DNA of 64,000 nucleotides, from NCBI GenBank assembly GCA_905221615.1, contig CAJNDT010004935.1, forward strand, positions 424,501-488,500, given 5' to 3'. Shown here one piece after another: positions 1 to 64,000 of this stretch. The stretch is from Symbiodinium sp. CCMP2592. Its lineage: Eukaryota > Sar > Dinophyceae > Suessiales > Symbiodiniaceae. A model generated the notes under the pieces. It did no database searches. It saw only the letters and a list, made by a program, of their open reading frames with translations, and was not told where the DNA came from. Both the position numbers and the translations under genes were made by a program. Each line of letters opens with the position of its first letter. Position 1 is the first letter of the stretch.

Positions 1-745
1 TATTCCTCCATGTTGAGACAAAGAACTGAAAGCTCGAACAGTGGCGGGAACCACTTTTACAGAAAGGCCAGACCGCATTCATTAATCATGCCGGAATTGT
101 ACGTAGTCTGAAGCTGTATAGGGACCGCGGACGCCCCCCGAAACCGAAAGGAAGGCGGTGTGTGGCCTGCGGGGATTTGGATCTTGGGATCATAGGTACA
201 CTGTCGCTACTTTGGGGATGTAGAGCACTCAGCGACCTTCGGGGAGTCCTAATGCCAGAAGACGACGGCTGTTCGTGCACAGCTGATATGTGCCCTTTAT
301 CGTCTGCCACGCTTTGTAACAACATTCCCATGCGAAAGATCCGAAATCCTGACGTGCTAAAACCGAATCAAAGGTTCGCTCCAGAAGAAGCTAATACGCG
401 AGGGTGTGCAGATCCATGGGTTTTCTAGCGAGGGCATAGGGCATAGGTGCAGAAGCCTGTGTGTATGTTACAAATCATGGCTTCGCGGCATTGGGTTTGC
501 TACGGTTGAGGTGCTGCAACGTTGCGGACTCCTCACGGCTGCAGGGCTCAAACCCAAACGCGCTTTCAAACCCGTTTGGCTTGAAGCACGGAAGACTCCC
601 CCAAGCCAGGCCAAACCCCTACAAACTCAAGTTACTGCAACTCGATACTCACCACCTGTGAGCACACATAGCAACATTAAACAACAACATAAAACAATAA
701 AATTACTGCGAATAACACTAATAATGATAATAACCATAACCCGAC

Positions 746-1025
746 CCAGCGGCTGGTAGCGTGGCACATGGAGCTCGATGGCCCCCACGAGCTGCTCGAT
801 GGACTGAAGAAGCTGTGCGCGCCTGGAAGGGTGTTCATGAGTTGAGTTTAGGGTTTGATTTATAGAGGCCTTAATGCTTAGAAGAGGGTCTGGAGCCCTA
901 AAGCCTGAGCCCCGAAGTCCCGGCAGGCTGGCTTCGGGACGGGCTCAGCAGAATTCTCACATATATATATATATATATTAACATATATATATATATATAT
1001 AAACATATATATATATACATACATC

Positions 1026-1057
<32 letters not shown>

Positions 1058-2579
1058 TGTGTATGTACCCTTGCAGGGTTTGGTTCTTTGTTTTTAGAAT
1101 TCCGGCTGAGGCATGCTTCGGCGGAGTGATGTTTTGGCATTTGGGCTTTGGGAGGGCGACTCCGGTGTTCACGGCATTGGCATTGAGGCACGGGCTGCGG
1201 CTTCAGGTCTCGGGGGTTCAAGCGACGATTCAAGCTCCAACTGCATCCCCCATAGCTTACTTTCACATGTTTCGTTGACTGCTCGATGGTGGAAAAAGCG
1301 TGCAATTAAGGGCCTCGATATGGATTAGAGCTTCGTGCTCCTGAGAGTAAGGCTCGCACGAATCGCCCATGTCTGAATCTGGTGCCAGCGCCTCCTGCTC
1401 TGAATTGGGCTGCGGGAGGCGGCTTACTGAAGCTTAGCATGTTGCGGGCCGAGTATCTGCGACCTCACGGTTTGGGTAGGCCGGTAGGCGCTTCATATGG
1501 GGGCTGGTCAGGGCTTGACGGTGAGATTGGAGATAGGCCAAGCAGGGAAGGTTCACAGTCAGCACAGACCTTGCTCTGTAGCTGCACTCACGCACTGGAT
1601 TCAGCGGATTGGGCCGCTTGAGGCTTCAGAGGCATCCTAAGCTCACGAATGCAACGAGGAAGCCGGGATCCTTCTTGCAGAACATCTCCACATCATCCAG
1701 CTCAATGGTGATCATGTCCACTTGGTTGTTCACTGCCTTCTGCAACAAAGCCATGTACCTCAGCAAGTTGTGTGCGGCAACATCTCAAGTAACAGTATCA
1801 TGCTGCGGTCAGGCCCACTATCACTATCCGCATCATGCACATGCCCACCACCCGGCACCACCATGCCCCGCCGCAACAACGATCAGCAAGCAACAACAGC
1901 AACAACCGACAACCAGCACCAATCCCAGCCCCAACGTCACTGCCGCCACCACCACCAGTAGCAGCAACAACAACAACAACAACAAGGATGTGCTCATCAT
2001 CATTACCATCGTCCTCATCATCAGTGTCATCCCTCATCATCTGCAGAACCCTTACCAGGATCAACATCATCATCATCATCACCATCACCATCACCATCAT
2101 CATATCCATGACACCAACACCATCACCGTTGTCGACATCACCACCGCCACACAAACACCATCAGCATGACATAATAATCACCACGTTCAGGGACCACGAC
2201 CAAGATTCATAAAGTCTTCACAGCAGCCACAGCAGTAGACTACAAATCGCTAACTATTTCGTGGTGCCATTCATGGGCATACTCTGGCAGCAGCAAAATC
2301 AACGCCGATGCAATCGGAAAAGGCCAGACAGGGGAATCGAACGGAAGGAGAAGCTCGAGTTTTGGACTGATGCAGACCGACAACAAATCAGGGAAACAGC
2401 AGGATGATAGCAACACGAGGGTTGCCGTCGCGCGTGTTGTTGCTGCAAACGAACAGTTGTCACACGTCACAAAGGCGAACCATGTCAAAGCTGTCGAGGC
2501 CCAGGAGCTTGAGCTTTCCGTACTTACCGTCGTTGCACATCTCGCACTCGTAGGTACGGATGAACTTCTTGATCAGATC
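746..2579 (-). CDS. MCM7-like replicative helicase subunit, N-terminal exons (partial)
   Basis: Three small minus-strand exons join in one frame: about 2515-2579, 1645-1758 and 746-822. The joined peptide reads LIKKFIRTYECEMC, then YMALLQKAVNNQ, then ITIELDDVEMF, then AQLLQSIEQLVGAIELHVP. The order resembles the N terminus of MCM7: a KKFL-type helix, a Y..LLQ..AN-type helix, an acidic I-x-L-DDV strand, then the helix that normally follows NARRY. MCM7 is one subunit of the MCM2-7 helicase that unwinds origins in the nucleus. Proposed splice sites are AG|GAT and a GC donor for the first exon, AG|GTAC and a GA donor for the second, and AG|GCGC for the third. The start codon exon and everything after the N-terminal domain (zinc finger, AAA+ core) were not found; the gene probably runs off the left edge. 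A (CAN)n array lies in the first intron. The family call rests on short matches and could be wrong. Confidence 0.42.
961..1066. repeat. AT-rich (TA)n/(CATA)n microsatellite
   Basis: Alternating TA with interspersed ACAT steps, ending in ACACACATATATGTGT. It lies between the second and third proposed MCM7-like exons, so it is intronic if that gene model holds. Confidence 0.9.
1840..2165. repeat. Imperfect CAN triplet array (CAC/CAA/CAT)
   Basis: A run of CAC-, CAA- and CAT-type triplets, including (CAA)n near 1963-1985 and (CAT)n near 1997-2105. Open frames across it encode only poly-His, poly-Gln or poly-Asn and are by-products of the repeat. It lies in the proposed first intron of the MCM7-like gene. 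Confidence 0.85.
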
Positions 2580-2819
2580 CTTTCACTCTGCACCGGGCTC
2601 TTCTTTTCAGGCTCACGCGGGAATACGGAACCGTCACGTGATACGTAGGTGCCCACGACGCCCATGTGCCAATCAATGAGCAGATCACTGGTGGCACTAT
2701 ATCCCTACAAGGACTGCCACGACTGCGGAGCTACTACCACTGTGACCACTACCACTACCACCACGACCAAGACCACGACCACCACCATCACGAGTACTAC
2801 TGCTGCTCGAAAGACACCG

Positions 2820-3248
2820 CTACCACTACCACTAGCGACTAACCACTGCAACTACTACCACTACTACTGCTGCCACTGCCACTGCCACTGCCACTGCCAC
2901 TGCCAGCCACTGCCACTGCCAATGCCATGCCACTGCCACTGCCGCTGCCGCTGCCACTGCCACTGCCACTCTGCCACTGTGCCACTGTGCCACTGCCACT
3001 GCTACTGCTGCTGCTGCTAATGAGCCTACTAATTACTACTACACTGCCACTGCTACTGCTACTGCTGCTAATGAGCCTACAAATTACTACCACTACTACT
3101 ACTACTACTACTGCTACTACTACTACTACTACTACCACTACCACTACTACTACTACTACTACTACCACCACTACTACTACCACTACCACTACTACTACTA
3201 CTACTACTACTGCTACTACTGCTACTACTACTACTACTACTACTACCA

Positions 3249-3285
<37 letters not shown>

Positions 3286-3400
3286 CACTACTACTACCAC
3301 TACCACTACTACTACTATTACTACTGCTACTACTGCTACTACTGCTACTACTACTACCACTGCTACCTCTACCTTCACTGACACTACCACCACTACCAGG
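2820..3400. repeat. Long (ACT)n/(CTG)n/(CCA)n triplet array, about 580 bp
   Basis: Near-continuous triplets that grade from CCACTG units at the left (2870-2990) to CTA/CTG and then CTA/CCA units. The apparent 200-residue open frames over it are almost pure Thr or Val and are not genes. Confidence 0.95.
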
Positions 3401-3489
3401 ACCATGACCACGGGACGACTTCTTCTACTGCTACTGGTACTGCTGCCGCTAGTGCTAGAGCTACCGGGTAGGGCTGAGTCGTTCAATAC

Positions 3490-5834
3490 AACGAGAGGGT
3501 TTCAAAGCTCGAACGTGCGGAGCACGAGGTCCGGTCCTTGTGATCGTGCGCCCGAGTGGCCATGTCACGGACCTTCCGATGATCTTTCGGAGGATGCTCT
3601 CTGAGAGCATATTAGTCTTCTGGCTCAGGGTAGCAAGCCCTCGGAAGATCTACGGATTTTGCTGTCACGCGCGGAGCGTGCTACTACCTCAAGTGTCCCA
3701 CAACTTATTTGCCCACAGCATACAGCCGCGGAAAGCCTTTTGTTTGTGCTGCATCTGGTTTCAGTAGTCACCTTGCAAAGCCCTGAATCCAACCTGCACC
3801 TGTCTGCCTAGCTCGCTTGCTGCTCGTCTTACTCCAGGCATTCAAACCCAAATCAATCGAGAGAAGTCTCGTCTCAAACGTCGCTCGCCCACTCTGTGTT
3901 CAATTGCACACTGCAGACTAACTATTCCTGATTGTGCGGTAAGAAGCAATCCAAGCCCTGCGAAGCGCAAGAAGGAAATCCGTAACGTTGACGAATCCTT
4001 AAGAATACTACCGGTACAAAAGGTAATCGTCAGGAGTATTACAAGCACTAGCAGCCCTGATCACCACTATCATATGAACGGTTTAGCTGGCAGGCAGCGC
4101 ATGAGCAACTCTAGTGATGCAAACCATAATTTTCCATCTCAGCAGATTGAATAGAATGAAAATCCGCAGTAATTTCAATACTGTTGCTTGCAATTGCGGA
4201 TTGTTGCAAACGAGACATCTAGCACGAGTCGTACCTCATGTACGCTTAGTGAGTACTAAGTACGGATGCTACAGATACTGGGGCGAGCATCATACACTAC
4301 GTTTGATGTTGCTAGCAATACTGCTAGTAATCGTGTACGGACAATGGAACCCGTACAGCAGCATTTAGTAGCAACGCCACTAGTGGGAGAGCAAAGGTAA
4401 CACAGTAGTTGTGCCATATGCATCCCCCGAGTATTCGGGCACAAACCATAGCAAGACTCGTAATACCATCTGAATCTTCACTGCCTGACTTGTCAAATCA
4501 TGAGCAAATGCACTCACGGATGTCACAAACAACCTAATCTCTTTACATCTGATCAGAAAAAAGACCCAAGATGGAAGGGAAAACAAAGCAAGCTACCAGA
4601 GGTTTTCGCAGCGGCTGTACGAGTCCCCGTAAGACATCCCGCAACCATGAAATGAAAGCGAGCACGAACAATTTTCTCATGAATTGGGCAAGCCAACCCA
4701 TGAAGGTCCACGCAGGTCCGTGTATTCTTCATAGAACAGAGATACTTGCTGTATTTTCACGGACCATAGCACACATGCATGATCGCGGTCCCTCGGACTC
4801 TAAACCTACCTTCCGCCCCAGCACCCTAAAGCTGAGAGTCCCAAAGCTCAGAAACCTGCAGCTCTTTCTGGCCTTGCTCAGTTTCCACTTGTTCAGATCC
4901 TGCTTCAAAGCCATGGTTGAGCCTGGATGGTTTCCATCAAGGAAGGGCTTTGGTTTAGGGTCCAAGGTCTCAGGGCTTTCAGGTTTGACCTGAGTTGGGG
5001 AGCAGCTGCTGAACAGCTACATTCATTTGTGTTCCACTGGGGCTCCATGCCGTTGCCGCAACAGTCAATCAAGTAATGAGCATTGCAACTACATTTAGCA
5101 GCTTCCCCATATGGTTGAAAGACATCATGACCACAGATTAGTATCCCGTCAACCGAAGCTCTAAATAGCTTCACAGGTCGGATGTGGGCGCTCAATGAGT
5201 TCAGAGTAGCATTGTCCAAATGTCTGACGAATATGCACAGGATACAAAAACAGTGCTTCGTGGCCCAGGTTCCGCGACTGTGGCTCTCAGAAAGTTTCAC
5301 GGGGTTTTGCGTTGCCGCCTTGTTCCACCCGCTTGCTGAAGCTTAAGGCCTAGGGCTTCCGGTTTGCGGGGCGCGGCTCTGTGGGTTTAATTCCGGGTTT
5401 CGTCTGGGCAGTTCTGTTTAACAACCGCTGAAAGCCGTCGACCGGGAAACTGGGCAACTGTTCCAACGGTAGCTTTGAGCCGGAGGGCTTGCTTGGCTCG
5501 AAACACCGTACTAGACCACACTGACTGGGCTCCGTGCGAAAAGATAGCAAATGGAAATCTGAGACGCGATTGCCCTGCGCACTTGAGCCCTGAATGCCAG
5601 TCTGCGGCCGAGAAGCAACTGGGGGTTCAGGTCTTAGTTTTATGACTTCATGGCGCTTTTTCGAAGGCCGTCTACGGTTGGCGCGTGCCGGCTCCAGTTT
5701 TTGACCCTCATGGCCCGAAGAAGCAAGAACTTGAAAGCCCGCAAGGAATCCGGTTGACCCAAAAAGCCGCCGGTGTGAGAGAACTCCAGCAGTCATAGTA
5801 CAGCCTGATCTGTGTTCCTCCACTTCCCTTTCTG

Positions 5835-5875
<41 letters not shown>

Positions 5876-7640
5876 ATGCGGCCACTAGAAAAACACACCA
5901 CAGCCAAGGCGCTGAAAGCCAAAACCGAAACAAGAAGCCTCCGCGGCCCAAGCCCGAATGTCCAAACCCTGAAAAGATGGCGGCAGTGGATTTTGGGGGC
6001 TGACGGCGTGACGGGCTGACCCAGCGGTTGCCACGGAATCCTAGTGATAGCCGAGGCTTCCATGTTCAACCCAAGACCCCGAACCCCAAGCCACCCCTTC
6101 AAGCTCCAAACCCGATTCTGTCGAAGTATGAGCCCCTAGATCCTCAGCCGTAGCCAAGAAGGTTAAAGAGGAAAGAGTCCTATGTCCTAAATATTCCTAA
6201 ATCCTTAAGCCACAGATCCCGGCGCATCGGACCATGGTCTCTTAACTTAAAGCCCACTCCAAGCCCTGAATCCCGAAGCCGGATCCGTCTGGTGCACTGA
6301 GCCGCTATATTCCCACATAGAAAGACTTCCAAAACTTCCGCGGGCCACTCGCACCCCGAAACCCAAATAGGACAGCGCCAGACGAAGCCGACCACATACC
6401 CTCTTGACCCGAGACCACTGCAAGCTCCCAAAAGACGGCCTGGCCCAGAGCTGCCTGTGCTGGCGATCTTCAGCGCTTCGGAGGCCTGCGGTCGCGTGGA
6501 GAGCAGCATCGGCACCTCGGCAGGTCCCGCCTACAAAAATTCTAACGCTTAGAAGGATATCAAGGGAGATACATGAGAGGTGGTGGTCTACCTTTAAGGC
6601 TGCCTTGCTTTTGGTCTTGAGGCTTTCGGGTCTCAGTTCGAGGCTTCTGAAGCGAACCCAAGCACTCAACAGACTTGATAGGGAATCGAGCAGAAACTTC
6701 AAAAGAATTTGGATTCGCAGTGAAGTGGTCTGACCATGGGATTTTCCGGATTTAAGGACTCGAGTACTGGTGTGGGCCGGATGTGGCCCGGAGCCTGCGC
6801 CGATATTTGCTAGATCCAGCGCCTCCGCAAGTAGATCACTGCAAAATCGTGAAGTGGGGTGGGGGCTGTGGCGAACTCAGCGGTTGCAGCCTTACGTAGC
6901 TTCAGGAGACACCGTGTGGGGAGGCTTTATCAGCCAAAATCGAAAAGCCACCAAACCCCGGGACAAGCCGGGCCATGAGATCCAGGAGTTGTGCTTCTTA
7001 GAAAGGAAGTTTGATCGGTTCGCATTCTTTGGAATCGGATGGGGATGCAGCGCACATAGTGGAGATTCAGTAAGTCACTTGCAAAGCCGCTCACAAAACT
7101 TCCTGCGAAGGCGTTGTTCTTTTGTAGCTTCAGTTCATCAAGTTCCATTACTCACCCTGTTTTGACAAACTGAGGCAATCCGGGACACCTTTCATGCAGC
7201 GATCGATATACTACTAGTCACTACGAGTGCCGGCTTTTACCTCCCACCCTGCTGGGACAGTGGCGACACTGGGATTGATGTAGATCTTCTCACCGGGAAC
7301 AACCTCAGGAATGAGCTAAGCCAAGATCCACTGCTCGGTCTCACTCTGCTCGTGTGGTTCTTTGTGTGTTCTCTTCAGCCTCTTCAGCCCTACAACTTGG
7401 CCACCCCCTGCCTACGACCGACTGTTCCGCCGAATTTTGGAGCTCTTCACCACGGTCCAGGGCACAACTCGGAGTGCTTTCCTGGTGCAAGCGTCCACTG
7501 GAAGCCCTGAGCCTCCCCTAAACCCCTTGGCAACAATTGGCAATACGTGTTTGCTTCGCAAGAGTCAATCTTCACCTCCTGTTCATCGTGGCCATGACTA
7601 CGCCTAATAGCGTCACGGCGCTTTGAGGCACTGGACTCAC
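3490..7640. other. No recognisable gene; one short CT microsatellite
   Basis: All six frames give only short, compositionally random peptides. A minus-strand stretch near 4980-5200 has a Cys-rich open frame without recognisable homology or clear AG|G and G(T/C/A) boundaries, so I do not call it. The only clear structure is the CT run at 5836-5872. Confidence 0.5.
5836..5872. repeat. (CT)n microsatellite
   Basis: About 18 uninterrupted CT dinucleotides. Confidence 0.95.
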
Positions 7641-8470
7641 TAGAGAGCTTGAGAAACAGGAAAGCCGCTGGAAATTGGATGAAGACCTGGAGAACTAGAG
7701 AAGTTGACAACGAGCTGCAAACCACTCGCTTCAGAGACAATGTGAAACAGACAGCCGACCCGAAGAAAGGACAACGAGCAGAAGACAAAGAAGGTCCGAA
7801 AGGGAACCAGCGTTGCCGAACAGAATTAAGTTCGACAAACACGTTCACAGTACTGTAAAGCATTAGTAGAGAAATGGATAGCGAGAAGCAAAGCACTCCC
7901 AAGGCACTATAGAATCTGCGAAGGAGGCCTCGGAAGAGATTGGCGACCGTTTGGAAGAGATCCGTGGCCTTTCAAATTTTGCGAACAGTGAATAGAGCAT
8001 TTCGACGGAGCAGAGAACCGGCTTCATGGGAGAAGAGAGTTTGAGAGAAAAGAGGAGCAAAAAGCTCCAAAAATGACTTGAAGACTTTGAGAACGAGTGG
8101 CAAAACGCTTGAAAAGGAGCAGACACACAAAATCGATCAAGAAGCACGAGCAAACCGCTCGAAACGGACTGCAGAACCAGAGGGACATGTGCAAACCGCT
8201 AGAAGTTCTCAAAAGTCGTGAATCACTGGCAAATCGCTCTACAGACGCTGGAGACTTTCTCGGAAACTAAGCATCCGAAAAGGACTAGAGAGAACTTGCG
8301 AAAGAGCCCCAAAGCAACTGGAGCACCTGTGAAACAGGTGCGAGCCTGTTGAGAACGACAAGGGAAATTCAGAGGATCAAAGAGCTCGAAACAGATTAGA
8401 TTGGAGAGCTTGAAGAGGAGCACATTGCTCGAAGGGGACTAAGGTGAAGCTCGCAAAAGGGGCTGGGAAA
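7640..8470. repeat. Purine-rich degenerate repeat region
   Basis: The plus strand is A/G-rich. It repeatedly carries variants of GCAAACCGCTCGAAAC spaced irregularly (for example near 7718, 8098, 8150, 8190 and 8228), mixed with GAGCTTGAGAA-like pieces. No frame stays open over the region. It looks like an old, diverged tandem repeat; the unit length is not clear by eye. Confidence 0.4.
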
Positions 8471-8599
8471 TGGCAGAAACCTGAGCACAAAGCTGAAAAG
8501 AAAAACACAGGAGAAGCAGCGAACAGAACCGAACCAGTTCAAAGCATAAGCTGATACCACTTGGCTACCTTGGGGTTGTTGCTTCTTAATACGAATAGT

Positions 8600-8772
8600 A
8601 CTAGTACCCGTACAAGTACTGTACTAGTAGTACGACGACCACTACTACTACTACTACTACCACCACTACTAGCTACTAGTTACTAGTACTACTGCTACTA
8701 CTGCTACTACTGCCGCTGCCTCTACTAGTGCTGTTACTACTACCACTACCACTACCACTACCACCACCTACA
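8600..8772. repeat. (ACT)n/(ACC)n array left of LINE element 1
   Basis: CTA and CCA triplets ending about 70 bp before the first in-frame ATG of the LINE. A similar array begins directly after the LINE at 15784. Confidence 0.9.
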
Positions 8773-8841
8773 CACAGTAGTATGCCAATTGGACCTTACA
8801 GTGCTAGTGGATTAGGTTACCACTCCTTGCCGGCAGAGGCC

Positions 8842-9720
8842 ATGGGTAAGGCTAAACGCAAAGAGCGATCTTCACACCGCCCCCCGAAGCGAGTGAGATT
8901 GGCACAAGCGGCGCAGACTGCAGAAGGAGATGCAGAGCTACTGGCCGCGGGCAGGGAGGCGGACACCATTAGAGAGTCAGCCCCAGCTGATGAGTCAGCG
9001 GAAGCTGTTACACCAGCTGCAAGTGCCTCCGCTGCGACTGCGACCCTGCTCGGGCAACTTCGAGCAGCGGGCCGTGCACTGCCCCCGCCCCCGCCACGCT
9101 CCAGGCGGCCTGAAGCGGGGAGAGAGAAGCCTGCTTCCCTTGGCTCTCGCGCGAGCCTTCCAAAGCAAGACGAAGTTCCTCCTCCTGGAAAGACTGACGA
9201 CGACACTGCAGTGCACAGAGAGCCTATGGCAGGGGTTGCCGCTGCTCCAAGCAGTACCACGTTTGCCAAGTACGCCAAAGCGACAGCCAATGCAGAAGGC
9301 GAGACAGCTGCAGGACCGGACACGCAGGTTACTGCCGAGCTCCCAAGGTTTCAAGATCGCCAGTGCATGCCGTGTGGGCGTCAATACCCACCTGTACCGC
9401 CTCTGCCCAGAAGGCAGAGATTTCCGAGCAGCGCGTTTCAAGCATGGACAGACCGAAAAGGTTGCGAGGCAGCGTTGATGAAGCCAGCTAAAGGTCTGAG
9501 ACTTCTGTCACGCTTAGGCGGCAGAAGGGCGCTTCTTCACAGCGTGGTTGGTTTTACCCTCAGCAGTGTCGCCGCCTTACCGTTAAGGTTGCAGTTCACG
9601 TTGTGTTTTGCACTACTTGGCTCGGTCAACGCCTCAGGCGTCTCGGGTGCGGGAACGCCGCACAGGGAACCCTTGCCAACGCAGCCTCCTAAGCACAATT
9701 GGATCGTGAAGCGAGCCTAG
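8842..9720 (+). CDS. LINE element 1 ORF1-like protein
   Basis: A 292-residue frame starting at the ATG of MGKAKRKERS, chosen because upstream codons lie in the triplet array. The N terminus is basic (KRKERSSHRPPKR, a possible nuclear localisation signal). The middle is Ala/Pro-rich with a PPPPP run, and a lone C-x2-C (CMPC) lies near residue 178. No RRM or coiled coil is evident. It sits directly before the endonuclease frame and in the same phase: only the TAG at 9718-9720 interrupts an open frame that continues into MHNTQTLSS at 9775. It could therefore be the N-terminal part of a single polyprotein. By position it is analogous to LINE ORF1 RNA-binding proteins, but no domain confirms that. 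Confidence 0.5.
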   Translation: MGKAKRKERSSHRPPKRVRLAQAAQTAEGDAELLAAGREADTIRESAPADESAEAVTPAASASAATATLLGQLRAAGRALPPPPPRSRRPEAGREKPASLGSRASLPKQDEVPPPGKTDDDTAVHREPMAGVAAAPSSTTFAKYAKATANAEGETAAGPDTQVTAELPRFQDRQCMPCGRQYPPVPPLPRRQRFPSSAFQAWTDRKGCEAALMKPAKGLRLLSRLGGRRALLHSVVGFTLSSVAALPLRLQFTLCFALLGSVNASGVSGAGTPHREPLPTQPPKHNWIVKRA

Positions 9721-9774
9721 AAGCGAGCAGTTCGTAGAGCTAAGCTGCATGGTACGACCTCGTACCGTGGCAGA

Positions 9775-10386
9775 ATGCACAACACACAAACACTCTCCTC
9801 CCTTGTGGTCACGCCTAAGCAGACCCCTCTGACTAAAGCCACCACACGGAGACCCCTGCCTTTCCAACATGATCCGTACATTGTCACCTATAACATCGGA
9901 GGTGCGGCTGGCAGTCTGTACGACGAGCTCCGCCTTTGGATGGAAGAGGTCCAGCCGTCCATCTTGTTCTTGCAAGAATCGCATTGGAAGCAGTCAAGCA
10001 CATTCCAGAATGGTTCATTTCATGCAATTTCTTCTGCAGGGGGAGGTAGCCACGCGGGAATCGTTACTTTTGTAAACAAGCGAATAGCCGATGCTGACAG
10101 TATCTGTTTTAATGAGCTAGTTCCTGGGCGGCTACTCCATGTTAGAATCTTCTGTAAGAAGCAAATATGGGATACCTTCAATGTTTACCAGGTTCCTTGG
10201 AAACGTCAAAATGCTGAGTCCACCAACAAAGAAGCCCGCCGTCCCGTTTGGTCTGCGCTAGACAAGGCCGTCGCAGCCAGTCCTCTCCACAACAAGCTTG
10301 TGATTGGAGGGGATTTCAACACAGTCATGCCTCTCTCGGCACTCGTCACGGGTCCAAATTTCTATAATCCATCCCAACAGGGCTGA
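9775..10386 (+). pseudogene. LINE element 1 AP endonuclease, N-terminal two thirds
   Basis: The frame shows endonuclease/exonuclease/phosphatase-fold signatures: VTYNIGG (strand 1 with the metal-site Asn), LFLQESHW (catalytic Glu region), HAGIVTFVNKRI, and VIGGDFNT (the GDFN metal-binding motif). This enzyme nicks target DNA to prime reverse transcription. The frame ends with a stop at 10384-10386; the remainder of the domain (SSVIDYLLTRSA, then GGGLHKPVAV) continues in the next frame from about 10370. A one-base frameshift near 10375 therefore splits the domain. Confidence 0.8.
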
Positions 10387-13300
10387 AACTGACGCTCACC
10401 GATTTCTCCAGATTGCGGAAAGCCACTGCCTCATCACTCTGAACACGTGTTCGGGCCCTGACATGACATTTCAAGGACCTCAGGGTAGCAGCGTCATTGA
10501 CTATCTTCTCACCCGCAGCGCGCAAGCCACGGGCGGCAGCAAGCAGGCACGCACCATCGACTGCCCGGTGGGCAAGCACAGAGGCGGCGGACTGCACAAA
10601 CCAGTCGCTGTACACGTCCCCTTCAGGGTGTGGAAATACAGAGCCCCTGCACCCCCCGCACCGACTTGGTGTGAAAGTGCTCTGCAACAGGCAGCCCTAG
10701 AGGATTCCCCTACTGACCGTGCCTGGCGGGACGATGTTACTGAGCAGATTGCCACCGTGCCTGCGGTAGACCGCGCCGGTGTACAGCATGTATTGCACAC
10801 AGTAACCTGCACATACTTCCCAAAAGCTCGCGTATCTGAACGGGTAGCCCCTTGGCAAAGTGATCTGGTGCAAACACCCACAAGGCGACTTTGGCTGTTG
10901 CGCAGTCATCTCGACGGTATGCCTACCCAGACCCTTCCTCAACTGTTTGCTTTTTGGCGCAAAGCGGCCGAAGTCCGCAAGCTCGCCCGGGAATGTCGCA
11001 AAGCAAGCCGCACGGCCAGACGTATCAAATTATTGCACCAGTTGGAACTAGCAGAGGAAGCTAGCGCGCACAACCGCAGCCGGGAGCTCTTCCGCATTGT
11101 AAAGCAACTAGCGCCCAAATCGGTCAAACAGAGATTGCAACTTCGGGACTCCGCGGGCCAGCTTCTAAACCACAAACAGGGCCTGGAGGCCCTGCGCAAG
11201 TACTGCCTCCAAACCTTCGCTAAAACCAAGACCCAGCCCAGGGCCACCCTCCCCCTCACGCAGTGCCCCTTCACACGCGACGACTACAAGTCCGCGCTCG
11301 CGCGCGGTGCTCATCACAAGGCGGTTCCCCGCGAGCACGCGCCGGTCCTCGCATGGCAATTAGCTGGGGACGCAGTGGTAGAGTCTGGCCACGCAGCTGT
11401 CCTGTTCTGGTGGGGTCAGGGTGCCTTCCCGGCTTCACCGCCAGACTGGACGAATGGAGATCTGGTGTGGGTTCGTAAACCCAACAAAGCACCCACGCAC
11501 CCATCGCTGCTTAGGCCCCTCTGCATTTTAGGTGTGGAAGCCAAGACGGTAGCCATAATGATTCGAGACAAAATCACCCCTTTAGCCGAAAAATTCTTGA
11601 ACTCCATCCCACAATATGCTTATCTTAGAGGCAGAACGGTAATGCATAGCATAGCCTATGTCCTGCAACACTGTCGCACAGCATGCGCGAGAATCTCTGC
11701 CTTCTCCCCCAACATGCATCGGAAAAGAGCGGGTGCACAAACAGCCGAAGCAACAGAGGGATTTGGTGCACTCCAAGTTGCACTGGATCTTAGCAAAGCT
11801 TTCGACTCCCTAGACAGAGAGTTGATACAAGAGGCTTTGCTGGAAGCTGGTGTTCCCCCAGACTTGGTGCAAATCACCATCCAGCTCCTTTCCTCTACCA
11901 CGTACCGTCTCATTGTTGGTGATCAGCGCGAGACCGTCACCACGACAAACGGAATTCGCCAAGGATGCCCGCTGTCGCCAGTGTTGTGGTCCTTAGCGTC
12001 AGGAATCATTTACAAGAAGTTTCAGTCCCGTCTGGACAGTGAAGCGTGTAATGCCATAACTCTTTTTGCCGACGACCATCATGTTTGGTTTCAGTTTACC
12101 TCCCCGCGAGGATTCCACCACGCATTACGAGAACTCGGAACTCTCATGTGCGTGCTCACCGACGCAGGCCTTAATGTCAATGCCGACAAATCCGTTGCAC
12201 TGCTAGAAGTACGTGGAAACAAGCTTCGCAAGGCCGTGAGGCAACATCAGAGCAAAACGGCACAGGGGTGGCAGTTGAGGGTCCCGATAGGCAAATGTAG
12301 GACTGTAAACATACCGATTCAACAGCAGGCAAAATACCTCGGAATATTTATTTCCTACAGAAACTTCGAGGACAAAACCATAGAGAATAACATTCGAAAG
12401 GCTAAGGCTCGTTTCTCACAGCTCAGGAAGGTGCTGACTAGCAAAAGCAGCCTCTCAGTCTCTGCTAGGGCACGGCTGTGGAAGGCCTGCCTGCAACCGG
12501 TCTTCATGTACGCTCTCCATGCAGTAGGCATGACTGACCACGGAGCTTACCTACTCCATGTCGCCATTGTCAAACAGCTCCATGCAATAACAAACAGCCA
12601 AGCTTTTCTCACAAAAGAGAGCACCCAGGAGCTGATGGGCCGCATCGGGGTCGAACCGCCGGTGGCCTACTTGGAGCGCATGGCAAACAACCTTGCTGCT
12701 GAACTGAAGCTCTGCCCTGCAGCACTGCCGCTCGCTACTGCTCCGAGTGTCGCGGAGCACCTGGGGCATGCGCTACTCACAATTTCGGCCCTGAGGCAGC
12801 ATCAGATGCCGCCGCCACGGAGTGATGGGCAAGCTGTGGACCCCAGCGACTCTTGTGTTTGTAGCAACTGTGGCATGCAATTCAGCTGCTTAAAAGCCCT
12901 GAGGACTCACCGACGCCTTAAGCACAAAATCAAGTTAGATGCAACTAAACTCGAAGCCAGGCGCTGTTCAGTGGACGGCATGCCGCAGTGCCGTTACTGC
13001 CTATCCAGCTTCCCTCGTTGGTATGATCTTGAAAAGCATGTTAAACTACTGGCATGCAAAGGCCTGGTAGCGGCTGACGCGGCCCTGCAGGAACCAACAA
13101 GCTGCACCACTAGGAACTCTGACCAGCCTGCGGTCTCGCCGCGCTGGATGCTCCAACATGCTGTTGAACTCATCCAGGGTGCCCATTTAGGAGACATAGA
13201 CAGACCGTGGCACCTGAAGAAGATCTTAGAGTATGGCACAAACAAACAAGATATGAGTAGCTTTTGCAGTGTGTGTGGGCAGTGGGTGGCCAGGGCCGCT

Positions 13301-13438
13301 TCCCTCAAGACTCACTGGCAGCGTCAGCACCCAAAAGAGTGGAAGCATTATCAGGTAGAAAGAAGCACAGCTGCTTGTAAAACGAGCGGCCAGGTTCCCT
13401 GGAAGCACTGGGCACAGTGCGTGCCTGTTCTGCGGTAG
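10370..13438 (+). pseudogene. LINE element 1 endonuclease C-end, reverse transcriptase and zinc fingers
   Basis: One frame runs open for about 3 kb. It completes the endonuclease (VIDYLLTRS), then carries RT blocks: LRPLCILGVEAKT, ALDLSKAFDSLD (motif A Asp), GIRQGCPLSPVLW (motif B), and LFADDHHVWFQ (motif C, FADD in place of YADD). Thumb-like sequence (KYLGIFISY) follows. The C-terminal part has C2H2-type fingers: CVCSNCGMQF...H...H, CRYCLSSF, and CSVCGQWVARAASLKTHWQRQH. The polymerase makes cDNA from element RNA at the nicked target. The frame ends at 13436-13438, but the next knuckle (CLFCGRDD...QHRNTC) lies in another frame directly after, so a second frameshift occurred near 13410. Two Asp residues of motif C are kept. 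Confidence 0.85.
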
Positions 13439-13551
13439 AGACGATGTGAGCAACATTGTTCAACACCGCAACACTTGCGCCACCGCCTTTCAAGCTGCCT
13501 GCTTTCAACTTTTGGCCTGCCCGGCAGCGGCTAGGGAAGAAGACGTAGCAT

Positions 13552-14600
13552 ATGTCCGGGGGCATGGACTTAACGCACCAGATGGCAACTACCTGGGGCT
13601 CAATGTTTGGGTGGACCCCCGAAGGGCAGATCCCCCCCTCAACAGCGAACTCCCCGTACTACCAGCAGCCTGCACAGAGCGTGAACTTTCGCAGCCCGCT
13701 GCAGAAACGGCAGCGCCAGGCGACGGAGTACCCGGACGAAGAGATGATCCCGGAGGCGGAGTACACGTGGCCGAGCATGCAGCCGAGGTACCCGCGAGAC
13801 ACGACAGCTTTTGGGACTTCCTATCCGGGGGCAGAGCCGAAGGACATGATGCATCTCCTGAGACTCACGGCGAAGGCCTTGATCAACCACGAGGATGCAG
13901 TGAACCTCACAAGAATGGATCGAGGCTACGTATTGTTCCTGGGGACCCAGGGCAATACAATCCTGCCGGCTATGATAGCACTCTCGGGGAAATGGAATCA
14001 GGAAGGCGGCCTTGTGCACGGCAAGCGCGTCCCACTGCGAGCCATTTTAGCCCAAAGCTTCTTTGCAGAACTCAAGCAACGCTTGACAGCTGTGGGTTCC
14101 GATCCCAGCGGACTCACAGAGCAGCAGAGGACGGCGCTCCTCTCGAACGGCGAGTGGATCATGAAGTGGTGCTCGGTCAAAGCCGAGATGATTGCCGATC
14201 CCAGTCGACCAAGCATGAGCCTCGCTACAACCCTCCAACTCGTCGACAGCATCTGTCAGGCAGTGACAAACCCGGAGACTGTCTTGAAGTTCAACGCAAA
14301 GCCACCAGGGCTCACGGCTGCGCCCAAGAACGGACGCATCACCATGCTCTTGGAGATCTCCCAGCGCTTCCCCCAACTCATCGAAGCAATGAGAATGCTA
14401 GCGGGCCACTCGTGCCTCACGCTACTCAATGCCCAAGTGAAGTACGAATCCATGATGAGATCCCCAGCGGCTCAAGAGCTCCATCAGGCTTTCTTCTCAG
14501 GCAAGGGTGCAGCCAAGGGAAAGGGCCAGAACAGGAACGGCCAGGGCAGAGGACACTCAGCTGCAGTGCAGGGATCACAGCTGCTGGCTCATCCAGACCA
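13552..14600 (+). CDS. LINE element 1 middle domain of unknown function
   Basis: A clean frame of about 350 residues lies between the zinc knuckle and the USP domain. It has a Gln/Pro-rich start (SPYYQQPAQSVNF), then a helical, Leu/Ala-rich core with MMHLLRLTAKALINHED, GYVLFLGTQGN, LRAILAQSFFAELKQRL and IMKWCSVKAEM. It ends in a Gly/Lys-rich tail (GKGAAKGKGQNRNGQGRG) suited to nucleic-acid contact. I do not recognise the domain. It is absent from element 2, where the knuckle leads to the USP domain after about 75 residues. It could be an acquired gag-like or nucleic-acid-binding module. The frame differs from its neighbours on both sides, so it is joined to them only if frameshifts are repaired or the parts are spliced. 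Confidence 0.5.
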
Positions 14601-15511
14601 TGCCACGCATCACCATCCCGCTCTGAGGCTTCCGAGCGAGACAGTAGGGCCCCTGACTTGCCTACTTGGCTCTTCCCGAAGGCTACGGCCGGAAACTCAA
14701 AGAATTTCAGGATCCTGCGGCAAGGCCTTCTGCGACGCAAGCTCTACAATCCCCATAATTATTGTTACATCAATGCTGTTGTCTCCAGCCTTATGTGGGC
14801 TATCCTTAATACTCCCTCTCCTTGTACTCTTGAACTAAAGCAAGAAGTTTGGCCGGTCATCCTGCAGTACCACGAGCAGCAAACTAATAACCCCAACCCC
14901 CTAAACCTGACACAGGCCCTAAGAACCATCCTAACCGGTTGGCCCCACCTAGGACGTCAACATGATGCAGGTGAGTTCTTAGCGTTTGTAGGTAAAGCTG
15001 TCCTCCAACGAAGCTTCCTAGGCAGGTGGGAGGCAAGAGTCAGGGAGCACGGCGCAGTGAAGAAGGAACTACAGACAGGCCAACACACCTCCTGCCTGCA
15101 GACACGCAAGACTTGACCCTGCTGGTTCACCAGTGGTCCCAGCAACGAGGTCTGCAAGCGCTCCAGCAAGCCCCAAAACTCCTTGCCCTTGCTTTGCCCA
15201 GATTCCAAGAGTCCGATAACGGTATTCTAAAAAGAAATGACCCGCATTATGTCCTGCAGCCGCACCTCGCATTCCCCACCTTTGACGACGATGCGTTTAG
15301 TTTGACCTCGACCAACTTTCAACTCCAAGCCGTCATCATCCATGACGGGCCGAGCATCCACCAAGGTCACTACAGATGCGTGCTGCACGACAGCAGTGAC
15401 ACGTGGTGGTTGAAGGATGACAATCGCTCAGCCGTAAAGCTGGAATTTACGGATACACTCGAGTTGTGTAGAGAAAGGTCCTTTGTACTCTTGTACACTA
15501 GAGCTGACTAA
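14600..15511 (+). pseudogene. LINE element 1 USP-type (peptidase C19-like) deubiquitinase domain, frameshifted
   Basis: Two adjacent frames together give a whole USP-like domain. The first (to about 15060) has the Cys box as LYNPHNYCYINAVVSSL, matching the canonical L-x-N-x-G-N-T-C-Y-x-N spacing with Asn and Cys kept, and then GRQHDAGEFLAFV (the QQD-x-x-E-F box). The second (about 15060-15511) has LLALALPRF, then the His box HQGHYRCVLHDSSDTWWLKDD, with His, Trp and the Asp pair kept, and ends SFVLLYTRAD before the stop. USP enzymes remove ubiquitin from proteins. One frameshift near 15060 separates the boxes in this copy. The alignment to element 2 continues through the shift (WEARV to WEVRD; LPADTQD to LPAPTTG), which supports a damaged single domain. 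Confidence 0.75.
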
Positions 15512-15783
15512 GCCATCCTTCGGTCCCACATCGTAGGGGTACACAATGTGAGGGTCTTCGCATCTGACCGCACCAGGTTGGCTCCCAGGAGGCACAAAAG
15601 AGCCAATCCGCAACTGCAACTGCGCCTTTCTTTCTCCTGCTACTTGTGGCCCTCCGGGGCGGCGCGAATCATCCATGCCACAGTATCTACGGATAGGGCA
15701 TGTGCTCCTTTAAGGAGCCGCTCCCCCAAAGTGGGTAGTGTAACATGTACGCAAGCGAGACTGGACCTTGCAGCGTGGTGAGT

Positions 15784-16022
15784 GAGTGAGCACTACCACC
15801 ACCGGTACCACTACCGCCCCCACTACCACTACCGCTACCGCTACCACTACCGCTACGACTACCACTACTACTTCTACTACTTCTACTACTTCTACTACTA
15901 CTACTACAACTACTACGACACTGATATCACTATCACTATTACTATTACTACTACATACTACTACTACGACGACTACTACTACACCACTGCTCCTCCTCCT
16001 ACTACTACTACTACTACTACTG
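15784..16022. repeat. (ACT)n/(ACC)n array right of LINE element 1
   Basis: CAC TAC-type triplets with TTC TAC and ATC ACT variants. It begins where the LINE 3' tail ends. Confidence 0.9.
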
Positions 16023-16029
16023 CTTGTGA

Positions 16030-19000
16030 TTCAAAAATAAGCAAGTCCCCGGTTCTTCCGTATGCCTTCGAAGGTCTTCGGCCAAAGGCTTTGGGCGTCG
16101 CAGCTTTTGGAAATGCGTGCCGCTCGTTCTGGGCACCCGGCTGCATATTGCTCCTGCACAGACGGTCGAGCTTACTAATCCGCCTGCAATCATGGTCCCA
16201 TCGCCTGGAAAAATGGTGCCGAATGCAGGGAATGAGCACACAGGCGTCTATACGTTCTAGTGGTGTTTGATATTCTTACGGGGCAGTGGCATCAACACCC
16301 TGCACCTCAACTGGGCATGCAAACCAAAGCTTTGGGTGACTGCTGAAAAACCCCATGCGCGAATCCACACCGTCCGAAAGAAGTCAGCCCGCCTGCAGGA
16401 ATTGCTACATCCAAGCACCCTACCTATAGCTAGAGTGACAAAGTACAAGTGACATGACATCGGGGTCCGTTTTCAGATCCGAGCAGATCTGCCGTGCTTC
16501 CCGCAGCTTGGCACAGGCGCCCAGGTGATGCCGAAGCATGCCGGCTTCTGCCTTTGTGAGCATTGGGGTCATTGGGGCCTCAGGAACCGCAGACTTGCAA
16601 ACGAAACACGCACAAAACCTGCAACCAATAGGGAATTATGCTCATCTAGCCCTTGTCGCTGAGTGAGTGTAGCCAGCTCCGACTCTGTGAAGATAAATTG
16701 GCCGGGGAGCCCGGAGCTCTTAACCTCCACGCCTCCAACCCACAGCCATGACACCCAAAAAGCCTCCTGCCTGCCCGCCGGCCATTGACGGCGTGGGCGG
16801 GATCTCGGATGGGTTACGATCGCAAGTACTTTGCTTGAATGGAAGTTGGAGTCCAACCCCCGGCTTAGGGCTGTGTGCCGCAAGTTCCTGGGAGGACTAC
16901 ACGACTGACTACTGCAAGGGTCGGGAGGACTCGGTGCGTCCACGTCCCGGAAGCTACCGTGATCATGGGGTGTGCTCTCGCGTGGGGGGCTCTCCATAGC
17001 TTGAGTCCCCGTGCCGTGGTCAGGATCTCGTGCAGGGCCTGGCAAAGCTTTCAACTTGACAGCTCCAGTTCGCGAGCCACGACATTGCAAACATGATTCC
17101 AGCCGGAAGGCACATCACTGCAGCTCCTCCGTTGCACCGAAGGGTAGGTCGGTTCGGCAGTCGACTGCCACAATAGGCTCATGTCAAACCTCCCCTTAAG
17201 AAGCCCGAAACACTTCATCTGTCGCGAGACGGCTTCAGAGGTACAAGACCATTCGTCCCCTCAACTGTTCCCAGTCCTGCAAGGTAGCATCAATCCTGAA
17301 CTGCCATGCGCAACAACACAACTGAAAGCCGGCCGCTCCGGAGAAGGGACTGATGTGGGAACCGGTGAATGTTGAACGACGGTCTTACAGCTACTTCATG
17401 TCATTATTCTTGTGAGACACTCGGTGCCGCCATGCCGCGGCCCAAGCCTTGCAACCTTAAGCCTAAAGCCGAAATAGTACCCGATCTCCCAAGAGAACGG
17501 AAGCCTGGCCACAGCTGGCAATGCGGTCAGTCAGAGCCAGTGCTCGATCTCGGCAACCGAAGCTTCGGAGGCAAGGCTTCGAAGGCTGAGATCGGAAGAT
17601 GCCCAAAGCACCCCGCCCCACCCCAAAACCCCTCGCCCCAGCCAAAAAAGAAGATACACCGCCAACTTCCAAAATGCGAGGTGCCAAACCGTTACTGTAC
17701 GAGCTTCGACCAGAGCTGTGGCCCATTCAGAGAAGTGGAACATGTGCAGTTTATGCGAACTAGATTCTTGTTACCAGAAGCATTGGTTCGATACACCCCT
17801 CATACATTCAAACCTAACAAAACTTCAAGCTTCTGACAACTCCGCCATTCTGAAGTGCCCTGCATATGTGCTTGAAGTGCTTGGCCCGTGTCCTATTACC
17901 GTTATGACCACTGTTCCCGCCTTTGGCGTCGCTAACCAGCCGATGCGAGGCAGCCATGTTACGCTAAGGGCTGTTTCGTGGAACCTTGGAAGTTCAGGGC
18001 TCAGTGCCTGCAAAGAGTGCTGGCCGCCAGTAAGTGCGCTGCTCCGATTTCGATGGTGCATTTTGATGCTCTGGTCTTGGCTTTGGCTTATGCGAGGCCT
18101 GAAGCCGGCGTAAGAGTTTCTGAAGCTCTTTTACTGCGGCCTCGTCTTACTTCGTACAAAACAACCTCCAGGCACCGTCTGGTCTTTTGCGCATGCAGCT
18201 GGCTCTTCAGTGTTCTTCTCATGTCACAGCTTCAACCAAGCGTACAGGTCTTGCAGGCTTTCACAGTCGGGAACCCGGGTCCTCCAATATCCTAACCATC
18301 TCAGCCCGAAGGAACCCTCAAAGCCTCAAAAACCCTAAGCATCAACCCCGAAGCCCTCTACAGCAATCTCTGGAGTGAGTGAAACCTACCGAAACAATGG
18401 GGTCTCTATTTGGACGCTTCAGGTTTCCGAGAATTCGGTGTGGAGCCCAGGGGTTGGGATCTCTGGAGGTAGGATTTGATTTAAGGCTCAAGTCGCCTGT
18501 AACTCGGCATTCCTTGAAGCGTGACCGGTGTACCCCGAGTTGACCCCAGGCAGCACCAGGGAGACTCAGAGTCCAGGGCTATCTTGATCAGCTGTCTGCA
18601 GACGTGCAAGAGTCATCGTGTGGGGCACCTTTTTTGCCGACGCGACGCTGCGGTTTGCGAGGTTTGAGATCCAGGCACTTGCCTAGTCACAGCAGTTTGG
18701 GAACGATCCTCACCGATCTGGGTCTCCGTCTGTCTTCCAAGGCTCTTGGGACCCCCGCAGTGCCAAGAAGTTGCTGGCCCCGACTATATTAAACCCCACA
18801 TCCCCAACCGATGCCCCACCGGGGACCACGTCAGGGCAGGAAGCCCTCAAGTCAGCGACTTCCCCAAACTCCTCGATACGCCGGCTGGGCGTGTCCGTGA
18901 AACAGGGAATCCTTCCGCTACACCCCGGGCCAGGGCCCGGGGAGTTCTGAGCTTCTATGGACATTTCTGCGAAACGAAGACCCCACCGCTTATGCATAAA

Positions 19001-20150
19001 TGTCTGCATGTATGCATGTATATGTATGAATGTATGTACGTGCGTAACGCGATGCAAAAGTAAGCAAGTAAGTCTGTCTGTGCCATTTTTTCTCAAGGCT
19101 TTCTGGCTGTAGGTTGTCTCTGAGGATTTGCTTCCACCCCCTCCCCTGCATCACGGGCTGCCTTCTTCTGCTCTTGTGGATCGTGAGCACTCTGGGGATG
19201 AAGCACATAGCAAGTCACGGATCGGCAGCTCGCAGCTGACATCAGCCAACGGGGGACACTGCAACAGGGAGCGACTGAGCCTGCGGAGTGCAAGTTCGCA
19301 TTGCATGGTGGGTTGACTGCTCGCCACCCAAATTGTGGCGAACGACGTTGAACCTTTGTCAGGGGGGACTCACCAATCGCTACCAGTACGGAGATGAGAC
19401 AGTGTGGCAGCTGTGTGCCCCAGCCAGCTCGGGGTCCCAAGTCCCCAGGTTGACACATGCTCTGGCCTCATTCTTGGTCTTCTTATCTTGCGCATGCTGC
19501 CTACACCATCCTACACCTGCACCGGGCGAAGGAGTACAACACAAAGCCCAGGATTGCTGCCGGGCTTCAGTTAGTAAGGGCCAAAGCGCTGTGCGTAACC
19601 GGCTACGGTCAGTAAGCGCGAGAAAGCTGCAGCAGCCGACTGGCCCTTGCTGTTGTGTTCTTGGAGACTTGGAGGCGCGTCCTTTCCGAGGCGGAATTTC
19701 TGAATAACGCCTCTGCGGTGTTGCCGCCTTTCGGTTGGAGGGGCCACTCTTACTATGTAGTAAGAGCGCGAAGGCAGTGTGCCGCTTGGTGCGGATGAAG
19801 GCCTCTGCTCGCTGTGTGGAGGCGGTGGCGTTTTTTATTCGTTGCTTTGACGCTTTACGGTCTGCGCTGCTATGGCTGCTATGGTTTACTGTCGGATGAG
19901 GTTTGTCCTCTCGACACGGGGCGAATACGCGAGATTCTGGTGTGACCACTCCCCGCGTTCTCTTTCAGCATCGTCTTCCATAGACACGATGCGAGCATAG
20001 GCATAACCTACAACGCTTGGTCTTTGGGCAATGGTTCTCCATCTGCCACTCAATCCGTTGCTGGGTAGATGGCGCCTAAGAATGGCCGCGACATTCGCGT
20101 TTGTCGCCTGCATCGCTAGCGGTCACTGATTGCGTCTGCAAAGTGCAAAA
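16030..20150. other. No recognisable gene
   Basis: Frames are short and unremarkable. Direct scan found no RT, kinase, ATPase or repeat-protein motif and no convincing AG|G to G(T/C/A) exon. A spliced-leader-like stretch at 19080-19097 is discussed among the rejected items. Confidence 0.5.
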
Positions 20151-20172
20151 AGTGGAGGTATGCGTGTTTGTG

Positions 20173-20283
20173 TGTGCGTGCATATATATACATATACAAA
20201 TACATACATACATACATACATACATCCATCCATCCATCCATGCATGCATGCATGCATGCATGCATACATACACACACACACAT
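20173..20283. repeat. Compound microsatellite (ACAT)n-(ATCC)n-(ATGC)n-(AC)n
   Basis: Four successive motifs differing by one base each. The ATGC block is self-complementary and could extrude as a cruciform. Confidence 0.95.
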
Positions 20284-20586
20284 GCCAATAACATGAGAAA
20301 CTAAAACTAAACGAAGTCCCTACCAGGCTTTTTTTCGAGGCTCCGATACCTAATTGCCACAGTCCCCTGTCCACACCCGTGCGTGCAGCATGCCGTTGTG
20401 AATGCCTGCAGTGATGGTGCGAGAACCATGGTTATCGTGACGATCATGTTGATGCTCAGCACGTGTCATTAAGTGTCGGAACATCGGGCAAAGTGGGGTA
20501 AAACGGAAACGATAGCGAGCTACGGAAAGCGAAGGCCCCGAATCCTGAAGCTTGTCTTCGCACGGAGCTCAAGAGCTCTTGTGCCT

Positions 20587-20660
20587 GCAAGGGTTTCGGC
20601 GCTCCCACTCGGACGGACCAGGCGAGGCATGTGGTTCCAAGTCTGTGAAGGAAGTGAAAG
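20587..20660 (+). repeat. Dispersed repeat, copy 1
   Basis: Carries GGGTTTCGGCGCTC, then CCAGGCGAGGCATGTGGTT. The same 65-75 bp core occurs at 23147-23220 and 50671-50736, all in the plus orientation. Confidence 0.75.
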
Positions 20661-22203
20661 ACTGTAGCAGGAGCTAGTAATCTTGCAGGGTTCAGGGGTG
20701 TGAGTCGGAGGTTAAGGAGTGAGTGCAAAGCCCATCAAACGCTTCAGGGCCGTGGATCCTTGCCACCCCCAGCTGCATAGTCATTGACGAGCTTCCTGAG
20801 CTTTGCGAGTCTTGAGGGCTGGAGGGTCAACGGCTCTCTGAAGCTAGTTCCCACCATAAAGTGTCTGTCGGTGGATTGTCAGAAGCCGGGGGCTCCCGCG
20901 AGCCTATGCCGAACTCTACCTTCCGGGCCCCGCTTACAATTCGAGGTGGCTGTGGTCTGGCAGGATTTTGGCTGCTTCGATTCCACGTCGCCGCTCCGGG
21001 TCGGGGTTACTGTGTTGCGACTTTCCCTCGCCAAGTCCAACCCAAAACAACAAATGCAAGCCTGAGTCCTAAGCCTGAGTGCTGACCCAATGATGGAAAA
21101 ACCTCTTCTACGAGGATCTACACACAAAGCGGGATACACTGCGTCTTTATCTCGGCTACGAATCAGGTCTATGAGGAATGCATGCAGTGGATGTGCATGC
21201 AGACAGGTTGTCTTCGCTCAGGCCGGCATAGCTCAGCTCCAGATTCATGCATCGAAGCTCAGCAAGCTTGGGTCTACAATTTTCTGTCCAGCATGTATGC
21301 ATGTACGTACCTGTGCATACACATGAATATATCAGTTGTATACCATTTAGAGATACAGCCGTCTAAAATCCAGCATTTGTTTTGTTTGTTCGGTCTTGTC
21401 CCCTGTTGGCTTGCTTATCTACGTATCTACATACCAGCTTGAATACATCGACGGCAGCTGTACGGTTCTTGTGACTTGTGACTGTGGTGCGGTCTCTAGC
21501 CCTCCTGAGTTTCTCAAGTCGTGCAGGGCGTCTTGAGGTTGGCTGCGATCTCCTTCTTGTTCTCGTCTGCCACGAGATCTATGTAAACGATGCCCTGCCA
21601 GTTTTAGGGGGTTTAGGCCGTGAGACTGTTAGACTATACATGTGAGAAGACCAGTCCAGAAACTGTGGAGCAAGAATTGCAAATAGAGTGAGACGGTGTG
21701 AGGATTCATACTGCTGCGATAAAAGGTATGATAAACCGTAGCAGGCGACAGGATTGATATATCACGCCGTGATGCCACATTGGATAGCGATGTTAGGCAG
21801 CTCAGCACAACGCACAACACTAGACAGTGAACGCCTGTGTGGGCACACATACCTCCCCCAGCTATCTGCTATCCATCCATCTGTGCATATAGGTACCCGC
21901 TTGCATCTCCCACGTATTTGCTATGTTGAGCAGAAAGGGCAATGAGCACATGCAACAGCGAGTAACGCAACAGCGGATGCAGCCACAACAGATAGTTCAA
22001 GCAAGGGCAAGAACTGGCGCCACAGCACAGTAGAGTACAAAAATCAACAGTCAGCAAACATAAGAAGGATGTAACTGCCTGTACAGACAAACATAAACCG
22101 ACATACTTGAGTACATACCTACATAATTGCACACACAGGCAGTGCATTACTTACATTACGATGCATAGACGAGCCTCAACTTGCTATATCTTGATATAAC
22201 AGC

Positions 22204-22400
22204 TACACGTGCGACACCGTCAGGCGCAGAGTACAGATGCAAGAAGAGCACGAGACGTAGTGTCATCGGACTTTGGAAGAGCTGAGCTGGCGACATCCAA
22301 GTGGTCATACTCGTGCTGAAAAACTCGAGCTTCGTCACCTGCCCGTGGCCCTCTTCGAGAAACAGCTGCCGAAATCTGAAGCCAATCTGTTGCTGCAGGC
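22204..22400 (-). CDS. Possible exon, unrecognised protein
   Basis: A minus-strand frame reads IGFRFRQLFLEEGHGQVTKL and then PMTLRLVLFLHLYSAPDGVA. Its composition looks protein-like, and it lies between a GCAG acceptor and a possible GT donor near 22204. No family is recognised and no partner exon was found, so it could be chance. Confidence 0.22.
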
Positions 22401-23146
22401 CGGCGGCCGGACCCCGTGTTAGTCTGTGCTGCCTTTCTTCAAGTGCATGCATTCAATCAGCGCGACGAGCCTTCTAGTCGCTTCGTATACCTCGGATGGT
22501 AGATTATGGTGTTAAATGGCTGCCTCTCCGCGCATGTGCTGACGACCTACGACGGGGGGAATGCATGGATTGGTGATGCATCATACATAGCACTGGGATC
22601 CTGACGGATTCCCGACTAAGCCTAAGCCAAGCTGCGGGTTTCCATCCAGGTCTACCGCCTGCACCTGATCAGAGTTGAGGGTCCGAATCACGCGCTTTGG
22701 AAGGGTTTTTTCCGCGCCGCCGGAGAATAGAACAGAATTGTTCTGGGACAAGCATGAAGCTCATTCTGATGATCGGGGCATGGCGACACCAATACCGAAG
22801 CAGATTCACAGTACGAAGCAGACAGACAACCTACAACATAAAATTGCAGGACAGTGCATGCTAACGTGAAATCTAAGACCTTCACTAGATTCACTAGATA
22901 GGTATGTAGCGGTAAGTTCTGCTTAAGTCAAAGCTGCCACCATACATCCTCGTCCCCCCGATTAAAACTGATACTGCCTGAACACTGGAAGTCCCTCTCC
23001 AGACCCAAGACCCGAAACTCTGAAACCCACCTCCACCCACGCGGGCCGAACCACTGGGGCCCCGAAATTCGGGAAGGAGAGGCAGCCCTCCAGCATCTGG
23101 GCCACGGTGAAACCAAGTGTTTCTGGTGTGTTTGGACGGATCTGCT

Positions 23147-23220
23147 TGCAGGGTTTCGGCGCTCACACTCGGACAATCCAGGCGAGGCATATGGTTCGGA
23201 GTCCGCGAAGTGAAACAGCA
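23147..23220 (+). repeat. Dispersed repeat, copy 2
   Basis: GGGTTTCGGCGCTC then CCAGGCGAGGCATATGGTT, followed within 10 bp by a telomere-like tract. Confidence 0.75.
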
Positions 23221-23226
23221 CTTGCA

Positions 23227-23246
23227 GGGTTTAGGGTTTAGGGTTG
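23227..23246 (+). repeat. Telomere-like TTTAGGG tract
   Basis: Nearly three TTTAGGG units next to dispersed repeat copy 2. Confidence 0.8.
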
Positions 23247-23299
23247 AATGTACAACTCACTGCAGAAAGGCACCCCAGTTCCCGCGGTTGAAGGACACG

Positions 23300-23540
23300 G
23301 GAGAACACGACATGATACGGGGCCTCGCACTTCTCCTCGGAATGTGCCGTGATGCGAGGGTTCACGAAGACCACCTCACCTTCAAATCTCGGAAGGTGGA
23401 GAGTGAAGGGCCTCTGGTTAGGTTTCAGGGATAGCAGAAACATCGATCCGTGGTGGACTCCTGTTCCGAGTTTGTATGACAACACCGCAGGCTGAGCAAA
23501 CTGCATGGTACAAACATTGTACAAGGAAAACGCAACAACC
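23300..23540 (-). CDS. Possible exon, unrecognised protein
   Basis: The minus strand is open and protein-like: QFAQPAVLSYKLGTGVHHGS, RPFTLHLPRFEGEVVFVN, then EAPYHVVFSRVLQ. A GGTGAGGTGG inside it could be a GT donor, which would shorten it. No family was recognised. Confidence 0.22.
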
Positions 23541-24094
23541 GAATCCTGCATTCGCCATAGCGTCATAGGACTACCGTGTTGTAGCCTAGTAGCTCCTGTA
23601 ACTCCAACCCTAGACCCTGAACTCCAAGACGAGAACGTGGCTTGCGTGGTAGGTCGGCTCGACCAGTCTGCCGTTAAACTTACCGTATTCCCGTTCATCC
23701 CTAATCCCTAAACACTGAAACCCTATCAAGCGACACAGGCCTGATCCCAAACCCCTTTGTAATCACTAAACGAGACGAAAGCCTTCAGGTTTTCGACCTT
23801 CGCCCGCGATGCGCTGGTAGTTGTACACCATCACCTACACGTAGCTTTCAGATATCATAAGGGTTTGCACTCACAGCTCCCACTAGCCATCGCTGCGAGC
23901 ATGTGCTTCCACTTCCACAGCGAGGGCCGCCGCATTCTGTCATCCAAGCCCCTCGACAACTGATTTTAAGTCACGTCTCAAACTACAGCTACCACCTCGC
24001 ACTCATGCAAGAAAGACACTCGCCTCCTCACACTTACAAAGTGCTGAACAGGAACATGAGGCTCACGATGCCATTGTCAAGGGGACCAGTGATA

Positions 24095-24230
24095 AGAAAA
24101 GTGAAGCTGATGATGACGACCGTCAAGCTGGTGGTGATGCTGGTGGTAATGATGATGACGATGACAGCGGTAATGTTGATGCTCGTGGTGATGGCGTTGA
24201 GTATTGTATGTGTCGATGTTGGCGATGACG
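24095..24230. repeat. Imperfect GATG/GTGGT array
   Basis: Degenerate GAT, GTG and GGT triplets; open frames over it are repeat by-products. Confidence 0.8.
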
Positions 24231-24848
24231 ATGCAACATGACCGTGTTGATAGTGGGGGTCGTGATGGGATGCCGAACATGTTGATGCTGCCGACAAATA
24301 GGGTTATCATCAGCCCCACAACCACCAAGATGTTGGCTTGACTGCTAGTGGGCTGGTGTTGGCTACTCTATCATCTTTCCAATTCACGGCCAACGCCGGC
24401 GCAATCATTTGCTGCTATAGTATGCAGAATTGCTTCAGTCTTGTCTAGCGTTTGCCGAGCAGTCGGGTAGTTCAAGGCTGCATTGGACTGCCTAGGCTAG
24501 GTGGAAACTTGCTTACGTGTTCGAGGACTCTCGCCAGGGTCCCAACCCGGAGATTGACGCCACATTGGGGCGCAGCAAGCCCGCAGCCATTGTCCTTCGC
24601 GTACATGGTCCGAAAGAGGTTCTCCGACCTGGGACGTGAAATGACTGGATTGCTGCAAGTGTAGGATTTGAGGATACCTGTCAATACCAACCCATCTATC
24701 TCACAAGAGCCCCGTGGCCGTGGCCACTTGAGTGAAGCGAGCTCCAAATTCGAGCCGAGCATCAGCTGCCGAAGCTTGGGACCAAAGTCTGTCCTGAGAA
24801 GGACATGAGCGGGTGTCCGCCAATCGCGTGTTTTTAAAGGGCTGCTGT

Positions 24849-24995
24849 ATCCATATCTAGATCTGAATCTGCATCAGCTTCTGTATCTATATCTGTATCT
24901 ATATTTACCTATATAAATATATGTATATATATATATACATATATACATATATACATATATACATATATATATATATATACATATCTATATATACA
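24849..24995. repeat. (ATCTAT)n grading to (TA)n microsatellite
   Basis: ATATCTGTATCT-type hexamers, then alternating TATACATA. Confidence 0.9.
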
Positions 24996-25814
24996 TCTAA
25001 CACTATAGGCCATAGCTTTATGGCCTTTAGGGTTTAGAAATCTTCAGGACTGCTTGCCGTGCCGCACTTCGGCGTTCGGACGCCGGAGAGCCGGATGCGG
25101 ATACTTCAGGATCTCCTGCATTGCTTCCGGTGGGCTTGATTTCGGATACGGGAGATGGGAGAAAGAAGCTTGCAGGCACAATAAATCCAAGCCGTCACAG
25201 CCCTAAACCCTCTAGACCCCGACCTCCAATACGGAAGATGTGAACATGCATACAACGTCACGTTCTCCGCCTTCTGTCCTTGCTTCCTGAAGCTCTACTA
25301 GTATGTCTCCAGTTTTCCAGCCAAAGGGCAAGAAGCTTGGGGCCAGTATCATAGCCTGTGACAGGCTCGTCTGACCTTTGAAAGGTCTGGCGGCTTTCGG
25401 GGTCAGTTCTGAGAGCCGAATGCAAGTTTGCTCAAAGGTGTTTTCTCCCATTTAGACAAGAAGCACCCTCGGCGTACTGAAGCCGAGCCCGGCTGGCCGC
25501 TTCTTCTTCAGCTTGGTCCGTGCCCCCTTTGCTTTCCTTGTTGCAGCAGCGAGGCGTATCTTTCTAAATGTACACCTCCAAATGATTTTGGCGAAGGATC
25601 TGGGCTTTGGAATCAATCAAAAGGTGCAGGATGACGCCATGCCGGTCCGGCTTAGGATGCACAGTTTGTTTCTTGTGAATCCCACCCGATTTAAACAGGT
25701 TTCAACTCGTCGCACACTGGCACAGGGCAGGCACGGATTCATGAGAGGTTTGGCGGTGGGGGATGGGTTTGCACGGCTGAGCTGACCGACACAGAACACC
25801 AGCGCATTCACCTA

Positions 25815-26125
25815 ATATATATATATATATATATATATATCTATTTATATCTATATCTATATCTTTATCTATATCTATATCTAAATCTAAATCTATATCT
25901 ATATCTATATCTATATCTATATCTATATCTATATCTATATTTATATCTATATCTATCTATCCATCTATATATATATATATATATATACGTACATACATAC
26001 ATGCACACATACATACATACCCACCCACCTACATACATACGTGCGTACATACATCTGTATATATAAATATATAAATCTAAATCTATAAATAAATAAATAA
26101 ATATATATATATATATACATATACG
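25815..26125. repeat. (ATATCT)n / (ACAT)n / (AAAT)n compound microsatellite
   Basis: Long hexamer array (ATCTAT) between TA runs, followed by ACAT and CCCACC steps and an AAATA run. Confidence 0.95.
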
Positions 26126-26181
26126 TTTTGGCACTCGCTCTCGACAAGCAGGCGAGGTTTAAGAGGTAACTGAGCATCTGC

Positions 26182-26185
<4 letters not shown>

Positions 26186-26246
<61 letters not shown>

Positions 26247-26281
26247 ATACTTACATACATGTACATATATATGTATATATG

Positions 26282-26328
<47 letters not shown>

Positions 26329-26350
26329 TTGCGCGCGTATGTGTGTGTGT
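26186..26350. repeat. (TA)n - (TG)n microsatellite
   Basis: About 28 TA units, a short ACATACATG stretch, more TA, then about 11 TG units. Confidence 0.95.
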
Positions 26351-26624
26351 AAAGAACATATAAATATTACTTGCATGTATATAAATGTATACATACATAC
26401 ATACATGCATACATACGTTGACATACAGTGACATACATACGTACATGTCATTACGTTACATTACATTGAGTACATTAAGTACAATAGATACATACATACT
26501 TACGGCGTCTGTTTTTAAATACACGGATATTTAAACAGGTTAAACAGGTATATTACACTACCTCCGTGAAACATCGCCCGGGCCTGCCTCGAAATAAAAT
26601 ATCAGGAGATTGGCAGATGATTGG

Positions 26625-26678
26625 TGGGTTTGGGGTTTAGGATTTTGGGGTTTAGGGTTTAAGGGTTTAGGGTTCAGG
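26625..26678 (+). repeat. Telomere-like TTTAGGG/TTTGGGG tract
   Basis: Consecutive degenerate heptamers, GGGTTTGGGG and then TTTAGGGTTTAAGGG. Confidence 0.8.
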
Positions 26679-26699
26679 CAGAAGCCAAACCTTTCAGCT

Positions 26700-27015
26700 T
26701 TAGGTTCAAGCCAAACCGAGCCAGCCCTCCAGCCTTCCTCAAGCCTTCCAGCCTTCCTCCAGCCCCAAGCCCCAGCGCTCAAGGTTTGGTTTCCAACCTT
26801 CCAGCCAGTTTTCAAGCCTTCCCAGCCCAGCCCTCCAGCCTTCCAGCCCTCCAGCCCAGTTTTCCAGACTCAGCCCTCCAGCCTTCCACCAGCCCCAAGC
26901 CCCAGCCCTCCAGCCTTCCAACTTTCCAGTTTTCAAGCCTTCCTTGAACCCAGCCTTCCAGCCTTCCAGTTTTCCAATCCGAGCCCTCCAGCCTTCCAGC
27001 CTTCCACCTTCCAGC
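26700..27015. repeat. Pyrimidine-rich minisatellite of CCAGCCTTCCAGC type
   Basis: AGCCTTCC and AGCCCTCC units recur about every 8-10 bp with TTTTC insertions. Open frames on both strands encode only Pro/Ala/Phe or Gly/Trp/Leu repeats. Confidence 0.9.
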
Positions 27016-27245
27016 CAATCCGGCCAAAGTGATGTCGGCCTGCGGTCAGGGAGCTTGCGGGCAGTTTGACAGGTAAGTGGCTTTAGGAGAGTAAAAACAA
27101 AACAACAAAACTGGAACTAGGGACGTAGGAGGAAGCCAAACCCCAAACAAGGGAATAAGGGTTTTTCAGTGTTGAAGGAATGCTAAGGAGCATACCCCTA
27201 AAGGTACTTTTACTTCCCAGGGCTTGTGTTTCGCTTTGAGTTCTT

Positions 27246-27354
27246 CCCAGAGAGCCCAATACCCCTTAATTAAGGAATATGGCTTAAATCATAATGTGAA
27301 GCCCTATATAATTTAAACCATATTCCTGAATTAAAGGGTATTGGGCTCTCTGGG
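27246..27354. repeat. Foldback palindrome 1 (44-bp arms)
   Basis: Left arm 27246-27289 and right arm 27311-27354 are inverted copies with three mismatches in 44. The spacer is 21 bp. The outer ends are CCCAGAGAGCCC and GGGCTCTCTGGG. It has MITE-like size and form; no target-site duplication was found. Confidence 0.85.
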
Positions 27355-27401
27355 TTCGTGCTTGGTTCCAGGAGCCTGGTGTCCGGCCCCTTCTTTGCTT
27401 G

Positions 27402-27510
27402 GTAATGTAGGGGCCTTAATAATCAGAATAAGGTTTTGCCAGTTCTTTATTAGAACGAATAGTACAATATACCCCCAACCCTATTCAATCATGACGGCCC
27501 CTAACATTAC
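27402..27510. repeat. Foldback palindrome 2 (about 34-bp imperfect arms)
   Basis: Left arm 27402-27435 (GTAATGTAGGGGCC outermost) pairs with 27477-27510 (GGCCCCTAACATTAC), with several mismatches. It lies 47 bp after foldback 1 and has nearly the same total length. Confidence 0.7.
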
Positions 27511-27607
27511 GTCAAAGTTTTCTAAAAATTACATGTGGTCTTAAAGGGGTTCAAGGGGGGTTTACAAGGTCTTCCGTTGTGGTCGTAGGCTAACCAACCC
27601 CAGAGGC

Positions 27608-27686
27608 CAGGGCTCAGGGTAGGGTTTAGTTTAGGATGGCTTAGGTTATAGGTTTAGGTTTAGATTTAAGGTTTAGGGTTAGGTTT
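27608..27686 (+). repeat. Degenerate telomere-like TTTAGG(G) tract
   Basis: About ten variants of TTTAGGG, many with one base missing. Confidence 0.8.
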
Positions 27687-28299
27687 ACTTGGCCCCACTT
27701 CTGACACAGGACAAAATCCGCTATGCAAACAACCCCGGAGGCACAATGTCTACCGTTCCTGGTGATTCAGCTTTCATCTGGTCTTGCTCCTGGCTGCCTG
27801 TCCCCTCGCTGCCCGGGTGGCAGGGATGGGGCAATTGTGCGCGAACTGTCCGGATCCGGAATACATATACAACTTTTTTTGTTGTCTCGAAGGTGACAGC
27901 CCTCATTCCTGCAAGAAATCATCGAATCAGAAACTTGCAGCTGATGAGCGCCCGACGGGGGCCTGGTCTCTTTCGCTTGCCCGACATGGTTTTGGCTGCT
28001 GTTTTGAGAGGCAGCGCCTGGCTCTTTGCTGTTGGTGCTGCTGCTTCTTTCGGAAGTGGCTCCAGCAACTCCGAAGGACTGGCACAAGGTACTGAAGGCG
28101 AAGGACTGGCACGGAGTACTGAAGGACCTAATTCGGGAGCCGGGCGGGAAGGAAAAGATGGCTGGGGCATCTCTGAAGGATCGGGCGGGCCACGGAAGGG
28201 CAGGGCTGCGCACGACATCCCGCACTGTTCCATGACCAGGTTGGCATACGAAAATCCATGATTTTCCACCAGCATCCAAACATTGTTGCTCACGATCGC

Positions 28300-30090
28300 T
28301 GCCATCACTATCCTTTTCCCGGACAGGCCAGGTAGAAGGGCACGGATACTCAAAAACCTTTTTCGACTCCTCTTGCGCCAAAGAAGTGCAAAGTTTCAGG
28401 ATGCCTTGCTTGCTGCACTGTCGCTGCAGACACCGTTCGTCCACCGTATTTGAAGAAAACAAATGAAGGATCTGGCATGCGCGAGACTGCCCCGGGCGCC
28501 AGATACGTCCAAACGCTTGCTCCTCAGAACCATGCTTCAAAATCCTAAGCACAAACTTGTAAACCTAAGCCCTTAAACTTGTAAACCTAAGCCCTTAAAC
28601 CCCAAACCTTAAATGCCAAAAACACGATGAAACAAAGAGAATAAGGCACGTCCAGCGAGGGGTTCCATGATGGTTCGAAGATCAGAAGATAATTGGCACC
28701 GATGAGGGAAATGCCCTGGCCGCCAGCATCTTCCGATAGCAAGAAAACTTGGCAAGATCCCTCGTTGAACTCCTTGACGTGCAAGCTTCGCTCCTCAGGG
28801 TTCATGTCGCCGATGAGGCTGTGGTTATCGAAGCCATCCTCTTGCAGCTGTGCACCCAAACGACGCAAGACCTCCAAGTACCGGGAGACGACGACGACCT
28901 TGTCAGTGGCAGCGAGGCTGCGGACAAAGGACATCACGAACTTAATCTTGCTGGTTTCAGCGATCTTCTGCAGCTCTTGCAAAGTGCGCAGCGGCGCCCC
29001 TTTCTCCTGCTTCGTGCGCTGTAGCTTCTGCAGCGCAGCCCTGTAAGTCATGGGCTCTACGAGAGACACATCCACAAACACCCATCGTGTGGTCTTCGGT
29101 GGCAGTGTGTGCGCGTAAACCTCTACTCCTCGTTGCAAAATATATAGGTACGGCAGGATGACAGGAAGGTTTCCCATGCAGCTTCAGCCGCAGCCCGGTG
29201 TCCTGCGGGCTGTCGCCCAGAGGCGATGACGGCATAGGATATATCGCAGCTGTGTTATGCGAAGCATGCCCGCAGGCTAACACCTAGAGATGGAGTGCGC
29301 GTAGCGTGCCTCCACTCTTGGACTTTACAAGTCATAACTCATCATAGCTCTTATCGTGACACCACAGAACTTGACTGGGCATCGCAGTCCGTTCGCATTA
29401 ACTGATCCTTACCCCCTCATTGGTAGAGAATGTGGGAGGTTGCCTTCAGCTGACCCCGAATTAAACCCTCTGAGCCTCGAGCCCTAAACCCTTGCTCCGA
29501 CCCTTCGGCCTATTTAACTTGGGCACTGTGGCCTCCGTCTCTCGCGAGGCAAGCTGCTGCACATCGAACGTGCGATCGGGGACAGCTATTTCAAGGATGT
29601 TGGCAAGGTCCTTCAACTCGTTGGATATGGGCGTGGCTGTAAGCAGCAGTCTTCTCCTCGCAGGCACCTGCTTCATAGCCTGCGACAACTGGCCCGTGCC
29701 TCCTTTCAAAAGGTGGGCCTCGTCCATGACGATGAAATTGACGTTGCGCCAAATGTCGCTGTCATCGGAGGCTGTCCAACCGCAGCGCTTAAAACAGCCT
29801 CGTAAGTACGGGTAGGAAAACACGTCGATCATCTCGGTGGCATTTGTATAGGCAGCCAACGTGACATCTCGTGCTGCCAGTGGCCCAGCAGCGTCTTTGG
29901 TGTCGCAACGATCCCTTTGCATTTCTGTCCTCTGCAGAACAAGTACAAAGCCACAAGCGCCTGCACGGACTTCCTCAGGCCAATGTCGTCAAGGAGCACA
30001 GCTCCCGGGACATCAGACATCAAACGCTCATGGATCCAGCGCACACCTTGCGCTTGGTTCGGTCTCAAACCCACATGGCAGGCGTTCGTC
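28300..30090 (-). pseudogene. SNF2-family (Rad54-like) DNA-dependent ATPase, damaged
   Basis: The order on the minus strand is helicase lobe 1 at about 30090-29505, then lobe 2 at 29120-28650 and 28522 to about 28300. Lobe 1 has LRPNQAQGVRW, the P-loop region LLDDIGLRKSVQ, IVATPKTLLGHW, VMDEAHLLKGG (DEAH box) and LLTATPISNE. Lobe 2 has HTLPPKTTRWVF, VVVVSRYLEVL, LLSEDAGGQGISLI, FEPSWNPSLD and QAFGRIWRPGQ. Such proteins remodel chromatin or recombination complexes using ATP. The lobe 2 intron has a GT donor after SLD and an AG|GAG acceptor. Damage: the P-loop reads GLRKS where GLGKT/S is expected, and a frameshift near 29865 separates HWQHEMSRW from LAAYTNATEM. The N terminus is missing. A Pro/Ser-rich open frame with a KRKRP motif (28353-27919) may be the C-terminal tail. 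Confidence 0.7.
28548..28612 (-). repeat. Telomere-like CCCTTAAA tract with a 22-bp tandem duplication
   Basis: AAACTTGTAAACCTAAGCCC occurs twice in a row inside the last intron of the SNF2-like gene, followed by CCCTTAAACCCC. Confidence 0.8.
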
Positions 30091-30229
30091 AGAAGCCACA
30101 GGTTCCAACACGACAGGTTCGACATGGCATGGCAGGCCTTCGTCAGAAGCCACAGAGCAGCTCCTCCATCATGCGAGCACGGCCCCTCAATGCTAAGGCT
30201 GCTTGAGGTTACGCAAGGGTTGTGGAGTT

Positions 30230-32000
30230 GAAAATTGGGGTTTGAGCTTGGGGTTTAGAACTGCAGTTTGCAGATGCTGCAAGGCTTGAGCTTGGGGGTT
30301 AGGGTTTGGGGTTTGGGGCGATTCAGGCTTTGCCGTCTCAGACCCCCTCTGAGCACGGACGGACATGTCCTGGAGCGGCCAGTGCGGCTGGCCGGGCCCC
30401 CATATATTTCAAAAACGTCACCGTACTTACATGTGCGTACGTATGTGTGTATATACATGTGTATACATATATATATATGCATATGCCATACATAATCACA
30501 CACTTGGCGACACACACACATGTATGTATGCGTGTATACGTCTGTGCGCGCGCACTGTACAAACGTACTCGCACCAGACCATGGGCTTTCACACGTACAG
30601 ATACGCGGTTTAATCTGGTGCAGGTCTGTGACTTCGGCAACATAGTGTAGGATCGTAGGCCTCGCTAGACGAAAAATGCTAGGCTTGTCTGTACGTAATG
30701 CACATATCTGGCATACTATGCACGTATCCGAAATGACACTTTGGCGCCACTACTGACAATGCAACAGGTGCTCCGACTCAGTTGAACATTGAGGGTGCCG
30801 TGCTGAACCCATAATGATGTATGGGGCGAAGAATTGGGGTACAGTTATGAAATCATAGGGAGTACATGATGCTTGAGAAAGCAGCGAACCCTGAGCACAG
30901 ACGTTGCCAATCCAAGAATCGTAGCTCTCCCGGCTGCCGCCAAGGCAATGGCCGCCCCAGAGACGGACAGGCCGGTCTGATCGGAGCATGGCTGCCTGCA
31001 AATGAATCCGAGAGCCATGTCCCACATATAGACCAGCATTACAAAGCCTGTTGACCATGAAGCTTGCAAGGGGCTAGGCCTAGAAGGGATGCAATCCACG
31101 TTACATTTGTAGCAGGTCTGCCCTTCTCCTCGTTGGTGACGAGGAGTGCAGGTAGGTTCCGCAAACCAGGGACACATCCCTGAAGGGTCGGAACGACTCA
31201 TCGAAATCACTCTGGAAGCCCCACTTCAAGTGCTTACTTTAACTGCACAGCTCGGAGCGGCCCCGCCCAAAACTGAACCTCAACGACTCAATAGATATCA
31301 AACGCGTGCCAAAACCCTGTGCCCCAAACAACTGTAAGAACCAGCGATTGCCGTAGCCTGACCTAAACTACATACTTCGCAGCCACCTCCAGGGGCACAG
31401 TGCTCAGTTTGGTGCGCAATCTCGCGCTGCGTAGCCCTGACTGCTACGCCCTTTGGTTCCGAAAACTCTTGAGTCCAGCCCCATCTGCCCTGCTTTGCAC
31501 CTCCGGTCGGCTGCACCGGTCAGCACGGCCCTAGCTTTCGGAAAGCTGTTAACTTCAAGGGTTACAGGGTGGAATTGGGGCGCGGGAGCCTCTTGCGGCC
31601 TTAGTGTGACGTTCACAGTAAATGGGGGGCCGAGGTCTGAATCTGCCGGAGTACCAGGCTACAGGTTGGGATTTCTAGACTCACTTCTGGATTTGGACAG
31701 CGCTGCTTCGCGGCCTACACTAAGCCCCTGTTGTTCCATGTAATTCCGATATGGGAGGTCTTGAAGCCTACCATCATCTTCGAAATGAGGGGGACAGCTT
31801 GCACGGTCCATGTTGGGTACCTTCCTCTCGGAAACAGAGCAGTTCTGGTTCACTCAGTCTTTACCTCACTGATCAATGATTCGTGTCGAAGCCAAAGCAA
31901 ACAAGCCCTTATCTAGAAGATGTAGGGGTCTGAATTATGCAAACCCGTGCTGTGGAGACCATGCGAAAGTTGATGATGCGGAAAGGTACAAAATCTATTG
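30230..32000. other. No recognisable gene; short microsatellite and telomere-like tract
   Basis: A GGGTTAGGGTTTGGGG tract lies at 30295-30328, and mixed (CA)n, (TA)n and (CATA)n runs lie at 30425-30545. The other frames are short and without motifs. Confidence 0.5.
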
Positions 32001-32001
32001 C

Positions 32002-32793
32002 AACTCCTCCAAGAGCTCGAATTTCCCAAAGCGACGAAATCCGTCGATGTTCGACCAGGCGCGGGTGAGCTTCGCCAGCAAGGCGAGAAACAGATGGTGG
32101 GCCTGTCGCGGAAGCACCCTGCGCGCCACGGTAAACCCGAACTATGCGGCATCGCTAAACCAATGATAAACCTGTATCCTGGCACAGACCCCGCTTTGTG
32201 GCCTGGATCTGCTCAACCCAGGCCTTTGGGATACGCTCCATTGAAGACGACGCTTGGAACAGCGATCTAGGGTCAAGATGGGTCAAGTATGCTCGAGCTA
32301 TGCTGTAAAGTTGCCCTGCCGTCGGCCAGCCGTCGCAGTGCTCAAGGGCTTGCGGCACTGGACATGACCAAGAATGGCGAATAATTTATGTAATTTCAAT
32401 GTTCTTTTGACGAATTCCCACCGCCGCTGCAGCATCACGCTACCCCATCACCACTGGCCTCGCCAGGAGCACTGCAGCACTGGCAAATCCACGAAAGCAG
32501 AGAAAGGCGAGGCATTATTATGGCTTCTGCTGTGGAAGGTGGTAGGCAAGAGACTCATCATGTGCATGATTGTAATCACCAGCCTTACATACATCCACAT
32601 AGCAGGCCTTCAGAGTCTGACTTCAGAGGTAAATGCGCGGAAAGAAGATAAGCTACTTGTTGAAAATCACCGGCCCTTCCTCCGATGGCCACAACTACTG
32701 CGGTGAAGCTGCCCCGTCTCCCCAATGAGATGACACATTGCCAGGGCAGTCAGTAGAAGGGGTTTCGGACGGGTGGGGAGGGCTTCGCTAAGG
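32002..32793 (-). CDS. Unrecognised helical protein, three exons (partial)
   Basis: Three minus-strand exons (about 32698-32793, 32186-32357, 32002-32118) join in frame with GT, GT and GC donors and AG acceptors. The peptide runs SEALPTRPKPLLLTALAMCH, LIGETGQLHR, then QALEHCDGWPTAGQLYSIA, RAYLTHLDPRSLF, KAWVEQIQATKRG, then VLPRQAHHLFLALLAKL and GFRRFGKFELLEEL. It is Leu-rich and appears all-alpha. That is reminiscent of helical-repeat organellar RNA-binding families, but no signature is definite and I do not assign a function. Upstream and downstream exons were not located; the frame at 32940-33060 (NWALVRVETKKDMPALFT) may belong to it. Confidence 0.38.
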
Positions 32794-33949
32794 CTGGCAC
32801 ATGGCGCGCCAAACGTAGGGATCCTTTTGGGGGCAGGGGAGTGTGCGACGAGAAGCTGAGCAAGGCCGGGTCGTGCTCTCCACTTCCTCGCTGTCACCCT
32901 CTTCATGAAGACCTTCTCCCCCCGCACCACCCAAATGGGCCTTATTCGAGCCTTCCGGGCCGATGAAAATAGTGAACAAGGCTGGCATGTCCTTTTTCGT
33001 CTCCACCCGAACTAGAGCCCAATTGCTCATGAACATCAAGAACAGAGGAGCCCCAAATGAGGCCCAAACAGAGCCCTCACTGTTTCTCTCTCTCAATTCA
33101 GCCCAGAAGCCCAACATCCAAACTCTTCAACCGACTTCAACTTTGACTCGGAGTACCATTTATCGGCACTGCAGCCAGGAATGCCACGCGAGGATTTCAA
33201 GCAAAAGCCGGGTGGTGTTGGGAACGAAGTCAGAAGAAGAGTACTCACAGCAGCTTCGAATGTGGCTAAAACCAACACTAAACAACACCCGAGATTCTTC
33301 CGATGTTCCCGCTCTTCCTCAAGACGTAAAGCAGAGTAAGACCCTTAAACCCAAACGTCTCATCTCAACACCCTAAACCTACAAACCCGAACTTGTGAAC
33401 CTCCCCACGTCTGCGAAAAGGCCGCCCAGCAGGGGAGCATCCCCTGAACTCGGACGCTGAGTTGGGGCTTAGGGATCATTGCGCGTGGGTTTGTCTAGTG
33501 CACTGTTTGAGGTGGGCTTGCAGTTGGAGACCGAAACCTCAACACTTATTGCAGCAATCCGATCCGCGGTGGAACGTTGAAACGGTGACGCAGACTGACT
33601 CTCATGTACACGCTCGCGGCTTTGAACCGCCCCGAGGCTCCACAGCTCAAGCTTGAGGCTTTGGATTATAGTCATGGAGTCATGCAACATCATTTGCACT
33701 ATGGTGCCAGGCCTTGGCAAGAGCCATTCGCCGGCTTTGAGCCCAAGAGTCTCACGAAGGTAAATGCGAGACGTTGTCATGGAGCTGTGCTGCCGAGCAT
33801 ACTGTCGATTTGTAGGCACCCCCAAGAAATCCTCGCAAACCCTGTCGCATGTAACAATGTTCAAGTGCAGCCGGCCGATAACTGGACGATAGCCCTTTTT
33901 TCCCCAAGCGTGTCCTGTCTGCACCACGCTTGAGTTTAACTGACCGCAG

Positions 33950-34170
33950 GTGTCTTCCCGTTGAGTGGGTTGCGGAGAACCCCTCGAACACCTGAATGAA
34001 GACCATGAGAACATTGAGAGAACGTGGGAGGCGGTTTGGCAACCGTAGTTGAGGCCAGGTAATACTAAGCCATCTTGTGAAACTTGGAACATGTCGAGGC
34101 ATCACTAGCATTTCGCGAAGGCTCTTCCAAGCAGCTCAATCTTCTGACCTGGTACGAGATCTTTTGCGCT
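33950..34170 (-). repeat. 3' flank of RS-protein copy A, shared with copies B and C
   Basis: Diverged copies of this segment lie at 37430-37670 (after copy B) and 41690-41920 (on the 3' side of copy C). Shared patches include CTCAAGCGTGG, TTTCACAAGATGGC and GCAATGTTCTCA-like stretches. It marks the 3' end of the duplicated unit and may include 3' UTR. Confidence 0.55.
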
Positions 34171-34316
34171 CCCGATGTAAAGTCTATTGTTGAGAATGCC
34201 TATTGGTAACTGCCAGGGTCCCTGGAAGAAATCTCCGAGGCTTGATCCAAGGTTTGATTAGGATGACAATTTTACTGCTCTTTCGGAAGTCCCCCAGAAG
34301 CTGCCTTGGTTTGAGC

Positions 34317-37246
34317 TCAGAGCTCAGACTGAGGCGCGAACTGCTTCTTGCGCTCTTGGCTGCGGCTCTTCTCCCGGCCACGGCTGCGGCTGCGTCTCCC
34401 GCGGCTCCTTTCACGTCGGGCTTCAAATGTCTGTGATGTGCACAAAAAACAGAAACCTGAACCACTGAAAGTCCCCCTTCCCTAAATCATCTAGCTGCCG
34501 TATCCCATCAAAATTCTAGAGGTATCCTTACCGCATAGAAAGCTGAAAACCGGAGGGACAAACCCTTCCCGCTCCGGCTGCGCCGTCGTCGGCTACGGCT
34601 CCGATGTCGGTCGCGGCTGCGGCTGCGGTGCCGGTCCCGATTGTCCTGCTATATACTGTAGTGAAGACCTATAGTGGCACGGGCTTTTTTGGGGACGGAG
34701 CACTCAAAAGGCCATTGAGGCCATTGGAGCCTTGGAGCTCCTGCTCTTGTGGGAGTACCAGGCCTGGAGCCTCGCAAACCCTCGGCCCAGATTTCAGCTC
34801 CAGAGGCTACGACAAGTCTCACACCCCGCTGTCTAGTTGAGATTCTGGCGCAACGGCCTGTGAGACGTGCACTCTGACACATCGTAGTTCTGGAGTGCAA
34901 ACGTCCGTCAACCTCTGAAGTCCTGAAGCACTTACCGTGAGGATCTGTGTGTCTGTCACAGTCTTTATCCGGATTCGGTCCTTGTCCTTGCCCTTGCCGC
35001 CGCCCTTTCCTCAGTTCGGTTTTGGCCTTACTTGCCTTCACTCATGTACTGATGCCAGACTTCTCTTGAGCAGGATCCAGCAAGAGTCAAGCCTTGTTGC
35101 TGCAATGCAACCTAGCAGCCCTCACCCTTTTCGCCGCCCTTTTGCGGCCGGTCGGGCGGATCTGGCAAATTCTCGTTGTCAATCAGCGGCCTGGCGATCT
35201 TGCCTTGCGACGACAACATCTGTCAAGAAAACGGTATGTGCCGCTGGAATTAAAACGGACAAATGAAGAAGCCCTTGTCAGGATTTTTCTGTTGTTCCAA
35301 TTGCATTGACTGTTGCTTCCACGTTTCCATGCTGCTAGATTTGCTATGCTTGAACAATCGACTGACGTGACAGTGACATCATTGCGGCGCTCGGATTGAC
35401 ATGTTGTGTTGGGGTCCCCTATCTTACATGTCAACATTTCAAGCATGTACTAAAACTTCAGATTGGAAGGGTGCTTCTATGTCCTGGTATTGAAACCGAG
35501 CACAGCTAGATACGGTTGCATATCCCTGAGTTAACTATGCCATGACAGGACTCGACAAAGCTTTTGTTCTCCACTGCAGGTTCAGTGGCAGTTGCTTTAT
35601 ACCCGCTATACCCGTTACCCACATGGTCAGCTACGCCGCGGGTAATTCAAGCACCTGTGGTGTTGTCAGGCAGGCTGCAAATCATCGACGACGGATTCGC
35701 GCAGTTGTCCAGGTGCTTCTTGATCTTCACCAGGACCTCGTCCTTGTCCTCCGCCCTCTTCTCGATGATTTCACGCAGCTTAGACTTTGCATCATCGTCC
35801 AGGCGATACTTCTCCATCACCTTCTCAGCATCCGACAAGTCCGGCAGCTCTTCAATCTCTCCTTCCAACAGCTTCCCAACCTCAAGCTCGGCACTCGGCC
35901 CGACAATGAAATGGTGGCTGGCTGCCACACACAATGACGAACATGAGACTGAGAAGCTCTACTCAAAAATCAACCTTCTTGGGCAGGACAAGCAGCAAGC
36001 AGCGTCGCCATGGCACTGGCACGCTTGCAGTACTTTAGATGCTGCTCGATGGTGGTTAGATCCTTGTGCATGCGGTCAATCTCGTTCTCCTTCTTTCGCC
36101 GGTGAGTAAGCTCCTGGGCGACGAAAAGTTGGTCGAGCCATGAACTGGTGTCGACCCTGGTGTCTCTATGATGCAGATAATCATGTCTCAGGAAGAAGCA
36201 AGTGCTTGAAAGGGGGGCGGGCCCAAAGAAGAAACCCTGATACCACGTTGGAATGCCCTACTGCACAAGCGCAAGACAACGGGGTGTCACTAGCGCTGCA
36301 TGAAAGCGAGATAGACCGGAGTCCAAACAGTCCAGTGACTGGATACACCATAAAGCCAATCAAAACTTGCTGGAGAACACACCTGCTCATGCGACTTTTC
36401 AAAAGGCACTGAACTCTTCCGGCCATGGCGCGGTAAGCCTGGAGGCAACAGGGTCATCCAGCCTGAACTTTCGAGCTAGTCGCTCCACATCTTTGTCTGG
36501 CTTCACTTTGCCGATGAAGCGACCGCTTTCCATCTCACCGATCTTTACCGTCAGTAAGCCGGTGGGGCTTCTCGCTCTTTCGAGCACCTCATATAGCTTC
36601 TCGATGTCTTCGGCCTTGGTGTCTTGCCTCTTCCTCATAGTCTCGTTCAGCCGCTTGATCCATCTGTCCTCGATGTTGAAGTAATCCTCAGCTCGCAGGT
36701 CTGCAGAAAGCGTTAAGGCTCTTAAGGTACATGCCAAGGACAAGAAAGCATGACTTTCGAGCAATGCAAGGAAGCTTCGCAAAGCTCCTGTATCTCGGGA
36801 TCGATTGTCTCATCGTCATCCGGGAGCTTGACCCCCGACTTGGACTCTGACTGGCTGCTCATCGCATTCGACATCATGGTCTGCGCGAGCTGTCCCTGTC
36901 GCATGTTCTGCATCTTCTGCATTTGTTGCTGCATCTGCTGCTGCATTTGCTGCTGCATCATCATGAACATCATCGGGTTCATCATGGGGTTCATGCCACC
37001 GGGCATCATGCCGGGCATTCCCGGCATTCCGGGTGGCATTCCCGGCATTCCCGGTGCCGGGCTGGTGCCGTTCGCCGGCTCTGTCCCTCCTCCCGTCGCT
37101 GGAGGTGCTCCCATCATCATGCCGGGCATTGGCGGCATCCCCATCATGGGGGGCATCCCCGGAGCTCCGGGAGCTCCGGGCCCGGGTGCACCCCCGCCGG
37201 GTGCACCCCCGGGCGCCGTGGGCACCATGGCGTTGGGCGGCTGCAT
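34317..37246 (-). CDS. Tandem RS-domain protein, copy A (eight exons, about 454 aa)
   Basis: Exons: 37246-36776, 36686-36432, 36113-35997, 35880-35679, 35203-35126, 35009-34981, 34645-34573 and about 34456-34317. Exon 1 starts at MQPPNAMVP and gives a Pro/Gly/Met-rich N terminus with a QQQMQQQMQ stretch. Exons 2-5 hold three related helical modules: DYFNIEDRWIKRLNETM, KFRLDDPVASRLT, and KYRLDDDAKSKLREI, each ending near a G-K-x-x motif. Exon 6 gives GKGGGKGKDKD; exons 7-8 give RS repeats (DRHRSRSRDRHRSRSRRRR, then RSRGRRSRSRGREKSRSQ). RS domains are typical of nuclear pre-mRNA splicing factors, so a nuclear RNA-processing role is inferred. No RRM was found. Donors of introns 1-7 are GC, GC, GC, GC, GT, GA and GC. 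The start of exon 8 is tentative. The copy is open throughout and seems functional. Confidence 0.78.
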
Positions 37247-37311
37247 GCTACCTAAGGTCCTTTGCCCAGGACATCCCGCGAGAGGCGGAAGTAAGCCGAA
37301 ACTCACAGGAA
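36422..37311 (-). repeat. Near-identical 890-bp tract shared with 40541-41430
   Basis: It covers the 5' leader, exon 1, intron 1 and exon 2 of copy A. Only about ten differences from copy B were noticed by eye. Homology stops abruptly just inside intron 2 and just upstream of the leader, while the other introns of A and B are unalike. Confidence 0.85.
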
Positions 37312-37691
37312 AGGAATGTCGTCGCGACCAACTCGTGCCACAACTTGCTACTGATACGGTGTTGACTACAAGAGCTGCTGATGCCCGCGCAAGTGCTGCA
37401 ATCTGGTAATTTTTACCAAGCGTCTCCCGTCTCCGCACAGATTCCCAAAACCACGCTTGAGTTCGTCCAGCTGCAGGTCTCCCGGCAGCGAGCGGGTTGG
37501 TAGTGAACCCTTGGACGGCTTCTGTACTATAAGATCATTGCAGGTAGCGGCAGTCACGTCAATTCGGTGATGGCCGTACTTCAAGATGGCCATAATGCCA
37601 TCTTGTGAAACGAGCCGAGCAATCAGAAGATGAGGTGGCAGCTCAGTCTTCCGACCTGATCTCGGGGACTACGTAGCATGTCCCAGTCCTC

Positions 37692-40600
37692 TTAGGCAGC
37701 CTGAGCCCGGAACGGTTTCTTGCGTTCTTGGCTGCGGCTCTTCTCCCTGCCACGGCTGCGGCTGCGTTTGCCACGGCTCCTTCCGAGCGATTCGAGAGTC
37801 TGCAGAGGAGTGCCTGTTCGAGAACAGCTTTCGCATGTCGCGAAATGGGCGTTTCATGAGCTTCGTGTTCGAAGAAACATAGATCTTGGTTTTGATGCCG
37901 CCAACAGGACAAAACATCGATAAACCCATCGGGGATCATACTGTAGGGGCCATCCCTGGGTTGGAGCTCTGCAGGTGTTGTGACCGTTACACTCTCAGGC
38001 ATGCTACGAGGAGTGGCTGAAGATATTGTGGGTGTAGAGTCGTTACTGAAGCGTCGCCGGGTGTCGTCTCCGCGGCACCACACACGGCCTGCCCTCAGCA
38101 ACCCTCGAAATGCATTGCGAATTGCGCCGCCTGTAATCTTTTGCATACATTTTCGCCGAAGCCTGAATATGCTTCTTAATGCGTTCTGAGGTCGGAATGG
38201 TTCCGTCGCACGTACCTACTGGCCCACGCATCTGGATGTTTACTCTTGCCGCGAAACCTTCAGATTTCTCGGACAGTCTGAAGTAACTCCTCCACAACAC
38301 AGTCTTGCATGTGTTGTGGAGGGCAATAATAAACTCCCGAGCCAGATGCAACGTTGCAAGCGGCCGAATCCCTGTAGTAGCCCAAGTCTCCACCGACATC
38401 GCAAGAGGCATGGACACGGAACAGGAACCTCAAGTTTTCTGGAGGAGAGTGCTGTACAGATTCCTTGCACAGGATCTGCAACATGCTGCCCCCTGGTTCG
38501 TCGAGTACTTCTAGGAGTTCTTGCGAGATCTTGCGAGAAGCGTCCGCCGTTTTCACATTCAATTTTACAAAACGGGCCTCGGGCAAGGAAGCCTCCTAGG
38601 TCGAATGCCTGCTACGGGGTAGCCTCTTTCATCACACGTCAAACAAGTTCAAGCCTGAAACCTTACACTGCCTTACACCTATTTGGCCCCGTGGAACCCT
38701 TCCCACTCCGGCTGCGCCGTCGTCGGCTGCGGCTTCGATGCCGGTCGCGGCTGCGGCTGCGGTGCCGGTCCCGATTGTCCTGTATTGCGAGCACGGCTTT
38801 TAAGCTGACTTACCACGCGGGCTAATCATGAGCTCCTCTCCACCTCAGAGATTCCTGATTCACAGCTGGCTGTCGCGTTGTGTCCCTAGATTGCGTCCTT
38901 GTCCTTGCCCTTGCCACCACCTTTTCCTTAGAAAGACTTAGTTTGTCTTCCACGCATACGCTGACTGCAGTTTACCAGGGTTCCGGATGGATTTCACGGG
39001 AATTTGCCCGTTCAGGTACTTCTGCCGAGTTTGATGCCTCGACTTGCGCTGATGCTAGCAGCCTCTGGTCGGACCAAATATGGAACCGACCTTGTGACCA
39101 CAGTGCAACCTGGCAGCCCTCGCCCTTGTCGCCACCCTTTTGCGGCCGATCGGGCGGATCTGGCAAATTCTCGTTGTCAATCAGCGGCCTCGCGATCTTG
39201 CCTTGCAACAGAAAATAACACAAAGGCCATAGCTAGAGCACTGAGATGAGAGGACTCAAAGCTCTAAGAAGTGCCTGGTTGTGTACAACCGACATCAACT
39301 AACAGATGCCGTGCAGTGAACCACATGACCCTCGTTTCAGCATCTACTTCCAAGGTCAACTGGTAAAGACTCCAGCAGCCCCTCTTCAGATCATAGGTAA
39401 AAGGCAAAATGCAAATCATCGAGGAGGGATTCGCGCAGTTGTCCAGGTGCTTCTTGACCTTCACCAGGACCTCGTCCTTGTCCTCTGCCCTCTTCTCGAT
39501 GATTTCACGCAACTTCGACTTTGCATCATCGTCCAGGCGATACTTCTCCATCACCTTCTCAGCATCCGACAAGTCCGGCAGCTCTTCCACCTCGCCTTCC
39601 AGCAGCTTCCCAACCTGGGTTTCTGCACATCTGAAACTAGACGTGAAGAAAACAGAGCGGCCATGCTCCTCCTTTATGAGATAACTGCTCAGGTGGGCCA
39701 GGGAACAAGTAGGGTGGCCATGGCATTGGCACGCTTGCAGTACTTTAAATGCTGCTCGATGGTGTTTAGATCCTTGTGCATGCGGTCAATCTCGTTCTCC
39801 TTCTTTCGCCGGTGAGTAAGCTCCTTGGACAGGAGAAGTTTGAACGACACACAGGCAAGTGAAGCACGGGATGACAGCTGCGTGAAAGCCGGTGCATTCA
39901 CCGACGATGGGTTCTCACCCAATGCTGTCTGACATGTTGACAGCCTGGCATGCTAACCAGCCACAGGCATTGCTGTGCAAGAACATGCTACATTATGAAT
40001 CATGAATGCGCTCATTGATGCAGTCCCCAATTGCCACACATTTTTTAACACGATAGGTTCTGACGTTCAGCGTAGACTGACTGGGTAGTTATCTGCTCCG
40101 CGAGACGCGGGCGGCAGGTGCACCCGACGACTCCGCAGCTCCGTCCCAGTCGCACCACGATGGTCCTTGCCTTTTGCCTCCCTGGGTGCGTCGGGCTCTC
40201 GCCACGGTGCCATATTTGGGGGCGTTTCGCGGTGGGACTCGTGCGGCCTGCAAATCGCTCGTTTTCGATCTGATTGGCAGGGCCACTTCGGCATGGTCTC
40301 GGCGTCCAGCCCATTTAAGGCGGTGTAGACTTCACGCGTCTTTTGGCATGTGGCGTGCGACTCCTCGTCCCGCCGTTGCCCCTGTGCGTTTCCGAGGCTC
40401 GTTTCCGAAATCGTGCCTCCGCCAGCAATGAGCAGGACATATTTTTGGGTCCGCTTGCCCGGATCGGGCTCACACCACAACCCCTTTCACTATTTGTTTG
40501 GGGTCTGCACGGGCTGAAAAGGTTCTGCAAATCTTCAAATGCCATGGCGCGGTAAGCCTGGAGGCAACAGGGTCATCCAGCCTGAACTTTCGAGCTAGTC

Positions 40601-41365
40601 GCTCCACATCTTTGTCTGGCTTCACTTTGCCGATGAAGCGACCGCTTTCCATCTCACCGATCTTTACCGTCAGTAAGCCGGTGGGGCTTCTCGCTCTTTC
40701 GAGCACCTCATATAGCTTCTCGATGTCTTCGGCCTTGGTGTCTTGCCTCTTCCTCATAGTCTCGTTCAGCCGCTTGATCCATCTGTCCTCGATGTTGAAG
40801 TAATCCTCAGCTCGCCGGTCTGCAGAAAGTCTTAAGGCTCTTAAGGTACATGCCAAGGACAAGAAAGCATGACTTTCGAGCAATGCAAGGAAGCTTCGCA
40901 GAGCTCCTGTATCTCGGGATCGATTGTCTCATCGTCATCCGGGAGCTTGACCCCCGACTTGGGCTCTGACTGGCTACTCATCGCATTCGACATCATGGTC
41001 TGCGCGAGCTGTCCCTGTCGCATGTTCTGCATCTTCTGCATTTGTTGCTGCATCTGCTGCTGCATTTGCTGCTGCATCATCATGAACATCATCGGGTTCA
41101 TCATGGGGTTCATGCCACCGGGCATCATGCCGGGCATTCCCGGCATTCCGGGTGGCATCCCTGGCATTCCCGGTGCCGGGCTGGTGCCGTTCGCCGGCTC
41201 TGTCCCTCCTCCCGTCGCTGGAGGTGCTCCCATCATCATGCCGGGCATTGGCGGCATCCCCATCATGGGGGGCATCCCCGGAGCTCCGGGAGCTCCGGGC
41301 CCGGGTGCACCCCCGCCGGGTGCAGCCCCGGGCGCCGTGGGCACCATGGCGTTGGGCGGCTGCAT
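37692..41365 (-). CDS. Tandem RS-domain protein, copy B (eight exons, about 448 aa)
   Basis: Exons: 41365-40895, 40805-40551, 39823-39707, 39614-39413, 39201-39124, 38926-38898, 38779-38707 and about 37813-37692. Lengths of exons 1-7 equal those of copy A (471, 255, 117, 202, 78, 29, 73). The protein has the same parts: a Pro/Gly/Met-rich N terminus, three helical modules, KIARPLIDNENLPDPPDRP, GKGGGKGKDKD and two RS blocks, ending KKPFRAQAA. Donors are GC, GC, GT, GC, GC, GA and GT. Introns range from 89 to 893 bp. Intron 7 has an open minus-strand frame (38590-38250) with no recognised family. The leader, exon 1, intron 1 and exon 2 are almost identical to copy A, consistent with recent gene conversion. 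It appears intact. Confidence 0.78.
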
Positions 41366-41430
41366 GCTACCTAAGGTCCCTTGCCCAGGACATCCCGCGA
41401 GAGGCGGAAGTAAGCCGAAACTCACAGGAA
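40541..41430 (-). repeat. Near-identical 890-bp tract shared with 36422-37311
   Basis: Same length as its partner, with no gaps noticed. It contains exon 1, intron 1 (89 bp in both) and exon 2 of copy B. Confidence 0.85.
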
Positions 41431-42174
41431 GGAATGGCAGACAAAAATGCTTCTCAGAAGGCCAAAGCTTGCACTTGCAGCAACCGTGAAGTTAGCAACT
41501 GTGCACCGCCTTATAACTGTTATAGCTGTGATATACGTCGAATGCTTGCATCCGAGCCATACAGCCTCACCCGCTGACAACCCGCAATGTCTAATTCCTC
41601 CGCAGATCTTTTGCCGCTGACCTTTCCGAAACATGTGCTGGTGCAGCGCATCACCACATCCACGGTTGGGCGTGGCTATAAGCATGACTACAGGTGTCGT
41701 AACGCTGTGTGGGGTGCAGTGAACCCGTCAAACACCTGAAGACTTTGAGAACATTGCAGGCGGCGGCAGTCACACTTTTAGTGGCCACCGCCCATGCGGG
41801 CGAGGTGCCTGCAAAGCTGACGATTGAAACTCGTTACGCATCGAGGCATCGCTAACGCGACGCAAGCCCAAACTCGATAGTGGTCGCTCACTCTTCTGGC
41901 CTGGTCTCAGCCCGAAGCCCTACGAAGGACGGACTGTTTATTCGTGAAGCACGGCTAGAAGACCGCAGGGTCATGAAGTTAGCACCAGGCTTCCCAACAT
42001 CCGGACACATGAAGATCGTGCTTCAGTTCTGAACACACGGTTGTATGTATGTTTCGGACGTGAGTTGGATGATCTGCTATGTGCTGGCTGACACGTGATC
42101 CGCTGTCATAAATGGCAAAACATGATGATGCTGATGATGATGGCTGTTGTCCGATACCTGCCTGAGTGTCACTG

Positions 42175-42345
42175 GATCCGCATCATCACCATCATCATCA
42201 TCATCATCATTACGCGACGACGAACTCACTTCAGTTCCATCACCATCCACATCGAAGCAAAGGCAGAACCATCACCCACACCACCCACACCACCACCACC
42301 ACCACCACCACCACCACCACCACCACCACCACCACGATCAACTCC
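42175..42345. repeat. (CAT)n/(CAC)n triplet array
   Basis: CATCATCAC-type units and then an almost pure (CAC)n run at about 42289-42334. Confidence 0.9.
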
Positions 42346-42479
42346 GCCCTCACCATCACAATCCATCGCGCCGCCACCGCCCCACCATCATGGCCATCGT
42401 CGTCGATAACAGCACCAGCAGCTCATCAAATACGTCTTCCTGCTTCCTGGAAACCATGCGTAAAAGAAGAAGAACAGCA

Positions 42480-43215
42480 ACACAAATAAAAAACAAACAC
42501 CACGCACCACCACTGCAGCAGCAACAGCAAGAGCAAGCACAACCGGCCTCAACCAACGCAGCCACAACCAACAACAACAACAACAACAACAACAACAGTG
42601 TAGGCTTTTGAGGCGACTGTTGGCTGTTTGACGGAACCTGTTTTGAATCCTCGAAGCTCAAGGATTTCTTGCTTCAAGTTCGCCCCCTAACTCCAGAAGG
42701 GCTGAACATAAGTAGAAAAGAACCCTTACAACACGACCCCGAAAAACAGAAAACCAACCCGCAAGCACCTGTGCGTTTGCGTTGCGACAATCCACTCTCA
42801 GCACTCGAAACAAGAACAACAGCCACGGCAACGACCAGCAAACAACAATAGAGTACATACAACCGACAACCACTACCATCACTACCACCACCGCCACCGC
42901 CAACACGAAGAATATCAATAACAGGAAGAACATGAAGAACAAAAGAACAAGAGCACAACAATAAGACGAAGAAGAAGAAGAACAACAACAACAACAGCAG
43001 CAACAGCACCAGCCACAGCAACAGCACGAGCCGTAGCAACAGCAACAGCAACCGCCACAATACGCTAATAAATAAACGCAGGAACAATAACAAGAACATT
43101 GTCTTATTCTTGTTCATCATCACCACCACCACCATCACCATAATCGAAACAGCAACAATACCATCAACACCTGCCACAGCATCAACTCATGATCGTCGTC
43201 GTCATCATCATCACT
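42480..43215. repeat. Imperfect (CAA)n/(CAG)n/(GAA)n-rich stretch
   Basis: CAACAA and CAGCAA runs at 42560-42597 and 42970-43060, with GAAGAA at about 42966-42980. Together with the array at 42175 it separates exon 8 of copy C from its presumed 3' flank at 41690-41920, so it looks like expansion or insertion in the intergenic spacer. Confidence 0.75.
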
Positions 43216-43248
43216 GTCAAAATCCTTGGATTCTGCAACCCGTAGCTG

Positions 43249-46200
43249 TCATCTTAGCGTCCACAGTCCGGGCGACTTCTTGCGTTCCTGGCTCTTCTCT
43301 CGGCCGCGGCTACGGCTCCGCTTGCCCCGGCTCCTGTCCAGCAGGGCTCCCATGAAGAAGTGACACGCTCTACACGAATTCCTGCAGCCCTGACGCAGAA
43401 GGCATGCCGTTGCCTTCGGAGTTTGTCTGCCGAGTTGTGGATATTGGCCCTCTTGGAAACCAGACAGCAGAATCCGGCGGAAAAAGTTCAAGCTTTGTTG
43501 TAGGTTTGCTGCGGGGGCCGCGAGCCCGAGTATTGAACCCAAAGGTCCAAGACTGCCATAGGGCCAACAAGAACAGCTGGGCGAAGGCCATCCAATCTCG
43601 GGGACAATATTGAAAGGCTCCACGTAAGGAACAAGCACACAAGAGAACCAACCACCACGAGGCCTAGCTACCTCGGGACGGTGAAGAGGGCCGTTGGCAA
43701 GGTGCTTTGGGCTTCTGTTCCTCCCTGCAGCCTTGACGCGACGAACGAACAAAAAAAGCCTCGACATGCGAAGTGGAAACAAAAGCAACAGCTAGCCGGC
43801 GTGTGCCAAAACAGGGGCAGGAGTTTGTATGGCAATGCAAGGACAGGCCGGACAATACCCGGTGGCTTGGCTCTCGCTGAAGCCGGGGTGGACAGTACAA
43901 AGGAAGAGAATCGAGAGGGAACGCTATGGCCTCAGTACGTTCTACACTACTACCAGAGGAAGGCTGAGGCCTCTAACCAGGATACTTGACCGCTGATTGG
44001 AACACACGCAGAAAAACAAAACAAAGTCTTTTGTGTCTCGGGCTGACATGTAGTAGCACCCGCTGTGTAAAACTGATTCATGATGATCTACAGCCAAGAC
44101 ATGTCTGCATCACGTACAACGGCATGCTGGAGGCACAATTCCTCAACTCTTGCCTCTCTCTCTCCTCCTCGTCCTACTGACTTCTCCGCATGCTGCCACT
44201 CTACTAGCAAAGCCTCGTTAGCAGCATAATACCGGCGCCATGCAACAGTGGACGCAGCAGAACCTGAACTCTGCACCTATCCCTAGCCTCAAGTGGATCA
44301 AACCGGATTGGCCTAATTATTGGTGGCTTCATGCACAGCAGACCAGGGTGGGGTGCTGACTTATCGCAAGCAGGGCTTATGTACGTCTCATCTTATTGAC
44401 TGAAGCAAAAACGCATGTCGGTCCGACTGCGCCGCCGTCGGCTGCGACTTCGATGCCGGTCGCGGCTCCGACTCCGGTGCCGGTCTCGACGGTCCTGGTC
44501 CTGCAACCGGCCCAGAAGCAAAAGCAGGTTTTGCATGGTTGGCCAACAAGGTTGCAGGACAACTGAAGCTTGTGAAGGCTGAGGTTTGTTTTATGGTGGT
44601 GTTTTGTTCACCTTTCAGTCATGCATGTGGCTGAAAGGCCAACCGTGCCCTTGCAATGCACGCAAGTGCTTCATGTGCCGGTCTGAATGCTCAGCGGTTG
44701 CCAGTGCAGCAAGTGCTGCACCTGTCGTTTGATGGCGCCAGTACGACGAATTCGGGGCAGGTCAGAGCTAGGCCGTTGAGGATTTGCCAAATACCATGTG
44801 TACTGGCACCCGGCGGGGTCTCCAGGTTAATTTGGCACCCCTGCCCACTGTTCAAGAGCCTCCGGACTGCAAAGGCCCAAACAAGGCCGCGAACCCATGA
44901 TCCCAAAGCCGTGATGCTGGTGCTCGCGACACGCCCGAGGTTCGGGCGTTTACAATTCCGGATTATAGACTTCCGACTGCTTCAGGCACGGGTGCATGAG
45001 ATTCAGGGTGGCGGATAAACGAAGACAGGCCGACACCCAAGCTGCGCATTTGTAAGTCCGATGGTATCGTGGTTTCTGCAACAGAGGGGACTGCTTTAAC
45101 ATGCTCCTGCAGCAGCTGAACTTATTCCGAAGCTTACGCGACAGGCCATTGTTGAGTTGGGTCGTGACCTGTCACATGGAGCCATGTTTTTAAGATGCAG
45201 GAGGTACCACCCGCTCGGAGACTATAGAACGACCAACCGACTCTTGCCCAGCCCTCCTTGGCATTCTGAGGCCGGACCCTCGCCATGCGGAAGCAAAGTG
45301 CTCTACTTCGCAACAGATCGGAACTCCGTCCTTGTCCTTTCCTTTACCGCCGCCTTTGCCTTGGTTTGTCGTTGGCAGACTACTGCGAGCATTCGACAGA
45401 TGAGCGTTGGTTCATTAGCATACGGCTCCCACACCTCTTGGTTCTTTCTCTCACTACGCTGGCCGCCTTCTCGCACCCTGCACAACAAAACCAAAAAGGA
45501 CCCTGTGTCCACATGGGCATTGAAATCAACTATATACCTCTGATTGTAAAGGAACGCTACCCGATAATGCAGACTCGCGGCCTTCTCCCTTTTCGCCGCC
45601 CTTTTGCGGTCGCTCGGGTGGATCAGCCAGGGGCTCGTTGTCAATCAACGGCCTCGCGATCTTGCCTCGCGATGACGGTCGATTGTGCAGTCAACACTCT
45701 GCATGGGTTTGTCGGGTGCGCTTGGTGTTGGAGCGTCAAGGTTTAAGAGCCCATGGCATAGTGATATCTCATACGTTCACAGAGGCACCGCGACGACCAA
45801 TTAGTCCTGTACTATGAGTGTTTTCGTACCTACACGGATATCCTGAAACCCTCACAAGTTCCAACCACAAGACCTAAAGTTCCCAAGACCTGTTCTTCAG
45901 TTTTCCATCGCACGCGTGAACCAAAATGATCCCAGAAGCCCCTTTTCGGACTAAGAACCGAAAACGACCAGGATGCAATCACAACAGTCGCAATTACAAT
46001 GCTATGGCAACAAACCAAGTAATGGCGGCTACAGGTCCATTCGCACACCCTTGCCCGTGCACAACTTGAATTCACTTTCAAGCGGGCCCAGTTACAAAGC
46101 ATTGATGACGGGTTCGCGCAGTTGTCCAGGTGCTTCTTGATCTTCACCAAGATTTCGTCTTTGTCCTCCGCCCTCTTCTCAATGATTTCACGCAGCTTCG

Positions 46201-47826
46201 ACTTTGCGTCATCGTCTAAACGATACTTGTCCATGACTTTCTCAGCATCCGACAAGTCGGGCAGCTCTTCCACCTCGCCTTCCAGCAACTTCCCAACCTC
46301 CAAGACTCAAGGCAACACTTTCTCTGTCTCTCTATATCGCTCACTCGCTCACTAGCTTTGCTTTGCTAGGGGCTTGGAGCGGGAGCAGTCCTCCCACCCC
46401 GCGCGGGCGCGCTGCCCCATCGCTCACTAGCTCTCTCCCACTCTCTGTCTCTCTGCCTCTCTTTCTCTCTCTCTGAATGCAAAGGTTTTTCGGGTCTTTT
46501 CATCGCAACCGCAAAACGCCAAGAGCGCCAAGCAGCGAGCAGGGTGGCCATGGCATTGGCGCGTTTGCAATACTTCAGATGCTGCTCGACTGTGTTCAGA
46601 TCCTTATGCATGCGGTCAATCTCGTTCTCCTTCTTTCGCCTGTGAATAAGCTCCTTGGATGCACCCGTGTATCAACAGGATCGCGCGGCTCCACGATGAT
46701 AGCAACCAGGACAGCACTACAATTTAACACCATAAACACATGCAGTCAGGGCGAGAGAAGCAAACATGGCAACTACCTCCAGAACCACAACGAAGCTGAC
46801 AGCACTACAGCAACCCTAGAACAAAATAGGCTAGCGATGGACAGCACCACGCGCGCTGGACGGCGACGTTCTATGCCCGGCTTCTATAGAAAACAACTAT
46901 AGCAGCCTCGGTGCTGTAAGCCTGGACGCTACGGGGTCATCCAGCTTGAACTTTCGAGCCAGTCGTTCCACTTCTTTGGCTGGCTTCACTTTGCCGATGA
47001 AGCGACCGCTTTCCATCTCACCGATCTTGACCGTCAGCAAACCGGTGGGGCTTCGTGCTCTTTCAAGAGTCTCATACAACTTCTCGATGTCTTCTGCCTT
47101 TGTGTCTTGCCTCTTCTTCATAGTTTCGTTCAGTCTCTTGATCCATCTGTCCTCGATGTTGAAATAGTCCTTACATCAGCAGCAAGTCGCAGGCAGATTT
47201 CGCATGTTGGGCATTTGACCGGCCGTGGACTCCCAGCTTATTCAGATGTGCTAAGGCTTGGCAAGTCCGCTGGCGACAAATAAACTCAATTGCATGACAA
47301 GGCAAGCTTCGCAAAGCTCCTGTATCTCGGGGTCTATGGTGTCATCGTCATCGGCCAGAGTGGCCCCAGGCTTTGACTCCGCGGGACCGTTGGTCGCATT
47401 CTTCATCATGGTCTGTGTGAGCTGCCCGTGACGCATGTTCTGCTGCATTTGCTGCTGCATTTGCTGCTGCATCTGCTGCTGCATCATCATGAACATCATA
47501 GGGTTCATCATGGGGTTCATTCCGCCTGGCATCATTCCGGGCATTCCGGCAGGCATGCCCGGCATCGCACCCATGCCCTGCGGAGCAGTGCCGTTGGCTC
47601 CCGGAGCTGATGCACCGGGCGCGCCTGGCGCCCCCGCCGCCGGGCCCATCATCATGCCCGGCATTCCGCCAGGCATTCCGCCGGGCATTCCGCCGGGCAT
47701 TCCGCCCATTCCGGGCATGGTCGGCATTCCCATGGGAGGCATCCCCAGTGCACCAGGGCCCCCAGGCCCCCCGCCCGGCGCAGCATCACTGGGTGCACCC
47801 CCGGACGCTGGCACCATGGCATTCAT
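43249..47826 (-). CDS. Tandem RS-domain protein, copy C (eight exons, about 463 aa)
   Basis: Exons: 47826-47308, 47169-46915, 46653-46537, 46297-46096, 45665-45588, 45359-45331, 44500-44428 and about 43367-43249. The start is MNAMVPASGG with an in-frame TAG two codons upstream, which fixes the first Met. Exon 1 is 48 bp longer than in A and B because of extra GGMPGGMPGG-type repeats; exons 2-7 keep identical lengths. Modules 1-3 are conserved (KFKLDDPVASRLT, KYRLDDDAKSKLREI). Exon 5 reads KIARPLIDNEPLADPPERP, and the RS blocks are DRHRSRSRDRHRSRSRRRR and RSRGKRSRSRGREKSQ, ending SPGLWTLR. Donors are GC, GC, GC, GT, GA, GA and GT. Introns reach 1060 bp and do not resemble those of A or B. It is the most diverged copy and first in the transcription direction. 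The exon 8 acceptor is not AG|G and is tentative. Confidence 0.77.
46425..46475. repeat. CTCT-rich microsatellite in intron 3 of copy C
   Basis: CT-rich run with interruptions, next to a similar sequence at 46320-46350. Confidence 0.7.
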
Positions 47827-47899
47827 CGCCTACGTCAGGGCCCTTGCCCTAGACATCCTACCGCCGAAGGCAGGATCAAGCCGGAACTTGCAAACATGG

Positions 47900-49215
47900 T
47901 CCATCGAGCCTAGTCATATCCTATAACCCAAGCGGAGCCATGGAGCCTTGTGACGTTTCAGCGCGCCATTTTCCGGTCAAGCGCGCTCGCAGGTGACGTT
48001 TCCGCTAGCTGTCTTATACACGATGCGGAAGCTTGCCCCAGGCTTGCCCTCGACCTCAGTGTGGAGGCGCTTACGCCTTCAAAGGGGCTCCTATAGGAAC
48101 TCTCGGGCTTCATAATTAACGGAACGAACGGAAAGGCACGAACGGAACGCAACCGAAACGCTGTGGAAAAGTTGGGGTCTGAGCAGTCCGACCTTCTGAA
48201 GCCTGACACCAGGAGGCGCGGAACCCTGTGGATGCTTCTTTAAACCACGCAGTCATGCCGACGAGTCTGACTGGGGACTCTGGGCATGTTCTACAACACT
48301 GGTATCGGGATGCGACATCAAAAGAATTCTCATAGGAGAACAACTGTAAGTCATTCTGCCAAAAACTGGGCCTGCCAAAGTTTTCAAGTGTCCCAGCGGA
48401 TGTGTTTAAGCACAGAATTCAATTTCTCTATTTGCAAGATTTAGGAGCTTGGGGGCAGGAACACTAGGCCACAAAAGGAGTGGAAGCTAGACATCGTGCC
48501 AACAACAACAACTAAAGCGGTGGTGATCATGATGGTGATGATGATGGTGGTGCTGGTGGGTGCTGCGGTGGTGGGAGCGGTGATGACGATGTTGTCGACG
48601 ATGATGACGACGATGCTCATGAGACATCAGTTCTGTTTCCCATGGTCTAGGTTCAGCTTCAACAACAGCAAGAGCAAACATAACAGCAAAATCAATCACT
48701 GGATGCGAAATCGCAGGCGGAATAACACTGCCAGGATGACGAGAGCAGCTATCAAGTGATACTCTGATTAATGATATGCTACCAACTGAAGAAACGGACC
48801 AGCGCATGTAGCAACTGTGTGTTTCATCTATGCCCTAGATGCAAAACCCCCTTCCTTTGGAATTTCCGAGTCACCGCCCAGTTCCGGCCATGACCTGGGT
48901 GGGAGACATCTTCTACTAACAAGATGAGGAAAGAGTATGCTTAGACTTCGGAGAGTGGATGCATCATGAGTCTAGTCTAGGCCTGCTGGGGTTGTGGTGG
49001 ATAAGGGAGTCCAGATTGGGATGCGGTGGTTTCGGTATGTTCGGGCCATTTAATCTTGGGCCTACACTCTGAAAGCTTGGACCTTTGCAGCCCGGCATTG
49101 CTGCAGTCAATGTAGATCTGGAGCCATCCTAAGGCGTCGCCAGGCAGTTATCCGAAACAACCTTCACCAGCATCCACAACTATTTTCTATACAGTATCGT
49201 CAGTCAGTATCGTCA
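47900..49215. other. Upstream region of copy C; no gene recognised
   Basis: Contains an imperfect GATGGTG array at 48496-48620. No exon with supportable boundaries was found. There is no TATA-like element that I would defend. Confidence 0.45.
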
Positions 49216-49219
49216 CAAG

Positions 49220-49545
49220 CTTGTTGCTTCGGCGGGGCGCTGCAACAGAGCAAGACCGTAGGACAGCCCTCATGATGGCAGCTCGGAGAAATAGTGCGGT
49301 GAATGTGCCGTTGCTGCTGCAAGTTGGCGTCGATGTGAACTTACAGGATGAGGACGGCCGAACCGCGCTCATGTGTGCGTGTCATGGCGGACACGTGGAA
49401 GCGGCGCGTTTGCTTCTCGAAGCTGGCGCCGACGTAGAGTGTCGAGACGTTCTGGGAGCGACGGCGGTTGAGACAGCGAAGTGGAATGGATCGAGGGGAG
49501 CTGCTGCGTCTCCTGCTGGGGGCTGGGAGCTCGTTTCGAGGGGGA
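49220..49545 (+). pseudogene. Ankyrin-repeat protein fragment, frameshifted
   Basis: The plus strand after an ACAAG acceptor-like site reads LLRRGAATEQDRRTALMMAA, then VPLLLQVGVDVNLQDEDGRT, ALMCACHGGHVEAARLLLEA, and GADVECRDVLGATAVETAKW. These are about three ankyrin repeats with the D-x-x-G-x-T-A-L-x-x-A and GADV signatures. The next repeat (GELLRLLLGAGSS) is in a different frame, so a base was lost or gained near 49490. Ankyrin repeats mediate protein contacts. No other domain or flanking exon is evident. A one-base sequence error would restore it. Confidence 0.65.
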
Positions 49546-49868
49546 AGAACGACATTGCTGTCGAAAACGGCATTGACAAAAGAACGACTACAGCTTGTCG
49601 ATGGAGTACAGGTGTCCGGACATTCGATCAGGAGATCTCGGAAGAACGGAGTTTGGAAGGGTTCTCCTCGGGAAGAAGGAGGTGGGACGGCAGAAATGTT
49701 TCGTCTGCTTGTGTCTTTGGTGCCGTCTCCGGTAGACCTTCAGCCTCGCAGCACAGGCTGGCAGGGGATACATTCGAGGGCCAACGACCAAACTGTCTGT
49801 GCATCAGAAGAAGAGTGCACTGCAAGTGGAGTCTGGTGCTGTGTCTACTTCTTAGTTTCTCATTCCTT

Positions 49869-49930
49869 CTCGCTCTCTCTCTCTCTCTCTCTCGTTCTCT
49901 GTCTTTCGCTCTCTCTCTCTCTCTCTCTGC
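49869..49930. repeat. (CT)n microsatellite
   Basis: Two CT runs separated by GTTCTCTGTCTTTCG. Confidence 0.9.
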
Positions 49931-49934
49931 TTTC

Positions 49935-51490
49935 TTTTGTTCTTCTTGCCTCTTCTTCTTTTGCTCTTCCGTACATCGCTTGCGTCCAGGCTCTTTGTGG
50001 ACAAAGGGAAAGGGGTTCATTGGAGAATAGTGAATGGCAGGCGTTCTCCTGGAGACGCTGTGCAGAAGCTGTACATCCTCTCGGACGGCGGGAGGCCGAA
50101 ACCGGCATGAGCACCATGCAATTGAGCAAGCTTTGAGCAAGCACCTACGCGTTCAGGCCGGTCCGTCTATGTAAACCGTGCACAAACAGCTAGCTGGGCC
50201 GAGTCAGACCGACAGACAGACAGCCAGGGACACAGCCAGCCAGCCAGCAGGCAGGCAGGGCCAGCCAGCTAGCCGGAGTAAAGCAACTAAACCTAGACCC
50301 CGTCAGCAACGTCACACATGCGGAATTTCAAGCGAATGAGTAGAAAATCTCAACTTACTTCCTGAGTCTTCGTCCTACGGGGCAAGAGCTTCGCACCTCA
50401 AGGATCCGCAGAAAGGGATCCCTAAACCTTAAGCTGCCGTCAAACCCTAGACCCCAGTGTATTGAAACTCTCAGTTTCAGTTCCCTCTGAGAGTGCTTGC
50501 CCAGCGACCGGGGTTCTCAACCGAGCTGCGCTCCGCCTGTGAGAACCTCCCCGGCCTCAGTTGCTTACTGTAGGGGTTCAGGATTTGCAGGTGTTCAGGT
50601 TGAGGGGCTTCGTGCGTGGGCATGGCAAGGGTTTTGGCTTGGGTTTGCGTTTTCATGAGCTCCTTTTCCCCAGTTTCGGCGCCACACTCGGACGATCCAG
50701 GCGAGGCATGTGGTTCGAGGTCTGAGGAGTGAGACGAATCTACAGGGGATTTTCAGCTGCCGAGTGCAACAAGAGCTCCACCTAAGCTTTATCAACCTGC
50801 TAAATGGTGCAGCTCTACCCCTCCGAGATCCCTTTCATCAGATACAGCTTTTTGCCACCCGCCCAGCTGAACAATGTCGCACCGCAGGGAACTCGTCAGA
50901 ATCTGCAACTGTAAAGGATTCCAGGGAAAGTACGCCCTCCGAAGCGAAAAGCCCAACAGCACTTAGGGCTTGTGGTTTAGGGCGTTTGCGGCATGTGGAA
51001 GCGGATTCCTGTTGATGCACACCTTCAACTTGAAGACCTCAACAACAGCACAGCAGTGCTTAGCTCCCATTGATCTAATTACCGAACGAACGTGCCACCA
51101 ATTTGTGAACCCTGAAATATTGTATCCACCGACAACTTGGGCAACATATGCGTGTTACTGGTAGGACTGCTTCGGCTTGCAGTCTGCTTAAGTCTCTATC
51201 TGCGTCCGGGCATGTGCGTCTACGGAAAGCTCGGGATGCATACATACGTACCCCCACAGTGTCCTGCAGCATGTCGTGGGCATACACGTGCATTGCAACC
51301 GCCCACAAGCCCGTGCCTTCTCGACATGCAGACATGCACACTGTTAGGTCAAGGCGCATGTATGCAGTCTTGAAAACGTCACTTATGCAGTTGTCAAACG
51401 GTTCACCTGCTGCAACCATGCATGGCTTTGCACCTGCCTCTGAACATGAGCGTGCATCAAGGTCGGTCATGCTTTGTGTGTATCGACAAA
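49935..51490. other. No gene recognised; one dispersed repeat
   Basis: Short frames only. GACAGACAGACAG and CCAGCCAGC steps occur at 50205-50275. Dispersed repeat copy 3 lies at 50671-50736. Confidence 0.45.
50671..50736 (+). repeat. Dispersed repeat, copy 3
   Basis: AGTTTCGGCGCCACACTCGG then CCAGGCGAGGCATGTGGTT, colinear with the copies at 20587 and 23147 except for a one-base deletion. Confidence 0.75.
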
Positions 51491-51499
51491 ACCGTCTGA

Positions 51500-51660
51500 G
51501 GAGTTCGTACGAGCGGCTTCAGCACCACCACGGTTTCAGAGTTGCCGCCCGCGGGGAAGAGGCGCTTGTCCCAGCCTTTCTGAGAAGCCACCAACTCTTG
51601 GTTCGTGTGGGGTTCAGGACTCGGGAAGTAATTCATTCCTGACGACTTAATTGATCCCTC
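51500..51660 (-). CDS. Possible exon, unrecognised protein
   Basis: Minus strand after a GTCAG|GAAT acceptor: MNYFPSPEPHTNQELVASQK, then GWDKRLFPAGGNSETVVVLK and PLVRTPQTVLS. It has a protein-like composition with no family recognised. It lies 3' of LINE element 2 on the same strand but outside any domain expected there. Confidence 0.27.
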
Positions 51661-51792
51661 GACCTCTCCCTCAGCACCTAAACAAACCATGACAGTGTTA
51701 AACGACCGAGAATATCTCCAAAACAAAAGCAGCAGAGCTCGACTACTACGACTGCAACAAGCACAATACTACAAGCTCTCGTCTAGTATTGT

Positions 51793-51830
51793 TGCTACTA
51801 CTACTACCACTACTACTACTAATACTACTA
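51793..51830. repeat. (ACT)n microsatellite
   Basis: GCTACTACTACTACCACTAC-type array, interrupted by CCA and AATA. It lies on the 3' side of LINE element 2. Confidence 0.9.
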
Positions 51831-52378
51831 TTTTATTGGACGCTGAGCGAGCGGGCTCTGCTCATTGCGGGCGTGTGAGACTGCCTTTGCACCTGAACAA
51901 AGGTCTGAGAGCAGAAATGCTAAGGGCCTGGGCCTGAAAGCGCTGAAACAGGCTACCGTGAAGAGAGCTACCCTACAAGCTACCTCAAAAGCCGGTTCAT
52001 GCGTCTCAGGCGTGGGTGAGAAACCCTCCGTCACCCTCAGTGTGGACTATGGCGTCCCATGTCCACGGACCGATGATTGATGAGCCGTACCCCCTCGGGA
52101 CCGTCACTCAGAGTGCCTGTTGCGTGGCGTCCCACTCATGGTCACTCTCAATCAAAGGCGATGGGCCGTAAGGTCGCAAAGGTGATGAGCATGTGGAACG
52201 GCTGCTAGTGCTGTTATCTGAGGCAGCTCCGCTTTTGTGGGCAAGCAGATTGCATCGGTGAACGATGTGGCACACCCTGGCGGTAAGCACACTGTGCCTA
52301 ATAAGGCTAACCTTATTCGTAAGAGGCGTACTCCCCTCCAGAGGCCAGGCTTGCCGGCAATGGCTTGGGGGCCTCGGA

Positions 52379-52413
52379 CAACCCCCCATTCTCGAGCCGA
52401 GAATGGGGGGTTG
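52379..52413. repeat. Perfect hairpin 1 (16-bp stem, 3-nt loop)
   Basis: CAACCCCCCATTCTCG (52379-52394) and its exact inverse complement (52398-52413) flank the loop AGC. Confidence 0.9.
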
Positions 52414-52439
52414 CAAAACCTTGATTTTTAGGCCTCGGA

Positions 52440-52474
52440 CAAACCCCCCTTCTCGAGCCGAGAATGGGGGTTTG
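52440..52474. repeat. Hairpin 2, tandem near-copy of hairpin 1
   Basis: CAAACCCCCCTTCTCG (52440-52455), loop AGC, then CGAGAATGGGGGTTTG. Fifteen of 16 stem positions pair. Both hairpins are preceded by GGCCTCGGA. They lie about 280 bp beyond the USP stop codon, so they may be in the 3' tail of LINE element 2. Confidence 0.85.
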
Positions 52475-52751
52475 TAAAGCCGATTTCAGCCATTGGTCAG
52501 CTGTGTTGCTGACAGGCGTTGCCTTTCTGGGAAAGCAGCGAGCGTTGCCCGACTAGCATGACAGGTGTAGGCCGCTATTGCACACAAACGCTGAGTAGTG
52601 GAGCTACGTCAGCTGTACGACTTGAGCAGCAAAACTGAACAACAGCGTTCCTGCTCCCTGCCGTGTAGGCAGGTCGGTCCCACAGAGCCAGTAGGTCGCC
52701 CCCTTCCTGCAAGGGGAAGTAGGGGCCCCTGGCCTCAGGGGAACCCTCAGC

Positions 52752-54191
52752 TTAATCATCTGAAACTTGGACTGGCATAGGGCCAGCCTCCGCTGTGCGC
52801 GGTATTGAACCAAGTCGCACGAACAGCACATAGCAGCCGTGGCGTGCCTGCCTGAGATCTGAATCTGAGGCCTGAACCGACGGACGACCATCGTCCGTGC
52901 TGAGCCAAGGTTGATCGGGGTTGCTCCTCCAGAGGGAGCGATAATGTCCACTGTGCGGGGTGTCACCTATGTGGAAGATACAGGACTGAACCCATCCTTT
53001 CTCTAGTTGTACGGAGCCCGTCGGGGCCCACTGCGAGAGCTGAAGGGGGTGGTGCAGACCAGTGACAGCATAGCTGAGCTTGCGGCCTTCAACAAATCGC
53101 GCCACTGTGAGAACCACCAGTCGTTGCTGCCCTCGAAAGGCGGTGTGCACCGGCTGGCCAGACCACCGAGAGAGCAGCTCCTGAAGTGCATGGGATCCAC
53201 CTGTCGTTGGAGCTGGCAGCAAAGCGAGCGGACCTCCCGCATCGGTGACCTCAGTAGTGTTTACATCCCTGACTTCCCAGGGTCGTGCAATCGGAAAGGC
53301 GGTAATGCCTGCAAATAAGGCCACTAGAAACTCCGAAGCATCTTGTTGTTGGCCATCATAGCGCCAAGTGGGAGTAAGATGGCGAAGCGTGAAAGAGGCA
53401 GTCAGGGTGAAAGGAGAACCAGAGACAGAATCAGCCACTTCCTGATGGAGGGAGGTGCTTGCCCCTCCGTGCTCCAGCAAGATGCACGTCGGCACCAGGG
53501 CCGAAAGCGTTGAGTTAACATAGCAGTAGTTGGAGATGTTGCGCAGCGAGCGAGGAGCAGCGAGCGCGCCGTCCTTTGATTCTACTGTCCCTGACTTCGG
53601 TGGCAGGGGGCCTGCAGGCGTTGCCTGGCGAGTCTGGGGCGTTGCTCCAACAGCGGTGGTATCGTCCCGTGTGGGTGCGTTGCCTTGTGTCGTGCCAACC
53701 GCTGGCATGTACCTGCGTAACGGTCCGCCCTGGCAGCGGGAAAGTGCATGAACCAAGTCATAAAACAGAATCTGAAAAAGGATCGGACATTGTGCCGGAT
53801 GCTGCCTCTTATCCGTAACAGGCTTGCGGCAGCACGGGCAAGGCATGCCCTTGACAAGGGTCAGGCCTGATTTGCTGCTCTGAGTTGCAGCTGTAGCGCC
53901 ATGAGCCGCCCATTCAGGTTTGTGGGCCTGCCGGATGTGAGACTTGAGCTTGGTATTGTCCGGGGTCCAGAACCCACACAGCAAGCAATGTGACATAAGG
54001 TCCTGAGACTCATCAGATCGTCCGAGCTCCACAGCCGTGTGTGTTGTCAGAGTGTCATGCAAGCGCTGCTGCCTGGGATGCAATCTGGGCTGATGCTGCG
54101 AATCCAAGGGAGGGTGCGCCGCGTCATCCAGCTCCTGTAGCCTAGCTGGCTCCGAGCAGGCACCTGATAGCAAGTGGTCCTTAGGCCGCAC
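52752..54191 (-). CDS. LINE element 2 second ORF: zinc fingers plus USP-type deubiquitinase-like domain (479 aa)
   Basis: Residues 69-92 form a C2H2-like finger (CLLCGFW...HIRQAH), and 118-135 a C-P-C-C...H...C knuckle. A linker follows, then from about 215 a USP (peptidase C19-like) domain. Its Cys box is LRNISNYCYVNSTLSAL (catalytic Cys223, Asn218 as in L-x-N-x-G-N-T-C-Y), followed by the GQQQDASEFLVAL box (281-293), LVVLTVARF, the His box HSGHYRSLW (His416) with W429 and Asp433-434, and the end strand GCYVLFVRL. All triad positions are present. USPs cleave ubiquitin from proteins; here the enzyme could protect the element's proteins or RNP, which is inference. The ORF opens at GTG without an ATG near the overlap, so expression probably needs frameshifting or reinitiation from the upstream ORF, or a small indel has broken one fused ORF. 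Confidence 0.82.
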   Translation of the reverse strand: MRPKDHLLSGACSEPARLQELDDAAHPPLDSQHQPRLHPRQQRLHDTLTTHTAVELGRSDESQDLMSHCLLCGFWTPDNTKLKSHIRQAHKPEWAAHGATAATQSSKSGLTLVKGMPCPCCRKPVTDKRQHPAQCPILFQILFYDLVHALSRCQGGPLRRYMPAVGTTQGNAPTRDDTTAVGATPQTRQATPAGPLPPKSGTVESKDGALAAPRSLRNISNYCYVNSTLSALVPTCILLEHGGASTSLHQEVADSVSGSPFTLTASFTLRHLTPTWRYDGQQQDASEFLVALFAGITAFPIARPWEVRDVNTTEVTDAGGPLALLPAPTTGGSHALQELLSRWSGQPVHTAFRGQQRLVVLTVARFVEGRKLSYAVTGLHHPLQLSQWAPTGSVQLEKGWVQSCIFHIGDTPHSGHYRSLWRSNPDQPWLSTDDGRPSVQASDSDLRQARHGCYVLFVRLGSIPRTAEAGPMPVQVSDD

Positions 54192-57100
54192 ACTTGGGGA
54201 GCCCTCCTACAGAGAGGGTGTGGGAGAAGCCTCGAGGGACATATCTGATGACCGAGCCTGGATGCTTGCGGGCCTGGTGGGTGCGAAGACCGACCTCAGT
54301 GTCGAAGGCCTGAGCACACGTCGGGCACACGAAGGACGGGGGGGCCTCCTGCTGTGATGTGTCCTTAGAAAGTTGCTGCAGAACGTCTGCATAACTAGTA
54401 GAGAGTGCCTCCGCCTGGAGAAGCGCGCGCTGGGTTAAAGAGATGTCCCCCGCAGGAGTTTTCCGCCGTCGAGCACCTAAGCGCTTGACACGATTGGCCT
54501 GTCGCGCCTGCAGCTTACGGACAGGGTCCATGATCTCATGGGAGGCATAGAGGTCAGCCGTGGATATGTGTGTCAGGTGCGCTGGCTTGTTCAGGACAGC
54601 TCGAATTTTGCGAGCGTGCCAAGCCCGCAACAGTTTAGCTGTCTCTAGGGTCAAGCCCACATCCACCAATCCAGAGGCTACTGTGGCCCAGACAGTGCTA
54701 TGCCAAATGTGCAACCGCGATGCAGGCCCCGCCGTTCGTCTGTTGTGAACGAAGCGGCGTACCTGCTGCAATTTCACATTGCCCTCCTGCAACCGGAACT
54801 TGAGAGTAGCCTTCTCGAAGTTGGAGTAGGAGAGCATGACGCCGAGATACTTAAAGGACGTCACCAGCGGAAAGCCCTCGTGAGACTTGGACTCTCCCAG
54901 TCTCCACATCTTATGGCGGGTTCCGTCAGGCGCGGTGCGCCAATAAGTGTGCTTGGAGATGGCGCGTTGCGCCTGTTGGCCCTCGAGTTTGACCATAACA
55001 GTGCATTTTGCACCGTTGACAGCAAATCCATGGCGACGGACCAACTGCAACAATTGCTCAATCAGAGCATGAGCGCGATCCAGGTCCTCCATTGAGTGGA
55101 TGTCACGGTGAACCGTAAGGTCATCTGCGTAGCCCGTGAGGTAGTCCACCACGGCTCGAACCCCAACAAGAGCTATGAGCTCCCGGAAGATGGTGCCCGT
55201 AAGCATGGAAAAACGTGTGGGGGCAAGCTTACACCCCTGTTTAATGCCCGCAGTGGACTGGACCGTGTCCTTTTCACCCTGGGTGCGAAACGTGTAAGCA
55301 CTGCCAGCATGCAATGAGGCAACTAGGTCAATGAGGTCTTGCGGGACTCCCGCTTCCTGCAGTGTGCTAAGCAAGTCTGTTCTGCTCACCATGTCAAAGG
55401 CTTGTGACAAGTCTAGTGCAAAGCAGATGCCACCTACTAGCTGGGGACGAGTTCGTCCCGAGTGAAGCTGATGCCTGGTTCGTCGGGCCTCCTGGCAGTT
55501 ATTGCGTACCTGAGTGACATGACCAACGACCCTGCTCAAGGCATCTGAAAGACCGCGATGTGGCTGGTAGGCAAATTGTGGGAGACCCCGAAGATAGTCA
55601 GCCGTGTAGGGAGACAGCTGATCTCTACAAGCCCCCGCCAGGCCCTTGCCGTCTGGTCGAATGATGCCGAGGGGACGTAGATTGCCAGGCTTCGTGGCCG
55701 GCTTGTTAGGCTTTGGGATAAAACACAAGTCAGCATCCTTTAAGGGCGGCTGAAGTACCTCAGCAGCCGGCAATGGGCGTTGCCCCCGAGATTGCAGCGA
55801 TGCTGCTAGCGCCTCTCCCGCAGCCGCCGAGCAGAGCCGCCAGGCAGCCGCCGGAGCAGAGCCTTGCGGTACCGCCTTGTGCGGTCTGATGGAGCCTATG
55901 TGCTTGGCCAGCAGACCAGCCGGGATTTCCGGCAGCGAGTCCACCTGGTGTGCGAGTGGCGGATGTCTGGCAAAGACCTGTTCCACGTGGTCTCTAAGCA
56001 GGCGGAGCTCAGAGGTAGAGTCCAACAGCAGACCATCCGGTCCCTGAAGCTGTGCCTTAGTTTGGGGTTCCCAAGGTCGGAGCTTCTTTAAGGTCTTATG
56101 TGCGATGTAGGAATCGTGTCTGGCACACGCCTCATCGACCTCAGCCTGGAAAGCTCGGTGTCGTTCCTTCTTGGCTAAGTAGAGAGCCTGCTTATGCCAT
56201 CGATTCAGGTCCTCCAAAGACTGATCTAGGTCGGATAAGGTGGTTATGGAGTCCTCATGCAAAGAACGAATATGAGCGACTCGACTCCACATTCGCAGCG
56301 TCGCACGGTGCTGAGCAGTTTCAGGAGCTTGCTGAGGCCGTGGTTTGGGGAAAAACAGTGCAGAGGCCTCCAGCAGTACCTGATTAACTTCATCAGGCGT
56401 GTGAGTCCGAGAGGACAGACGCTGGCCCACCCAGTCTTGCATGCGACCGGCTATTGGCAGACCTGAACGGACAGCCGTCTCTAGAGCTTCCTTATGAAAG
56501 GTCGTGGAAGGACAAGTAGGCTTTGGCAGATTCCAGTGCTGGGTGGGTCTGAGTTGAGCCAAGACTGGAAGGTGGCCGCCCCTCTTCCATTTGCCGAGCT
56601 GAAGATCCTTGCACGGCCGAGACTGCTTTGCCAGGCCCTTGGCCGAGGCTTCTGAAGTGAGCAGGAAGTCAATTTGTGATCCCTGACCATTCAGGAAGAA
56701 AGTGTGACCTGCACCACTAGACCATGTGTTAAGAGCTACCAACCGATGGGAGGAGACTAAGGCTTGGAACGATTCATCCTGCATCTGAGTTTGCTCTGGC
56801 TTGGTGCTACACTGACCTACCAGACCCTCCTGCGGGGTCAGTCGAGCATTAAAGTCTCCTGCCAAGAGAAAAGTATCTCGCGCTGGAATGGCCCGTATCG
56901 CAGCCGACAGATCGCGGAGCAGGTGTGAGCGGTCATCCTTGTTCTGCTGTGGAGTCTTCTTAGAAGACCAGGCATGTTGGTAAACCGCTAGTACATGCAC
57001 ACGAGCCCCAAGCCACGGGAAGATGACCTGAATGAGCCTTCCCCGGCGTTGCTCGCGCCATCTTATCTTCTTCTTGTCTATCTGCGGAGAGAGAAGAACC

Positions 57101-57642
57101 ATGACGCCGTCCGCTCGGCTTGTGTCGTGAACAGCCGGCTGCGTGGCAGCGCCTTGCTTGGGGCGTTGCCCTGAAGTGGCTTTACCTTTAGGTGCTCGAG
57201 CAGCCCCTTTTGTGGCGGAGCTTACGCAGTGCCAGCCTTCGACATCAAATTCTGCTGTCTCACTCCAGTGGGTTTCCTGAAGGACAAGAATGTCACAGAC
57301 TGACTTGGCCTCCGTGCGAAGCCATGTCTTCACTTCTGCCCATTGTTGCATGCCAAGGTGCCCTGCATTCCAGGAAAGAACACGAAGAGACTTGCTGGCA
57401 CGACCGCCTCTCGGGCGCGAGCGGAAACTGGCGGAGAAACCTGAGGGACCTGAAGGAGAAATCGTGGAGCTAGGCTGCACTGGGAGGGGGGGAGGGGAGG
57501 GCGGGGTGAGTCCACTGCGACGCAGATGTTCAGGCGTCAACGTACCATTCCGGTACGGGATGCTTTCTTGTGTTCTATGAACCTTATTGCAAGCATTGCG
57601 AAAGGCCTTCTTGCGAATGCTCTCAAATGAATGCTGGTGCAT
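54181..57642 (-). CDS. LINE element 2 endonuclease/reverse transcriptase (1153 aa)
   Basis: Intact ATG-started ORF. A Pro/Ser-rich N terminus (1-85) precedes the AP endonuclease (about 86-360): VLSWNAGH, LVLQETHWS, LLAGDFNARL, SQIDFLLTS and RGGHLPVL. The linker is helical and basic. The RT spans about 590-900: LCFIPKPNKP, LRPLGIIRPDGKG, ALDLSQAFDMV (motif A), GIKQGCKLAPTRF (motif B), GYADDLTVH (motif C) and FKYLGVMLSY. A C2H2 finger (CPTCAQAF...HQARKH) lies at 1106-1127, and the end is GLPKCAA. All catalytic Asp residues and endonuclease residues are present, so target-primed reverse transcription is plausible. In element 1 the equivalent of GLPKC continues directly as GMPQCRYC, which suggests the stop here may result from a frameshift into the following USP ORF. 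Confidence 0.92.
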   Translation of the reverse strand: MHQHSFESIRKKAFRNACNKVHRTQESIPYRNGTLTPEHLRRSGLTPPSPPPLPVQPSSTISPSGPSGFSASFRSRPRGGRASKSLRVLSWNAGHLGMQQWAEVKTWLRTEAKSVCDILVLQETHWSETAEFDVEGWHCVSSATKGAARAPKGKATSGQRPKQGAATQPAVHDTSRADGVMVLLSPQIDKKKIRWREQRRGRLIQVIFPWLGARVHVLAVYQHAWSSKKTPQQNKDDRSHLLRDLSAAIRAIPARDTFLLAGDFNARLTPQEGLVGQCSTKPEQTQMQDESFQALVSSHRLVALNTWSSGAGHTFFLNGQGSQIDFLLTSEASAKGLAKQSRPCKDLQLGKWKRGGHLPVLAQLRPTQHWNLPKPTCPSTTFHKEALETAVRSGLPIAGRMQDWVGQRLSSRTHTPDEVNQVLLEASALFFPKPRPQQAPETAQHRATLRMWSRVAHIRSLHEDSITTLSDLDQSLEDLNRWHKQALYLAKKERHRAFQAEVDEACARHDSYIAHKTLKKLRPWEPQTKAQLQGPDGLLLDSTSELRLLRDHVEQVFARHPPLAHQVDSLPEIPAGLLAKHIGSIRPHKAVPQGSAPAAAWRLCSAAAGEALAASLQSRGQRPLPAAEVLQPPLKDADLCFIPKPNKPATKPGNLRPLGIIRPDGKGLAGACRDQLSPYTADYLRGLPQFAYQPHRGLSDALSRVVGHVTQVRNNCQEARRTRHQLHSGRTRPQLVGGICFALDLSQAFDMVSRTDLLSTLQEAGVPQDLIDLVASLHAGSAYTFRTQGEKDTVQSTAGIKQGCKLAPTRFSMLTGTIFRELIALVGVRAVVDYLTGYADDLTVHRDIHSMEDLDRAHALIEQLLQLVRRHGFAVNGAKCTVMVKLEGQQAQRAISKHTYWRTAPDGTRHKMWRLGESKSHEGFPLVTSFKYLGVMLSYSNFEKATLKFRLQEGNVKLQQVRRFVHNRRTAGPASRLHIWHSTVWATVASGLVDVGLTLETAKLLRAWHARKIRAVLNKPAHLTHISTADLYASHEIMDPVRKLQARQANRVKRLGARRRKTPAGDISLTQRALLQAEALSTSYADVLQQLSKDTSQQEAPPSFVCPTCAQAFDTEVGLRTHQARKHPGSVIRYVPRGFSHTLSVGGLPKCAA

Positions 57643-57940
57643 TGGCGATTGCGCCGTCCGCTAGTTTCGCCGGAAAGAGAGAACTCGAACCGACTCCTTT
57701 CACCCTGCGGAAAAGGTGAAAACCACTACCGCTTACCTCATGCCAAGGTTGTATAACTGCAGACAGAGGCCCGGGAATTGGGACCCGGTAGATCACAGCG
57801 ACACGCGGCTCCGGGAACAGCTATGGCTCAGTAAGAGGACGGTCCCTTAAGCTTCGCAGAAGGGGCACGTTGCGAGCCTCTAGCGTTGGTACCCAGAGCC
57901 TTGTTAGCAAAGCTACACAGCCTACTGTGATCCATAGCGG

Positions 57941-58010
57941 CTACTACTACTACTACAACTACAACAACAACAACAACTACTACTACTACTACTGCTACTA
58001 CTACTACTAT
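57941..58010. repeat. (ACT)n/(ACA)n microsatellite
   Basis: CTACTACTAC with a CAACAA block. It lies on the 5' side of LINE element 2, about 300 bp from its first ATG. Confidence 0.9.
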
Positions 58011-58039
58011 GGCTATGCTATTGCTACTACTGCCACTAC

Positions 58040-59080
58040 CGCTACCACCACGACCACTGCCACGACCTGCTGGCACAGCTTAAGCGCTGCTGCTTCTGCT
58101 TCTGCTATTGTTACTCTACTGCCACAGCCACTGCTACTCCTACTCCTGCTCTGCCCCCTCTCCTACTCCTACAGCTGCTACTACGACTACGACTACTTAT
58201 ACTACGACGACGACTACACTCCTGTTGATGCTACTGCTACTGCTGCTGCCACAATCACTGCCACTGCCGCTGCATCTAATTCTGAGACTGATACCGAGAC
58301 CGACACTAATACTGGTACGAATACTACCACTAATGCCAGTACCTACTACTTCCACTACCTTACTTCCTACCTGCCTACTACTGCTATCGCTCCTATCCTT
58401 CATCATAATATTGGCCAGAGCACTGCCGTCTTCCAGAATTTGGAACCTGGGCTGTGGCTGGCAACCTTTTGGTGCTTCATTAATTTCGTCCGATGGGTTG
58501 AGGATTTCGGCACAGGACACGTGCTTATTACATCGGCCGCCCATGCTGCTAACTCTTGTTTGCCTTGCATCCTCGTAGTGCCACTATTGTCCGTTGCCGG
58601 CAAAACGGATACGCAGTGCTTACTCCGCTGAGTCGTGCCAGTACTGGTAGTCCTGACAGCATCCGGCCGGTTTACGTGCAGTACCTTCAGTGGCAAACTC
58701 CGGACACTTTACCTTGTTTTCAATCTAACTTGGAGCCCTGGACTCGAAAAATTGCCCTGACTTCACTACATTGAATAGCTATCTCTCCCTCTCTGTCCCG
58801 GTGTGAGTTCGGCGGCAAGTGACAATATCAGGCAGGCACGTAACGAGAAGCGGTCTTCCCCAAAAGCCTACAATTCAGGCGGGCATAGAGGCCCAAACTC
58901 CGAAGTCGGAAGCCAAGCGCCGACACGAGGCTCCTCCTTCTGCATGCCTTTGCTGCTACCCATGGGCGCACTCGATCGGATTGTGACTGCAGCTCCTGGA
59001 GTAAGCGGCGACCACCGTTTTCAATATTAGCAGTACTAGTACTGCTGCTGGTAGTCGTGCACGTGCTGCTGCTGCATACT
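58040..59080. other. Triplet-biased sequence grading into unique DNA; no gene recognised
   Basis: Degenerate CTG, CTA and ACT triplets continue to about 58360. The rest shows no supportable exon. Confidence 0.5.
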
Positions 59081-59091
59081 GAACCTGTTCT

Positions 59092-59204
59092 TGCTGCTAC
59101 TGCTACTGCTACTGCTACTGCTACTGCTACTGCTACTGCTACTGCTACTGCTACTACTACTACTACTCCTACTCCTACTCCTACTCCTACTCCTACTCCT
59201 ACTC

Positions 59205-59240
<36 letters not shown>

Positions 59241-59340
59241 CTACTCCTACTCCTACTCCTACTCCTACTCCTACTACCACTACTCCTACCTCTACTTCTA
59301 CTACGACCACTACCACTACTAGTACTGCTGCTGCTGCTGC
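59092..59340. repeat. (CTACTG)n - (CTACTC)n array
   Basis: Successive blocks of CTACTG, CTA, CTACTC, CTA and CTACTC again, ending in (CTG)n. Poly-Leu and Ala/Thr frames over it are by-products. Confidence 0.95.
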
Positions 59341-60239
59341 TGCCAACATCGCCGCTACCCTTTGGCTACGATGATGATGCCATAGATCATCCTCACGTGC
59401 CCACAGGCCCTCCAGTCCCGACCCTTCTAAGAATACCAAGCCCAACTTGGTTTTGCGCCTTCAAACTTCTGGGAAGCCCGGCTAAAAGCCGTTGGCCCTA
59501 TTCTGGGAATCCGAAGCCCGTGCAAAGACCTCTTTGCATCGACAGAAGCCTGAGGCTCCCGGCTTCCCCCCTGCATCAGCTCTGCGTCAGCCTCCGCTGA
59601 GGCTCTGGGACGTTGATGGACATTGTATGGTTTTGGGTTTGGGTCTCTGGCTGTCTTTTTCTATTCCCCTGCCTCCCTCGCGCCTCTCGATTGAAGTTTA
59701 GACAAGTAGGCTTTGTCACTACTTGGACAGGATTCCAGACTCAAGGATTAAAAGCAGAGCTTCCAGTTTTAGTTGCAGAAGCTCATGCGGGTTTCTCCAA
59801 ATGGCGGTGTGGCTCAAGCATACAGCACAACGAATTCGGCAGAACTACTTTGGTTTTGCGCTGCCTTGAAGAGAACTCCTGATTTGTTAAACTCCTTGTG
59901 CTCGGCGGTAGACCAAACAGGCTCAATGAGACAGCCTGGTGTTGACTATAGTTTTGACAAAGAAAGGCACACTAATACCATCCACCAGCACCTGGCACCA
60001 TCACAAAGCCTTCTGCCGAAAAAGCCGGACCTCTTACAACAAATCAACGGCAATGTCGGCCATGCATAGATCCTAATGCCCACTGTAGACTACGTTCCCG
60101 CCGCCATAGGGTTCAGGCTTCGCTGAGGGTGAATGCCTGGTAGCTAGGCCGCGAAGGCATACAATGGAGGTGTGAAGCTGCGATAGGGCTCGAGAAACCT
60201 GACACTTCAAGACATTAATCATTGAATCTGACTCTTTCT

Positions 60240-60822
60240 AGGTTTAAGTCTGGATTCAGGCCAAGCTGCACTCCAGTCGTTGAAGGAACCGACGATGTAC
60301 AAAGGAGGGGTGGCAGAGACAGTCAGCTCCTGACACACACACGTGGGAGTTTTCTGCTGCTTGCCTCCATTGTCCGCCCCTCTGGACTGATTGGCAATAA
60401 CAACAGTACTGCGGTTGAACTCTCGGTGACAGGCCTGTGGCCTTGACATGCAGGCGTTCCGCACCAGTACAAGTTCATGTAACACAAAATCACACTCGGG
60501 TTCTTTGCGGCTTTGTGTTAGGCAAGGGAGAAAGGGGCTTTTACGAGGCGTGTGGCAAACGATAGTCACAGTGCCAAGAACCCAGGGCACACATCTAAAA
60601 CCAACATCTCTGTTAGAATAGCTTTTGCTCTATAGCCCTAAAGCCGTAAATCTTAGCCTGGATAACCTTATGCACTCGTGACGCATTCGTATGACAGCTG
60701 CCATGATCCCTCAGCTGCCCCCGTCTTTTCAACTCGTCCACATACTCATACAGGGTGAATTTCACATGCCGTGTTTGAGCCCCAACCACCTGCACACGCA
60801 GTGGCCATACTACCGAGCCGGC
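60240..60822 (-). CDS. Possible carbohydrate-binding (CBM20/CBM48-like) protein, two exons (partial)
   Basis: Exon at about 60822-60700, after a TTTCAG|GCC acceptor, reads GSVVWPLRVQVVGAQ, RHVKFTLYEYVDELKRRGQL. A second exon, 60329 to about 60240 after GTCAG|GAG, reads ELTVSATPPLYIVGSFNDWS and AAWPES. The Y-I-V-G-S-F-N-D-W core matches the start of starch/glycogen-binding modules such as CBM20 and CBM48 (AMPK beta type). No further exon of such a module was found. The donor of the first exon is unclear, so linking the two exons is inference. Confidence 0.35.
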
Positions 60823-61289
60823 CTGAAAATCGCTTGAACCCTGAGCTCTGAATCTTGAGCCACCCGCCTCAGTCTCGTTCTCCGATCTCGCGGCTGGCGT
60901 CGGATCCCTGAGAGTCTTCAGGCTCCAGGCGGCGGCGGGGGGCTCTATAGTTCGTGTTTTGGTTACAGGATGTACTTGTATGTATGCATGTATGCATGTA
61001 CATATTGTGTATACATGCACACTCACACACATACATACGAACACATGCACATGTAGTTATGCAAGCTTCAGCTCTTCTTGTTCCATTATCTATATGTCTA
61101 CTTAATTTGGATTCATACACATACGCACGGAAACATACAAAAAGAAATCCATATATATATATATATGTATATACATAGAGAGACAAACGGACAGATGATA
61201 GACAGACAAATAGACAGACAGACTAGATAAACAAACCCATAAACTGGAGAGATTAGTAAACAGTGTGCATACAAATGAACATATTCTTT

Positions 61290-61325
61290 GTGTGTATATA
61301 TATACATATATATATATATATATAC
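61290..61325. repeat. (TA)n microsatellite
   Basis: GTGTATATATATACATATAT-type run. A similar but shorter run lies at 61152-61172. Confidence 0.85.
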
Positions 61326-61442
61326 ATGCCTGCGTAAGTGTAGACCTGTCTGTGTATATAATGTTAGATATGCATATATAAATATTTACATACATGCGCT
61401 CATGCAAAATAAATTTTAGGTTAGTTTGATCTATCTATCGAC

Positions 61443-61443
61443 C

Positions 61444-61490
<47 letters not shown>
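61443..61490. repeat. (CTGT)n microsatellite
   Basis: About eleven CTGT units in an uninterrupted run. Confidence 0.95.
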
Positions 61491-61679
61491 GTCCGTTTGT
61501 CCATTTATCTATCTACCTATCAGTATTTCTTGGGATCCCACCCGGCCTACTAACAGTGACCACAAACAGAAGCACAGAAAGCAGCACCAGCAAAACCGCA
61601 AAAAAAAAACTAGGTAGTGATCACAACCTCCAATTCGGGAATAGAATCAATGAAACATTGGTCGCATGCCATCAACTTC

Positions 61680-61775
61680 GCGCGGAACCCCGAACCCCAA
61701 CCCCCAAGCCTTAAACCCTCAGGAAAACCCTAGGTTTTCAGCCCCAAGCCCGAAGCCCACCCTAAGCCCTAAACC
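61680..61775 (-). repeat. Degenerate CCCTAAA-type telomere-like tract
   Basis: CCCCGAACCCC, CCTTAAACCCTC, CCCTAGG and CCCTAAACC variants in series. Confidence 0.7.
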
Positions 61776-62104
61776 ATCGGCCAGATCTCTGTCATAGCAT
61801 TGCTCGCATTGGACTGGGTGTGGTACAGAACACAGAATGCATCGCTCTTGGGCGGCTTCCGTCAGGATCCAGGCATTGGCTGTAACGACGAATTTAACGC
61901 CCCCAACCTGTTACTGCAGGTCTTTGTTGAGGGGCGTTGCTGAAGGGTTTTTTTGGAGTTGCCTGCCTGCCGGAGCTCCCCGGCCAGGACCCTGGCCAGT
62001 TTGGCCAGTTTCAATTACTCACACTGCCTCAATCAAACTTTTGGAACTTTTGGCCAATTTCGCTGGTGCTCTTTCTTGTGCTTTTCATTACAGTTTTATG
62101 TCAA

Positions 62105-62410
62105 ACCTTGTGCTTTTTCTGGTGCTCGAGATTGTGCTCATGATTGTGCTTTTTCTGGTGCTCGAGATTGTGCTCATGATTGTGCTTTTTCTGGTGCTCC
62201 AGATTGTGCTCACGATTGTGCTTTTTCTGGTGCTCAAAATTGTGCTCATGATTGTGCTTTTTCTGGTGCTCCAGATTGTGCTCATGATTGTGCTTTTTCT
62301 GGTGCTCGAGATTGTGCTCATGCTTGTGCTTTTTCTGGTGTTCCAGATTGTGCTCATGATTGTGCTTTTTCTGGTGCTCAAGATTGTGCTCATGATTGTG
62401 CTTTTTGAAG
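62105..62410. repeat. 36-bp minisatellite, block 1 (about 8 units)
   Basis: The unit is CTTTTTCTGGTGCTCGAG plus ATTGTGCTCATGATTGTG. Units differ mainly at one triplet (CGAG, CCAG or CAAG). Because the unit is a multiple of three, four of the six frames stay open. Confidence 0.95.
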
Positions 62411-62487
62411 TAATTACAATTTAAACGCCAATGATTCGCCTCATGAACTCATACTTGCAGTCATGATGTTCGTCACATTGGGTATCA

Positions 62488-62748
62488 ATCCTTGTGCTTT
62501 TTCTGGTGCTCCAGATTGTGCTCATGATTGTGCTTTTTTGGGTGCTCCAGATTGTGCTCATGATTGTGCTTTTCTGGTGCTCGAGATTGTGCTCATGATT
62601 GTGCTTTTTCGGGTGCTCCAGATTGTGCTCATGATTGTGCTTTTTCTGGTGCTCGAGATTGTGCTCATGATTGTGCTTTTTCTGGTGCTCCAGATTGTGC
62701 TCATGATTGTGCTTTTTCTGGTGCTCGAGATTGTGCTCATGATTGTCC
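62488..62748. repeat. 36-bp minisatellite, block 2 (about 7 units)
   Basis: Same unit as block 1, with one or two single-base length changes near 62535-62575 that shift the frame. It is separated from block 1 by about 78 bp of unique DNA. Confidence 0.95.
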
Positions 62749-62969
62749 TTCCGGACTGCTTCGACGTGCAGCCCGCGCTTGCCAAGCTGCGGCCTGTGCT
62801 TCTTCTGGACAGACCCGGCAGCCGCGCGCCCCACCCCAAACTACCGAGAGCGAAACAGCCCGAGTTTGCGATTCCTGCGGGCCTAGCCTAGGCTTCTTCC
62901 GTACAGACCCGGAAACCCCAGGCCTAAACTCCGAACCCTCAACCTTCAGCCCCGCATCCGGACTCTGAC

Positions 62970-63110
62970 GGGTTTGTCTTAAACCCTAAACCCCAGGGCC
63001 GAAACTCTAAACTCCGAGCCCGAAACCTTGAGCCCCAGGTCCGGACACTGAGACAAGCTTGCCCTAAACTCCAACCCCTGGTCCGAAACACAAAAACCCT
63101 GAGACCCACA
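62970..63110 (-). repeat. Degenerate CCCTAAA-type telomere-like tract
   Basis: CTTAAACCCTAAACCCC, then AACTCTAAACTCCGAGCC and CCCTAAACTCC, grading into non-repetitive sequence. Confidence 0.7.
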
Positions 63111-63656
63111 TTCCAGAAGCCAAATCAGCCCTGACCAAGCCCAAGCCCCAAGCGACGCCAGTACCACGGTGAATGTTTCTGAAAGCGCGATCAGGTTGCT
63201 AAGATTTCATCCAATGGGGCCTTCAAACCCTGGTGCTCATTTCTGCCTGTGTGTTATATAAGGAACCTTTATTTGACTGTTAGTGGGGAGGGTGGGATCC
63301 TAAAGTATTTCGTACTCATCATTTGAGCTTCTTCATGCCTGTCATGCGAGATCGCTCGGTACGTCTGGCACGGAGCACTTGATTCGGAATACCGTTCGAG
63401 GAAAACCAATGCGGAGGCAAATGCTCAGCACAGCTTGGTTAGAATCCAGCGAAGAGGCTCACAGTTTGTGCTGACATCAAACTCTCATGGGCACATGGAT
63501 GTGTAGCTGAGGGGTCATCCCGTTGGTCTTGCTGGGGGATAGGTTCCACTTCACAATGCAGGATAAGCACAGTGGTTCCCAAATCTGGTTACCATCATGA
63601 GTAGCCTTTTGCAACTGGCCTGCTGCGACTCCGCCAGGACGAACACTTGACCACAA

Positions 63657-63962
63657 TCACTTAGTGAGTAAGCGACTCGTGCGCTCAGGCCAAGCATCCG
63701 GAACAATCTCACATGTGACTACGATTTGCCGAAGTTTGAAAAGCTCTGCCGCGACAGTGTGTAAGCATTTCATGTGTACATCATACTGAGTTTGAGTGAC
63801 ACCCACTTGTACGCTGAAAAAATCATGTTCCATGCGCAGATGTAGCAAGCATGCCACAACCGCAAAGGATTGCACGTCGAGACCCAGATGCCAATACTGG
63901 AACCCCTCAATTTCATCCAGCCAAGCAAAAGCCCATCCATCTCCAAACCAAACCATGATCAA
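63657..63962 (-). CDS. Possible C-terminal exon, unrecognised protein
   Basis: The minus strand is open with protein-like sequence: GWAFAWLDEIEGFQYWHLG, LDVQSFAVVACLLHLRMEHD, FFSVQVGVTQTQYDVHMK, then CLHTVAAELFKLRQIVVT, ending SRLLTK and a TGA at 63657-63659. No family is recognised. The upstream exon would lie beyond the window edge. Confidence 0.33.
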   Translation of the reverse strand: MIMVWFGDGWAFAWLDEIEGFQYWHLGLDVQSFAVVACLLHLRMEHDFFSVQVGVTQTQYDVHMKCLHTVAAELFKLRQIVVTCEIVPDAWPERTSRLLTK

Positions 63963-64000
63963 GGAAATATTCCAAACAACCCAGGGAGTAAGGAAACTCT

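What the first reader, a model, noticed from the sequence alone, without database searches (positions are those of the whole stretch)
52752..54191. A LINE retrotransposon ORF carries a complete USP-type deubiquitinase domain
Seen: Cys box (LRNISNYCYVN), QQQDASEF box, and His/Asp box (HSGHYRSLW ... DD), in the order and spacing of peptidase C19, in the ORF directly after an intact endonuclease/RT ORF on the same strand. Known: some LINEs (Dualen/RandI type) encode OTU-type cysteine peptidases; I do not know of a described LINE clade with a USP. Inference: the element may deubiquitinate its own proteins to escape host proteasomal control.
Basis: partly seen in the sequence, partly recalled or inferred. 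Interest (0 to 1): 0.88.

Follow-up and report, generated by a model that had tools for sequence, protein, structure and literature searches.

The report
Retrotransposon carrying a ubiquitin-removing enzyme domain
A self-copying "jumping gene" (LINE), most likely from a dinoflagellate alga, carries at the end of its copying protein what looks like a complete ubiquitin-removing enzyme whose active-site residues are kept in related elements, which suggests a way for jumping genes to resist destruction by the cell.

The parts
51839..57936 (-). Element A, probable extent of the USP-bearing LINE (about 6.1 kb) between two (CTA/TAG)n arrays; ends not proven
   Evidence: sequence, arrays
54181..57642 (-). 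ORF with AP endonuclease, reverse transcriptase and one C2H2-type finger (1153 aa)
56647..57378 (-). AP-type endonuclease domain (PF03372, E 4.1e-13)
54835..55719 (-). reverse transcriptase domain (PF00078, E 3.5e-22; YADD motif)
   Evidence: sequence
54262..54327 (-). C2H2-type finger CPTC..H..H at the end of the RT ORF (Pfam matches below cut-off)
54181..54191 (-). frame junction: the RT frame stops and the USP frame continues; about 32 nt missing relative to relatives whose frame is continuous
52752..54191 (-). 479-aa ORF of the finding (484 aa stop to stop from 54206): two Zn-finger-like motifs, linker, USP domain
53787..53987 (-). two Zn-finger-like motifs (CLLC..H..H and CPCC..H..C), by pattern
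52803..53564 (-). USP (peptidase C19) domain, residues 215-468
53523..53540 (-). Cys box: N223 (oxyanion) to C228 (nucleophile)
53328..53351 (-). QQQDASEF box (residues 286-293)
52893..52946 (-). His box H421 to Asp D438
52379..52475 (-). 3' UTR: two tandem near-identical hairpins (16-17-bp stems); RNA fold of 52340-52500 z = -7.2
51783..51830 (.). (CTA)n array at the 3' side of element A
57941..58009 (.). (CTA)n array at the 5' side of element A
9880..10377 (+). Element B: AP endonuclease (frame 1)
10304..13438 (+). Element B: RT ORF with three C2H2-type fingers (frame 2); RT 27% identical to element A
13807..14526 (+). Element B: 'HED' domain (frame 1), also in other dinoflagellate LINE proteins
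   Evidence: E 1.3e-30
14733..15056 (+). Element B: N-terminal half of USP (NPHNYCYIN, RQHDAGEF), frame 3
15080..15439 (+). Element B: C-terminal half of USP (QGHYRC, WLKDDN), frame 2

Best explanation
The finding is a damaged copy of an APE-type non-LTR retrotransposon of a dinoflagellate LINE group whose single pol protein reads endonuclease - reverse transcriptase - C2H2 fingers - USP deubiquitinase. The USP is an inherited, maintained part of the element, not a chance neighbour. Most likely mechanism (inferred): LINE proteins act mainly on the RNA that encodes them, so a USP tethered to the RT removes ubiquitin that host ligases place on the RT itself and on other proteins of the particle, and so prolongs the life of the particle until target-primed reverse transcription is done. 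Shown here: domain, predicted fold, triad, fusion in relatives. Inferred: catalytic activity, substrate, benefit. The domain claim alone I hold at about 0.95; the protective mechanism at about 0.5.
Against: dN/dS not computed. Both window copies are damaged: element A has a frame-breaking deletion, element B is spread over three frames. The nearest RT relative, P0025 (72% identical, 264 member sequences), ends some 60 residues past the junction and holds no USP, so no full endonuclease-to-USP chain was found for the very nearest subfamily; the nearest chains are P0002 (from the RT thumb) and P0061 (from the RT). USP diverges faster than RT in nearer pairs (window A against P0028: RT 51%, USP 32%; P0050 against P0066: RT 45%, USP 28%). 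P0050 and P0066 are sisters in the RT tree but not in the USP tree (together in 6% of 200 bootstrap trees). Of the 14 non-redundant rows P0013 lacks the His box, P0002 the Asp box (both apparently by frame damage) and P0020 reads EN for DD. Of the 13 endonuclease-RT-USP chains, P0044, P0064 and P0067 hold only part of the USP and P0066 and P0125 depart in one motif each. Seven long LINE proteins have no USP match, so it is not essential in the whole group. No expression, activity or substrate data.
Confidence: 0.62

Rival explanations
1. The USP acts on host chromatin or repair proteins at the insertion site (for example removing ubiquitin from histones or sliding clamps) to ease target cutting or second-strand synthesis, rather than stabilising the element's own proteins.
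For: Finger patterns lie between RT and USP in the six relatives examined (P0028, P0031, P0048, P0050, P0061, P0066) and could place it on nucleic acid; the authors of PMC2836005 suggested a role of ubiquitin-type peptidases in repair during transposition (passage).
Against: Nothing here singles out a chromatin-type USP: the best structural matches are tied within 1 Z among USP30, USP46, USP12 and USP35. Dinoflagellate chromatin is poor in histones (recalled).
Confidence: 0.22
2. The USP is used as a polyprotein-processing protease that separates the RT from its C-terminal part, as cysteine proteases do in many viruses.
For: It sits at the C-terminal end of a long polyprotein in relatives. P0050 has one exact LRGG, between endonuclease and RT.
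Against: USPs cut after the ubiquitin tail LRGG (recalled). In the 11 proteins scanned, no site of the form [LIVM]RGG or LxGG lies between RT and USP; 2 of 11 have none at all, and the hits of the others lie in or before the RT or inside the USP itself.
Confidence: 0.05
3. Passenger domain: a USP was captured and is carried along without current function, decaying at its own rate.
For: USP identity is lower than RT identity in the nearer pairs; some LINE relatives lack it.
Against: Twelve invariant columns, most of the known active-site positions among them, across USPs that share 22-44% identity between lineages; open frames in a cluster of 104 member sequences (P0028); presence in several deep RT lineages.
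Confidence: 0.08
4. Artefact: a host USP gene or gene-model error lies next to a LINE by chance.
For: Many database relatives are automatic gene models, some clearly patched (for example P0012, P0067).
Against: The window itself shows the arrangement twice in raw DNA, in two elements with RTs 27% identical; single chains of 1543-1610 aa in relatives.
Confidence: 0.03

Closest known systems
SymbioLINE-Dnmt, LINEs of Symbiodinium with a cytosine methyltransferase in ORF1 (PMC5890265; section 6 and passages read)
   Same: Dinoflagellate APE-RT LINE that took up a regulatory enzyme, kept under purifying selection according to that paper; no poly-A tail
   Different: There the extra enzyme is a DNMT in an upstream ORF; here it is a USP at the C-terminal end of the RT protein. 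The words ubiquitin, UCH, peptidase and protease do not occur in the main text of that paper
[quoted passage not shown] passages read)
   Same: Non-LTR element with a peptidase of the ubiquitin/SUMO world on the RT protein
   Different: Ulp1 fold, N-terminal, restriction-like endonuclease; here USP fold, C-terminal, AP endonuclease
Dualen / RandI LINEs (APE plus RLE, and RNase H; PMC4640811 passages; green-algal host; the cysteine protease is recalled, original paper not held)
   Same: Algal non-LTR element with APE and, as recalled, a cysteine protease
   Different: No RNase H match was found here; the type of the Dualen protease was not checked
Ginger1, Mutator and Helitron DNA transposons with OTU or Ulp1 domains, and the Trichomonas vaginalis transposase_11-Peptidase C19 protein XP_001314237.1 (PMC2836005; passages read)
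   Same: Transposable-element proteins with ubiquitin-type peptidases; the Trichomonas protein is even a C19 enzyme
   Different: DNA transposons, not reverse-transcribing LINEs
Cellular and giant-virus USPs (USP30, USP46, USP12, USP21, USP14; Fadolivirus and Pithovirus USPs)
   Same: Predicted fold and triad
   Different: The 50 structural alignments shown give 13-24% identity; the LINE version aligns over about 230-255 residues and is fused to an RT

Membership tests
USP / peptidase C19 (Pfam UCH PF00443) | Profile match above the curated cut-off | tested here: met
   31.2 bits against 23.9; also P0028, P0048, P0050, P0066, P0125. Relatives that miss it: P0061 (21.4 bits) and P0031 (no UCH row at E 0.01)
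USP / peptidase C19 (Pfam UCH PF00443) | Catalytic Cys, His, Asp and oxyanion Asn in order | tested here: met
   N223, C228, H421, D438; aligned to USP14 C114/H435/D451 (C114 as catalytic residue is named in the title of 6lvs; the roles of the others are recalled)
USP / peptidase C19 (Pfam UCH PF00443) | USP fold | tested here: met
   [not shown]
USP / peptidase C19 (Pfam UCH PF00443) | Cleaves ubiquitin | not testable with these tools
   needs a biochemical assay
APE-type non-LTR retrotransposon (LINE) | AP-like endonuclease and RT in one ORF | tested here: met
   PF03372 and PF00078; family profile matches human LINE-1 ORF2p, E 8.3e-39
APE-type non-LTR retrotransposon (LINE) | Target-site duplication and defined 3' end | tested here: inconclusive
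   both sides are (CTA/TAG)n arrays, so a duplication cannot be read
APE-type non-LTR retrotransposon (LINE) | Multi-copy in the host genome | tested here: inconclusive
   own genome never reached (genome search, 13 unanswered calls); database clusters of 264 (P0025) and 104 (P0028) member sequences point to many copies in relatives
Dualen / RandI | RNase H domain | tested here: not met
   no RNase H row at E 1 in six window ORFs or at E 0.01 in six database relatives
Dualen / RandI | Restriction-like endonuclease as well as APE | tested here: inconclusive
   no such row, but no dedicated RLE model was used
SymbioLINE-Dnmt | Upstream ORF with a DNMT | tested here: inconclusive
   about 295 nt lie between the first ATG (57642) and the (CTA)n array (about 57937), too little for such an ORF if the element ends there, but the end is not proven and no DNMT search was run beyond it
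Ulp1-bearing NeSL/Utopia | N-terminal Ulp1-like protease | tested here: not met
   no Ulp1 row; the peptidase is C-terminal and of predicted USP fold

The most novel reading that the evidence does not exclude
USP is a hallmark enzyme of a large, old dinoflagellate LINE superclade (APE-RT-C2H2-USP, in some lineages with an additional ORF1p-like 'HED' domain): the first described case of a LINE carrying its own deubiquitinase as a counter-measure against ubiquitin-dependent restriction, acquired once before the deep RT lineages split and partly lost or moved since.
Probability: 0.42. Interest if true: 0.87.

Novelty: new variant of a known kind. Interest (0 to 1): 0.76.

Why it matters
Ubiquitination of LINE-1 proteins by host ligases is a reported restriction route in mammals (abstracts). 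A LINE group that carries its own deubiquitinase would be genetic evidence of the other side of that conflict. It adds USP to the DNMT already described in dinoflagellate LINEs (PMC5890265), and it gives a simple test: change one cysteine and measure RT half-life and insertion rate.

Tried and rejected
Rejected: a natural two-ORF arrangement with translational coupling. Across the junction the chain is continuous in P0002, P0015, P0016, P0017, P0018, P0021 and in P0025, P0026, P0028, P0031, P0048, P0050; P0020 lacks the junction stretch, and P0001, P0003, P0004 and P0008 begin just after it. So the overlap at 54181-54191 is read as damage. Rejected: chance ORF or neighbouring host gene (two elements in the window). 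Polyprotein processing: no LRGG-like site between RT and USP in 11 proteins scanned.

Literature: no LINE with a USP/C19 domain seen in the listings of searches (20 of 46 shown; 20 of 29; 15 of 27; 10 of 10; 15 of 156; 1 of 1; 15 of 50; 12 of 970; 10 of 229), nor in passages of PMC6338049, PMC5890265, PMC4640811, PMC3747384, PMC2836005. Only open-licence PMC papers are covered; Repbase reports and subscription papers were not checked.

Full report

Surroundings. The ORF upstream on the same strand (57642..54181) is an AP endonuclease (E 4.1e-13) and RT (E 3.5e-22) with a C2H2-type finger near its end. Its frame ends at 54181; the USP frame is open from 54206. In relatives the protein runs on through the next finger without a break; the window lacks about eleven residues there and the frame shifts. 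The element is probably about 6.1 kb, between two (CTA)n arrays, with a 0.9-kb 3' UTR that holds two tandem hairpins (z -7.2).

A second element. On the plus strand at 9880-15439 lies another LINE with endonuclease, RT, three fingers and a USP whose halves lie in frames 3 and 2. Its RT is 27% identical to that of element A. Its Cys box (NPHNYCYIN), RQHDAGEF box, QGHYRC and WLKDDN are present. Two such different elements in one 64-kb window suggest that the USP is common in this group.

Relatives. Three searches of a 5.8-billion-protein database gave 24 hits for the USP ORF, 28 for the RT ORF and 104 for an alignment of RT-to-USP stretches, 131 distinct proteins in all. Each search scored only the 7991-7998 candidates sharing most words. 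Precomputed Pfam shows UCH and RVT_1 together in 14 of these 131 (P0012, P0026, P0027, P0028, P0030, P0048, P0050, P0053, P0054, P0058, P0060, P0066, P0067, P0125). With my own USP profile, 51 of 137 sequences (131 proteins and six window pieces) match at E 0.001, and 30 of 112 RT-bearing sequences carry a USP match on the same chain, 13 with the endonuclease too; some are short or patched gene models (P0044, P0064, P0069, P0118). The nearest RT relative, P0025 (72%, 264 member sequences), crosses the junction but ends soon after it, without USP. Of the 104 hits, 18 bear an organism name: 17 are Symbiodinium and one a flatworm (Sparganum, E 1e-29, no UCH in its precomputed domains). The host of the window is therefore most likely a dinoflagellate; this is inference.

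Conservation. Seven full chains with endonuclease, RT and USP keep the four boxes. Among 26 near-complete USPs, 14 remain after an 80% cut; 12 of 231 columns are invariant, among them N223, C228, Q287, D289 and E292; His and Asp are missing in three rows, two of them apparently by frame damage. Between the lineages compared, USP identities are 22-44% and RT identities 24-60%; the two correlate (r 0.71, 21 non-independent pairs). At these distances a part without constraint would hardly keep the triad and an open frame; this is an argument, not a dN/dS test. USP is less conserved than RT in nearer pairs. The USP tree of 12 rows (P0002 and P0013 dropped for damaged ends) returns A-like and 28-like groups that also appear in the RT tree as far as rows are shared, which fits joint inheritance; P0050 and P0066, sisters in the RT tree, do not pair in the USP tree, which does not. 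USP occurs in the A/28/48 group, in the P0050/P0066 group, in element B and in P0125. Seven long proteins without a USP match end, wholly or in part, in another domain ('HED'); in element B and P0125 this domain lies before the USP, in P0050 after it. One origin is plausible but not shown.

Mechanism. LINE-1 ORF2p is ubiquitinated by TRIM41 and degraded, and ORF1p is polyubiquitylated through TEX19.1 and UBR2 (abstracts). Because LINE proteins prefer the RNA that encodes them (recalled), a USP fused to the RT would protect the very particle that encodes it. I hold this as the most likely role, at about one in two; action on chromatin or repair proteins is the main rival. No LRGG-like site lies between RT and USP in 11 proteins scanned, which speaks against self-processing.

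Known or new. Ubiquitin-type peptidases are known in transposable elements: Ulp1 in NeSL/Utopia LINEs, OTU and Ulp1 in Ginger and other DNA transposons, and a Peptidase C19 on a Trichomonas transposase. Dinoflagellate LINEs with a DNMT are known. In nine library searches with capped listings and the passages read I saw no LINE with a USP; the library is limited to open-licence papers. I file it as a new variant of a known kind: an APE-type LINE with a new accessory enzyme.

Limits. The genome of the window could not be reached in thirteen attempts, so copy number, intact copies and dN/dS in the host are unknown. No activity or expression data exist here.

Noticed in passing
window 8622-8761, 15791-16021, 51783-51830, 57941-58044: Both LINEs lie between (TAC/CTA)n arrays on each side. 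With six such arrays in the window, random placement puts a stretch of the same length as close to arrays on both sides in 0.5% of trials for each element. This suggests insertion into trinucleotide microsatellites, or arrays seeded by the elements; arrays and limits were chosen after seeing them.
   Followed up: partly
window 52379-52475 (minus strand): Two tandem hairpins with 16-17-bp stems in the 3' UTR of element A; their core sequence occurs nowhere else in the window. Could be the RNA signal for the RT.
   Followed up: partly
[not shown]
   Followed up: partly
P0097 (database protein, near its C-terminal end): A USP-like Cys box (NRSNLCYMNAS) in a decayed LINE protein whose RT is very close to that of P0098, which lacks a USP match: a likely USP relic.
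   Followed up: no
database names of P0069, P0082, P0090, P0086, P0100: Public records name three of these LINE proteins RXLR78, one cofG and one Trpt1; these look like mis-transferred names.
   Followed up: no
window 62108-62750: An 18-copy tandem repeat of a 36-nt unit.
   Followed up: no
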